Part shown: positions 1 to 37,492 of the stretch, in pieces
How the letters are laid out: each line of letters begins with the position of its first letter
Position numbering within the stretch: position 1 is the first letter of the stretch
Notes under the pieces: generated by a model
Databases searched by the model: none
Told to the model about the DNA's origin: nothing
The model's input: the letters and a program-made list of their open reading frames with translations, nothing else
Assembly (NCBI GenBank): GCA_038746835.1
Contig: JBCDKH010000012.1
Location: 1-37,492, forward strand
DNA length: 37,492 nucleotides
Direction: 5' to 3'
DNA from: Planctomycetota bacterium
Lineage (GTDB): Bacteria; Planctomycetota; Phycisphaerae; Tepidisphaerales; Tepidisphaeraceae
Program-made: the position numbers and the translations under genes

Positions 1-891
1 CGCAGTCACGAACAGTTTGCCGGCGTGCTGCGATACCTGCGAGAGCACGACAAGGCGATCGAGCACGCCAGCGAAGTCGTCCGGCGCGGCGAGACCGTCG
101 GCCTGCCGAGGGACGAGGAGATTCTGCGGAACGCTCGCCTGACGCTGAGCGACTCGCGGCTTCGTCGCAGAGCACCCGGCGACCTCGAAGGCATGCGTGA
201 GCTCGCCCTCGACGCCCAACGCCGCATGGAGGCAACGTCGCCGAGAAGTGTCGCGGCGCGAGAGAACCTGAGCCGATTGATGCTCAACTACGCCGACGGT
301 ATCCTCGAGTTTGCCAATGAGCAGAATCCGGAGCTTCGCCAGGAGTTCCCGGAGTTCCTCACGCTCGGCTACGAGCTCATCGCCGACATTCCGATGGGCA
401 CGTCACGGTCGATGCTGCAGTTGAATCACCTGCATGCCAACCTGCTCGCGCGGTCGGGTGAGTGGTTCCGGGCGCTAGAAATCTACAAAGAGTTGATCCC
501 TATGATCGACAAGGCCTTCGAGCCGCATCAGTCGCCGTGGTTGAACTCGCAGACCAGCTACCTGCTGCTGCGAGCCATTTACGAAACGCGTGACGCGCCG
601 CCGGAGCAAGTCGACGAGATCTTGTCCGACCTTCGACGACTGTTCGAACTGACGCGCGACCGCAACTTCGTCCACGGGGCAGCTCCGTACTCGATGGTGC
701 TGTGGAATGCCGGGCGTTTCGAGGAGGTGCGTGACGTCTCGCGTGAGATCATCGCGATGGGTCCTGAGAAGCCGCACACGCCTCGCGGCGCTTTCGAGCA
801 AGCCCAAGTCATGCTGACCGAGCTGCGTCAGATGCACCCCGACTTGTTTGACGTACCCGCGACGCAGCCCAGTGCTGCAGAAGCCGATTAG
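1..891 (+). CDS. C-terminal part of a TPR-like helical repeat protein (5' end outside window)
   Basis: The frame is open from the first base, so this is the 3' part of a longer gene; an internal ATG at 25 is probably not the start. The visible 296 residues are almost all amphipathic helices with TPR-like spacing, for example around LYLRE..KAIEHASEVVRRGE, LNHLHANLLARSGEWFRALEIYKELI and MVLWNAGRFEEVRDVSREIIAMGP. The end is a short polar tail rich in Pro, Ala and Thr. No catalytic motif is visible. In planctomycetes such tails often follow a Ser/Thr kinase domain, but that part would lie outside the window, so the kinase link is only a guess. The stop is TAG at 889-891. Confidence 0.7.
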   Translation, partial: RSHEQFAGVLRYLREHDKAIEHASEVVRRGETVGLPRDEEILRNARLTLSDSRLRRRAPGDLEGMRELALDAQRRMEATSPRSVAARENLSRLMLNYADGILEFANEQNPELRQEFPEFLTLGYELIADIPMGTSRSMLQLNHLHANLLARSGEWFRALEIYKELIPMIDKAFEPHQSPWLNSQTSYLLLRAIYETRDAPPEQVDEILSDLRRLFELTRDRNFVHGAAPYSMVLWNAGRFEEVRDVSREIIAMGPEKPHTPRGAFEQAQVMLTELRQMHPDLFDVPATQPSAAEAD

Positions 892-906
892 CGTTTGTTC
901 ACGCTG

Positions 907-960
907 GGGTGGCCTCCATGTGTCCGCGATTTGGTCGTTCGGCCACCCGTTGAGATTTTT
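907..960 (+). terminator. possible intrinsic terminator after the TPR-like gene
   Basis: GGGTGGCC (907-914) and GGCCACCC (941-948) form a perfect 8-bp stem with a 26-nt loop. A T-run at 956-960 follows after GTTGAGA. It lies 15 bases after the stop of the first gene and before the giant PEP-CTERM gene, where a terminator would be expected. The long loop and the offset T-run make it weak. Confidence 0.3.
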
Positions 961-1060
961 CTGGCAGTCCTCGTCCGCATTCGACGCGACTGGTTGGAGA
1001 CCCCGGGGCATGGGCTCCAGGTCGCATCAAGCCAACCACCCACCGGTCGAGGAGATCGCC

Positions 1061-4000
1061 ATGAAACGTCGTCACATTCAGTCCGTCCTCGCTGCTGCCG
1101 TCGTCGCGGCGATGCCCGCCGTCACCCACGCGGACGATCTCACCTGGCAGGGCAACGCTGGTCCGCTCAACTTCTGGGACACCGCCACCAACTGGACCCC
1201 GGCCCAGACGCCGGACTCGACCGACAACGTCTTCCTCGGACGCGACATCGGCCTCGGGCTCGAGACCATCATCCTCGGTGCCACCAGCAACGCCGCCAAC
1301 GTCAACTTCACCAGCGGCCAGTGGGAGCTGACTGGTGCCGCAGGCGGCGTGCTGACCAGCACCGGCTTTCCGCTCATCGACGACCTGCTCGCGACCGACC
1401 TGGACTCGGGCGTCTTCGTCAATCTCTCGAACGGTGCGGTCTGGAACAGCCAGCAGAACTTCAGCGTCGCCGGCGACGGCTTCGGCACGCTGCTGGTCGA
1501 CAGTGGCTCGGTTATCAACGCCCGCGCCTTCCGCGTCGGCGGGCTTGAAGATCAGGACGGCGTCGGCGTGATGACCGTCAGCGGCACCGGCAGCCGACTC
1601 GAAGCGACGCTCAACCTCAACACGAACCTCTTCGCCATCGGCTTCGGCACGGGCACCGGCACGCTCAACGTCCTCGACGGTGCGACCATGGGCACGACGA
1701 CGACCGGTGCGGGCGACATCCGTGTGGGCGACGGCGTCGGCTCGACCGGCACGCTGAACGTCGACGGCGTGGGCAGCTTCGTCGAAACCGAAGACCTGCT
1801 CATCGGTAACACCGGCGACGGTTTCTTGAACGTCACCAACGGCGGCCGGGTCATCCTGACCGACGGCACCTCGCCGCAAGCCATCATCGGCGTCGCCGAC
1901 GGTGCCAATGGCGCGGCCTTCGTTTCCGGGGCGGGATCAGAGCTAACCGGCTGGCGAGTCGAAGTTGGTTCATCCGGAAACGGCCGGCTCGTGGTCAGCG
2001 ATGGCGGCCTGGCGCGTGCCCGCTTCAGCAGCAGCGATATCGCCACCGGCAACGGGGACGTTCAGATCGGCTTCCTCGCCAGCGCACAAGGCGTTGCCTC
2101 GGTCGTCGGCACCGGCACGCTTCAGGCCGACCGCTTCCTTCTCGTCGGCAACGATGGCGACGGGACACTCCTCGTCGGACGCGACCTCGCCAACAACAGC
2201 GTCGGCGGCGGCACGGTGATCGCGCGAGACCTCTACATCGGCGAGGGCGTCGGCAACACGTTCACCAACGCGATGATCGTCGACGGCGGCACCGTCAACG
2301 TCGGCAACAACATCCGCGTCGGCAGCCAGTCCGCCGGCACGATGGAAGTCCTCAACGGCAGCACCGTCACGGCGACCGACATCCAAGTCGGTGCGTTGCC
2401 CGGCGCGAACGGCACACTCACGGTCGACGGCGTCGGAACGAGCGTCACCGCCACGGAAATGTTCGCAGGCAACCGCAACAGCGGCGATCCGTCGGTCGGC
2501 GTCATCAATGTTCAGAACAACGCGACCGCCACCTTCACGCAAGCGTCCGGCGTCGCAGTCACGCTCGGGGACGATCCGGGCGGCGAGGGGACCATCAACA
2601 TCTCCTCGGGCGGCAGTGTTGCGACGACCGGCGTGGCCGAGGTCTGGGTCGGCGGATCGAGCAACGACACCGGCGGCGTCGGCACCATCAACGTCGCCAG
2701 TGGCGGCAGCTTCACCAGCGGTGGACGTGTCATCGTCGGCTGGGGCGTCGACGCCGTCGGTGCCATCGACGTGACGGGCAACGGCTCGACCTTCGACGGT
2801 AACGGCGATTTCGTCCTGGTCGGCTTCGGCGGGACGGGAACGCTCGGCGTCAGCGACGGTGCCAGCTTCACCGCCAACGGCGTCTTCCTCGGCGACGGCA
2901 GCCTCGCCGACGGCACGATGACCGTCTCCGGCAACACGACCACCGCCGACATCGACGGCACCTTCATCGTCGGCGACACCGGCCTTGGTAGCCTGACCAT
3001 CGACGGCGGGGCGACCGTCACCAGCAGCGGCGGCAGTGGCTTCTTTATCGTCGCCGACGAAGGGAACAGCGACGGCTCGAGCCTCACCATCAGCGGTGCC
3101 GGCAGCACGCTCGACTACGCCGGCACCAACCGTGTCATCCTCGGCCACTTTGGCGGCAGCAGTGCCTCTCCGACCACGGTTCTTGTCGAAGACGGTGGCC
3201 TGCTTCGATCGTCGGGTGCCGTCAACGTCTCCGAGCAGGACAACAGCAACACGCTTCTGACCGTCGACGGCGGGACGATCGAAGGGACATCGATGAACGT
3301 CGCGGTCGATCCCGGAACGGTTGCAGACGTCGTCGTCTCGAACGGCGGGCGGATTCTGATCGACGACTTCGCCGAGATCGCCGCGGAGAACAACGGCAAC
3401 GCGTCGCTCATCGTCGAAGATGCCGGCTCGCTCTTCCAGACCGGCGGCGACTTCTCCGTCTCTGCCACCGCCAGCGTCAACAGTGACGGCGACCTGTTCG
3501 TCCGTGACGGCGGCCGCGTCGAAACCGGCAACCTCGGCTTCGTCGGACGCTTCAACAACGACCGCGGCACAGCCACCATCGGCGGCACCGGCGCGCCCGC
3601 TTCCTGGACCATCGGCAGCACCCTCTTCGTCGGCCCGAACACCGCCAGCGGCTTCGGCCTGCTCAATGTCGAAGAAAACGGCACCGTCGACGTCGAAGGC
3701 CCGCTCAGCCTCCGGCAAAACGGCACCGTCAGCGTCAACGGCGGCTCGCTGGAGTTTGACAGCCTGACCCTTTCCGGCGGCACGTTGAACTTCAACAGCG
3801 GCGCGGTCCGCTTCACGAACGCGACAGGCACGACACTCTCTCCCACCACCATCGAAGCGGTGCTCGGCGAAGACGCGACGATCGTCGACGGCCAGACGTT
3901 CGGCGTTGAAGGCTTGGCCGTCCTCGGCGGTGGCTTCCGCATCAACGGCGGCCGGTTCGAAGTCGGCTCGATCGGCACGAGTGGCTTCGACCAGATCGAC

Positions 4001-4957
4001 TTCGACCGCGGTACCTTCGCCCTGACAAACAGCAACCTCATCGTCGGCAGCAACGGCCTGTTCGGCTCAACCGCGACGCTCACACAAGACCAAAACCTCG
4101 AAGTCGCCAACGACGTCATCGTTCAGGCCGGTTCGGAGCTCACGCTCGTCGGCGGCTACTCGGCCGGTCGGACGATCAACGCCGGTGCCGTCACCTTCAT
4201 CACCCCCAGCGGCACCAAGGTTGTTGACGGCGAGTTCGAGACAACTGGCGACACCACGCTCGTCGGCAACGTCCAGTTCGAAGACCTCGTCAGCGGACCG
4301 GGCAACTTCTTCGGGCCAGGCCAGGCGATCTTCGCCGGCGGGTACGCACCCGGTAACAGTCCCGGCGTCGTCGAGTTCGAGGGCGACGTCACCTTCGGCG
4401 AAGCGAACGACCTCGAAATCGAACTCGAAGGCCTGAGCGTCGGCGAGTTCGACCGACTCGAGATCCTCGGCGACCTCGCGCTCGGCGGAACGCTGACCAT
4501 CACCGACGGCGACGGCTTCGTCCCGTCCATCGGCGATGTCTTCGAGATCTTCACCTTCAACTCGATCAGCGGTGCGTTCTCGTCCGTCGTCAACGCGACC
4601 TCCGACTCGAGCCTCATGTTCGACCTGGACGTCGGCCTCGACTCGCTCGTCCTCCGCGTCCTGGGCGATCTTTTCCCCGGCGACGCCAACGGCGACGGCA
4701 CCGTCGACCTGGCTGACTTCGGCATCCTTCGGGCCAACTTCGGCTCAACCAACGGCACCTTTGCCACCGGTGACTTCAACGGCGACATGAACGTCGACCT
4801 GGCCGACTTCGGCATCTTGCGGGCGAACTTCGGCAGCTCGTCCAACGCGTCCGCCTTCGCACTCATGGACGCCTGGGCGGTCACGGTCCCCGAGCCGACG
4901 CTCGTCGCTCCCGCACTGGTGGGTCTGCTCGCCCTTCGTCGTCGCCGGTCGAACTAA
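1061..4957 (+). CDS. giant secreted repeat protein with dockerin-like loops and PEP-CTERM sorting tail
   Basis: The start is ATG 1061, chosen for GAGGAG at 1049-1054 (6-nt spacing) and because it begins a classical signal peptide (MKRR, Ala/Val-rich core, cleavage near THA-DD); the frame stays open upstream to 848 without such signals. The product is 1298 residues. An N-terminal TWxG...W..A.NW segment is followed by many degenerate repeats of the type GxGxLxVxxGGxxxxxxxxIGxxxG, typical of T5SS/PEP-CTERM-associated beta-helix repeats. A GNSPG segment precedes a terminal beta domain. Residues about 1206-1258 hold two dockerin-type loops (GDANGDGTVDLADFG and GDFNGDMNVDLADFG). The tail is VPEP at 1276-1279, a short hydrophobic helix and RRRR, an exosortase target in known systems. 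It is probably an outer-surface or extracellular structural protein. No exosortase lies in this window. It converges on pflA, with a 4-base overlap. Confidence 0.9.
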   Translation: MKRRHIQSVLAAAVVAAMPAVTHADDLTWQGNAGPLNFWDTATNWTPAQTPDSTDNVFLGRDIGLGLETIILGATSNAANVNFTSGQWELTGAAGGVLTSTGFPLIDDLLATDLDSGVFVNLSNGAVWNSQQNFSVAGDGFGTLLVDSGSVINARAFRVGGLEDQDGVGVMTVSGTGSRLEATLNLNTNLFAIGFGTGTGTLNVLDGATMGTTTTGAGDIRVGDGVGSTGTLNVDGVGSFVETEDLLIGNTGDGFLNVTNGGRVILTDGTSPQAIIGVADGANGAAFVSGAGSELTGWRVEVGSSGNGRLVVSDGGLARARFSSSDIATGNGDVQIGFLASAQGVASVVGTGTLQADRFLLVGNDGDGTLLVGRDLANNSVGGGTVIARDLYIGEGVGNTFTNAMIVDGGTVNVGNNIRVGSQSAGTMEVLNGSTVTATDIQVGALPGANGTLTVDGVGTSVTATEMFAGNRNSGDPSVGVINVQNNATATFTQASGVAVTLGDDPGGEGTINISSGGSVATTGVAEVWVGGSSNDTGGVGTINVASGGSFTSGGRVIVGWGVDAVGAIDVTGNGSTFDGNGDFVLVGFGGTGTLGVSDGASFTANGVFLGDGSLADGTMTVSGNTTTADIDGTFIVGDTGLGSLTIDGGATVTSSGGSGFFIVADEGNSDGSSLTISGAGSTLDYAGTNRVILGHFGGSSASPTTVLVEDGGLLRSSGAVNVSEQDNSNTLLTVDGGTIEGTSMNVAVDPGTVADVVVSNGGRILIDDFAEIAAENNGNASLIVEDAGSLFQTGGDFSVSATASVNSDGDLFVRDGGRVETGNLGFVGRFNNDRGTATIGGTGAPASWTIGSTLFVGPNTASGFGLLNVEENGTVDVEGPLSLRQNGTVSVNGGSLEFDSLTLSGGTLNFNSGAVRFTNATGTTLSPTTIEAVLGEDATIVDGQTFGVEGLAVLGGGFRINGGRFEVGSIGTSGFDQIDFDRGTFALTNSNLIVGSNGLFGSTATLTQDQNLEVANDVIVQAGSELTLVGGYSAGRTINAGAVTFITPSGTKVVDGEFETTGDTTLVGNVQFEDLVSGPGNFFGPGQAIFAGGYAPGNSPGVVEFEGDVTFGEANDLEIELEGLSVGEFDRLEILGDLALGGTLTITDGDGFVPSIGDVFEIFTFNSISGAFSSVVNATSDSSLMFDLDVGLDSLVLRVLGDLFPGDANGDGTVDLADFGILRANFGSTNGTFATGDFNGDMNVDLADFGILRANFGSSSNASAFALMDAWAVTVPEPTLVAPALVGLLALRRRRSN

Positions 4958-5790
4958 ACAACCGGCAGGCCGAGTTCTCGGAAGAAACGCCGTACCTCGT
5001 CCGCCCGCTCGGGTGGGCAGGGCGGCGTCGTTTCGAGTGGGTAGGCCACACCCAGCTCCTGCCACTTGTGCCGACCCATCTGGTGGAACGGCAGCACTTC
5101 GACTCGCTCGACGTTCGAGAGCGACTCGGCAAATTCGCCCCAACCACGGAGGTTGTCTTCGCCGTCCGTGAGACCTGGCACGAGGACCAGCCGCAACCAC
5201 ATCGGGCGACCGCTGTCGCTAAGTCGACGGGCGAACTGCAAGATCGGCTCGACATCGATGCCGGTGACTTGCTTGTGCAGCTCGGGCAGGAAGCTCTTGA
5301 GGTCCAGCAAGAACAGGTCGATGTCGTCGAGGTCGTCGTCGCTCAGGCGATCGCCGAGGTAGCCGTTGGTGTCGAGCGCCGTGTGCAGGCCGAGCGCCTT
5401 CCCGCCGCGGAGCAGCTTCCTTGCGAAAGCCGCCTGAACGAGCGGTTCGCCGCCGCTGACGGTCATCCCGCCCCCGGCCGACTTCAGGAACGGGGCAAAC
5501 TTCTCCACGTCACCAAGGACGCTGTCGACGCTCCGCTGCGTCCCGCCGCCGCGACGCCACGTGTCGGGGTTGTGGCAGTACTGGCACCGCATCAGGCAAC
5601 CGGTTGTCCAGACGACGAACCGCAGACCTGGTCCGTCGACGGCCGATGCGTTCTCCGTCGAGTGGACAAAACCAACTTCGCCGGCCTGCCGCCTCTGTCG
5701 ATCGTCGTCCCCGGCGACCGCGTCGAAGATCGGCAGCCGTGTCGACGATCGCGACGGGCGTTCCTGGAGCAGTGGAACCGGGCAGGGCAT
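4954..5790 (-). CDS. pflA: pyruvate formate-lyase-activating enzyme
   Basis: This radical SAM enzyme installs the glycyl radical on PflB using S-adenosylmethionine and a [4Fe-4S] cluster. The family core starts near residue 40 with GFVHSTENASAVDGPGLRF. The cluster cysteines are C65, C69 and C72 in GCLMRCQYC, followed by HNPDTW. GGGMTVSGGEP and LDTNGY are further family motifs. At 278 residues it is about 30 longer than usual at the N-terminus, yet ATG 5790 is the only ATG/GTG/TTG before the core. No Shine-Dalgarno is visible, and the ATG lies about 11 bases beyond the T-tract of a terminator-like hairpin. It is the last gene of the transporter-pflB-pflA group and overlaps the stop of the convergent PEP-CTERM gene by 4 bases. 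Confidence 0.93.
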   Translation of the reverse strand: MPCPVPLLQERPSRSSTRLPIFDAVAGDDDRQRRQAGEVGFVHSTENASAVDGPGLRFVVWTTGCLMRCQYCHNPDTWRRGGGTQRSVDSVLGDVEKFAPFLKSAGGGMTVSGGEPLVQAAFARKLLRGGKALGLHTALDTNGYLGDRLSDDDLDDIDLFLLDLKSFLPELHKQVTGIDVEPILQFARRLSDSGRPMWLRLVLVPGLTDGEDNLRGWGEFAESLSNVERVEVLPFHQMGRHKWQELGVAYPLETTPPCPPERADEVRRFFRELGLPVV

Positions 5791-5801
5791 GGATCGAGCG
5801 C

Positions 5802-5830
5802 AAAAGAAAACGCGACCCTGTGGGGTCGCG
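5802..5830 (-). terminator. intrinsic terminator/attenuator between pflB and pflA
   Basis: A perfect 8-bp GC-rich stem, CGCGACCC (5811-5818) and GGGTCGCG (5823-5830), closes a 4-nt loop. On the minus strand it is followed directly by TTTTCTTTT (5810 down to 5802). This is the textbook layout of a Rho-independent terminator. It lies 170 bases after the pflB stop and just before the pflA ATG, so it could cap the pflB message and limit read-through into pflA. Confidence 0.8.
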
Positions 5831-5999
5831 GGTCGGGATCACTGACAAGCGAAGTTTGGCTGCCGAGTGGGCTGCCGATTGAAAGATTGCTTCAGGACCA
5901 GGCCCGCAGACCTCACAGGTTCGCGACTTCTGTAGTATCGGATATTTCGGCCGATTTGCATTGAAAAAGGGGTGAGTCAATTCGGCACACGTCCGGCCA

Positions 6000-8273
6000 T
6001 CACAGCTTCTCGTGGAACGTCCGGTCGACGACGTCCTGTTGTTGCTCGGGCGTGAGCTTCACGAAGTTCACTGCGTAGCCGCTGACGCGGACGGTGAGCT
6101 GTGGGTAGTTCTCCGGATTGGCCATCGCGTCGAGGAGTGTTTCGCGGTCGAGCACGTTGACGTTCATGTGGAACCCGCCCGAGCCGAAGTAGCCGTCGAG
6201 GCAGCCGGCCAGGTTGGCGACCTGGTCGTCCTTGTTGCTGCCGAGGGCTGACGGCAGGACTGTGTTGGTCAAGCTGATGCCGTCCTGCGCCTCGGCGTAC
6301 GGCAGCTTGGCGACGGACAAGGCACTCGCGATGTACCCCTCAGCGTCGCGGCCGTGCATCGGGTTGGCACCGGGCGCGAACGGCTCGCCCGCCTTGCGAC
6401 CGTCGGGTGTGGAGCCGGTGGCCTTGCCGTAGACAACGTTGCTCGTGATCGTCAGAACGCTCTGCGTGTGCGTCGCGTCGCGGTAAGTCGGGTGCTTCCG
6501 CAGCTTGCTCATGAACTGACCCATGAGCCACGCGGCGATATCGTCGGCCCGGTCGTCGTTGTTGCCATAGGTCGGGAAGTCGCCCTCGATCTCGTAGTCG
6601 GTCACGAGTCCGGTCGCGTCGCGCTTGGCCTTGACGGTCGCGTGCTTGATCGCGCTCAGCGAGTCGGCGACGACCGACAGACCCGCGATGCCGAAGGCCA
6701 TGGTCCGCTTCGGGTTGTAATCGTGCAGGGCCATCTCGACGCGCTCGTAGGCGTACTTGTCGTGCATGTAGTGAATGCAGTTCATCGCGTTCACGTACAC
6801 GCCGGCCAGCCAGTCCATCGCCTTGTCGAACCGCTCAAGCACGGCCTTTTCGTCGAGCACATCGCCTTCGATCGGCGCGAAGGCGGGCATGACCTGCTTG
6901 CCCGTCAGCTCGTCGCGCCCGCCGTTGATGGCATAGAGGAGGCACTTGGCGAGATTGACGCGCGCCCCGAAGAGCTGCATCTCCTTGCCGACGGCCATGC
7001 CGCTGACGCAGCAGGCGATGGCCGCGTCGTCGCCGCGGCTTTCGCGGAGCAAGTCGTCGTTTTCGTACTGAACGCTGCTGGTGTCGACGCTGACCTTGGC
7101 ACAGAATTTCTTGAAGCCGTCCGGCAAGTCCTTGGACCAGAAGACGGTCATGTTCGGCTCCGGTGCCGGGCCGAGGTTGTAGAGCGTGTGCAGGTAGCGG
7201 AAGCTGGTCTTGGTGACGAGGGGTCGCCCGTCAGCGGCGACGCCGCCGAGCGCCTCCGTGACCCAGGTCGGGTCGCCACTGAACAGGGCGTCGTACTCCG
7301 GCGTTCGGAGGAACCGCACGATCCGGAGCTTCATCACGAAGTCGTCGACGATCTCTTGCGCCTCGGCTTCCGTCAGCGCGCCTTCGCGCAGGTCGCGCTC
7401 GAAGTAGACGTCGAGGAACGTGCTCGTCCGGCCGAGGCTCATCGCCGCGCCGTTCTGCTCTTTCACCGCCGCGAGGTAGGCGAAGTAGAGCCACTGCACG
7501 GCCTCCTTTGCGGTGGTCGCGGCCTTGCCGATGTCGAAGCCGTAGTTGGCGGCCATCTGCTTGAGTTCGCCGAGCGCCTTGATCTGCTCGGCCACCTCTT
7601 CGCGATCGCGAATGACCGACTCGGTGCTGTGCTGCCTGTCGAGCTCGGCCTTCTCTTGCTCCTTGACCTCGATCAGTCGATTCACCCCGTAGAGCGCGAC
7701 GCGGCGATAGTCGCCGATGATGCGACCGCGGCCGTAGGCGTCGGGCAGGCCCGTCACGATGTGGCTGCTGCGTGCCTTGCGGATCTCGGGCGTGTAGACG
7801 TCGAAGACGCCGTCGTTGTGCGTCTTGCGGTACTTGGTGAAGATCTCGCGGAGCTTCGGATCGGGCTCGAAGCCGAAGGCCTTCAACCCGCCCTCGACCA
7901 TGCGCCAACCACCATTGGGGAAGATGGCTCGTTTGAGCGGTGCGTCGGTCTGCAGGCCAACGATGAGTTCGTTGTCCTTGTCGATGTAGCCCGGCTCGTG
8001 GGCGGTGATGCTCGACGGGATCTGGCTGACGTCGAGGACGCCGCGCTGGCGTTCTTCCTTGAAGAGCTCACCGAGCCGGTTCCACAGGTCGGTCGTCCGC
8101 GGTGTGGGCCCTTCGAGGAAGGTGTCGCTGCCGGCGTAGGGCGTGAAGTTGGCTTGGACGAAGCCGCGGACGTCGATCTCGTCGAGCCAGGCTCCGCCCT
8201 GGAAGTCGCGCCAGGCGGCGCGGTGTTCGTCGTTCATGAAAGCCGGCTGAACCTTGGTGCGTTTGTTGTCCAT
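6000..8273 (-). CDS. pflB: formate C-acetyltransferase (pyruvate formate-lyase)
   Basis: It converts pyruvate and CoA to acetyl-CoA and formate by glycyl-radical chemistry, in the cytoplasm under anoxic conditions. At 757 residues it has the length of E. coli PflB. The adjacent catalytic cysteines C421-C422 (AIACCVSGM) mark a true PFL rather than a diol- or glycerol-dehydratase relative. The glycyl radical site is G732 in RVSGYAV. The start at ATG 8273 is supported by AAGAGAG just upstream on the minus strand. It is flanked by an OFA-type transporter upstream and its activase downstream, all on one strand. The 128 bases upstream of the start may hold a promoter, but I could not pick a convincing box. 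Confidence 0.97.
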
Positions 8274-8401
8274 TTCACTCTCTTTTCGTCTCTGTACTCA
8301 GTTTATCGTTGAGACGAGGTTGTCGGATCAGCATCGCCTGCGACATCAAGCCACCTGGGGCACATTGACGCAGGGACTACTGGCTCGGACAACAGTGCTG
8401 T

Positions 8402-9748
8402 TCAGGCTGGATCCAACAGTCGTCGCTTGCTGCGGATGTCGGCCGCCATGAGCAGCGAGACGACGAACGCGACCACGAACAGACCGGCCAGGATGTACAG
8501 CACGGCCGAGTAGTAGCTTGATGTCCCGGCTTCGCCCGCGAGCCAGCCGACGGCCGGGATGATCATGCTCGGCCCGGCGATGCCGGCCGCCGCCCAGGCG
8601 GTGAGCGTGTAGCCGTGGATGGCCCCGAGCTGCCTGGTGCCAAACAGGTCGCCCAGAAACGCCGGCAGCGTCGCGAAGCCGCCGCCGTAGCACGTCAGCA
8701 CGAGGCACAGCAGGACTTGGAAGACGAGCGTGCTCGTCACGTTCGCCAGCAGCACGAAGGCGACGATCTGGATGACGAAGAACAGACTGAACGTCAGCGC
8801 CCTGCCGAGGTAGTCGCTGGCAGACGCCCAGCCGATGCGGCCCAAGCCGTTGAAGATGCCCAAGATACCCACGAGCGTCCCGGCCGCGATCGGGTCGAGG
8901 TCGATCATCGTCTCGACCATCGGCGAGGCGATGCTGATGATTGCGATACCGCAGGTGACGTTGATGAACAGCATCACCCACATGTAGTAAAACCGCCTTG
9001 TCCCGAGGGCTTGGTTGGCAGTCAACTGGGCGAGGTCGCGACGAGCAGGCTTGCTGCCACCAGCGGCGTCCGGGTCGAAGCCGCGTGGCTGATATCCGGC
9101 GGGCGGCGGACTGAGGTACTGCGCGGAGAGGAGCATCACGACCGCGTAGACGCCGCCGAGCAGGAAGAACGTCCGCGACACGCTCCACGCCGAGTAGACC
9201 GCCGCCGACTCGCCGGAGCCGTCTGCCTGGAACAGGTTGGCCATGACCGGCGCGGCGATCATCGAGGCGAAGCCGAAGCCCATGATCGCCAGGCCCGTCG
9301 CGAGGCCGCGCTTGTCGGGGAACCACTTGACGAGTGTGCTGACGGGCGTGATGTACCCGACGCCGAGCCCGATGCCACCGAGCACGCCGTACGTCAGGTA
9401 GAAGAGCCACAGCGACTGCAGCTGCACCGCGACGCCCGCCCCGATCAGGCCGAGCCCGAAACACGTCGCCGAGAGCCTGCCGGCTGCGCGTGGCCCGTGC
9501 TTCTCGACAAAGTGCCCCAGAAACGCCGCCGAGATGCCGACGAAGGCGATGGCGATGCTGAAGCTGACCTTCACCGCGTCTGACTCAGCCCCGAGCACTT
9601 CGCTGACCGGCTGGGTCATGACGCTGTACGCGTAGACGCTGCCGATGCAGATGTGGATGCCGACACCGCTTGCGGCGATGAGCCAGCGGTTCTTGTGCGA
9701 CGGTGCAGCAGGAGCGGCCGGCTGCACTTCAGGGGTTTGCGTCAACAT
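8402..9748 (-). CDS. MFS transporter, OFA (oxalate/formate antiporter) family
   Basis: A 448-residue membrane protein with twelve likely transmembrane helices. The N-terminal WLIAASGVGIHICIGSVYAYSV stretch and GGIGLGVGYITPVSTLVKWFPDKRGLATGLAIMGFG are signatures of the OFA branch of the major facilitator superfamily, whose members move oxalate, formate or related monocarboxylates. A central cytoplasmic loop (PPAGYQPRGFDPDAAGG) separates the two six-helix halves. It is the first gene of the minus-strand group ahead of pflB and pflA, which suggests export or exchange of formate or another fermentation acid. The substrate cannot be read from sequence. The start at ATG 9748 has no clear Shine-Dalgarno. 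The gap to the divergent PPOX-like gene is 136 bases. Confidence 0.88.
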   Translation of the reverse strand: MLTQTPEVQPAAPAAPSHKNRWLIAASGVGIHICIGSVYAYSVMTQPVSEVLGAESDAVKVSFSIAIAFVGISAAFLGHFVEKHGPRAAGRLSATCFGLGLIGAGVAVQLQSLWLFYLTYGVLGGIGLGVGYITPVSTLVKWFPDKRGLATGLAIMGFGFASMIAAPVMANLFQADGSGESAAVYSAWSVSRTFFLLGGVYAVVMLLSAQYLSPPPAGYQPRGFDPDAAGGSKPARRDLAQLTANQALGTRRFYYMWVMLFINVTCGIAIISIASPMVETMIDLDPIAAGTLVGILGIFNGLGRIGWASASDYLGRALTFSLFFVIQIVAFVLLANVTSTLVFQVLLCLVLTCYGGGFATLPAFLGDLFGTRQLGAIHGYTLTAWAAAGIAGPSMIIPAVGWLAGEAGTSSYYSAVLYILAGLFVVAFVVSLLMAADIRSKRRLLDPA

Positions 9749-9884
9749 CGCTCAACAGAAACTAATCAACGAAGCGTCACTCGCACGTGCAGCAGGTGCG
9801 ACAGTGCAGACGCGACGCTGCGACTTAGCGCACCATCACCCCGGTCGACTTGCCTTGCCGAAGGGTCCTGTCGACACTTCGGAC

Positions 9885-10427
9885 ATGCAAGACGCCAACT
9901 GGACCGCCGCCCTGACCAACGGCCTTTCCCACGAGGGCGACGGGCCGCACCTGTGCGTCCTGGCCACCGTCGACGGGCAGATGAAGCCGATGGCCCGGTG
10001 CATGTACTGCCGCGAAGTGACCGAGGACGGGCAGCTCATCTTCGTCAGCGATCGCCGCACGCGCAAGGACCAACACCTCCGCGAGCGGCCGGACGCCGAA
10101 GTCGTCTTCTGGCTCGAGAGTCAGCGCACGCAGTTCCGCGTTCGCGGCCATGCCGTCGTCGTCGGGGCAGAGATGGACGACTACATGCGGCAGACGTGGT
10201 GGTCCAAAATCAGCGACGAGAGCCGGGCCATCTTCAAGGGCCTTGGCAACGGCTGGGAGCTTGCAGAGGGTGAGCCGACGAAAGTCACCGCCGACACGCC
10301 GATGCCGTCGACGTTCGAAATGCTGGTGCTGAATCCGGAAGAGGTCGAGATGCTGGTCTTGAAGGAGCAGCCGCAGATCCGCAGAGCCTGGAGCAAGAGC
10401 GGCGACGACTGGTCGCAGAGCGACTAG
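9885..10427 (+). CDS. pyridoxamine 5'-phosphate oxidase-like FMN-binding protein
   Basis: The 180-residue product has the split-barrel flavin-binding layout of the PPOX superfamily: LCVLATVDGQMKPMARCMYCREVTEDGQLIFVSDRRTRKDQHLRERPDAEVVFW, then QFRVRGHAVVV and a WW segment. This resembles the Alr4036/general-stress-type branch more than biosynthetic PdxH, so the substrate is unknown. The frame is open upstream to 9645, but ATG 9885 is where the family fold begins; no good Shine-Dalgarno precedes it. It is divergent from the OFA transporter and converges on tadA with a 10-base gap. Confidence 0.8.
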   Translation: MQDANWTAALTNGLSHEGDGPHLCVLATVDGQMKPMARCMYCREVTEDGQLIFVSDRRTRKDQHLRERPDAEVVFWLESQRTQFRVRGHAVVVGAEMDDYMRQTWWSKISDESRAIFKGLGNGWELAEGEPTKVTADTPMPSTFEMLVLNPEEVEMLVLKEQPQIRRAWSKSGDDWSQSD

Positions 10428-10437
10428 GAGTCGTCTC

Positions 10438-10908
10438 TTACTTCTTCCCGAGGCTCCGCTGCTTGCGGAAGAAGGCTCGCAGGCGTTCGGCGCACTCGTC
10501 TTCAAGCACGCCGGACGTGATGGTGGCCTGGTGGTTGAGCCGCGGGTCGTCGATGAGGTTCATCAGGCTGCCCGCCGCGCCGGCTTTGGGGTCGTGGCAG
10601 CCATAGACGACGTGTGGCACGCGGGCGTTGACGATCGCCCCGGCACACATGACGCACGGTTCCAGCGTCACGACCAGCGTGCAGCCGACCAACCGCCACG
10701 AGCCGACAGCGGCCGACGCCTGACGCATGGCGACGATCTCGGCGTGGGCGGACGGATCCTCATCCTGCTCGCGACGATTTCGACCGCGGCCGATGACGGT
10801 GCCGTTCTCGTCGAGGACGACGCACCCGACGGGCACGTCGCCTTCACGCTCGGCCGCGTCCGCCTCGGCGAGGGCCAGACGCATCCAGGCTTCGGCGTCG
10901 ACGGGCAA
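10438..10908 (-). CDS. tadA: tRNA-specific adenosine deaminase
   Basis: It deaminates the wobble adenosine of tRNA-Arg(ACG) to inosine and belongs to the zinc-dependent cytidine-deaminase fold. The zinc and catalytic motifs are H55-A-E57 and P84-C85-V-M-C88. The preferred start is TTG 10908, because AGGAG at 10916-10920 lies 7 nt upstream and gives a 156-residue protein of normal length. The frame is open to an ATG-like position at 10980, but that would run deep inside the upstream Fe-S carrier gene. An ATG at 10884 would cut into the first helix. The Shine-Dalgarno overlaps the last codons and stop of the upstream gene, so the two are probably translationally coupled. Confidence 0.92.
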   Translation of the reverse strand: MPVDAEAWMRLALAEADAAEREGDVPVGCVVLDENGTVIGRGRNRREQDEDPSAHAEIVAMRQASAAVGSWRLVGCTLVVTLEPCVMCAGAIVNARVPHVVYGCHDPKAGAAGSLMNLIDDPRLNHQATITSGVLEDECAERLRAFFRKQRSLGKK

Positions 10909-10912
10909 CGCG

Positions 10913-11218
10913 TCACTCCTCCACGGCCACGACGTGCTTGATGCCGTCGACGGCGGCGATGAGGTGCCGCTCGACGCCATCGCGGAGTGTCATCTCGCTG
11001 CTCGGGCAGCCGACGCAGGCACCGAGGAAGCGGATGGTGACCGTGTCGTCGTCGATGCGAACGAGTTCGATGTCGCCACCATCTTCGCGGACGGCCGGGC
11101 GAAGGCGTTCGAGTGCGGCCTCGACCTCGAGTTCGCGCGGGCCGAACGTGGCCACGGGCACGGCCTGCGGGTCCGTGCGCCGCTTGCTCTTGATGCGAAC
11201 CTGGGGCAGCGAGGGCAC
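10913..11218 (-). CDS. NifU C-terminal-domain Fe-S cluster carrier (Nfu-like)
   Basis: A 101-residue protein that is nearly all NifU C-terminal (Nfu) domain: LEVEAALERLRPAVREDGGDIELVRI, then the cluster-binding pair C68 and C71 in GACVGCPSS and LRDGVERHL. Such proteins carry assembled [4Fe-4S] clusters to target enzymes. Clients nearby could include PflA and RimO, but that is speculation. The start is GTG 11218, without a good Shine-Dalgarno, and the first 25 residues (basic, Lys/Arg-rich) are outside the domain, so the start is uncertain. It is followed 4 bases later by tadA. Confidence 0.88.
   Translation of the reverse strand: MPSLPQVRIKSKRRTDPQAVPVATFGPRELEVEAALERLRPAVREDGGDIELVRIDDDTVTIRFLGACVGCPSSEMTLRDGVERHLIAAVDGIKHVVAVEE
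10916..10920 (-). promoter_or_regulatory. Shine-Dalgarno of tadA that decides a TTG start
   Basis: AGGAG on the minus strand lies inside the last Glu codons of the Fe-S carrier gene, 7 nt before TTG 10908. No other start in the tadA frame has a comparable site. Confidence 0.7.
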
Positions 11219-11291
11219 GACGGATGGTATGCGGCAGAGACCCGACTCGGATGCGGCACGTCCAAGAGTGCCGCAACCTACCTTTTCTTAG

Positions 11292-12152
11292 ATGCACGCA
11301 CGACGCGACGGCAAGCTGCGGCTCGCGATGGAAAGCGGACGCGATCTGCGTTCCTCAGCCGAGGCGGCGGGACGACGACAGTTTGATGCGCTGTCGGTCG
11401 AAGCGAGCGCCATCGCTGGTCTCGACTCGGCCTCGGCCCGGCGTGAGCTTCGGGCGACGCTCTCCAAGCACGGACTTCAGGCTGGCGTCCTCCGGCATCG
11501 CGTGAGCGGTCGCGGCCTGTCGGAGACGTGCGACGTCGACCGATTCGTGGACGAGCTTGCGAAATCGCTGACGGCCGCACGCGACTGTGGGTTTGCGTGC
11601 GTCGCGTGCGATCTCGGGCAGGTTCCGAGTCGGCCGACCACGACGCCCGCGCCGAAAGCCAAGGCACCCGACGCCGGCCTGCTGATTCTGCCCGGGGCCG
11701 ACGAGATCGCGAAGTTCGGCCAGGGCGACGTCAGCGAGCCCTCGAAGCCCGCCGACGCCGATCACGTCGCGTTGGCCGAGGAAGCTCTTCGCGTCGTCGC
11801 CACCCATGCAGATCGTCTGACGTTGCCCGTCGCGTTCGGCACGACGTTGGCGAGCGACGACGACCTTTCGGCGCTGCTGTCGGCGGTCGACTGCCGGCTG
11901 TTCGGACGCGAGCTGGACCCGGCGTCGAGTCTCGACGCGCTGTCGCACGACGTGGCGAGCGTGGTCGCGCTGACGCCACCGTTGCTGCACGTCGTCGGCA
12001 GCGACGCGCAGGGTCACGGCGTTCGTCAGCGCGCTTGCAAGCTTGGCGAGGGCGACGTGCCGTGGGCGGAACTCGCTGATGTGCTGCGCCAAGCCGACTT
12101 CGGCGGCTTCGTCACGCTGCCACACGGCGCGCCGGCTGCGTTGCCGGCGTAG
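11292..12152 (+). CDS. sugar-phosphate-isomerase-like TIM-barrel protein, possibly degenerate
   Basis: The 286-residue product looks like a shortened member of the xylose-isomerase/AP-endonuclease-2 TIM-barrel family. It opens with a strand and helix (KLRLAMESGRDLRSSAEAAGRRQFDALSVEAS). The end reads LLHVVGSDAQGHGVRQRACKLGEGDVPWAELADVLRQADFGGFVTL, matching the usual HxxD...GxGxxDW...L...gy.G pattern. The Asp that normally follows the HV strand is replaced (HVVGSD), and a clear Glu-Asp-His-Glu metal set is not visible, so it may not be an active isomerase. It ends one base before the convergent LuxR-type gene ends. Confidence 0.55.
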   Translation: MHARRDGKLRLAMESGRDLRSSAEAAGRRQFDALSVEASAIAGLDSASARRELRATLSKHGLQAGVLRHRVSGRGLSETCDVDRFVDELAKSLTAARDCGFACVACDLGQVPSRPTTTPAPKAKAPDAGLLILPGADEIAKFGQGDVSEPSKPADADHVALAEEALRVVATHADRLTLPVAFGTTLASDDDLSALLSAVDCRLFGRELDPASSLDALSHDVASVVALTPPLLHVVGSDAQGHGVRQRACKLGEGDVPWAELADVLRQADFGGFVTLPHGAPAALPA

Positions 12153-12153
12153 G

Positions 12154-13077
12154 TCACGCCGCGTCGAGCAGGCGTCGGTCGACGAAGAGGGCCAGGAGTT
12201 CGCCGCGGCTGCTGACGTCGAACTCGGCGTAGAGGCGTTTGACGTGCGTGTGCACCGTGTGCGCGCTGACGCCGAGTTCTGCGGCCGCCTCTTTTTCGCT
12301 GTGGCCGCGCAGGAGCAGCCGCAGCACATCGCGTTGGCGTTCGGACAGCTCGTGCCCGAAGAGCGGATCCCAATGGGCCGAGTTGCCGGCAGGTTTGCCT
12401 GGCGGCGGCTCGGCGGGCGCGTCGGCGAAGTTGGCGTCGAAAAACTCGCGATAGAGCATCGGTGCGGCCGCACGGAGCATGAGCGAGCTGAGGCGTTTCT
12501 GTTCCTGCGTGAATCGTGGCATGCCCTGGCGGCCGTAGCTGGTTAGACCGAGCATGCTGTCAGGTCCGGCGGCCCAGACGGCGATCATGAGGTCGGTCCA
12601 GCCGTACGGCTTGAGGAACTTGTCGACGATCTCGCGCTCCCACCAGCCGCGGTAGGTCACTGGCAGGTCTTCGCTGACGATGAAGACGCGTGGCCTGCGC
12701 AGGTGTTGGATCGCCTCAGGAATGATCATCCGCACGACCGGAGCGGCCGAGTCGATGACGGCCTGGGGCTCGCTGTCGGGTCGCGGCTCGATGCGATCGA
12801 GGATCGGCCCAGTCGGGATGCGCTCGACGATCCACGGGCCTTCCTTTCGCTTGAGCTGATCGTGAAGGATCAGCTGCATGTCGTAGACCTCGGAGCGGCC
12901 GGTGAGGAGGCGTTGGAAGTCGCGGAGCAAGGTCAGCACGCGTTCGCGCGGCGGGCCATCGAGGTCCATCGCGTGATTGAGTGCGTCGACGACGCTTTCA
13001 GCCGCTTGAAGCGGTTCGAGCATCATCGGCATCGGACTTCGACCGCGGGCCGGTTGACGCAATGGGGCGTTCGCCAT
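12154..13077 (-). CDS. LuxR-type transcriptional regulator with unidentified sensor domain
   Basis: The last 60 or so residues are a LuxR/GerE helix-turn-helix: LSERQRDVLRLLLRGHSEKEAAAELGVSAHTVHTHVKRLYAEF. The first 230 residues form a mixed alpha/beta region with no phospho-acceptor receiver motif; it may be GAF- or PAS-like. The start is ATG 13077 (307 residues), with GGAG 7 nt upstream. The frame continues upstream to 13251, but that part crosses a hairpin and reads like non-coding sequence. The inverted repeat at 13130-13155 lies 53 bases upstream of the start and could be an operator. The partner signal and targets are unknown. Confidence 0.85.
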   Translation of the reverse strand: MANAPLRQPARGRSPMPMMLEPLQAAESVVDALNHAMDLDGPPRERVLTLLRDFQRLLTGRSEVYDMQLILHDQLKRKEGPWIVERIPTGPILDRIEPRPDSEPQAVIDSAAPVVRMIIPEAIQHLRRPRVFIVSEDLPVTYRGWWEREIVDKFLKPYGWTDLMIAVWAAGPDSMLGLTSYGRQGMPRFTQEQKRLSSLMLRAAAPMLYREFFDANFADAPAEPPPGKPAGNSAHWDPLFGHELSERQRDVLRLLLRGHSEKEAAAELGVSAHTVHTHVKRLYAEFDVSSRGELLALFVDRRLLDAA

Positions 13078-13129
13078 GGTGGGTCTCCGAAGCACATCCT
13101 CCACGCCACCCGCAAGACCGCCTGGCGGG

Positions 13130-13155
13130 CTGTCGGGTGTTAGACACCCGAACAG
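13130..13155. promoter_or_regulatory. inverted repeat upstream of the LuxR-type gene
   Basis: TCGGGTGT (13133-13140) and ACACCCGA (13144-13151) form a perfect 8-bp inverted repeat with a 3-base centre. CTG and CAG extend the arms across a single bulged base. It lies between the LuxR-type gene and the divergent gene starting at 13263, a fitting place for an autoregulatory operator. A hairpin in the LuxR leader is the alternative. Confidence 0.5.
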
Positions 13156-13262
13156 GGGACCTCGATGGTATCGAAAGTCACGATTCGTTGGAGCGTCGGT
13201 CTTCGGTTTTGTGCGGGAAAATCGGTGAAGCTGCTGCCGATGGCTCGACATAAGTTGATCTC

Positions 13263-14021
13263 ATGTCCGCCGCCGTCGATCGGTACACCGCCATCGTCAA
13301 AGACGCCGCCTGCCGGGGTCGTCCGACGCGACGCGACGGGCTGTTCGCCGGCCTTGCGTTGTGCGATGCGATCGAGGGCGTGACGAGTCCGACGAGCGAA
13401 TCCGCCGATGATGCCGACGAAGCGGGACACCGTCGTCCGGTCTACGCCGCGCTGGCTCGCTACGCGCAGGCATTGGCGGCGCGGCTTCGTGGCGAGTCGT
13501 TGGCATTCGAGTCCAGAACACGCGCGTTCGATCAACGTCCTGATGCCGCTGGTGCGGATCGCGTCGTTGCCGATGTCTTCGACGATCTTTCGCACCTCGT
13601 CGGAGACCCGTCGGCCGAGGCGGCGGCGTTGCGGAGCCTGGTGCGGCACCAGGACGACGCGGGTCGGTTTTTCGCGTTCGACGGGCAGTCAGGCGACAAC
13701 CCGGAGCCGTGGTGGTACCACGAGCTGGTCGCGACCCATGCCGTCACAAGCTTCGCCCGGCTCACCGGCGATGAGCAGGCGACGCACGCGTCGAACAAGG
13801 CGGCGGCGTTTCACCACGCGGAGACGCAGGCAGACCACGCGTCGGGCCAGCCGTGGGCGGTGCATGCGTTTCTCGGCGAAGTCGAGTCGATCCCGACGGC
13901 CGAGCTGCTGCTCGTCGCCGCGGGCGTGGGGCGTCCGGATTTGGGTGTGGTGTCGCGTCTGATTCTGGCGGATGCGGCCGTGTGGCTGGACGCCGACCTC
14001 GCGTCGCGGGCTAGGGTCTGA
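13263..14021 (+). CDS. protein of unknown function, helical
   Basis: A 252-residue protein that I do not recognise. It is predicted mostly helical, with Ala-rich amphipathic stretches. A distinctive aromatic segment, NPEPWWYHELVATHAV, is followed by SFARLTGDEQATHASNKAAAFHHAETQADHASGQPWAVHAFLGEVES. The spacing of helices with conserved Trp and His recalls alpha/alpha-toroid repeat proteins, but this is only a resemblance. There is no signal peptide or membrane segment. Its stop (14019-14021) lies one base before the GTG of the Trm112-like gene, so the two probably form an operon. Confidence 0.7.
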   Translation: MSAAVDRYTAIVKDAACRGRPTRRDGLFAGLALCDAIEGVTSPTSESADDADEAGHRRPVYAALARYAQALAARLRGESLAFESRTRAFDQRPDAAGADRVVADVFDDLSHLVGDPSAEAAALRSLVRHQDDAGRFFAFDGQSGDNPEPWWYHELVATHAVTSFARLTGDEQATHASNKAAAFHHAETQADHASGQPWAVHAFLGEVESIPTAELLLVAAGVGRPDLGVVSRLILADAAVWLDADLASRARV

Positions 14022-14022
14022 C

Positions 14023-14265
14023 GTGCCTGAGGGACAAAACGTCGACGAGTTCGAGACGCTGCTCGAGGTGCTGCGTTGCCCGGTGACGCTCAGCCCGTTA
14101 CGCCGCGAGGGCGACGTCCTCGTCGCAGAAGTCGGCGGGCTTCGCTATCCGATTCGCGACGGCATCCCACAGATGATTGCGGACGAGGCAGAGCTTCCAG
14201 ACGGTGTCGCATCGCTCGATGAACTCCGCGAGCAGCTGCGGTCGCAAGGTGTCACCGCTCGATGA
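14023..14265 (+). CDS. Trm112-family small protein
   Basis: An 80-residue protein with the Trm112/YcaR layout: LLEVLRCPVTLSPLRREGDVLVAEVGGLRYPIRDGIPQMI. The start is GTG 14023, supported by AGGG at 14013-14016 with 6-nt spacing, and it lies one base after the preceding stop. Only the first Cys of the usual CPxC pair is present (CPVT), so a zinc knuckle is unlikely. In other organisms family members are small partners of methyltransferases or glycosyltransferases. The partner here is not evident. Confidence 0.82.
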   Translation: MPEGQNVDEFETLLEVLRCPVTLSPLRREGDVLVAEVGGLRYPIRDGIPQMIADEAELPDGVASLDELREQLRSQGVTAR

Positions 14266-14300
14266 GCGTGCATTCACCATGCTGCCAGTTCCGTTCTCGC

Positions 14301-14362
14301 GTTTAGCGGTGAGCGGTAGCGAACTTCCGGTCAGACAGGTTCGCTATCGCTCACCGCTAAAC
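14301..14362. repeat. 24-bp-armed palindrome between convergent genes (family C)
   Basis: Arms 14301-14324 (beginning GTTTAGCGGTGAGCGG) and 14339-14362 (ending CCGCTCACCGCTAAAC once the strand is reversed at its mismatch) pair over 24 bases with one G-T wobble around a 14-nt loop. It lies between the convergent Trm112-like and TolC-type genes, where it could end both transcripts, although no T-tract follows. It resembles a REP-type intergenic repeat. Confidence 0.75.
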
Positions 14363-14420
14363 GGTCGTTGTGCGATAATGCAATGCACGGAAACGATGCA
14401 GTCCAACCACGGAAACCGCG

Positions 14421-16316
14421 CTACGGCGCAACACCCGCACCGGTCCCGAGCGCGGGACGGTTCAGAGGCAAAATCGCATCCCGCTGGGCGTCGTCCAGGA
14501 CGATGTTGTTGTACCGAAGCAGCGTCCCCTTCGCCCGCTCGTAGGTCGCGATCGCGGCGTTGTATTCGGCGAGCGCTTGTTCTTCCGCACTGCGGGCGGC
14601 GGAGAGATCGTCGAGCGTGCGGAGGACCAAGTCGCTGAACTGCGGCGTGAGCTGGACCTGCTCGCCCTGAGCCTCGATGACGCGAACCGCCTCTGCCGCA
14701 GCGTCGACGGCGTTGCGGAGTTGGACAAGCGCGGAGTAGGCGGCGCTGACGTTCTGCTGCGCTTGCTTAACATCGAGCGTGATCTGCTGTGTCAGCTGCG
14801 CCGCCTGCGTTGCGGCCTGGAGACGCTGCAGACGGGCGCGTCGCTCGATCGCCCGGGCCGCACGGTTGCCAAGCGGAATCTCGAACTGGAAGCCCGCGGC
14901 GAACGTCGTGCTGTCGAAGTCGAACTGGTTGTCGACGGCATCGGAGTAGTTTTCGTCCAGCCCCTGGAACCCGGCCTCGACCACTGCGTCCAGCCGCGGC
15001 AGCAGGTTGTTCCGGCTGACGTCGAGCACCGTCGACGCGTTGCGCACCCGCAGGAGCTGCTGCGCGATCTCAGGCCGGAAGAGCAAACCCGTCTCAACCG
15101 CGTCGTCAAAGTCGAACGAGAGCGGCATCTCGAGCGGCGGCGTCGCAGGCGTGATAACCGTCGGCCCGGCCACCGGCATTTCCGGGTCGTTCATCAGGAA
15201 CTTGAGCTGGTCGCTCAGGTTGACCGCGGCCGTCTCGGCACGGATGAGGCTGGCACGACGCTCCGAAATATCCCGATTCGCCTGGAGAATCTGGAAGGCC
15301 GTCGCGTCGAGGATCTCGCGCTTGGCGATCAGGTCGGCCGTGCGGATGGTGCGACGGAGAAGGTCGCGCTGGATCTCGACCTCTTGCCGGGCGGCGTAGA
15401 GCTGCCAATAGGTCTGCTCGACGGTGACGAGCACCTCTTCGAGCCGGTTGCGGAACTCCAGAATCGCGATCTGCCGGTCGTTGCTGGCGATCGTGATGCG
15501 GGCTCGGTTCACGTCACGGCCGAAGTCACGGAGCAGCGGCTGGGTGATCCGAAGCGTGAGCGAGCTCTCGAACGTGTCCTCCAACTGCGTCAGCCCACGG
15601 TTGAAGCTCGTGGGCGACTCGAGGAAGTTGATGTCGTATCGCAGCGACGCCTGACCGCCGGCGGGCAGGTTCTGCGTCAACGCGGTGCTGCTGGAATAGA
15701 CGCGCTGGATGTCGCTGACGATGCTCGTCAGGTCGATCAGCTGGCCGGCGACCTGCTGTTCGGCGACGCGGCCTTCGAGGCGTTGCTGGAACGTCGGGTC
15801 GAACCGCGCGCGGGCTTCGATCTCGCGGGTCGCCTCGATCGCCGGGTCGTAGGCAGCGACGGTGACGTCGAAGTTGTTCATCGCCGCTCGCCGCACCACC
15901 TCCGACAGCGGCATCGGCACCAGCATCTCGTCCGACGGCAGCGACGTGTCAGGTCGCGTCGCGGGTTGGGTCGTCGGCTGGGTGGTCGGACGCGTGGCCG
16001 GGGCACTGATCTGCCCGAAGCCGGTGTCGACGACGGCTCCGCGTCGGACTTCCTGGCGGGTCACTTCCGAGCTCCGCAGGAAGCCGCGATCGTCCCGCGG
16101 CAGCTCGTCAGCGGGCTGGAGCGGACGGAACGTCGTGTTGCGTGCTGCCTCGATCTGCTTCTGTTGGAGCAGTGCCGGGTCGAACGGAGCCGGCTCTCTC
16201 GACTGACAACCCGCCACGATCGCACTGGCGACCAGTCCGGCGGCCAAGGCGAGCGACCTGCCGCCGCGACCTGGGGTGACGCGACGCGAAGGCACGGCGG
16301 TGGAGTTTCGGGGCAT
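14421..16316 (-). CDS. TolC-family outer-membrane efflux lipoprotein
   Basis: The 631-residue product starts at ATG 16316, which gives a lipoprotein signal ending in the lipobox IVAGC (Cys37). A Thr/Pro/Gln linker (TRPTTQPTTQPATRP) lies at about 125-145. The rest is the duplicated outer membrane efflux domain with long coiled helices, for example LYAARQEVEIQRDLLRRTI and AAQLTQQITLDVKQAQQNVSAAYSAL. Such proteins form the trimeric outer-membrane channel of type I secretion or RND pumps. No periplasmic adaptor or inner-membrane pump is next to it. The N-terminal part before the core is longer than in E. coli TolC. The frame is open upstream to 16523, but no Shine-Dalgarno supports a longer form. 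Confidence 0.88.
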   Translation of the reverse strand: MPRNSTAVPSRRVTPGRGGRSLALAAGLVASAIVAGCQSREPAPFDPALLQQKQIEAARNTTFRPLQPADELPRDDRGFLRSSEVTRQEVRRGAVVDTGFGQISAPATRPTTQPTTQPATRPDTSLPSDEMLVPMPLSEVVRRAAMNNFDVTVAAYDPAIEATREIEARARFDPTFQQRLEGRVAEQQVAGQLIDLTSIVSDIQRVYSSSTALTQNLPAGGQASLRYDINFLESPTSFNRGLTQLEDTFESSLTLRITQPLLRDFGRDVNRARITIASNDRQIAILEFRNRLEEVLVTVEQTYWQLYAARQEVEIQRDLLRRTIRTADLIAKREILDATAFQILQANRDISERRASLIRAETAAVNLSDQLKFLMNDPEMPVAGPTVITPATPPLEMPLSFDFDDAVETGLLFRPEIAQQLLRVRNASTVLDVSRNNLLPRLDAVVEAGFQGLDENYSDAVDNQFDFDSTTFAAGFQFEIPLGNRAARAIERRARLQRLQAATQAAQLTQQITLDVKQAQQNVSAAYSALVQLRNAVDAAAEAVRVIEAQGEQVQLTPQFSDLVLRTLDDLSAARSAEEQALAEYNAAIATYERAKGTLLRYNNIVLDDAQRDAILPLNRPALGTGAGVAP

Positions 16317-16530
16317 GAGCGGTCGTGCGGAGTGGCCGAGGATCGGCAGAGGCAGCCAGGACGGCCGCCGCGGCGGGGTCGCGATGATAAAGAGGGGCAT
16401 CGGCAGGTCCAACCGACCCGGTCCAGCTTCGTCCTCGCGTCTGTCTTGAGACGCACGAGGGGCGTCCCGTGTTCCAGATGACCCAGAAGACGTCCCGCAA
16501 CCCACCGTCCATTCCGCGCGCATTTCGCGA

Positions 16531-16596
16531 GTTAGCCGTCCGCGTCAGCGGGCGCTCCCGACCGGTCAAACGTGCCCGCTGACGCGGGCGGCTAAC
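16531..16596. repeat. GC-rich palindrome, family B copy 1
   Basis: Arms 16531-16553 (beginning GTTAGCCGTCCGCGTCAG) and 16574-16596 (ending GACGCGGGCGGCTAAC) pair over 23 bases with one wobble around a 20-nt loop. A near-identical copy with its own loop sequence occurs at 21596-21660. It lies between the lysE-like stop and the tolC-like start, both on the minus strand. Confidence 0.8.
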
Positions 16597-16604
16597 CACT
16601 GCAG

Positions 16605-17273
16605 CTACAGCAGACTCACGACTACCAGCACACCGAAGCTCAGAAGCACCGCGCCACCGATCAGGTCCGTCGCGATCCCGACCCCGCGTTGACGGTTCCC
16701 GGCTGAGGCGAGCGTGACGAGCGTCGACCACGTCACCACCCACGCCAGCGTCGCCACGAAGACGCCCGCGACCACCGCCACTGGCTCGTCGAGCCGGCCT
16801 TCGGAAGCATCCGACCGCAGGACCGCCGGGACGCCCGTCAGCCAGAACGCCGCCTGGTACGGGCTGGTCGAGCACAGGAGCAGCCCGGTCGCGTAGCCGG
16901 TCGCGGGCGAGGCTTTGGCGATGGTGGTCTCATCCGTCGACTTCGATCGCCCACGCAGGCCGACGATGCCCGATCGGATCGCGCCGTACCCAAGCCAAAG
17001 CAGCAGACACGCCCCGACGACAGCGACGACCGTTCGGAGCACCGGCACCGCATCGATCGCCGACAGCACGCCCGCCAGCATCGCCAGAGCCAGCACCACG
17101 TCGACCGTCACCGCGCCGAGTCCTACGGCGGCCCCGGCGAGCCAGCCGCCCTTGGGAATGCGCCGTGCGATTTCGATGTTCACGGGACCCGGCGGGGCGG
17201 CGGCACCGATGCCCAACAGCATGCCCGCCGCCAGCGACGGTCCGACTTCGGCAAGAGGCAGCAGCAGCGTCAC
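16605..17273 (-). CDS. LysE/RhtB-family amino-acid exporter
   Basis: A 222-residue inner-membrane protein with about six transmembrane helices. The N-terminal GIGAAAPPGPVNIEIARR motif is the LysE-type PGP signature, followed by WLAGAAVGLGAVTVDVVLALAMLAG. Later come the family's TGYATGLLLCSTSPYQAAFWLTGVP and a C-terminal hydrophobic hairpin. It probably exports an amino acid or similar metabolite; the substrate is unknown. The start chosen is GTG 17273, whose GTGA overlaps the stop of the upstream gene, implying coupled translation. ATG about 50 bases later would remove part of the first helix. Confidence 0.88.
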   Translation of the reverse strand: MTLLLPLAEVGPSLAAGMLLGIGAAAPPGPVNIEIARRIPKGGWLAGAAVGLGAVTVDVVLALAMLAGVLSAIDAVPVLRTVVAVVGACLLLWLGYGAIRSGIVGLRGRSKSTDETTIAKASPATGYATGLLLCSTSPYQAAFWLTGVPAVLRSDASEGRLDEPVAVVAGVFVATLAWVVTWSTLVTLASAGNRQRGVGIATDLIGGAVLLSFGVLVVVSLL

Positions 17274-17956
17274 GGACCCATGGTTGGCGTGCGGCCGGGC
17301 GGACGTGGCACGTCCTCCACGCCGTCTTCCGCCAGCTCTTCCAGCAGCGTGTCGATCAGCCGGCGGGCGTTGTCGAGGCGACGCTTGGCGATGCTGCGGC
17401 AAAGCGTGAAGTGAAACCCGTCCGCCAGCCTCGCCTGCCAGTAGCCGTACTCCTGGCGTCGGATGAAGCTGCGTGCGAGCTCGCCGGCACCGGTGCTCGT
17501 GCTGCCTTGCCGGGCGACGGCTGACAGCAGGCCGACGCTGCCGAAGTCGTCCAGGTTGGTCGCGTCGGCCAGCAGCTTGGCTTCCTCCAGCACGGGCGGA
17601 CGCTGGGGCGTTTCGTGCAGCAGCCGGGCCGTGCGATCGAGCAGGTCGGCTGGCAGTTGCTCGCCGAGGTGGTCGACGAGCTGGTGCGTCGCCCCTTCGC
17701 AGCGGTCGCGCAGATTGACCAAGCCGCCGGGTCCGCCGACGGGTTGCGCCGGGTCGACGGTGCGCATCGGCAGCTGCAGAGCCCAGCAGGCGATCTCGAG
17801 GGCGTCGGCGTCGGGCTCGTTGTTGAGTCGGCCGGTGGCGCGCAGCTTGCCGGCGAGGGTGCTGGTACGTCGCCACAGACGTCGTGCGTCGTCGGCGAGG
17901 CGTCCGTCGCCGAGAAGGTCACGAAGCTGCCTGCGGACGTCGACGTCGAGTGGCAT
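17270..17956 (-). CDS. HD-domain-like protein lacking the HD catalytic residues
   Basis: A 228-residue cytosolic protein. The start is ATG 17956, with GGGAG close upstream. The segment EEAKLLADATNLDDFGSVGLLSA (about 124-146) matches the late motif of HD phosphohydrolases, usually written E.kil.DAD.LdxxGxxGi. The place where the metal-binding His-Asp pair should stand reads ALEIACWALQLP (52-63), and no HxxxHD pattern follows. It is therefore likely a pseudoenzyme or a diverged member. Downstream helices carry many Arg residues (RSFIRRQEYGYWQARL). It is coupled to the LysE-type exporter by a 4-base overlap. Confidence 0.65.
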   Translation of the reverse strand: MPLDVDVRRQLRDLLGDGRLADDARRLWRRTSTLAGKLRATGRLNNEPDADALEIACWALQLPMRTVDPAQPVGGPGGLVNLRDRCEGATHQLVDHLGEQLPADLLDRTARLLHETPQRPPVLEEAKLLADATNLDDFGSVGLLSAVARQGSTSTGAGELARSFIRRQEYGYWQARLADGFHFTLCRSIAKRRLDNARRLIDTLLEELAEDGVEDVPRPPGRTPTMGP

Positions 17957-18104
17957 GAATCTCCCGTCCCTCCACGCAGACGCGATCACTGGCCGATGCA
18001 AGGATCGTCGCGCGGACGTCAAGATCCGCCCGCCGTTGCATGGCATCGGCGAGGGCCGCCTCCTTCGCACAGTCTCGCCGCAACACGCTGACCCGCAAGA
18101 GCCG

Positions 18105-19235
18105 ATGTGCCGAATTCGACCGCTTTTCAACCGATTTTCCGCGCTCGCGGTCACATTGTCACTCGTCGCCGGGTGCTCGACCACGCCTGACAACGCCGGC
18201 AACGGACGCGCCACGCCGGCGGAGCCGCCTGCCGCCTTCGGTAAGGTCTACTTGACCAGCAACGCCTTACTCGACGACGCCACCGATCCGGCCGTCACGA
18301 CCGCGGGCGACTTCCTGATCTACCGGGCCGTCGAGCCCGGTCAGACGTTCCCGCAGCTCTACGTCGTCGGCCTCATCTACGACGACGCGGGTCGCCCGGG
18401 CCTGCGCAGCACGCCGATCCGCGTCTCGCCCCAGGGCAGCCGCAACGCCACGCCCGCCTTTTCGCCCGACGGCCGGAGCCTCGTCTTCGCCAGCACGGCC
18501 GACGCGTCGATCGATCCTCTGGCCGACGACGCGCGGCCGGCGTTTGCGGTGCGGTACGAGCAGCTGGCCGACCTCTTCCGCGCCGACGACTGGCAGCGAT
18601 CCGTCGCGGCAGGCGATCCGCGGGCGGGCGTCGACCTGGCCCGGCACCCGATCACCGACGGCGGCGGCTTCGACGGGGAGCCCGCCTTTTCGCCCGACGG
18701 CCGGTTCCTCGTCTTCTCCAGCGACCGCGCAGCCGAACGGGCGACGGGACGCAGCGACGTCGACCTCTATCTCGCCGAGGCCGACGGCACGGTCCTGGCA
18801 CGCATCGTCGGCGAACCGGGTGCCGACGGTGCAGCCAGCTGGTCGCCTGACGGTTCGGCCATCGTCTTCGAGAGCGAACGCCGACGCCCCGGCAGCAGCG
18901 ACCTGTACGTCCTTCGGCTCCGCCCGGAGCGCGAAGGCGGCCCACCCATGCCGCAGGGTCCGGCCCGTCGCATCACCACCGCCGCCGACGCCCGAACGCC
19001 GTTCTGGACCACGGACGGCCTGATCGTCTACTCGGCCGTCGCGGATCGCGGGACCGACGGTGCCCGAGAGCTACGCGTCGTCCGGCCCAACGGCAGAAAC
19101 GACCGATCGCTCGGCATCGCAGGCGAGGCTCCCGTCGTCACGAGCGACGGCCGACTGCTGATCGCCGCCGATCGGGTCGGCACGGGCCGGCAGGTCTTTG
19201 CGGTGCCATTTGATGACGGCCGCGTGGTCCGGTAA
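18105..19235 (+). CDS. TolB-like beta-propeller lipoprotein
   Basis: The product of 376 residues starts at ATG 18105, which begins a lipoprotein signal with lipobox LVAGC (Cys24). It contains repeated PD40/TolB propeller blades, each with an xFSPDGRxLVFxS motif: PAFSPDGRSLVFAS, PAFSPDGRFLVFSS, ASWSPDGSAIVFES, then weaker PFWTTDGLIVYS and PVVTSDGRLLIAA. Such proteins sit in the periplasm or at a membrane and often bind other proteins; no enzyme activity is implied. The divergent HD-like gene starts 148 bases away. No tol/pal genes are present, so the name TolB is not warranted. Confidence 0.85.
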   Translation: MCRIRPLFNRFSALAVTLSLVAGCSTTPDNAGNGRATPAEPPAAFGKVYLTSNALLDDATDPAVTTAGDFLIYRAVEPGQTFPQLYVVGLIYDDAGRPGLRSTPIRVSPQGSRNATPAFSPDGRSLVFASTADASIDPLADDARPAFAVRYEQLADLFRADDWQRSVAAGDPRAGVDLARHPITDGGGFDGEPAFSPDGRFLVFSSDRAAERATGRSDVDLYLAEADGTVLARIVGEPGADGAASWSPDGSAIVFESERRRPGSSDLYVLRLRPEREGGPPMPQGPARRITTAADARTPFWTTDGLIVYSAVADRGTDGARELRVVRPNGRNDRSLGIAGEAPVVTSDGRLLIAADRVGTGRQVFAVPFDDGRVVR

Positions 19236-19291
19236 GGGCGTGCGAGATCGCTCGTCGGTCCCGACAATTCGATCTAACGGTGTGCGCCATC

Positions 19292-19298
19292 GGAAGGA
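19292..19298 (+). promoter_or_regulatory. strong Shine-Dalgarno pointing to a CTG start
   Basis: GGAAGGA lies 6 nt before CTG 19305 in the frame of the HDOD-kinase. Between the upstream in-frame stop (TAA 19275) and this CTG there is no ATG, GTG or TTG. Confidence 0.6.
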
Positions 19299-19304
19299 CC
19301 ACGC

Positions 19305-21545
19305 CTGAACAACGCCCGCGTCGACCTGGTCCTGCGTCAGCTCGACTCGCTCCCGGCCCTCCCGGCCGTGGCGGCGAAGTTGCTGGCGCTCACGAGCGAC
19401 GAGTCCGGCGGCGACGCCGCGAAGATTGGTGAGCTCGTCGCCGGCGATCCGGCCATTGCAGCACGTGTCCTGCAGGTCGCCCGCCGTGCCGAAGCTGCCG
19501 GTCGCGACATCGACACGCTCCAGCAGGCCGTCGTCCGCCTCGGCAATCGCGGCGTGCGCGACTCGGTTCTGGCCGTTGGCGTGGCCAAAGTCCTCGACCG
19601 CGACGGCGTCGACGACGACGGTGCCTTTGGTGCGGCCGGCGGATTCTGGCGTCACAGCGTGGCCGTTGCGTGCTGCAGCGAGTTCCTGGCCCAGCGACTC
19701 AAGGACGTCCCGACGGGTGACGCGTTCTGCTGCGGGCTGCTGCACGACCTGGGCAAGCTCGCGCTCCACTCGACGCTACCCAAGGCCTACGACCGCATCG
19801 TCCGCGCGGCGCGCACCATGCGGTGCGACATCGCCGAGGTCGAGCGTCAGGTCGTCGGCATCGACCACCACATCGCCGGTGCCCGATTGGCCAAGCGCTG
19901 GAACCTGCCGCCGACGGTGTGCGACGCGATCGCGCTCCACCACGCCCGTCCCGAGCCCGGCGACCCGCCGGAGCGGCGGATGGTTTACCTCATCCACCTC
20001 GCCGACCAGATCACGCGGCAGCTGCATCTCGGCTTCAGCGGCAACTACACCTTCGGCACGCCGCAGGACGCGCTGCTGCGAGCACTGGGTCTCAAGCCGG
20101 CCGACGCCTCGGCGGCGATTCGGGTGCTGGTTCAGCTGACGCAGGAGCGGGCGTCGGCACTCGGGCTCGACGACGCGTCGGCTGACGCGATGTACCGCGA
20201 CGGCATCGCCTCGGCCAACGACATCTGGCGGTCGGCCCACGACGATGTCGCTCGCCTGCGACGCGAGGCCATCGAAAACGCACAGAATGCGGAGCTCAAC
20301 GAAGACCGCGAGCGCGAGCTGGCCGCACGTGCGGACGCCTTCGCATCGATGTCGTCGCTGTCGGACGAACTCGCCGCCGACGCCACGCCGCGCGACGTCA
20401 TGCTCGGCATTGCCGAGACGGCCGGCACCGCGCTCAAGCTCGGCCCGGACGCGGCGGTCTTAGTCGCGGGCTACTTTCGAGATCACGAGGAGGCCGATGT
20501 CGCCGAGTTCGTCCTCTGCACGCCCACCGGCGGGCTCATCCGCGGCGACTGCGTCACCGGCGGGCCGGAAGATGGCGGCGCACCGAAGTGGACGGCGGGC
20601 GTGCTGGGTGGAGAAGTCTCGGGCATCGTCGCGACCGGTGGATCGCTGGAAACGGGCTTCGTCGCCTGGACCGGACAGGCCGATGCGACGGGATCGGAAA
20701 CGCTCGGGTCGCTGCGTGTCGGCTGGAATCTGGCGATGAACCTTGCCGGCGCTCGCGAGAAGTCACGTCTGCTGGAGCAGCGTCTGGCTGAGGAAGCGCG
20801 TCAGGCCAAAGCCGCTCGCGAGCAGATCGCCCACGACCGCGCCTTGGTCGCCGTCGCCGAACTCGCCGCCGGTGCGGCCCACGAGATGAACAACCCGCTC
20901 ATGGTCATCAGCGGACGCAGCCAGTTGCTCTACAACAACCTGCACGAGGTCCGCATGAAGCAGGCGGCCCTGGCGATCCATCACAACGCGGGTCGCATGA
21001 GCGAGATGATCGAAGAGCTCATGCGCTACGCGCGGCCGCCCGAGGCGGAGGTCGAGAAGGTCAAGGTGCGGAAGGTCGTCGACGAAGCGATCAAGCTCGT
21101 CGGCGCAACCTTGGACGAGGACGATCGCAAGGCGATCAACGAGATGAACATCGACGTGCCCGACTCACTGCCGCTGGTCGGCGTCGACGTGCGCCGCTGG
21201 GCCAGGGCGATCTCGGCCACCGTCGAGAACGCCGCCCAAAGCCTGCCGAGTGGTGGCGGGGCGATCGACGTTTCGGCCCGGCCGAATCTGACCGGTGACG
21301 GCGTCGTCCTAACGATCCGCGACAACGGCTGCGGCATGGACGAGGCGACGCTGCAGCGGGCGTGCGACCCGTTCTTCAGCAAACGCCCAGCTGGCCGAGG
21401 CCGCGGCATGGGCCTGGCCGCTGCCCTCCGCCTCGTCGAAACCGGCGGCGGGACGCTGTCGCTCGACAGCCGCCAGGGCGAAGGCACTCGCGCCGTCTTC
21501 ACGCTTCCGGTCGCCATGCCCGCCCAACGTCGCAAGTCGGCGTGA
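19305..21545 (+). CDS. HDOD-domain sensor histidine kinase
   Basis: A 746-residue fusion. Residues 1 to about 230 are an HDOD domain, with LRQLDSLPALPAVAAKLLAL at its start, LLHDLGKLAL and HHIAGARLAKRWNLP. A GAF-like or unassigned region follows, then a coiled coil. The histidine-kinase core has H-box AAGAAHEMNNPLMVISGR (phospho-acceptor His526), N-box NAAQSL (Asn642), DNGCGM and RGRGMGLAAAL. The first HDOD helix is cut off if GTG 19368 is used, so CTG 19305 with its strong Shine-Dalgarno is the preferred start. No receiver domain is adjacent. A SpoIIE-type phosphatase follows on the other strand. Confidence 0.88.
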   Translation: MNNARVDLVLRQLDSLPALPAVAAKLLALTSDESGGDAAKIGELVAGDPAIAARVLQVARRAEAAGRDIDTLQQAVVRLGNRGVRDSVLAVGVAKVLDRDGVDDDGAFGAAGGFWRHSVAVACCSEFLAQRLKDVPTGDAFCCGLLHDLGKLALHSTLPKAYDRIVRAARTMRCDIAEVERQVVGIDHHIAGARLAKRWNLPPTVCDAIALHHARPEPGDPPERRMVYLIHLADQITRQLHLGFSGNYTFGTPQDALLRALGLKPADASAAIRVLVQLTQERASALGLDDASADAMYRDGIASANDIWRSAHDDVARLRREAIENAQNAELNEDRERELAARADAFASMSSLSDELAADATPRDVMLGIAETAGTALKLGPDAAVLVAGYFRDHEEADVAEFVLCTPTGGLIRGDCVTGGPEDGGAPKWTAGVLGGEVSGIVATGGSLETGFVAWTGQADATGSETLGSLRVGWNLAMNLAGAREKSRLLEQRLAEEARQAKAAREQIAHDRALVAVAELAAGAAHEMNNPLMVISGRSQLLYNNLHEVRMKQAALAIHHNAGRMSEMIEELMRYARPPEAEVEKVKVRKVVDEAIKLVGATLDEDDRKAINEMNIDVPDSLPLVGVDVRRWARAISATVENAAQSLPSGGGAIDVSARPNLTGDGVVLTIRDNGCGMDEATLQRACDPFFSKRPAGRGRGMGLAAALRLVETGGGTLSLDSRQGEGTRAVFTLPVAMPAQRRKSA

Positions 21546-21595
21546 TCGAACGCGGCGCTGCGAAGAACAGGCTACGACTCCGCGACAAGCACACA

Positions 21596-21660
21596 GTTAG
21601 CCGCCCGCGTCAGCGGGTGCTTGCGTTCGATCAGACGCGCCCGCTGACGCGGGCGGCTAC
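21596..21660. repeat. GC-rich palindrome, family B copy 2
   Basis: Arms 21598-21620 (beginning TAGCCGCCCGCGTCAGCGGG) and 21637-21659 are reverse complements except for one base, with a 16-nt loop. The arms match the copy at 16531-16596 almost exactly, but the loop differs. It separates the convergent HDOD-kinase and SpoIIE-type phosphatase genes. Confidence 0.8.
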
Positions 21661-21701
21661 GTATTCGCTCTGGAAGTCTGGCAACAGAACCGTGTCCCGC
21701 G

Positions 21702-23540
21702 TCACACCAGTTCCGCGACGAGTCCGTCGCTCATGGTGGTCGGGGACGCCAGCTGGTCGAACCGGCTGGTCGCGTCGCGATAGAGGACCGCGACGAGCGT
21801 GTCGTCCTCCGGCGGGCCGTTGCGGTAGAGGGCGACGCGGTGGAGCATCGCGTGGGGCCAGCGGTCGACCTCTTGCTCTTCCCGGACCGCGGATGCCGCA
21901 ATCTCGCTCACACCGTCCATGCGGAGCATGTCACCGTCGATGTTCCGAGCCTCGGCCGCGCCGTCGGTGTAGAGCACCAAGGCGTCGCCGTCATCGAAGG
22001 CGTGGCTTTCCAGCGGCGCCTCGTAGGCGTCAGGCGGCAGAACGCCCAGCATCATCGCACGGCTGCCGACACGCGACGTCTCGCGATCGTCGGCGTGGCA
22101 GAGGAAAGCGTCCGGATGACCGGCTCCGCACACCTGCAGCGGCTTGTCAAGCGACAGGTCGACCCGCACCGCAAACCCGGTCACAAAAGCGCGGTGTCGG
22201 GCCAACGTGAGGAAGGCGTAGCGGTTCAGAAGCCGCATCAGACGATCAGGAGGGACATCGGGTTGCTCGGCGAAGATGCGTTCGAGCTCGCCGACGAGCC
22301 GATTGACCGTGAGCGCCGCCGCAATCCCGTGGCCGGCGACATCGAGGACGACGACGCTGACGGGCTCGTCCGGGTTGGTCGGATTGGGCTTCCGCGGATG
22401 GACGAAGACCAGGTCGCCGCCGATCTCACGAGCCGGCTCGTACGCGTAGCCGAATCGGATCTGGCCGAGCGTTCGCGGCTTCGGCAGGACGCTGTCGTGC
22501 ACGCGTCGCGCTCCGGAGAGTTCCTGCTCCATCTGGCGGTACTGCTCGCTGACGAACCGGAGGCGGTACTTCTCGCGAAACGCACTGTGCCGCCACCAGC
22601 ACCAGCCGATGCCGGGCAAAATCGTCAGCGGATAGAAGACGATGGCCCCGAGCAGGTAACCGAGGCCGCCCCAGCCGAGGATCAGGTCGACCACGACGAT
22701 CGCAAACGCACCCGCCAAAAGGACCCGCCCCGGCCGCCACGCTTCTCGCGGCGTCCACGGCAGAAAGAGGCACGCCAGCAAGTGCGTGATGAGCAGGCTT
22801 CCGCTGACGATGACGATCGACAGGATCGACCTCAACACCCGCGACGCCGTCGTGCCCTGAGGCACCAGCGGCGCTGGTGCGCTGGCGACCGCGTCTTCAG
22901 CGGCTGTCGCGCCGGGCGGATCAGGAACGGACGCGACGGGTTCGGCCGGCTCGGCCTCCGTCGTGGCTGGATCACCGCCTGCCGGTGCGTCGGTTGCCGT
23001 CGCAGGCTGGGTGGTGGGCGAATCGTCGTCGTCGGCAGTTCGGCGAACGCTGCCACCGATCGAGGCACCCTGCTCGAAGCCAGCCTGGAACGACGCCGAT
23101 CCGCCCGGATTGCGGACCGTCAACTCCCCAACGGCCCGGCCCGTCACGAGGCTCAACAGACCGCTGCCAACGATGAGCCAGAACGCGATGTGGTACACGA
23201 GTCGCTCTGCCCGAACTCGCCTGCGGACGTACCAGAATGCGATCGCAAAGGCCGTGAACGACACGACGAAGTTAATCAGGTTCAGCACTTCTGCGAGGCG
23301 TCCGAGCCCTTCGCTCATCAACAGACTGATGACGGACAATGGCGAATAGAGGATCGAAACGCCCAGAATCGTGCCAGTGTACCAGAGGAATCGGCGACGC
23401 AGCAGTGTCGCGCGCTCCGTCTCCAGCCCGTGCTCGTACCGCGTCGTGACCAGCGACGACTCGTACGCCAGCGTCGGGCTCTGACGCGAGGCGTCGCCGT
23501 TGGCGCGGTGGTTGGTCGCAGGTGCGCGAGAGCGGGCCAT
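21702..23540 (-). CDS. membrane PP2C-type (SpoIIE) serine phosphatase
   Basis: A 612-residue protein. Two hydrophobic helix groups lie at about 50-135 and, after a disordered Pro/Thr/Ala-rich loop, about 245-320. A short coiled segment (YRQMEQELSGARRVHDSVLPKP) leads into the C-terminal PP2C/SpoIIE domain. The metal motifs are EIGGDLVFV, VVLDVAGHGIAAAL (near residue 400), GAGHPDAFL and LYTDGAAEAR. Such phosphatases usually act on anti-anti-sigma factors in partner-switching pathways, but no STAS or kinase partner is in the window. The start is ATG 23540; the frame is open to 23615, but that extension lacks coding character. Confidence 0.9.
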   Translation of the reverse strand: MARSRAPATNHRANGDASRQSPTLAYESSLVTTRYEHGLETERATLLRRRFLWYTGTILGVSILYSPLSVISLLMSEGLGRLAEVLNLINFVVSFTAFAIAFWYVRRRVRAERLVYHIAFWLIVGSGLLSLVTGRAVGELTVRNPGGSASFQAGFEQGASIGGSVRRTADDDDSPTTQPATATDAPAGGDPATTEAEPAEPVASVPDPPGATAAEDAVASAPAPLVPQGTTASRVLRSILSIVIVSGSLLITHLLACLFLPWTPREAWRPGRVLLAGAFAIVVVDLILGWGGLGYLLGAIVFYPLTILPGIGWCWWRHSAFREKYRLRFVSEQYRQMEQELSGARRVHDSVLPKPRTLGQIRFGYAYEPAREIGGDLVFVHPRKPNPTNPDEPVSVVVLDVAGHGIAAALTVNRLVGELERIFAEQPDVPPDRLMRLLNRYAFLTLARHRAFVTGFAVRVDLSLDKPLQVCGAGHPDAFLCHADDRETSRVGSRAMMLGVLPPDAYEAPLESHAFDDGDALVLYTDGAAEARNIDGDMLRMDGVSEIAASAVREEQEVDRWPHAMLHRVALYRNGPPEDDTLVAVLYRDATSRFDQLASPTTMSDGLVAELV

Positions 23541-23657
23541 GTCCGTTGGTGTCCCTGAAACCGCCCAGGGCCGGTCGATGCACCATAGCAGTTCGCTGCC
23601 GCTGCTGGGTCGCATGGAGCAGCAGCTTTTGTCCGGCGAGAACGAACTGAAAACGAG

Positions 23658-24722
23658 TCAAGCCGCCTTGGCGGGCTCGTCGTGCCTGCTGACCTCTTCG
23701 GCCGCATCGAAGACGGCATCAATCTCGTCGCCCAGCACCTTCGCGTCGGCCTCTTCGGGCAGCAGGTCCAACGCAGACGACGCCGCTGCCGATAGACGCG
23801 GATCGTCCGTCGCAAGGCCGTCGGCCATCAGCCGCATGATCGCCACGCGGATCAGCGCAAGTTCGTGCGACGCGACGCCCAACACGCCGTCACCCGCTGA
23901 CGCCTCGGCCGCGGAGATCGTCTTGCGCAGGTCCGACAGCCCGGCGTCGATCCGCTGATCGCGACGATCGTCCGACGCATCATCGGCCTCGTGGATCCGG
24001 GCGGTCAGGTCGGCGGCGTTGTCGGGGTCGGCCCGGTCTTCGCGGGCGAGGTTGCGGAAAAACACCCGACGACGGCCGCCGAACTCCTTGGCCACGACGT
24101 AGGCCGACATCTGATCCGCATCGAACCCGCCGCCCGTGCGATGCTTGCCAAGCGCCACGTGCAACGCCGACTGTGCCTCGGCCAACAGCTGCACGTGATC
24201 CGCTGCGGGCAGTCGCTCGGCAGACGGCTTGTTGTCGGCGTCGGCGTCGTCCTCGACCGGCTCGAGCGCCGGAATGTCCACCGGCCCGACCAGCTCCGCC
24301 GCCTCCGCAAGAGCCTCGTAACACCGGGCGACACGCTCCATCGTCGGCTCGTCCCGCTGACGCGACTGCTGGGCGTTGCACATCCACAGGTAGCAGTCGG
24401 GCAGCTCACGACCCGCCGCCAGGACCACGTCGTCGACCGGCCGGACGCCCTCGCGTGCCACCGCCTCACGAACGACCTGCCACCGCGCCGCCAGCGCCTT
24501 CAAGCGACACCGCTTGGCCACGAGTTCTGCGTCGAAAAACTCGTTGAACGACCGCGCACTCCGGACCGGCTCTCGAACCTCCGGTGCTTCTCGCGGCGGC
24601 GGCTCGGACAGCGATCGTGCACCGTCCAGACCCAACACCCGCGACAGCGACGCGGCAAACTCGGCGTCGTGCTTGACGCGCTGCCGAATCGCAGCCGTCA
24701 CGCCAGACAACACCCGCTGCAT
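23658..24722 (-). CDS. unknown helical protein
   Basis: I do not recognise this 354-residue protein. It is acidic, mostly helical and lacks a signal peptide or membrane helix. Recognisable stretches are FNEFFDAELVAKRCRLKALAARWQVVREAVAREG, LPDCYLWMCNAQQSRQRDEPTMERVARCYEALAEA, and FGGRRRVFFRNLARED. The start is placed at ATG 24722 because AGGAGGAG (24732-24739) lies 9 nt upstream. An ATG at 24743, seven codons earlier, is the alternative and has no site of its own. It is followed by the SpoIIE-type phosphatase on the same strand after 117 bases. Confidence 0.7.
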   Translation of the reverse strand: MQRVLSGVTAAIRQRVKHDAEFAASLSRVLGLDGARSLSEPPPREAPEVREPVRSARSFNEFFDAELVAKRCRLKALAARWQVVREAVAREGVRPVDDVVLAAGRELPDCYLWMCNAQQSRQRDEPTMERVARCYEALAEAAELVGPVDIPALEPVEDDADADNKPSAERLPAADHVQLLAEAQSALHVALGKHRTGGGFDADQMSAYVVAKEFGGRRRVFFRNLAREDRADPDNAADLTARIHEADDASDDRRDQRIDAGLSDLRKTISAAEASAGDGVLGVASHELALIRVAIMRLMADGLATDDPRLSAAASSALDLLPEEADAKVLGDEIDAVFDAAEEVSRHDEPAKAA

Positions 24723-24731
24723 GTCACGCGA

Positions 24732-24739
24732 CTCCTCCT
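24732..24739 (-). promoter_or_regulatory. strong Shine-Dalgarno inside the first codons of the longer reading
   Basis: AGGAGGAG on the minus strand, 9 nt before ATG 24722. It favours the shorter start of the unknown helical protein over ATG 24743. Confidence 0.55.
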
Positions 24740-24769
24740 GCATGGCTCAAGGGTATGCGATCGTCAAAT

Positions 24770-24873
24770 CCGTCATCCTGAGCGAGTGCAGCGAGTCGAA
24801 GGACCTCGCCCGGGCCGGCAAAGGAAGCGCTGCGAGGTCCCTCGACTCCGCTTCGCTCCGCTCGGGATGACGG
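24770..24873. repeat. REP-like palindrome, family A copy 1 (CCGTCATCCTGAGCGA type)
   Basis: The left arm 24770-24809 begins CCGTCATCCTGAGCGA and ends GGACCTCGC. The right arm 24832-24873 is its imperfect reverse complement, ending CGCTCGGGATGACGG. The loop is 22 nt. Intergenic repeats of this type (GTCATCCTGAGCGA...) recur in many unrelated bacteria. A second copy lies at 33869-33963. It sits between folC and the unknown helical protein gene. Confidence 0.85.
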
Positions 24874-24894
24874 AATGTGTCGGAGTGGCATCAC

Positions 24895-26316
24895 CTACGC
24901 CGCGTCGCGGGCGGCGGCTTTGCGGGCGAGGATGCGCTTGGCCTCGCCGACGAGATGGAAGCTGCCGGTGATGACCAGCAGGTCGTCGTCTGTCAACGCA
25001 CCGCGGGCCAGTCGCAAGGCGTCCTGCAGCGAACCGGCCGTCTGGCTCATCCGGCCGAAAGCATCGTGGTAGACCTTCTGCAGTTCGCGCGGGTTGGCCG
25101 AACGCGGCGAGTCGATCGGGCAGAAGATCACCTTGTCCGCCCCGGCCATGAGCTTGTCGAGCATGGCGTCGGTGTCCTTGTCGGCCGCACAGCCGAAGAT
25201 GACGACGCTCGCGTCGTATGTGAAGTGCTGCCCGACGGCGCGGAACAACGCGTCGATGCCCGCCGCGTTGTGGGCGGCGTCGGCAATGACGGTCGGCTCG
25301 TCGCGAATGACTTCGAGTCGGCCGTCGAAGGTCAGGCCGTCCAAACCCTTCGCACAGGCTTCGCTCGTGATGCCCTCGACGCCGCGGAGGGCCAACTCAT
25401 CCATCGCGGTGAGCGCCAACCCACAGTTGACTGCCTGGTGCTCGCCCAGCAGCGGCACGGCGAGGTGGTCGAACAGCAGCCGATCCGTCTCGAAGCCGAT
25501 GCGGTTGTTCCGCCCGAGCATGCGGCTGGCCTCGAAGCGCCATGTGAACTCGACGTCCTCGCCCAGCACGCGGAGGTGAGTCTTGCGCTCTTTGGCCACG
25601 TCCTGCAGCACGGCCAGCGTGACCTCGTCCGGCTGGAGGCACGTGATGGCCGTCACGCCGGGCTTGATGATACCGGCCTTCTCGCGGGCGATGTGCGACA
25701 ACGTCGGGCCCAGCTGCTGCGTGTGGTCGAGGCTGAGCGGCGTGATGACACTGACGAGGGGCGTGAGCACGTTGGTGCTGTCGAGCCGGCCACCCAGGCC
25801 GACTTCGACGACCATGATGTCCAGCTCCTGCTCAGCGAAGTGGACGAAGGCGGCGGCAGTGAGCGCGTCGAAATAGGTCGGCGTGACCTTCGCCGCCTTG
25901 GCCGCTTTGGCGACCTTTTCGATGCACGCGTCGAAGTCGCTCGGCGAGATCATCTCGCCCTGCGGCAGGGCTTTGGCGTCGGCGGTCGGTTCGAGGACGC
26001 GGATTCGCTCGCGGACGTCGACGAGGTGAGGCGACGTGTAGAGCCCGGTTCGATGCCCGCAGGCTCGCAGCATCGCGGCCGTCATGGCACAGGTGCTGCC
26101 CTTGCCCTTGGTGCCCGCGACGTGGACGGCCGGGACGCTCTGATGTGGGTTGCCGAGTTTGTCGCAGAGCGCTTCGATGCGTTCGAGTCCGAAGTGCGGC
26201 GTCTGGCCGTCAGGCTTGGTCGGCCGCTGCTCGAAATTGGCCAGCGACGAGAGCCACGCAGCTGCGTCGAACGACGCGGAGCGCTTGCGTGAAGATGCCG
26301 ACGAACGGGTGGCCAT
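24895..26316 (-). CDS. folC: folylpolyglutamate/dihydrofolate synthase
   Basis: It adds glutamate to folates and, in many bacteria, also joins dihydropteroate with glutamate. The 473-residue protein shows the Mur-ligase-like order: FGLERI, P-loop AGTKGKGSTCAM (about 67-78), GLYTSPHL, RERI, MVVEVGLGGRLDSTN, SLDHTQQLG, EKAGIIKPG and a C-terminal domain with DAAHNAAG and SFHLVGEAKRIL. All expected motifs are present. The N-terminus has about 15 extra Ser/Arg-rich residues. The start is ATG 26316, with no Shine-Dalgarno. It is divergent from rimO across a short gap. Confidence 0.95.
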   Translation of the reverse strand: MATRSSASSRKRSASFDAAAWLSSLANFEQRPTKPDGQTPHFGLERIEALCDKLGNPHQSVPAVHVAGTKGKGSTCAMTAAMLRACGHRTGLYTSPHLVDVRERIRVLEPTADAKALPQGEMISPSDFDACIEKVAKAAKAAKVTPTYFDALTAAAFVHFAEQELDIMVVEVGLGGRLDSTNVLTPLVSVITPLSLDHTQQLGPTLSHIAREKAGIIKPGVTAITCLQPDEVTLAVLQDVAKERKTHLRVLGEDVEFTWRFEASRMLGRNNRIGFETDRLLFDHLAVPLLGEHQAVNCGLALTAMDELALRGVEGITSEACAKGLDGLTFDGRLEVIRDEPTVIADAAHNAAGIDALFRAVGQHFTYDASVVIFGCAADKDTDAMLDKLMAGADKVIFCPIDSPRSANPRELQKVYHDAFGRMSQTAGSLQDALRLARGALTDDDLLVITGSFHLVGEAKRILARKAAARDAA

Positions 26317-26407
26317 GAGCGGGTCACGTTAGGAGCGCTCCGGATTCTGCAGCTGCTGATGGTGCTGAGACAAGGTGGCACCGCATACCCTCACGGCCCG
26401 CACGATC

Positions 26408-27925
26408 ATGCCAGCGACCGCCTCCGAGATCGAAAGCGTCGCCTTCGTCAGCCTCGGCTGCGCGAAGAATTTGGTCGATTCGGAGCGCATGTTGGGCCTT
26501 TTGGCGGCCGATGGGATTGCCGTCACGCCTGATCACGACGAGGCCGATGCGATCGTCATCAACACTTGCGGCTTCCTGGAGGCCAGCAAGACCGAATCGA
26601 TGGCCGAGATCAACGCGGCGATCGATTTGAAAGAGGCGGGCAAGGTCAAGCGCGTGGTGGTCGCGGGATGTTTGGTGCAGCGGCACAAGACCAAGCTGCT
26701 GGCCGACGCGCCGGGCATCGACAAGCTGGTGGGTGTCTTCGACCGCGACCACATCGTCCAGGCCGTCCGCGGCGAGCGAAACGGCGATGATGATCACTAC
26801 CTCGGCAAGTACCACGCCGTGACGCGATCGGGCTCGGCGACGACGAGCAGCGTCGCATCGACGCCGGCAGAGGCCATCCTGAACAAGCAAGCCGCCGGCA
26901 AGCGTGGCATGCGCCTGCCGACGTTCGAGGACGATCGGGCCCGGCTCCGACTCACGCCGCGGCACTTCGCGTACCTGCGGATGAGCGAGGGCTGCAACCA
27001 GGGCTGCGGCTTCTGCACGATCCCCAGCATCCGCGGCCCGATGCGGAGCAAGCCGGTCGACCACATTTTGGCTGAAGGTCAGGAACTCGCCGCCGACGGG
27101 GCGGTAGAGCTTTTGCTGATCGGGCAGGACACGACCAGCTATGGCACCGACATCGGTTGGTTCGGCCAGGGCAAAGGGCTCGCCGGTCTCCTCAAAACCC
27201 TCGACCGCGACCTGCCGGCCGACGTGGCGTGGGTCAGGCTGATGTACGCCTACCCGTCGTGTTTCACCGACGAGATGATCGACGCGCTCGCCTCATGTCG
27301 GCGGATCGTGCCGTACGTCGACATGCCGCTTCAGCACATCAACACCGACGTGCTGGCTCGCATGCGCCGCAAGGTCGACCGTGAGCTGACGACCACGCTC
27401 GTCGACAAGCTGCACGACCGCGTTCCGGGGCTGGCTTTGCGGACGACCTTCATCACCGGCACCCCCGGCGAAACCGAGGCCGAGCACCAGGAACTCGTCG
27501 ACTGGATCGCCGAGGGGCACTTCGAGCACGTGGGCGTCTTCGAGTACTCCCCCGAGCCCGGCACCCCGATGGGCCGCATGGATGGGCAAATCGGCGCCGA
27601 GACGAAGACGTGTCGCTACGGGGAACTGATGGAAGCCCAGCAGCGGGTTGTCTTCGAGCGCAATGCATCACGCGTCGGTCAGACGGTCGAGGTCATCATC
27701 GACGCCTCCCAGGGACAAGCCGACGACGGGACGCTGGTCTACGCCGGTCGAACGACCGGTCAGGCTCCGGACATCGACAGCGTCACCTACGTCGCGAGCA
27801 AGGACGAACTGCACGCGGGTCAGATCGTCGACGTGACGATTTCGGACTACCAGCACTATGACTTGGTTGGGGAGCCGAAGCGGTCAACGGCGCGGGGGCT
27901 TCCGGTGCTGGCAAAGTCACTTTAG
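26408..27925 (+). CDS. rimO: ribosomal protein S12 methylthiotransferase
   Basis: A radical SAM enzyme that adds a methylthio group to Asp of ribosomal protein S12. Counting from ATG 26408 (505 residues), the N-terminal cluster cysteines are C18 (SLGCAKN), C54 (NTCGF) and C88 (AGCLVQRH). The radical SAM triad is C196, C200 and C203 (CNQGCGFC, then TIPSIRGP). A TRAM domain closes the protein. SLGCAKNLVDSE identifies RimO rather than MiaB. A GTG at 26375 would add eleven residues. There is an insert of about 45 residues, rich in Ser, Thr and charged residues, before the radical SAM motif. The last codons and stop lie inside a palindrome shared with the convergent transposase gene. Confidence 0.94.
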   Translation: MPATASEIESVAFVSLGCAKNLVDSERMLGLLAADGIAVTPDHDEADAIVINTCGFLEASKTESMAEINAAIDLKEAGKVKRVVVAGCLVQRHKTKLLADAPGIDKLVGVFDRDHIVQAVRGERNGDDDHYLGKYHAVTRSGSATTSSVASTPAEAILNKQAAGKRGMRLPTFEDDRARLRLTPRHFAYLRMSEGCNQGCGFCTIPSIRGPMRSKPVDHILAEGQELAADGAVELLLIGQDTTSYGTDIGWFGQGKGLAGLLKTLDRDLPADVAWVRLMYAYPSCFTDEMIDALASCRRIVPYVDMPLQHINTDVLARMRRKVDRELTTTLVDKLHDRVPGLALRTTFITGTPGETEAEHQELVDWIAEGHFEHVGVFEYSPEPGTPMGRMDGQIGAETKTCRYGELMEAQQRVVFERNASRVGQTVEVIIDASQGQADDGTLVYAGRTTGQAPDIDSVTYVASKDELHAGQIVDVTISDYQHYDLVGEPKRSTARGLPVLAKSL

Positions 27926-27932
27926 TGACTTT
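27913..27932. repeat. palindrome at the left end of the RAYT cassette
   Basis: AAAGTCACT (27913-27921), two bases, AGTGACTTT (27924-27932): a perfect 9-bp inverted repeat. It contains the rimO stop TAG (27923-27925) on the plus strand and the RAYT stop TGA (27919-27917) on the minus strand. Confidence 0.9.
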
Positions 27933-28513
27933 GACGTGCGTGTCTCGGATAAGGAACCCCCGGTGAGAAACGCATCAAGCTCAAACGCACGCTTCACAGC
28001 GCGATCGATGTCGACGTTCACACGCGTGTGGAGATAGTCACACCCGTTACGAACCAGTCCGTGTCGCGCTCCTTGCGTGAGCGTGTAGCGGTAAGCGTTG
28101 CGACACTGTTTCTCGTTACGAATGCAACCGTCAAAGTATCCTTGACCAACACCATCTCCTCTCCAGAATTCTTTCCTGCGTTCGGGAAGGAGATCGTTGA
28201 CGAGCTTCGCGACACTCCCGTGCAACTTTCGCATCATGGGACCGAGCTCTCGACCCACCCGCAAGAACCCGATCGTGTGGTAGTGGTTGCTCAGCAGCGA
28301 TGTCACGAAGGGAATGAAATCGTGCTGTCCGGTGTACTTGTCAAATCGATCCCAGAAAATCGATTTGGCTTCTTCAGATGAAAATGCAGGAAATCCTGAT
28401 CTCGTCTTCGCAGTGATGAAATAAACCTGCCGGTCAAGGTACCAGTGCTCGAACTTGTGCTTTCCTTTGTAGTACTCGGGCATGCCAGGAACGCTCTTGT
28501 CGATCGATGGCAC
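27917..28513 (-). CDS. REP-associated tyrosine transposase (RAYT, Y1_Tnp superfamily)
   Basis: A 198-residue single-strand transposase of the IS200/REP type. The metal-binding HxH is H77-Y-H79 in SLLSNHYHTIGF. Aligning YFDGCIRNEKQC...AYRYTLTQGARHGLV with the common RAYT pattern RYIxxNPVxAGLV makes Y143 the likely nucleophile; the usual NP is QG here. FEHWYLDRQVYFITAKT is the family's first strand pair. The start is GTG 28513, or ATG 28483, which begins at PEYYKGKHKFEHWY; neither has a clear Shine-Dalgarno. The coding sequence looks less GC-rich than its neighbours, a sign of transfer. Flanking palindromes are likely its cognate hairpins. Confidence 0.88.
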   Translation of the reverse strand: MPSIDKSVPGMPEYYKGKHKFEHWYLDRQVYFITAKTRSGFPAFSSEEAKSIFWDRFDKYTGQHDFIPFVTSLLSNHYHTIGFLRVGRELGPMMRKLHGSVAKLVNDLLPERRKEFWRGDGVGQGYFDGCIRNEKQCRNAYRYTLTQGARHGLVRNGCDYLHTRVNVDIDRAVKRAFELDAFLTGGSLSETRTSKSLK

Positions 28514-28545
28514 GGAGCAAGAGTAGCGATTTCCATCCAGTTTCC

Positions 28546-28565
28546 AAAGTCACTAAAGTGACATT
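28546..28565. repeat. palindrome at the right end of the RAYT cassette
   Basis: AAAGTCACT (28546-28554), AA, then AGTGACATT (28557-28565): the same palindrome as at 27913-27932 with one arm mismatch (A for T) and a changed centre. It lies between the RAYT start and the ATG of the agmatine deiminase gene (28572). Confidence 0.85.
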
Positions 28566-28571
28566 GCCTCC

Positions 28572-29600
28572 ATGTCCCCCGCACCGCGCGAGCTCGACTT
28601 CCGCTTCCCACCGGAGTGGGCGCTCCACGACGCGACGTGGATGAGCTTCCCGCGCCCGGACGGACAGAGCTTTCCCGGTCGCTACGACCGAGTCCTTCCG
28701 AACCTCACGAACGTGATCCGGACGATCGCGCGATTCGAGACGGTGCGGATCAACGTCCCGGACAGAACTTGGGCACAGAAAGTCCGCGACCTCGTCGGAA
28801 GCGTCGACGTCGAGACGATCGAGATCCCGACGAATGAGCCGTGGTGCCGAGACCACGGGCCTGCGTTCGTGGTGGACGACGAAGGGGAGCTTGCCGTCGC
28901 GAACTGGCGCTACAACGCGTGGGGCGGGAAGTATCCGCCATGGGAGGACGACGACGCGGTACCGAAACGCATCGCAGAACACCTCGGCCTGCGGCTCTTT
29001 GAGCCGGGCATCGTCATGGAAGGCGGAGCGGTCGACTTCGACGGCCGAGGCTCAATCCTCACCACACGCGACTGCCTCCTCAACCCCAACCGCAACGGGA
29101 ACCTCAACATCTACGACGTCGAAGGCTACCTCCTCGACTTCTACGGTCAGGAACGCGTTCACTGGCTCACCGGCGGCATCGCGGGAGACGACACCGACGG
29201 GCACGTCGACGACCTCGCTCGCTTCATTGATCCGAACACCATCGTCGTCGGCGTCGAGGACAACCCGTCCGACGTGAACCACGCCGCGACCACCTCGGCC
29301 TACGAACAGTGCCGACAGCTCGGGTACGACGTCGTCCAACTTCCCATGCCCGGCCCGGTCGAGATCGAAGGCGAACGCATGCCCGCGACCTACGTCAATT
29401 TCAGCTTCGTCAACGGCGGGCTCGTCGTCCCGACGTACGGGCACGACAACGACGACCGCTGCCTCGCGATCCTGCGGGAACGCCTGCCGGGTCGAGAGGT
29501 CGTGGGCGTCGATTGCTCCGAGCTGATCTGGGGACTCGGGGCGGTGCACTGCCTGACGCAGCAGCAGCCGAGGCCGGAAAGCTGGAAGGAGCAAGCTTGA
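28572..29600 (+). CDS. aguA: agmatine deiminase
   Basis: It hydrolyses agmatine to N-carbamoylputrescine and ammonia, the first step of one putrescine route. It belongs to the guanidino-group-modifying (PPAD-type) fold. The 342-residue sequence shows FPPEWALHDATWMSFPR, the substrate site NEPWCRDHGP (C92, R93, D94), MEGGAVDFDGRG, the catalytic His211 in GDDTDGHVDDLARF, and the nucleophile Cys327 in LGAVHCLTQQQ. All motifs of an active enzyme are present. No Shine-Dalgarno is visible before ATG 28572, and the RAYT palindrome occupies the leader. No other polyamine gene is nearby. The stop overlaps the acpS start. Confidence 0.93.
   Translation: MSPAPRELDFRFPPEWALHDATWMSFPRPDGQSFPGRYDRVLPNLTNVIRTIARFETVRINVPDRTWAQKVRDLVGSVDVETIEIPTNEPWCRDHGPAFVVDDEGELAVANWRYNAWGGKYPPWEDDDAVPKRIAEHLGLRLFEPGIVMEGGAVDFDGRGSILTTRDCLLNPNRNGNLNIYDVEGYLLDFYGQERVHWLTGGIAGDDTDGHVDDLARFIDPNTIVVGVEDNPSDVNHAATTSAYEQCRQLGYDVVQLPMPGPVEIEGERMPATYVNFSFVNGGLVVPTYGHDNDDRCLAILRERLPGREVVGVDCSELIWGLGAVHCLTQQQPRPESWKEQA
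29586..29591 (+). promoter_or_regulatory. Shine-Dalgarno of acpS that decides a TTG start
   Basis: AAGGAG lies within the last codons of the agmatine deiminase gene, 5 nt before TTG 29597. The in-frame reading from that TTG gives an AcpS of normal length. Confidence 0.7.
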
Positions 29601-29995
29601 AGCTTGAAGGCCAGAAGGTGCTCGGGCACGGGATCGATCTCGTCGAGGTCGAGGCGATTGCGTCGCTGCTGGAGCGGCATGCGGAGCGGTTCTGCGAGCG
29701 TTGCTTCACGCCGGACGAGGTCGCCTATTGCCGGCGCAGCCAGAAGCGGGCGGCGGAGCATTTTGCTGTTCGGTTCGCGGCGAAGGAGGCCGTGTTCAAG
29801 GCGCTGGGCACCGGGCGTCGGCATGGGATGGCGTGGACGGACGTCGCGGTCCATCGGTTGCCGACGGGCGAGCCGAAGATCGTGTTGACAGGCGTTGCTG
29901 CGGAGTTTGCGGCAGAGCGTGGGATTGCGTCGTGGTCGGTGTCGTTGTCGCACACGCATCGGACAGCTGCTGCGAGTGTCGTGGCGCTGGGATGA
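29597..29995 (+). CDS. acpS: holo-[acyl-carrier-protein] synthase
   Basis: It transfers 4'-phosphopantetheine from CoA to apo-ACP. The 132-residue product has the two family motifs: GHGIDLVEVEAI (metal Asp14) and RFAAKEAVFKALGTG (Lys63-Glu64). The later VSLSHTHRTAAASVVA is the C-terminal motif. The start TTG 29597 is read from AAGGAG at 5-nt spacing and overlaps the preceding stop in TTGA, so translation is probably coupled to the agmatine deiminase. The next gene starts in ATGA at the end of this one. No pdxJ or acpP is next to it. Confidence 0.94.
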   Translation: MKLEGQKVLGHGIDLVEVEAIASLLERHAERFCERCFTPDEVAYCRRSQKRAAEHFAVRFAAKEAVFKALGTGRRHGMAWTDVAVHRLPTGEPKIVLTGVAAEFAAERGIASWSVSLSHTHRTAAASVVALG

Positions 29996-30432
29996 GTTCT
30001 TCCAGACCCGGGGCGACGCTGCGCTCTGCCCGACGGCTTCGATTGCTAGCGTGGATCGTGGACGACGACGCGTTCGACGTGTTGCTGACGAGTGACCTGG
30101 CTCTCGAGGTGCGCGAGACGTTCGAGGAAATGATCGGATTCGGCGCGACGCCCGTCGCCGCGACGCAGGAGACGGTCAGCCGCTTCGGGGAGTTGTTGAG
30201 TGACGACGAGCACGGGCCGCTGGTGCTGGTCGTACTGGCGGTGCTGCAGCTGCGTCACGGGATGATCTTCTCCAGCATCCGCGACGCCGCTGTCACCGCC
30301 ATCGACACCGGCTCGGCCATGCGGCTCGCCTCGGGCGAAGGACGCGGCGAGGTGCACCTCGCGCTCGACGAACTGCGTCAGGTGCTCGAAGAAATCGACG
30401 TCGAGGACGATGAAGACGACGACGAGGACTGA
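29992..30432 (+). CDS. small unknown protein with acidic tail
   Basis: A 146-residue protein that I do not recognise. It is mainly helical, with the segment WIVDDDAFDVLLTSDLALEVRETFEEMIGFGATPVAATQETVSRFGELL, and a C-terminal run of Asp and Glu (VEDDEDDDED). The start ATG 29992 overlaps the acpS stop (ATGA), so it is the third gene of a coupled trio. Its last 55 bases are antisense to the 3' end of the convergent membrane protein gene. Confidence 0.75.
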   Translation: MSSSRPGATLRSARRLRLLAWIVDDDAFDVLLTSDLALEVRETFEEMIGFGATPVAATQETVSRFGELLSDDEHGPLVLVVLAVLQLRHGMIFSSIRDAAVTAIDTGSAMRLASGEGRGEVHLALDELRQVLEEIDVEDDEDDDED

Positions 30433-30974
30433 GGCGTCCCAAACCGCACGCCGCGGAAAGAGCGAGCGACGTCGCGGCGAAGCAGGTACTTCAGCGACAG
30501 AATCAGCAGCCCGACTGCAATCGCGATCGGGACGAGCGTCCAGACGAAGAACGCCCCCAGAGCAGAGCCGCGTGGTGCGTCGACGGGCACGCTCTCGAAC
30601 AGATCCGTCAGCCCGCCGGTGAGCCGATACCCGATGGCGGCGGTGATGTAGACCAGCGTCATCAGGCAGAACGCGATCATGATCCCGCGGCCCGGCCGAA
30701 CGCGGATGAACCCCAGCAAGCCCCCGGCCACGCCAGTCGTGCCAATGAAGAAGAACACGACCACCGCCGCCGCGTCGACCGGGCGCACCGGCGGCGGGGC
30801 GGGACGATCGTCCGGGTCCATCGCCGCCACGTCTTCGGGCATCGGCGGATTTGCCAGGTTCACCGCCGTCAGCGGACTGCAGATCATCATGAGGAAGCCG
30901 AGGATCAACGTGGCCGCACTCACCACCGGCACGTACACGTCGGCGGGTCGCTGCAGTGGGGCATCGTCGATCAC
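30378..30974 (-). CDS. small membrane protein with poly-serine tail
   Basis: A 198-residue protein with four likely transmembrane helices: VVSAATLILGFLMMICSPL, AAAVVVFFFIGTTGVAGGLLGFI, GIMIAFCLMTLVYITAAIGYRL and ALGAFFVWTLVPIAIAVGLLILSLKYLL. A Pro-rich loop (DPDDRPAPPPVRP) separates the first two. The tail is a Ser-rich run after GTPQ, coded antisense to the Asp/Glu tail of the convergent gene. The start is GTG 30974, without a clear ribosome site. I do not recognise the family and propose no function. Confidence 0.75.
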   Translation of the reverse strand: MIDDAPLQRPADVYVPVVSAATLILGFLMMICSPLTAVNLANPPMPEDVAAMDPDDRPAPPPVRPVDAAAVVVFFFIGTTGVAGGLLGFIRVRPGRGIMIAFCLMTLVYITAAIGYRLTGGLTDLFESVPVDAPRGSALGAFFVWTLVPIAIAVGLLILSLKYLLRRDVARSFRGVRFGTPQSSSSSSSSSTSISSST

Positions 30975-30988
30975 GCCAGAGTTTTAGG

Positions 30989-32383
30989 TCACGACGACTG
31001 CTGCTTGTGCCACTTGTCGACAGCCTGGTGGACGACCTCGAAGAGCGTCGGGTGAACGAACACCGCGTCCAGGATCGACGCCAGCGGCTTGTCCAGGTGC
31101 ATGAGCATGATGAACGCGTGGATCAGCTCGCCCGCTTGCGGCCCGACGATGCAGGCGCCCAGCAACTTGCCGTTGGGATCGTCCGGGTCGAGGACGAGCT
31201 TCACCTGGCCGACGCCCTCGCCGGTGACGCGGGCTCGGTCGTTGGCCTTCATTGGGACGGTGATGATCGTGGCACCGGGTGCGTCCTTTTCCGACTTGCC
31301 GACGCGGCCGAGCTCGGGATCGGTGAAGACGGCCCAGGGCACGAGGCGTTGGGAGCGGTCGGCACTGCCGCCGGGGTCGCGCTCTTCGCGGAGGTGGCCG
31401 AGGAGGATGTGGTGGTCGTCGTGCGCAGTGTGCGTGAAGGCCGGCCCGCCGCGGGCGTCGCCGCAGACGTAAAGGTTGTCGACGCCCGCGACCCGCCCGA
31501 CGTCGTCGGTCTCGATCGCGCCGCGCTCGCCCGTCTCGACGCCGATCTGCTCGAGGCCGAGGTCGCTCGTGTTCGGGTGCCTGCCCGTCGCGGCGAAGAT
31601 CGTGTCGCACGACACCGGATCGCCGTGGTCGAATTGCACACGCCACCCGTCGCCGTCCGGCTCGACTTTGGTCGTCTTCCGGCCGAAGAGAAATCGCACG
31701 CCTTCGCCTTCGAGGGCTTCGACGATGAGCCCTGCCATGTCGTCGTCTTCGTGCCGAAGGATGCGATCGCTGTGCTGGACGAGTGTCACCTCATGGCCCA
31801 TTCGTTGGTAGAACTGGGCCATTTCCACGCCGATGTACCCGCCGCCGAGCATGACGAGTCGCCGGCCGACGTCGTCGCGGTCGAGCCAGCTTTCGCTCGT
31901 GATCGGGTTCGCCTCGGCCAGGCCTTCGACGTCCGGCAGGGCGGTTCGGCTGCCGGGGTCGAGGACGACGCGCCCAGCCGTGACACGCTCGTCGCCGACG
32001 GTCACGATGAAGCCGTCGCCATGCCGATCGGCAAGCCGCGCGTGGCCTTGGTACAGCTGCACGCCGCTCGTCTCGAAGCTCTTGCGGATGTGGTGTCGGG
32101 CCTTCTCGGTCCAGACGCGGGCGCGGGCCAGCACGTCCGTCAGCACCGGCCGAACCTCGCCGACCTCGACGCCCCAGTCTTGGCCGTTGCGTGCGAGGTG
32201 GGCGACGCGGGCCGAGGCGTGGACGGCCTTGCTCGGCATGCAGCCGAAGTTGACGCACGACCCGCCGAAGTGCTCCTTCTCCGCGAGCCCGACGCGATGC
32301 CCGTCGCCGCACAGCTTCGGCGCCAGCGGCACGTTCGTCTGCCCGGCTCCTACGAGGAAGACGTCGAAGTCGAATTCGCTCAC
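30989..32383 (-). CDS. FAD-dependent pyridine nucleotide-disulfide oxidoreductase (MerA/lipoamide dehydrogenase-like)
   Basis: The 464-residue flavoprotein has the three-domain layout of the family. The FAD-binding start is DVFLVGAGQTNVPLA. The redox disulfide is C43-VNFG-C48 in GGSCVNFGCMPSKA. The NAD(P)-binding segment is RLVMLGGGYIGVEMAQFYQRMGHEVTLV, then NLYVCGDARGG. The C-terminal dimer interface ends with HPTLFEVVHQAV, where His and Glu form the usual catalytic pair. The GQTN variant of the dinucleotide fold is more like mercuric reductase-type paralogues than true lipoamide dehydrogenase, but the extra vicinal Cys pair of MerA is absent. The substrate is therefore open. The start is GTG 32383, with no Shine-Dalgarno. 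Confidence 0.88.
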   Translation of the reverse strand: MSEFDFDVFLVGAGQTNVPLAPKLCGDGHRVGLAEKEHFGGSCVNFGCMPSKAVHASARVAHLARNGQDWGVEVGEVRPVLTDVLARARVWTEKARHHIRKSFETSGVQLYQGHARLADRHGDGFIVTVGDERVTAGRVVLDPGSRTALPDVEGLAEANPITSESWLDRDDVGRRLVMLGGGYIGVEMAQFYQRMGHEVTLVQHSDRILRHEDDDMAGLIVEALEGEGVRFLFGRKTTKVEPDGDGWRVQFDHGDPVSCDTIFAATGRHPNTSDLGLEQIGVETGERGAIETDDVGRVAGVDNLYVCGDARGGPAFTHTAHDDHHILLGHLREERDPGGSADRSQRLVPWAVFTDPELGRVGKSEKDAPGATIITVPMKANDRARVTGEGVGQVKLVLDPDDPNGKLLGACIVGPQAGELIHAFIMLMHLDKPLASILDAVFVHPTLFEVVHQAVDKWHKQQSS

Positions 32384-32416
32384 GCGTCGAGCGTACGAAA
32401 GTCACTCGACGCGCGA

Positions 32417-32498
32417 CTGCGGGATGCAATCCCGCAGCTACCTCTTGCATCGAACGTCGTTCGGTTAACGCGGGTAGCTGCGGGGCTACGGCCCGCAG
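32417..32498. repeat. 82-bp double-hairpin element, family D copy 1
   Basis: Two 26-base arms (32417-32442 and 32473-32498) enclose exactly 30 bases. Each arm carries its own hairpin: CTGCGGGAT-GCA-ATCCCGCAG on the left, and CTGCGGG/CCCGCAG around seven bases on the right. The arms also pair with each other through CTACC and GGTAG. Copy 2 at 33068-33149 lies in opposite orientation with the same 26-30-26 spacing. Confidence 0.85.
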
Positions 32499-32512
32499 CC
32501 CGATTCGATGGC

Positions 32513-33034
32513 TTACGACGTCGCGGTCGGGGCGAGGCCCATCGTGCGACGCCACGTTGAGAGCTGCCCGAGGTGCAGCGATTCGTGACGCACCACGAGG
32601 TACGCCAGGCACGACCCGACCAGCGGGAACCGCTCGCGGAAACGAACGATCGGCATCTCACGCGACAGGATCGCTTCCGATGTCTCGCCCAGCGCCGCTG
32701 TCACGTCGGCATGGCCCGACGTGAATGACTCGACCAGCTCCGTCATCGACGGGTACGCGTCGGCATCGAGCAACACCTGCGACTTGCGGCCGTACGGATG
32801 ATCGATCGGGTCTTCCGGCGTCTTGCCACGCAGCAGCCCGGCGATCAGCGGGTGATACGCGTTCAGGTGGGCCAGGATCCAGCCCGGATGGTTGACGGGC
32901 CTCGCGAACGTGCCGGGCGGCTGGGCCACCTTGTGCGACTCGTCGAGCCCTTCGACGAGGGCGGCGGCGTAGTCGCCGTTGAGCTTCCAGTTCTGCCGCG
33001 TCGGTGCGAGGACGAGGTCATCGATCATGCTCAT
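32513..33034 (-). CDS. DinB-family four-helix protein
   Basis: The 173-residue product has the DinB/YfiT helix bundle pattern, with metal-type histidines in NHPGWILAHLNAYH and in the late motif RHESLHLGQLSTWR. Family members are metal-dependent hydrolase- or thiol-transferase-like proteins; the substrate here is unknown, and there is no link to DNA polymerase IV. The start is placed at ATG 33034; a GTG at 33064 would begin 4 bases from a repeat element and adds ten unlikely residues. The gene is bracketed by inverted 82-bp family D repeats and has no operon partner. Confidence 0.82.
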   Translation of the reverse strand: MSMIDDLVLAPTRQNWKLNGDYAAALVEGLDESHKVAQPPGTFARPVNHPGWILAHLNAYHPLIAGLLRGKTPEDPIDHPYGRKSQVLLDADAYPSMTELVESFTSGHADVTAALGETSEAILSREMPIVRFRERFPLVGSCLAYLVVRHESLHLGQLSTWRRTMGLAPTATS

Positions 33035-33067
33035 GCCGCGACGGTAGCGGGGCGTCTCGTGCACCGA

Positions 33068-33149
33068 CTGCGGGCCGTAGCCCCGCAGCTACCGTTTCCT
33101 TCGGACTCGTCAAAGCAATCGAAGGTAGCCGCGGGATTGCGTCCCGCAG
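33068..33149. repeat. 82-bp double-hairpin element, family D copy 2 (inverted)
   Basis: Arms 33068-33093 (CTGCGGGCCGTAGCCC...CTACC) and 33124-33149 (GGTAG...CCCGCAG) enclose exactly 30 bases. Its reverse complement matches copy 1 arm for arm with few changes, while the 30-base centre differs. It lies upstream of both the dinB-like start and the hemolysin III gene. Confidence 0.85.
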
Positions 33150-33201
33150 TCCGGTCTGCCAGAGCTTCCATCGCTCAACCCATGCTCGTACCTTGCGGCC
33201 C

Positions 33202-33858
33202 ATGTCCGACGAGGCGACTACGTACCACTCGAACGCGGAGGAACGCGCCAACGTCGCAACGCATGGCGTCGGTGCGGTCTTCGCCCTGGTCGGACTCGTG
33301 GCAGCCGCGTTCGCCACGCTGGGCGATGGCACGCTGCGGCTGGTCACCGTCGTCGTCTTCTGCTCGACGATGCTGCTGACGTACGTCGCCAGCACAGGCT
33401 TTCACCTGGCCGTCGGCCGGGCGGTGAAGCAGCGGTGGCGGCTGCTGGACCACGCGTCGATCTACCTGCTCATCGCCGGGACGTACACGCCGATCATGCT
33501 CGTCGCGGTCGGCGGGGCGTGGGGTTGGTCGATCACCGCGGCGATCTGGACGATGGCCGCGGCGGGCGTGGTCATGAAGGTCGCGCTCGTCGGCAAGTAC
33601 GACCAGTTCGAGAAGCTCGACACCGGCCTGTACGTCGCGATGGGCTGGACCTGCGTCGTCGCCATCGTCCCGATTTGGAACGCGCTGTCGCCAGTCGGCA
33701 TGACGCTGCTCGTCCTCGGCGGTGCGGCCTACACCGCGGGCGTGCCGTTCTTCCTCTGGGAGAAGCTGCGCCACAACCACGCCATCTGGCACGTCTTCGT
33801 CCTCGCCGGCAGCGCCGCGCACTTCGGGGCGGTGTGGACGGATGTCGTCGCACGCTGA
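33202..33858 (+). CDS. hemolysin III / YqfA-family membrane protein
   Basis: A 218-residue protein with about seven transmembrane helices. The family pattern is clear: NVATHGVGAVFALVGL, STGFHLAVGR...RWRLLDHASIYLLIAGTYTP, and the last NHAIWHVFVLAGSAAHF. Conserved His, Asp and Ser residues of the PAQR/CREST type are present (LDHASIY, NHAIWHVF). Members are proposed metal-dependent hydrolases or membrane-stress proteins; the hemolysin name is historic. The start is ATG 33202, without a visible Shine-Dalgarno. Downstream a family A palindrome separates it from the convergent MscS gene. Confidence 0.92.
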   Translation: MSDEATTYHSNAEERANVATHGVGAVFALVGLVAAAFATLGDGTLRLVTVVVFCSTMLLTYVASTGFHLAVGRAVKQRWRLLDHASIYLLIAGTYTPIMLVAVGGAWGWSITAAIWTMAAAGVVMKVALVGKYDQFEKLDTGLYVAMGWTCVVAIVPIWNALSPVGMTLLVLGGAAYTAGVPFFLWEKLRHNHAIWHVFVLAGSAAHFGAVWTDVVAR

Positions 33859-33868
33859 CGCCTTCCCT

Positions 33869-33963
33869 CCGTCATCCTGAGCGAGCGCAGCGAGTCGAAG
33901 GACCTCGTTTGGTCGTCGTCACAGAGCCACTGCGAGGTCCCTCGGCTGCGCTCGGGATGACGG
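33869..33963. repeat. REP-like palindrome, family A copy 2
   Basis: The left arm 33869-33907 begins CCGTCATCCTGAGCGAGC. The right arm 33932-33963 ends CGCTCGGGATGACGG. The outer arm sequences match the copy at 24770-24873, but the loop differs and the right arm is about ten bases shorter. It lies between the convergent hemolysin III and MscS genes. Confidence 0.85.
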
Positions 33964-33994
33964 ACATGTCAGGCAACAGCAACGAAGCGACCAA

Positions 33995-35302
33995 TCACGC
34001 TGTGATCATGTGCACATCGCGCTGCGGGAACGGGATGTTGATGCCGGCGGCGTCGAACTTCTGTTTGACGGTCTTGTGGAAGTCCCAGTAGACGCCCCAG
34101 TAATCCTCGGTCTTGACCCACGGGCGGCAAATGACGTCGACGGCGGAGTCGCCGTGGCCGGTCACCTTGATGACGGGCGCCGGGTCATCGAGCACCTGTT
34201 CGTGCTCGCTGCACACCTGGGCGAGCGTCTCCATCACCTTGTCCAGATCGTCGCCGTACCCGACGCCGAAGGTCATGTCGACGCGTCGTGTCGGGAGGCC
34301 CGTGATGTTGGTGATGGTGTCGCCCCAGATGCTGTTGTTGGGGGCGACAATCTTCTGGTTGTCGGGCGTGATGACTGTCGTGGAGACGAGGCTCATCGCG
34401 TCGACCTTGCCCGTTACGCCGCCCGCGTTGATGACGTCGCCGACGTCGTAGGGGCGGTAGAGCAGGATCAGGATGCCGCTGGCAAAGTTGCTGAGCGTCC
34501 CCTGCAACGCCAGGCCGACCACCAGGCCGGCCGCACCGATCGCGGCGACCAGCGGCGCGATGTTCACGCCCAGGAAGCTGAGTGCGACCACAAAGCCCAC
34601 CACCATGACGATCTTGCGAACCAGCCCGGCCAGGAAGTCCTTGAGCAGTTGGCTCGCCCCCTTCACACCGCCGAGGGCCTTGCGGACGATGCCGCTGAGG
34701 ATCTTGGCGACGAACCACGCCAGAATCAGGATGACCAGGAAGTAGAGGATCGCCAGACCGATCGCGATCCCGCCATTTGGGTTGAGCAGCCATGCCTTGA
34801 TCGCCGGCCAAAGTGCTTCGAAGTCAAATGGGTCGAAGTCGGTCGCCGTCACCGCGTCGAGGTAAGCGAGACGGTCACTCGGATCGCCTCCCTTGGCTTC
34901 GAGCGCGGCCAGGACGTCGCCGAGCCGATCGCCGACCTGATCGCGAGCGAACGTGCGCTGGGTTGCCTCCTCGACAAGTAGCATCTTCACGTCGCCGGTC
35001 GCGTCCAGCGACGCCAGACGCAGCTCGGCCACCTCGCGGGTCAGCTGTTCGAGTCGTCCCTTCCACGCCTCGGCGACCGCGTCGAGCTCTTCGGCGTCGA
35101 GCGGCTTGAGCATCAGCAGAAACGCGTCCGGATCGACATCCGCCGGCACGTCCGTCGCATCCGGCAGCTCGGTGACGGTAAGGCCGGAAGCCGTTTCCTC
35201 AACGGCTGGAGCCTGCTCGTCGGCGGTCGCGGGCTCCTGGGACAAGGCGGGCGTCGCGAGCGTCAGCGCGACGGCAACGGCAAGAAGTCGGAAAAGGGAC
35301 AT
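33995..35302 (-). CDS. small-conductance mechanosensitive channel (MscS family)
   Basis: A 435-residue protein. A signal peptide (about 1-21, cleavage near ALS-QE) leads into an acidic, helical periplasmic domain of about 150 residues, then membrane helices at about 179-200 and 230-245, and the pore helix within VAAIGAAGLVVGLALQGTLSNFASGILILLYRPYDVGD. The cytoplasmic beta domain (GVTGKVDAMSLVSTTVITPDNQKIVAPNNSIWGDTITN) and the C-terminal cage follow. It should release solutes on hypo-osmotic shock. The periplasmic extension makes it larger than E. coli MscS. The start is ATG 35302; the frame is open further, but the signal peptide fixes this one. It is divergent from asnB with only 45 bases between starts. 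Confidence 0.93.
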   Translation of the reverse strand: MSLFRLLAVAVALTLATPALSQEPATADEQAPAVEETASGLTVTELPDATDVPADVDPDAFLLMLKPLDAEELDAVAEAWKGRLEQLTREVAELRLASLDATGDVKMLLVEEATQRTFARDQVGDRLGDVLAALEAKGGDPSDRLAYLDAVTATDFDPFDFEALWPAIKAWLLNPNGGIAIGLAILYFLVILILAWFVAKILSGIVRKALGGVKGASQLLKDFLAGLVRKIVMVVGFVVALSFLGVNIAPLVAAIGAAGLVVGLALQGTLSNFASGILILLYRPYDVGDVINAGGVTGKVDAMSLVSTTVITPDNQKIVAPNNSIWGDTITNITGLPTRRVDMTFGVGYGDDLDKVMETLAQVCSEHEQVLDDPAPVIKVTGHGDSAVDVICRPWVKTEDYWGVYWDFHKTVKQKFDAAGINIPFPQRDVHMITA

Positions 35303-35347
35303 GCCCAGCTTATCGGGCGACCTGAAGCCAGGCCGATAGATTTCTAC

Positions 35348-37330
35348 GTGTGTGGCTTCGCCGGCGTTGTCTCCTTCGGCCCTGGAGAACAGCGTCCGCT
35401 CGCCGACGCCACGCTCGCACGCGACCTGCTCGACGGCCTTGCCCACCGCGGCCCGGACGGCGAGGGCACGTGGCGCTGCGATCACGAAGCCGACCAGCCG
35501 GCGGCGCTGCTGGTCCACCGACGCCTGGCCGTCCTCGACCCGAGGCCACGCAGCGGGCAGCCCTTCACCTCGGCCGACGGCCGGCTATCGCTGGTCTACA
35601 ACGGCGAGCTGTTCAACTTCCGCGACCTTCGCAACGAGCTTCAGCGCGACTGGCAGACCGACGGCGACACCGAAGTCCTGCTGGCGGCATATGAGCGGTG
35701 GGGCGAGGCGTGCGTCGATCGGTTCGACGGCATGTTCGCCTTCGCGATCCTCGACCGGCAGGAGCCTGGCGGGCGACTGGTGCTAGCGCGCGATCCTGTC
35801 GGCGAGAAGCCGCTGTACGTCACGCGGGAGCATATTGGCAGCGTCGCCTTCGCCAGCGAGCTGCGACCGCTGCGACGGGCAGTGCGTCGCCTCGGACTCG
35901 GCGGGCTCGGGCTCGACGTCGACGCGCTCCGCGACTACCTCGCCTGGGGCTACGTGCCCGACGGCCGGACCATCCACGCGGGCATCGAGAGCCTCCTTCC
36001 CGGAACGTGCGTGACCATCACGCCCGAAGGCCGATCGGCGCGGCGGTACTTCCACGCGGGCGGGCGATTCGAGGAGGCGTCGCCGGACCGGTTCGAGTCA
36101 GGCGTCACGCGGACGCGCACCCTCGTTGCGAAAGCGGTTGAGAAACGACTCGTCAGCGACGTGCCCGTCGGCTGCCTGCTCAGCGGCGGAATCGACTCGT
36201 CCGTCGTCGCGCTCCACATGGCCCGCGCGCTCGGCAAGGGCGTGCCGACGTTTTCGATGGGCTTTCGCGACGCCACGTACGACGAACGGCCGTTCGCCGA
36301 GGAGGTCGCGCGGTCGCTGGGCTGCGATCATCACGCGTTCGAGCTTTCGGCCGAGACGTTGGCGTCGGACGACCTGCCGAGGCTGGTGCGATCCGTTGGC
36401 CAGCCGTTTGCGGATTCGAGTCTGCTGCCGACGCGGCTCTTGTGCGAGCAAGTGCGCCGGCACGTCACGGTGGCCCTCGGCGGTGACGGCGGGGACGAAG
36501 CGTTCGGCGGGTACGACCGGTATCGCGCGCTGCTCGTTCTTCGTCACCTAGCCGAAACCCCCGGCGGCCGATCGCTGGCGTCGCTGATGTCGATGTCCAA
36601 GCCAGTCACGCGTCGCCTCAGCGAGAAGCACCCGCTGCGTCGTCTCACGAGACTCGTCGCCGCCGCGAACAAGCCGCCGGCCGAGCAATACGCGGGGTTT
36701 TTGCGGGTTTACCAGGAAGAACAGATCCGCTGGATCGCAGGGCGAAGCAGCCGATCTCTTGCGCCGCAAGTGCTGCTGCGGACCGACCCGACACAGATCG
36801 CCGGGCTCTGGTTCGACGCGTTTCTTCGGCCCGAAGCCGAGCCCTACGACCTCGCTGCCACTGCGGCGGCGTTGGACCGGTCGACGTACCTGCCGGGCGA
36901 TCTGCTCGTGAAGGTCGATCGCGCCTCGATGCTCCACGGGCTTGAGGTCCGATCGCCGATGGTCGACGCGGACCTCGTCCAGTTCTGCTCCACGCTCGGC
37001 GACGACCACTTGACCGGCCTGCGCCGTGGCAAGCGACTGCTACGCGACGCCTTCGCCAAACAGCTGCCGGCGAGCGTGTTCGGCCGACGCAAGATGGGCT
37101 TCGCCGTGCCGATCAGCAGCTGGCTCCGCGGCAGTCTTCGGCCGATGCTGCACGAGCTACTTTTTGCCAGCGACGCGTTCGCGCGAGATCACTTCGACGA
37201 CCAGGCCGTCCGCCTGCTCATCGGCGCACACGAGCACGGCCGTCACGACAACGGTCACCGCCTGTTCGCATTGCTGATGCTCGAGCTCTGGTGGCGCGAC
37301 GCCCGCGACGACGTCACGGCCTGCGCTTGA
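35348..37330 (+). CDS. asnB: asparagine synthase (glutamine-hydrolysing)
   Basis: A 660-residue class II glutamine amidotransferase. GTG 35348 is followed by Cys2 (MCGFAGVV), which becomes the N-terminal nucleophile after Met removal. Other glutaminase residues are in AHRGPDGEG, RRLAVLD and YNGELFN. The synthetase domain has the PP-loop LLSGGIDSSVVAL (Ser279-Ser285), SMGFRDATYDER, LGGDGGDEAFGGYDRY and LPGDLLVKVDRASMLHGLEVRSPMVD. It makes asparagine from aspartate, ATP and glutamine; paralogues also serve in exopolysaccharide or peptide pathways, so the exact substrate is not certain. Its last 17 bases overlap the next, convergent gene. Confidence 0.92.
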   Translation: MCGFAGVVSFGPGEQRPLADATLARDLLDGLAHRGPDGEGTWRCDHEADQPAALLVHRRLAVLDPRPRSGQPFTSADGRLSLVYNGELFNFRDLRNELQRDWQTDGDTEVLLAAYERWGEACVDRFDGMFAFAILDRQEPGGRLVLARDPVGEKPLYVTREHIGSVAFASELRPLRRAVRRLGLGGLGLDVDALRDYLAWGYVPDGRTIHAGIESLLPGTCVTITPEGRSARRYFHAGGRFEEASPDRFESGVTRTRTLVAKAVEKRLVSDVPVGCLLSGGIDSSVVALHMARALGKGVPTFSMGFRDATYDERPFAEEVARSLGCDHHAFELSAETLASDDLPRLVRSVGQPFADSSLLPTRLLCEQVRRHVTVALGGDGGDEAFGGYDRYRALLVLRHLAETPGGRSLASLMSMSKPVTRRLSEKHPLRRLTRLVAAANKPPAEQYAGFLRVYQEEQIRWIAGRSSRSLAPQVLLRTDPTQIAGLWFDAFLRPEAEPYDLAATAAALDRSTYLPGDLLVKVDRASMLHGLEVRSPMVDADLVQFCSTLGDDHLTGLRRGKRLLRDAFAKQLPASVFGRRKMGFAVPISSWLRGSLRPMLHELLFASDAFARDHFDDQAVRLLIGAHEHGRHDNGHRLFALLMLELWWRDARDDVTACA

Positions 37331-37490
37331 ACCGGACGAGCCGATTCGCGTCCGCCTCGCTGACGAAGAGGTCTCCGGTGCGTGGATCCTCGACGACATT
37401 GAGCGGCGACGCCAGACCGGTCAGCCCGGCGATGTCCGTCTGAACGGTCGGCTCGCCAGTCACTTGGACGAGGACGACGTCGTCGCCTGC
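37314..37490 (-). CDS. C-terminal fragment of a probable beta-propeller protein (PQQ-sugar-dehydrogenase or NHL type)
   Basis: The minus strand is open from the window edge to TGA at 37316-37314, giving 58 residues. The end, GLTGLASPLNVVEDPRTGDLFVSEADANRLVRFKRRP, is a typical last propeller blade of the soluble glucose/sorbosone dehydrogenase or NHL type (PxNVVxDPxTGxLFVSE). The rest of the gene is outside the window, so catalytic residues and a signal peptide cannot be judged. It overlaps the 3' end of asnB by 17 bases on the opposite strand. Confidence 0.65.
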   Translation of the reverse strand, partial: AGDDVVLVQVTGEPTVQTDIAGLTGLASPLNVVEDPRTGDLFVSEADANRLVRFKRRP

Positions 37491-37492
37491 GC

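Follow-up and report, generated by a model that had tools for sequence, protein, structure and literature searches.

A probable REPtron of a planctomycete RAYT clade with hairpins marked by loop and CC tail

On contig C12 of a planctomycete draft genome (3.85 Mb, 335 contigs), a RAYT gene and the two inverted hairpins around it very probably form a REPtron, that is, a RAYT gene inside two inverted REPs. We place it in a planctomycete RAYT clade in which a conserved loop and tail, in place of a GTAG foot, define the hairpins. This reading was supported by conserved HUH Y1 residues and the predicted fold, by a hairpin pair found across the clade, by co-divergence of hairpin and protein, and by solitary hairpins of the same design near gene 3' ends.

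The locus and its protein

The window (the whole stretch of 37,492 nucleotides that was analysed) carries rimO, the RAYT gene and an aguA-like gene consecutively (Table 1). An earlier note, made from the sequence alone, had described palindromic inverted ends here, and these were confirmed and extended. The palindrome AAAGTCACTTTAGTGACTTT occupies 27913-27932, and an inverted copy that differs at one position occupies 28546-28565. The chance expectation of such a match within the window, with up to three mismatches, was 0.00 and shuffles gave none. The full inverted repeat is 24 bp, GGCAAAGTCACTTTAGTGACTTTG (27910-27933) against GGCAATGTCACTTTAGTGACTTTG on the minus strand (28568-28545), and 23 of 24 positions were identical with the repeats aligned in register by eye. 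Read outward, both ends are CAAAGTCACTAAAGTGACWTTGCC. The unit of hairpin, RAYT gene and hairpin measures 659 bp. The feet of the two hairpins are GTCAA and TCCAA, and the canonical 5' GT[AG]G foot was not found at either.

Table 1. Positions in the window of the RAYT gene, its hairpins and the neighbouring genes
Feature	Position	Strand	Remarks
rimO (UPF0004 / radical SAM / TRAM), host gene	26375..27925	+	
Left REP hairpin, downstream of RAYT	27910..27933	-	outward on minus strand CAAAGTCACTAAAGTGACTTTGCC; R1 score 30.9 bits
RAYT / TnpA-REP-like Y1 HUH endonuclease (predicted)	27917..28513	-	198 aa, GTG start; HYH 77-79, Tyr143, Q147
Right REP hairpin, upstream of RAYT, inverted relative to left	28545..28568	+	outward CAAAGTCACTAAAGTGACATTGCC; R1 score 26.7 bits
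aguA-like agmatine deiminase (PAD_porph), host gene	28572..29600	+	start 3 bp outside right hairpin

The left hairpin overlaps the ends of both adjacent reading frames. It contains the rimO stop TAG (27923-27925) and the RAYT stop TGA (27919-27917, minus strand), and the last rimO codons with the stop, AAG TCA CTT TAG, are hairpin sequence. By tblastn, the RimO proteins of relatives end in ...RGLKVLRA or ...RSLKVLAQR, and the protein here ends in ...RGLPVLAKSL. The base composition was, as the earlier note had said, unlike that of the host: GC was 0.53 in the RAYT gene against 0.65 in the flanks, the largest deficit among the 56 loci compared. The median difference between gene and flanks over the family was -0.045, so the RAYT gene of this clade is generally somewhat AT-rich.

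The complete Y1 transposase with an HYH motif and Tyr143 claimed in that note was also borne out. H77, H79, Y143 and Q147 were invariant in an alignment with 42 relatives, and conservation in the clade reached the N terminus (HRFEHWYxDNQVYFIT). The NCBIfam model NF047646 (REP-associated tyrosine transposase, REP_Tyr_transpos) matched with 59.5 bits (E 3.3e-16), below its curated cut-off of 80 bits, and matched 42 of 42 clade members; Pfam Y1_Tnp stayed below threshold at 12.4 bits. The AlphaFold model of the protein (pLDDT 83, pTM 0.80) had as its best PDB match in Foldseek 4er8_A, a RAYT-REP hairpin complex (E 3.3e-8, probability 1.00), followed by IS200/IS605 transposases. From the NF047646 match, the invariant residues and the fold matches we take the protein to be a RAYT-like Y1 HUH enzyme, and infer that it is active. 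At 27930-27990, past a run of five G, the C-terminal GVPYxRY tail of the relatives lies in another frame, through either a natural frameshift or an assembly error.

Hairpin design across the clade

A scan of the genome contigs with the single protein gave no match; the alignment query succeeded and returned 50 loci, and the record titles name Phycisphaerae, Pirellulales or unplaced Planctomycetota in nearly every case. Matches at E <= 1e-5 were present in 20 of 397 genomes of the same class, our own genome counted in; one of the 20 is L022, a remote 26% match that is an outlier outside the clade and is also counted among the 56 loci that were left after removal of duplicates. Identity among clade members was 49-63%. 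The gene is single-copy in its own genome, and the other genomes hold one or two divergent copies. One clade member (L006/L048, G159 C227) has an in-frame TAG inside the coding region and is possibly a decaying copy. Another record (L065, G358) is titled Vicinamibacteraceae (Acidobacteriota); the genome collection puts it in the locus's own class, and the title is probably wrong.

The hairpins were concentrated around the gene. The flanks of the gene (33.2 kb in total) contained 108 CTNNAG hairpins and the more distant background (220.7 kb) contained 12, an enrichment of about 60-fold near the gene. By an automatic criterion, 38 of the 56 loci had such a hairpin upstream, 40 downstream and 32 on both sides. 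Between loci the stems varied, and the changes were compensatory. Within a locus the two ends were alike: they shared 5.25 of 6 stem positions, where 10,000 permutations gave 3.08 on average and 3.97 at most. Across 53 hairpins, 92% of stem cells were paired, a percentage that is inflated because the hairpins had been chosen for paired stems; two-sided changes numbered 105 against 29.7 after shuffling, and the covariation score was 0.666 against 0.198, a signal that was lost when partners were slid. The match between ends and the conservation of loop and tail are free of that selection. The conserved marks were a CT-N-A-AG loop and an outer CC tail: in raw outward orientation, C occupied position +10 after the loop in 90% of hairpins and A was the second variable loop base in 83%. 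Stem similarity rose with protein identity (Mantel r 0.53, 0 of 2000 permutations), a co-divergence of enzyme and palindrome already reported for other RAYTs (PMC2817692). Hairpins also occur inside the RAYT coding region, in L071 (about position 3324) and L074 (about 519-626).

The hairpins frequently end the gene. Of the loci, 40 had both a clean frame and a hairpin downstream; in 13 of these the RAYT stop was the TGA or TAA of the loop itself, and in 3 more, this locus among them, it lay in a hairpin arm. It is not unusual for a hairpin core to contain a stop in one of the three frames by chance, and so what stands out is that the spacing is conserved.

Dispersed hairpins and mobility of the unit

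The exact palindrome occurred at only two sites in its own genome, the RAYT ends, a result that by itself suggested the absence of a REP population. The covariance model (R1) of the clade hairpins overturned this. It found at least 13 further sites in the same genome, and the pattern CAG-N5-CTGAAG-N5-CAGCC gave 11 exact sites and several with one or two mismatches; the two methods together gave about 17 convincing further sites, all solitary. The 11 exact sites had nine different stems between them, with complementarity at 54 of the 55 free stem pairs. The genome-wide palindrome search proposed in the earlier note thus had a divided outcome: the exact sequence was confined to this locus, and the hairpin class was dispersed. 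Because of this dispersal we regard the locus as a REPtron whose genome has a REP population, rather than as a lone cassette.

When genes were called crudely, no intergenic dispersed site fell between divergent genes, and the majority were within 40 nt of a gene 3' end. This position, together with stems selected for pairing and free in sequence, would suit bidirectional transcription terminators or mRNA 3' stabilisers serving rimO and the RAYT gene and unrelated to the enzyme. However, no run of T was seen after the hairpins, the loop and CC tail are conserved, the ends match within a locus, stem similarity tracks the transposase, and the upstream hairpin precedes the RAYT gene, so we consider this explanation highly improbable. 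A secondary role as a 3' hairpin is possible.

Covariance-model counts are lower bounds, with 150 candidates scored per genome. Related genomes held at least 92 (G098), at least 64 (G139) and at least 104 (Lacipirellula limnantheis, G397) model matches. At least 114 and 40 were present in G026 and G062, respectively, which have other Y1 genes and no RAYT of this clade; three further genomes without a clade RAYT (G016, G041, G080) showed no model matches among the candidates scored.

Flanking and dispersed hairpins of the own genome agreed in loop class and register and had the CC tail at +9/+10 in common; a single dispersed copy, on contig C210, has the AGTCA stem of the flanking hairpins. The two sets differed in foot and usually in stem (flanking CAA...TTGCC, dispersed CAG...CAGCC, with dispersed feet mostly GACAG), and therefore this RAYT is only a putative cognate enzyme of the dispersed REPs. 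The gene and its own hairpins are AT-rich and the dispersed REPs GC-rich. These differences, and the presence of such REPs in G026 and G062 without a clade RAYT, favour a history in which the dispersed REPs were those of a previous resident RAYT of the clade, which has since been lost or is missing from the assembly, and in which the present gene came in recently and brought its own hairpins. The shared loop class, register and tail and the C210 copy speak against it; we find this history quite possible, while leaning somewhat the other way.

The own genome has a second, canonical-looking RAYT (VMPNHVHLLL ... YIHENPV) at C87:1143-1613 (L237, L255), with an inverted pair of CTGAAG/CTTCAG hairpins on each side (CACGAACTGAAGTTCGTG, CACGATCTTCAGATCGTG). 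Since this gene is also flanked by such hairpins, the CTGAAG loop spans different RAYT classes. Other canonical RAYTs, L245 (G098 C88) and L247 (G048), likewise have CTNNAG-loop hairpins (GGTGCGCTTCAGCGCACC and GCCGAGCTCCAGCTCGGC). The C87 gene is not favoured as the owner of the dispersed REPs, because its hairpins have other stems and a CC tail in another register. Nor are the four remaining weak Y1 matches of the genome, which have no such hairpins.

The low GC, the patchy distribution and a tree incongruent with the hosts suggest that the unit may be mobile as a cassette. In the tree, the eight members from the locus's own family were scattered, and strongly supported branches force this label to change at least three times; a Phycisphaerales copy (L070) was nested among Pirellulales copies in a group with good support. 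The same tree shape could arise from ancient paralogy followed by loss. When the same neighbouring sequence was taken as reference, the gene ran in opposite directions within two locus pairs (L033/L037 and L046/L052). The gene is kept in place in some lineages, with neighbours common across genera (L034/L039 and L024/L080). rimO was beside aguA in none of the 29 aguA loci of relatives, so none of these presented the empty site that the earlier note had proposed to look for. In L046, L052, L042 and L045, kb-scale insertions or deletions separated the RAYT hairpins from neighbours that are otherwise conserved, as would be seen if REPs mark a variable site. The sole clean presence/absence difference of a REP among the close locus pairs checked was a 25-bp hairpin unit at 1863 of L074, absent from L071.

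The 659-bp unit might go further and jump by itself, as an autonomous single-strand transposon and compact IS200-like element. The inverted hairpins on either side of the gene in most clade members, the presence in 20 of 397 genomes of the class, the lowest relative GC among the 56 loci, the incongruent tree and the two orientation reversals would all be expected of such an element. Yet the gene is single in its own genome and present elsewhere in one or two divergent copies, unlike active ISs, and its neighbours are fixed across genera in the two pairs named above. The published view is that REPtrons do not transpose as a unit. We judge autonomous transposition unlikely and retain the REPtron reading.

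Proposed mechanism and comparison with known systems

In the mechanism that we propose, the protein would bind the hairpin (AAAGTCACTAAAGTGACTTTGCC) as single-stranded DNA, for example on the lagging-strand template, reading the C-T-N-A-A-G loop and the CC tail and tolerating almost any complementary stem. It would then cut near the hairpin foot, with Tyr143 as the nucleophile, and join strands, and this cutting and joining would copy or move REPs. The paired inverted hairpins may rarely lead to excision, inversion or transfer of the gene itself. The present copy was presumably acquired horizontally and may have come to lie at the end of rimO, which would have received a new stop codon from the hairpin. 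Evidence against the REPtron reading and this mechanism comes from the NF047646 score below its cut-off, from the other Y1 genes of the own genome, one of which (C87) has its own CTGAAG hairpins, and from the hairpin-rich G026 and G062, which have no clade RAYT.

Our general proposal for the clade, just short of an even call, is that its RAYTs recognise REPs by the C-T-N-A-A-G loop and by a 3' CC tail whose distance is fixed, and read the stem as a duplex only. One genome could then hold freely varying, compensating stems, and the loop would double as the transposase stop codon, tying the gene 3' end to the element end.

Work on RAYTs rests mostly on proteobacterial GTAG REPs. The planctomycete hairpins, with loop and tail kept and stem varied, are a natural experiment on what the enzyme reads, and the set leads to a simple predicted rule for recognition in vitro. 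Counting by exact sequence overlooks REP populations of this kind; the exact search gave two sites against about nineteen by structural search.

IS200/IS605 insertion sequences transpose as a unit, usually in several near-identical copies. The locus resembles them in fold, in the HUH and YxxxQ signature and in its end hairpins, but has symmetric inverted hairpins at both ends and only one copy in the genome, although a single copy alone would be compatible with a one-copy IS.

TIRYT genes in TIRtrons (Di Nocera 2013, PMC3733652) are RAYT-like genes with terminal inverted repeats, some of them self-complementary. The 24-bp repeats of the present locus lack their common motif GGGGWSAS, and its ends are instead REP-like hairpins with dispersed relatives.

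Class 3 TnpA-Y1 proteins have been described from Planctomycetes, Acidobacteria and Proteobacteria, with Y...Q and no GTAG (Quentin 2018, PMC6006769). The clade is like this class in being planctomycete-biased and rare, in its IS200-like Y...Q and conservation reaching the N terminus, and in atypical hairpins without GTAG that have dispersed copies. In contrast, the 5' foot CnGA reported for the class was not recognised in the clade hairpins. Membership, which we compared by published description only, is a lead.

The closest likeness is to the RAYT/TnpA-REP REPtrons (PMC2817692; E. coli TnpA-REP, PDB 4ER8), which share the Y1 HUH enzyme, the lone gene between inverted palindromes, the dispersed extragenic palindromes and the co-divergence of enzyme and palindrome. 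The earlier note had seen the geometry of the locus as a departure from the usual RAYT picture. This did not hold, because a RAYT between two inverted REPs is the standard, textbook arrangement (Nunvar 2010, PMC2817692). The differences are that the hairpins here lack the 5' GTAG/GTGG foot and are marked by the loop and a 3' CC tail, and that their stems are nearly free to vary, even inside one genome. We found no paper on loop-defined REPs in planctomycetes in the literature searched, most subscription journals being outside it. The kind of system is known; its planctomycete version tags the hairpins by loop and CC tail and not by the usual GTAG.

Follow-up and report, generated by a model that had tools for sequence, protein, structure and literature searches.

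A single short palindrome in a planctomycete genome holds the stop codons and the last residues of two convergent genes, rimO and a small gene for a RAYT-like transposase, within a 37,492-nucleotide stretch of DNA (the window). The evidence makes it probable that this site is one end of a REPtron-like cassette, whose hairpin has repeatedly come to close the transposase gene, and that in the window the same palindrome closes rimO as well.

The mechanism that we propose runs as follows. The site would be the transposase-3' end of a cassette in which a RAYT-type Y1 HUH gene lies between two outward-facing palindromes, both of them probably single-strand recognition hairpins of the transposase. 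The hairpin core of this planctomycete family, CTNNAG, brings a stop with it, spelled on at least one strand in every palindrome compared, and the 3' palindrome usually has the orientation that puts CTGAAG, CTAAAG or CTTAAG on the transposase strand. Once an older transposase stop is lost, the frame would close inside the hairpin and the gene would stay within its own cassette, a state that selection may favour. In the window, the same palindrome may have come to close rimO by an insertion or a rearrangement that replaced the last rimO codons and the stop; RimO would have lost no essential part, and its gain would be two to four residues that include K-S-L.

The shared palindrome and the end of rimO

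The palindrome, CAAAGTCACTTTAGTGACTTTG, occupies positions 27912-27933 and consists of 22 nt, with ten paired bases on each side of a TT/AA centre. An earlier note on this DNA had placed it at 27904-27940; the palindrome is real and its extent is a little shorter. On the plus strand, rimO (26375-27925) ends inside it at a TAG (27923-27925) that is followed in frame by a TGA (together 27923-27928). On the minus strand, the RAYT-like gene closes at a TGA in the palindrome arm (27917-27919) and not at the stop of the core. Sequence and frames give ...CTG GCA AAG TCA CTT TAG (LAKSL and stop) for rimO and ...TCA AAG TCA CTA AAG TGA (SKSLK and stop) for the transposase, confirming the proposal that one palindrome supplies the stops and last residues of both genes. 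KSL is common to the two C-termini because both genes enter the symmetric palindrome in the same phase, which bears out the expectation that a symmetric site yields near-identical ends. We propose that the KSL tail has no function of its own and is a by-product of phase and symmetry.

The earlier note had further spoken of stops on both strands. This is true of the frames of rimO and the transposase and does not extend to every frame: on the rimO strand of the palindrome one frame in three is closed, namely that of rimO by its tandem TAG TGA, and on the transposase strand two of three, one by TAA and the transposase frame by TGA. Hairpins of this strength (score of at least 9, loop of at most 3) cover only four segments of the window, the CAAAGTCACTTTAGTGACTTTG site included.

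Could the palindrome simply serve the two convergent genes as a bidirectional transcription terminator, the overlap of the stops being incidental? RNA of either strand does fold into a hairpin (-15.1 and -13.4 kcal/mol, z -2.0 and -2.9). We nevertheless regard this explanation as quite improbable: the stem is weak and A+T-rich, no intrinsic-terminator-like site was found at the palindrome, and the same palindrome also occurs at the other cassette end, upstream of both the transposase gene and the neighbouring agmatine deiminase-like gene.

The identity of rimO as the gene for the 30S ribosomal protein S12 methylthiotransferase is given by a full-length match to TIGR01125 (3.5e-132) and by the Pfam families UPF0004, Radical_SAM and TRAM_2. 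Its GTG at 26375 is a mechanically assigned start; the match to the RimO profile sets in at residue 22 and reaches the final position of TIGR01125 (432/432) at residue 499 of 516. The RimO protein is complete. Its relatives end 0 to about 7 unconserved residues past a conserved V-V/L/I (15 residues in L029), and the nearest of them, 71% identical, ends in VIS. From these variable tails we infer that the tail added by the palindrome is harmless.

The earlier note had suggested a comparison of RimO C-termini, by which cassette-less orthologues ending in KSL would count against a palindromic origin; none of the 29 relatives aligned has a KSL C-terminus. The note had traced the whole AKSL end to the palindrome. 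AK may, however, be native because one relative, L012, ends in VLAK; S-L of the tail is clearly palindrome-derived and K only probably so.

The cassette and its transposase gene

A comparison of orientation and flanking GG places the transposase-3' end of the cassette, GG plus CAAAGTCACTTTAGTGACTTTG, at 27910-27933, and an inverted-repeat search places the 5' end, the inverted palindrome CAAAGTCACTAAAGTGACATTG plus CC, at 28545-28568. The two ends are 24-nt inverted arms, 96% complementary and 611 nt apart, which read GGCAAwGTCACTTTAGTGACTTTG from the outside inwards. The cassette thus delimited has a size of about 0.66 kb.

Between the ends lies a gene for a single-tyrosine HUH transposase of 198 residues (27917-28513, minus strand) with NHYH at residues 76-79, Y143 and Q147. 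Among 50 aligned homologues N76, H77 and H79 are invariant, and Y143 and Q147 are conserved in at least 90%; Y143 is presumably the catalytic tyrosine. The protein is related to NF047646 with 59.5 bits (E 3.3e-16) and falls below the 80-bit cut-off of that family, so we call it RAYT-like. A Pfam scan of the transposase returned no match, and a sequence search of the PDB gave weak matches only, among them 4er8 at E 0.074. The AlphaFold model (pLDDT 85.6) has as its best PDB fold match the same entry, 4er8, which is TnpA_REP bound to a REP hairpin (E 6.5e-8, TM 0.62/0.73), followed by IS200/IS605 transposases.

Which of the known groups does this element belong to? It shares with RAYTs the HUH motif and one tyrosine in a TnpA_REP-like fold as well as oppositely oriented palindromes flanking the gene. 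Dispersal of the flanking palindrome as REPs is not seen in the source genome (335 contigs, 3.85 Mb), where a whole-genome search allowing up to 3 mismatches found CAAAGTCACTTTAGTGACTTTG at its two cassette-end places only. As in TIRYTs, it has long terminal inverted repeats unrelated to GTAG REPs, here the 24-nt ends without GTAG. The NHVH and Y----Q signatures of TnpA_Y1 class 3 are replaced in the alignment by NHYH and Y---Q, and in place of the several near-identical copies per genome of IS200/IS605 elements there is a single copy of the cassette in the whole genome. The element is therefore best called a RAYT-like or TIRYT-like cassette.

Beyond the 5' end follows the agmatine deiminase-like gene aguA (28572-29600, plus strand; PF04371, 1.4e-106), whose protein does not reach the cut-offs that NCBIfam sets for its agmatine deiminase models. 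Its predicted start lies 3 nt past the cassette's other palindrome, and the cassette may also affect the upstream signals of aguA.

The same genome holds further elements of this kind. Another RAYT (L003 on G000:C87; also C5, C15, C168 and C269) scores above the NF047646 cut-off and has on its flanks CACGAWCTKMAGWTCGTG palindromes whose core is of the same kind; they occur at 10 sites of the genome (reversed control 0). In a third Y1-like gene of the genome (L005, G000:C45) the TAG stop borders on a long inverted repeat, TTAGCGGTGAGCGCTAGCGAGCC, of which a copy is also present upstream.

Palindromes, transposase stops and host genes at related loci

Homologues of the transposase were collected from 73 loci (L039-L111) in Planctomycetota records, mostly Phycisphaerae, and one record titled Vicinamibacteraceae. 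Leaving out L109, where the gene end is missing, and 21 duplicates by the last 120 residues yields 51 distinct homologues, including the broken genes L051 and L111 (the latter recognised by eye). L051 was omitted from the 50-row alignment and the tree, for which the last 15 residues were also cut. The homologues sit at unrelated loci and are flanked by palindromes of their own, with a CTNNAG palindrome upstream in 34/51 and downstream in 36/51.

In 92 palindromes the core is CTTCAG/CTGAAG (55), CTTAAG (17), CTAAAG/CTTTAG (15), CTTGAG/CTCAAG (4) or CTAGAG (1), a constancy that is overstated as the palindromes were partly chosen for CTNNAG and other cores, for example that of L099, were missed. 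A stop triplet is present on one strand or both in all 73 distinct CTNNAG palindromes. Both strands carry one in 43 of the 73, against 45% with shuffled arms, with no clear excess; together with the single closed frame on the rimO strand, this led us to reject the palindrome as a universal two-strand stop.

The palindromes are oriented with respect to the gene. Considering asymmetric cores only (26 at the 3' side, 23 at the 5' side), the innermost 3' palindrome shows a purine core on the transposase strand in 20 cases (CTGAAG or CTAAAG, both of which include a stop) and a pyrimidine core in 6 (p 0.009); at the 5' side the purine core is found in 3 and the pyrimidine core in 20 (p 0.0005). Just outside many of the palindromes a GG was seen by eye, which resembles the oriented foot of REPs. 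Of 12 RAYT-bearing genomes, 11 contain related palindromes as scattered REP-like repeats, with 2-38 copies each and none in the reversed control. The transposase probably recognises the core itself, and the stop would be carried with it.

The earlier note had proposed to scan other RAYT loci for stops inside flanking palindromes. Such stops were indeed found, both for the transposase itself and for a small number of real host genes. Of the 51 homologues, 17 have the transposase stop within the flanking hairpin, 25 have it before the hairpin, and 9 showed no hairpin; read-through was seen in 0/51. The product of the closed-frame chances over the 17 palindromes is 2.5e-7 if they are independent. 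A second hairpin routine placed the own stop inside in 19/51; the other long frames of these loci stop in a hairpin in 22 of 301 cases (Fisher p 1.1e-7), and several of these 22 control stops fall in RAYT palindromes themselves. A few imperfect cases judged by eye (L054, L071) were left out of the counts.

On the 50-row tree the stop-in-hairpin trait changes about 13 times and is unclustered (125 of 500 shuffles are as low), and therefore the state came and went repeatedly; the tree is weakly resolved, and its well-supported branches force only 4 changes. In 34 of the 51 homologues the stop is not in a hairpin. The simplest reading is that a gene losing its older stop survives if the next stop still lies within the cassette.

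What about the genes next to the cassettes? The 51 loci offer 70 palindrome-bearing sides, 20 of which are entered by an inbound frame of at least 100 codons, and 11 of these 20 frames end inside the palindrome. On raw counts (control 115 of 3071 slid windows) host ends had seemed far above chance, a claim that we rejected: any frame entering a palindrome has a closing chance of about 0.32, which gives P 0.03 and a weak host-side excess. A Pfam scan of all 20 inbound frames (for the 5' sides of L041 and L043, of the part upstream of the RAYT) assigned a family to five: rimO, an SQHop-like gene (L067), TruA at L069 and L086, and the N-part of PurH (L107). All five end inside (P 0.004), and as the two TruA cases are likely one event there are about four events (P 0.011). 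Inbound frames without a Pfam match end inside in 6/15, as by chance (P 0.35).

These numbers bear on the possibility of chance at one locus, by which an element near the rimO end happened to hold an in-frame stop and the palindrome does not favour stops. The weak host-side excess and the unmatched frames agree with it, as does the fact that the window alone, among the 51 loci, has one palindrome shared by the RAYT and a real host gene. Against it stand the Pfam-matched frames, and for the transposase stop, whose excess in palindromes is large and recurring, it is refuted. Overall, we hold chance to be unlikely.

Dispersed palindromes without a RAYT also end real genes. Their positions, taken from 6 of the 12 genomes, comprise 60 regions that form 65 groups with 130 sides and 29 inbound frames, three of which, picked by base composition or by eye, were scanned against families. 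Two genes end in such a palindrome, one for an HpnN-like transporter (L136) and one for TrmD (L146), which matches its NCBIfam profile through to the last position no more than 6 residues before the stop. Host genes are thus closed now and then, mostly at complete 3' ends.

In ileS, the REP-like palindrome GGACTGGTCACTTAAGTGACCAGTCC (L143:995-1020, G756:C11) is entered in an open frame, is read through and adds residues to isoleucyl-tRNA synthetase. At L107, 5' of the RAYT, the purH-like frame comprises the IMP-cyclohydrolase part (about residues 1-200 of the 510 in the profile) and then ends in the cassette palindrome, with other frames downstream. Away from a RAYT, at L082 and L087, the palindrome AGCCGCTAGCGGCT, as (A)AGCCGCTAGCGGCT(T), contains the stops of two long frames on opposite strands; these convergent frames have 387/603 and 378/558 codons, which makes this a further example, beside the window, of two convergent frames closed by a single palindrome, and the palindrome is unrelated to the CTNNAG ends.

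How did the palindrome come to lie at the end of rimO? The earlier note had supposed a harmless landing in the 3' end of the gene. A cassette-like end does supply the rimO stop, but a clean insertion is unsupported: none of 56 joins of the flanks after removal of the cassette restores a rimO stop before 535 aa, the frame running for at least 535 aa into or past the agmatine deiminase start, and a search for an empty insertion site found none. At the loci of the 29 relatives aguA never adjoins rimO (0/29), and it is absent from the vicinity of the other RAYT loci. The original rimO stop is gone, possibly by an insertion with loss, by a rearrangement, or with a REP that is older than the cassette.

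The last of these would mean that a REP already ended rimO and that the cassette arose or recombined there later. The failure of all 56 joins is what one would expect if so, and TrmD and the HpnN-like gene provide precedents. Yet the genome has no copies of CAAAGTCACTTTAGTGACTTTG besides the two ends, and an exact match is absent from all 293 other genomes of the phylum that were searched. We see this order of events as a conceivable but doubtful one and favour a palindrome that closed rimO as the end of a cassette.

A stronger claim can be made for the palindrome, namely that the recognition hairpin is maintained as a translation-stop module, with CTNNAG facing the gene so that its frame always closes inside the cassette, and that this feature allows cassettes and REPs to become established in the final codons of rimO, truA and trmD without loss of function. 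We consider it rather improbable that this holds in full. If the stop in the hairpin is selected, one short motif would serve both as single-strand recognition hairpin of the transposase and as translation stop, which would help explain how cassettes and REPs persist in the final codons of housekeeping genes. It would also be a concrete source of new C-terminal residues under a simple rule, CTNNAG facing the gene, that is testable across genomes. If it is not selected, the site is still a clear illustration of stop replacement by mobile palindromes, as reported for GTAG REPs.

Comparison with known palindromic elements

The closest precedent is found in the GTAG REPs (PMC3733652, 2013). That paper describes termini of GTAG REPs that often give a TAG stop to flanking ORFs, uses the label '3'ov' for repeats that overlap tyrosine transposase genes at their 3' end, and places TIRYT genes between inverted repeats, of which some are palindromic. 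In GTAG REPs the unpaired GTAG tag provides the stop; in the window, where the palindrome has a CTNNAG core and lacks a GTAG tag, the paired core or arm does so. Unlike the GTAG REPs described there, the window palindrome closes a transposase gene and a host gene from two strands.

With the RAYT/REPtron system (Nunvar et al. 2010, PMC2817692) the window shares a Y1 HUH gene between oppositely oriented palindromes, the fold match to 4er8, and REPs close to the rayt stop. The two differ in that no REPs of the window cassette are scattered through its genome. Also unlike the window, rayT of E. coli K-12 has its TAA about 4 nt before the next repeat (placed by eye) and thus outside the repeat.

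TnpA_Y1 class 3 of Planctomycetes and Acidobacteria (Quentin et al. 2018, PMC6006769) is likewise rich in planctomycetes and has a Y...Q signature, atypical secondary structures at gene ends and REP-like copies. Class 3 is characterised by NHVH, YV[VI]xEQ (Q at Y+5) and a CnGA foot, whereas the family of the window has NHYH, YTLxQ (Q at Y+4) and GG-type flanks. Rickettsia palindromic elements and other in-frame REPs, as covered in PMC3733652, are read in frame within genes, a behaviour to which ileS compares; in contrast, most cases presented here end a gene without read-through.

REP-supplied stops and repeats that overlap the 3' ends of transposase genes are already published in PMC3733652, the one paper in the literature searched that puts forward this idea. 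New, as far as that literature shows, are a stop within the paired CTNNAG core, the fact that transposase genes have captured it repeatedly, and the twofold use of a single palindrome in the window.
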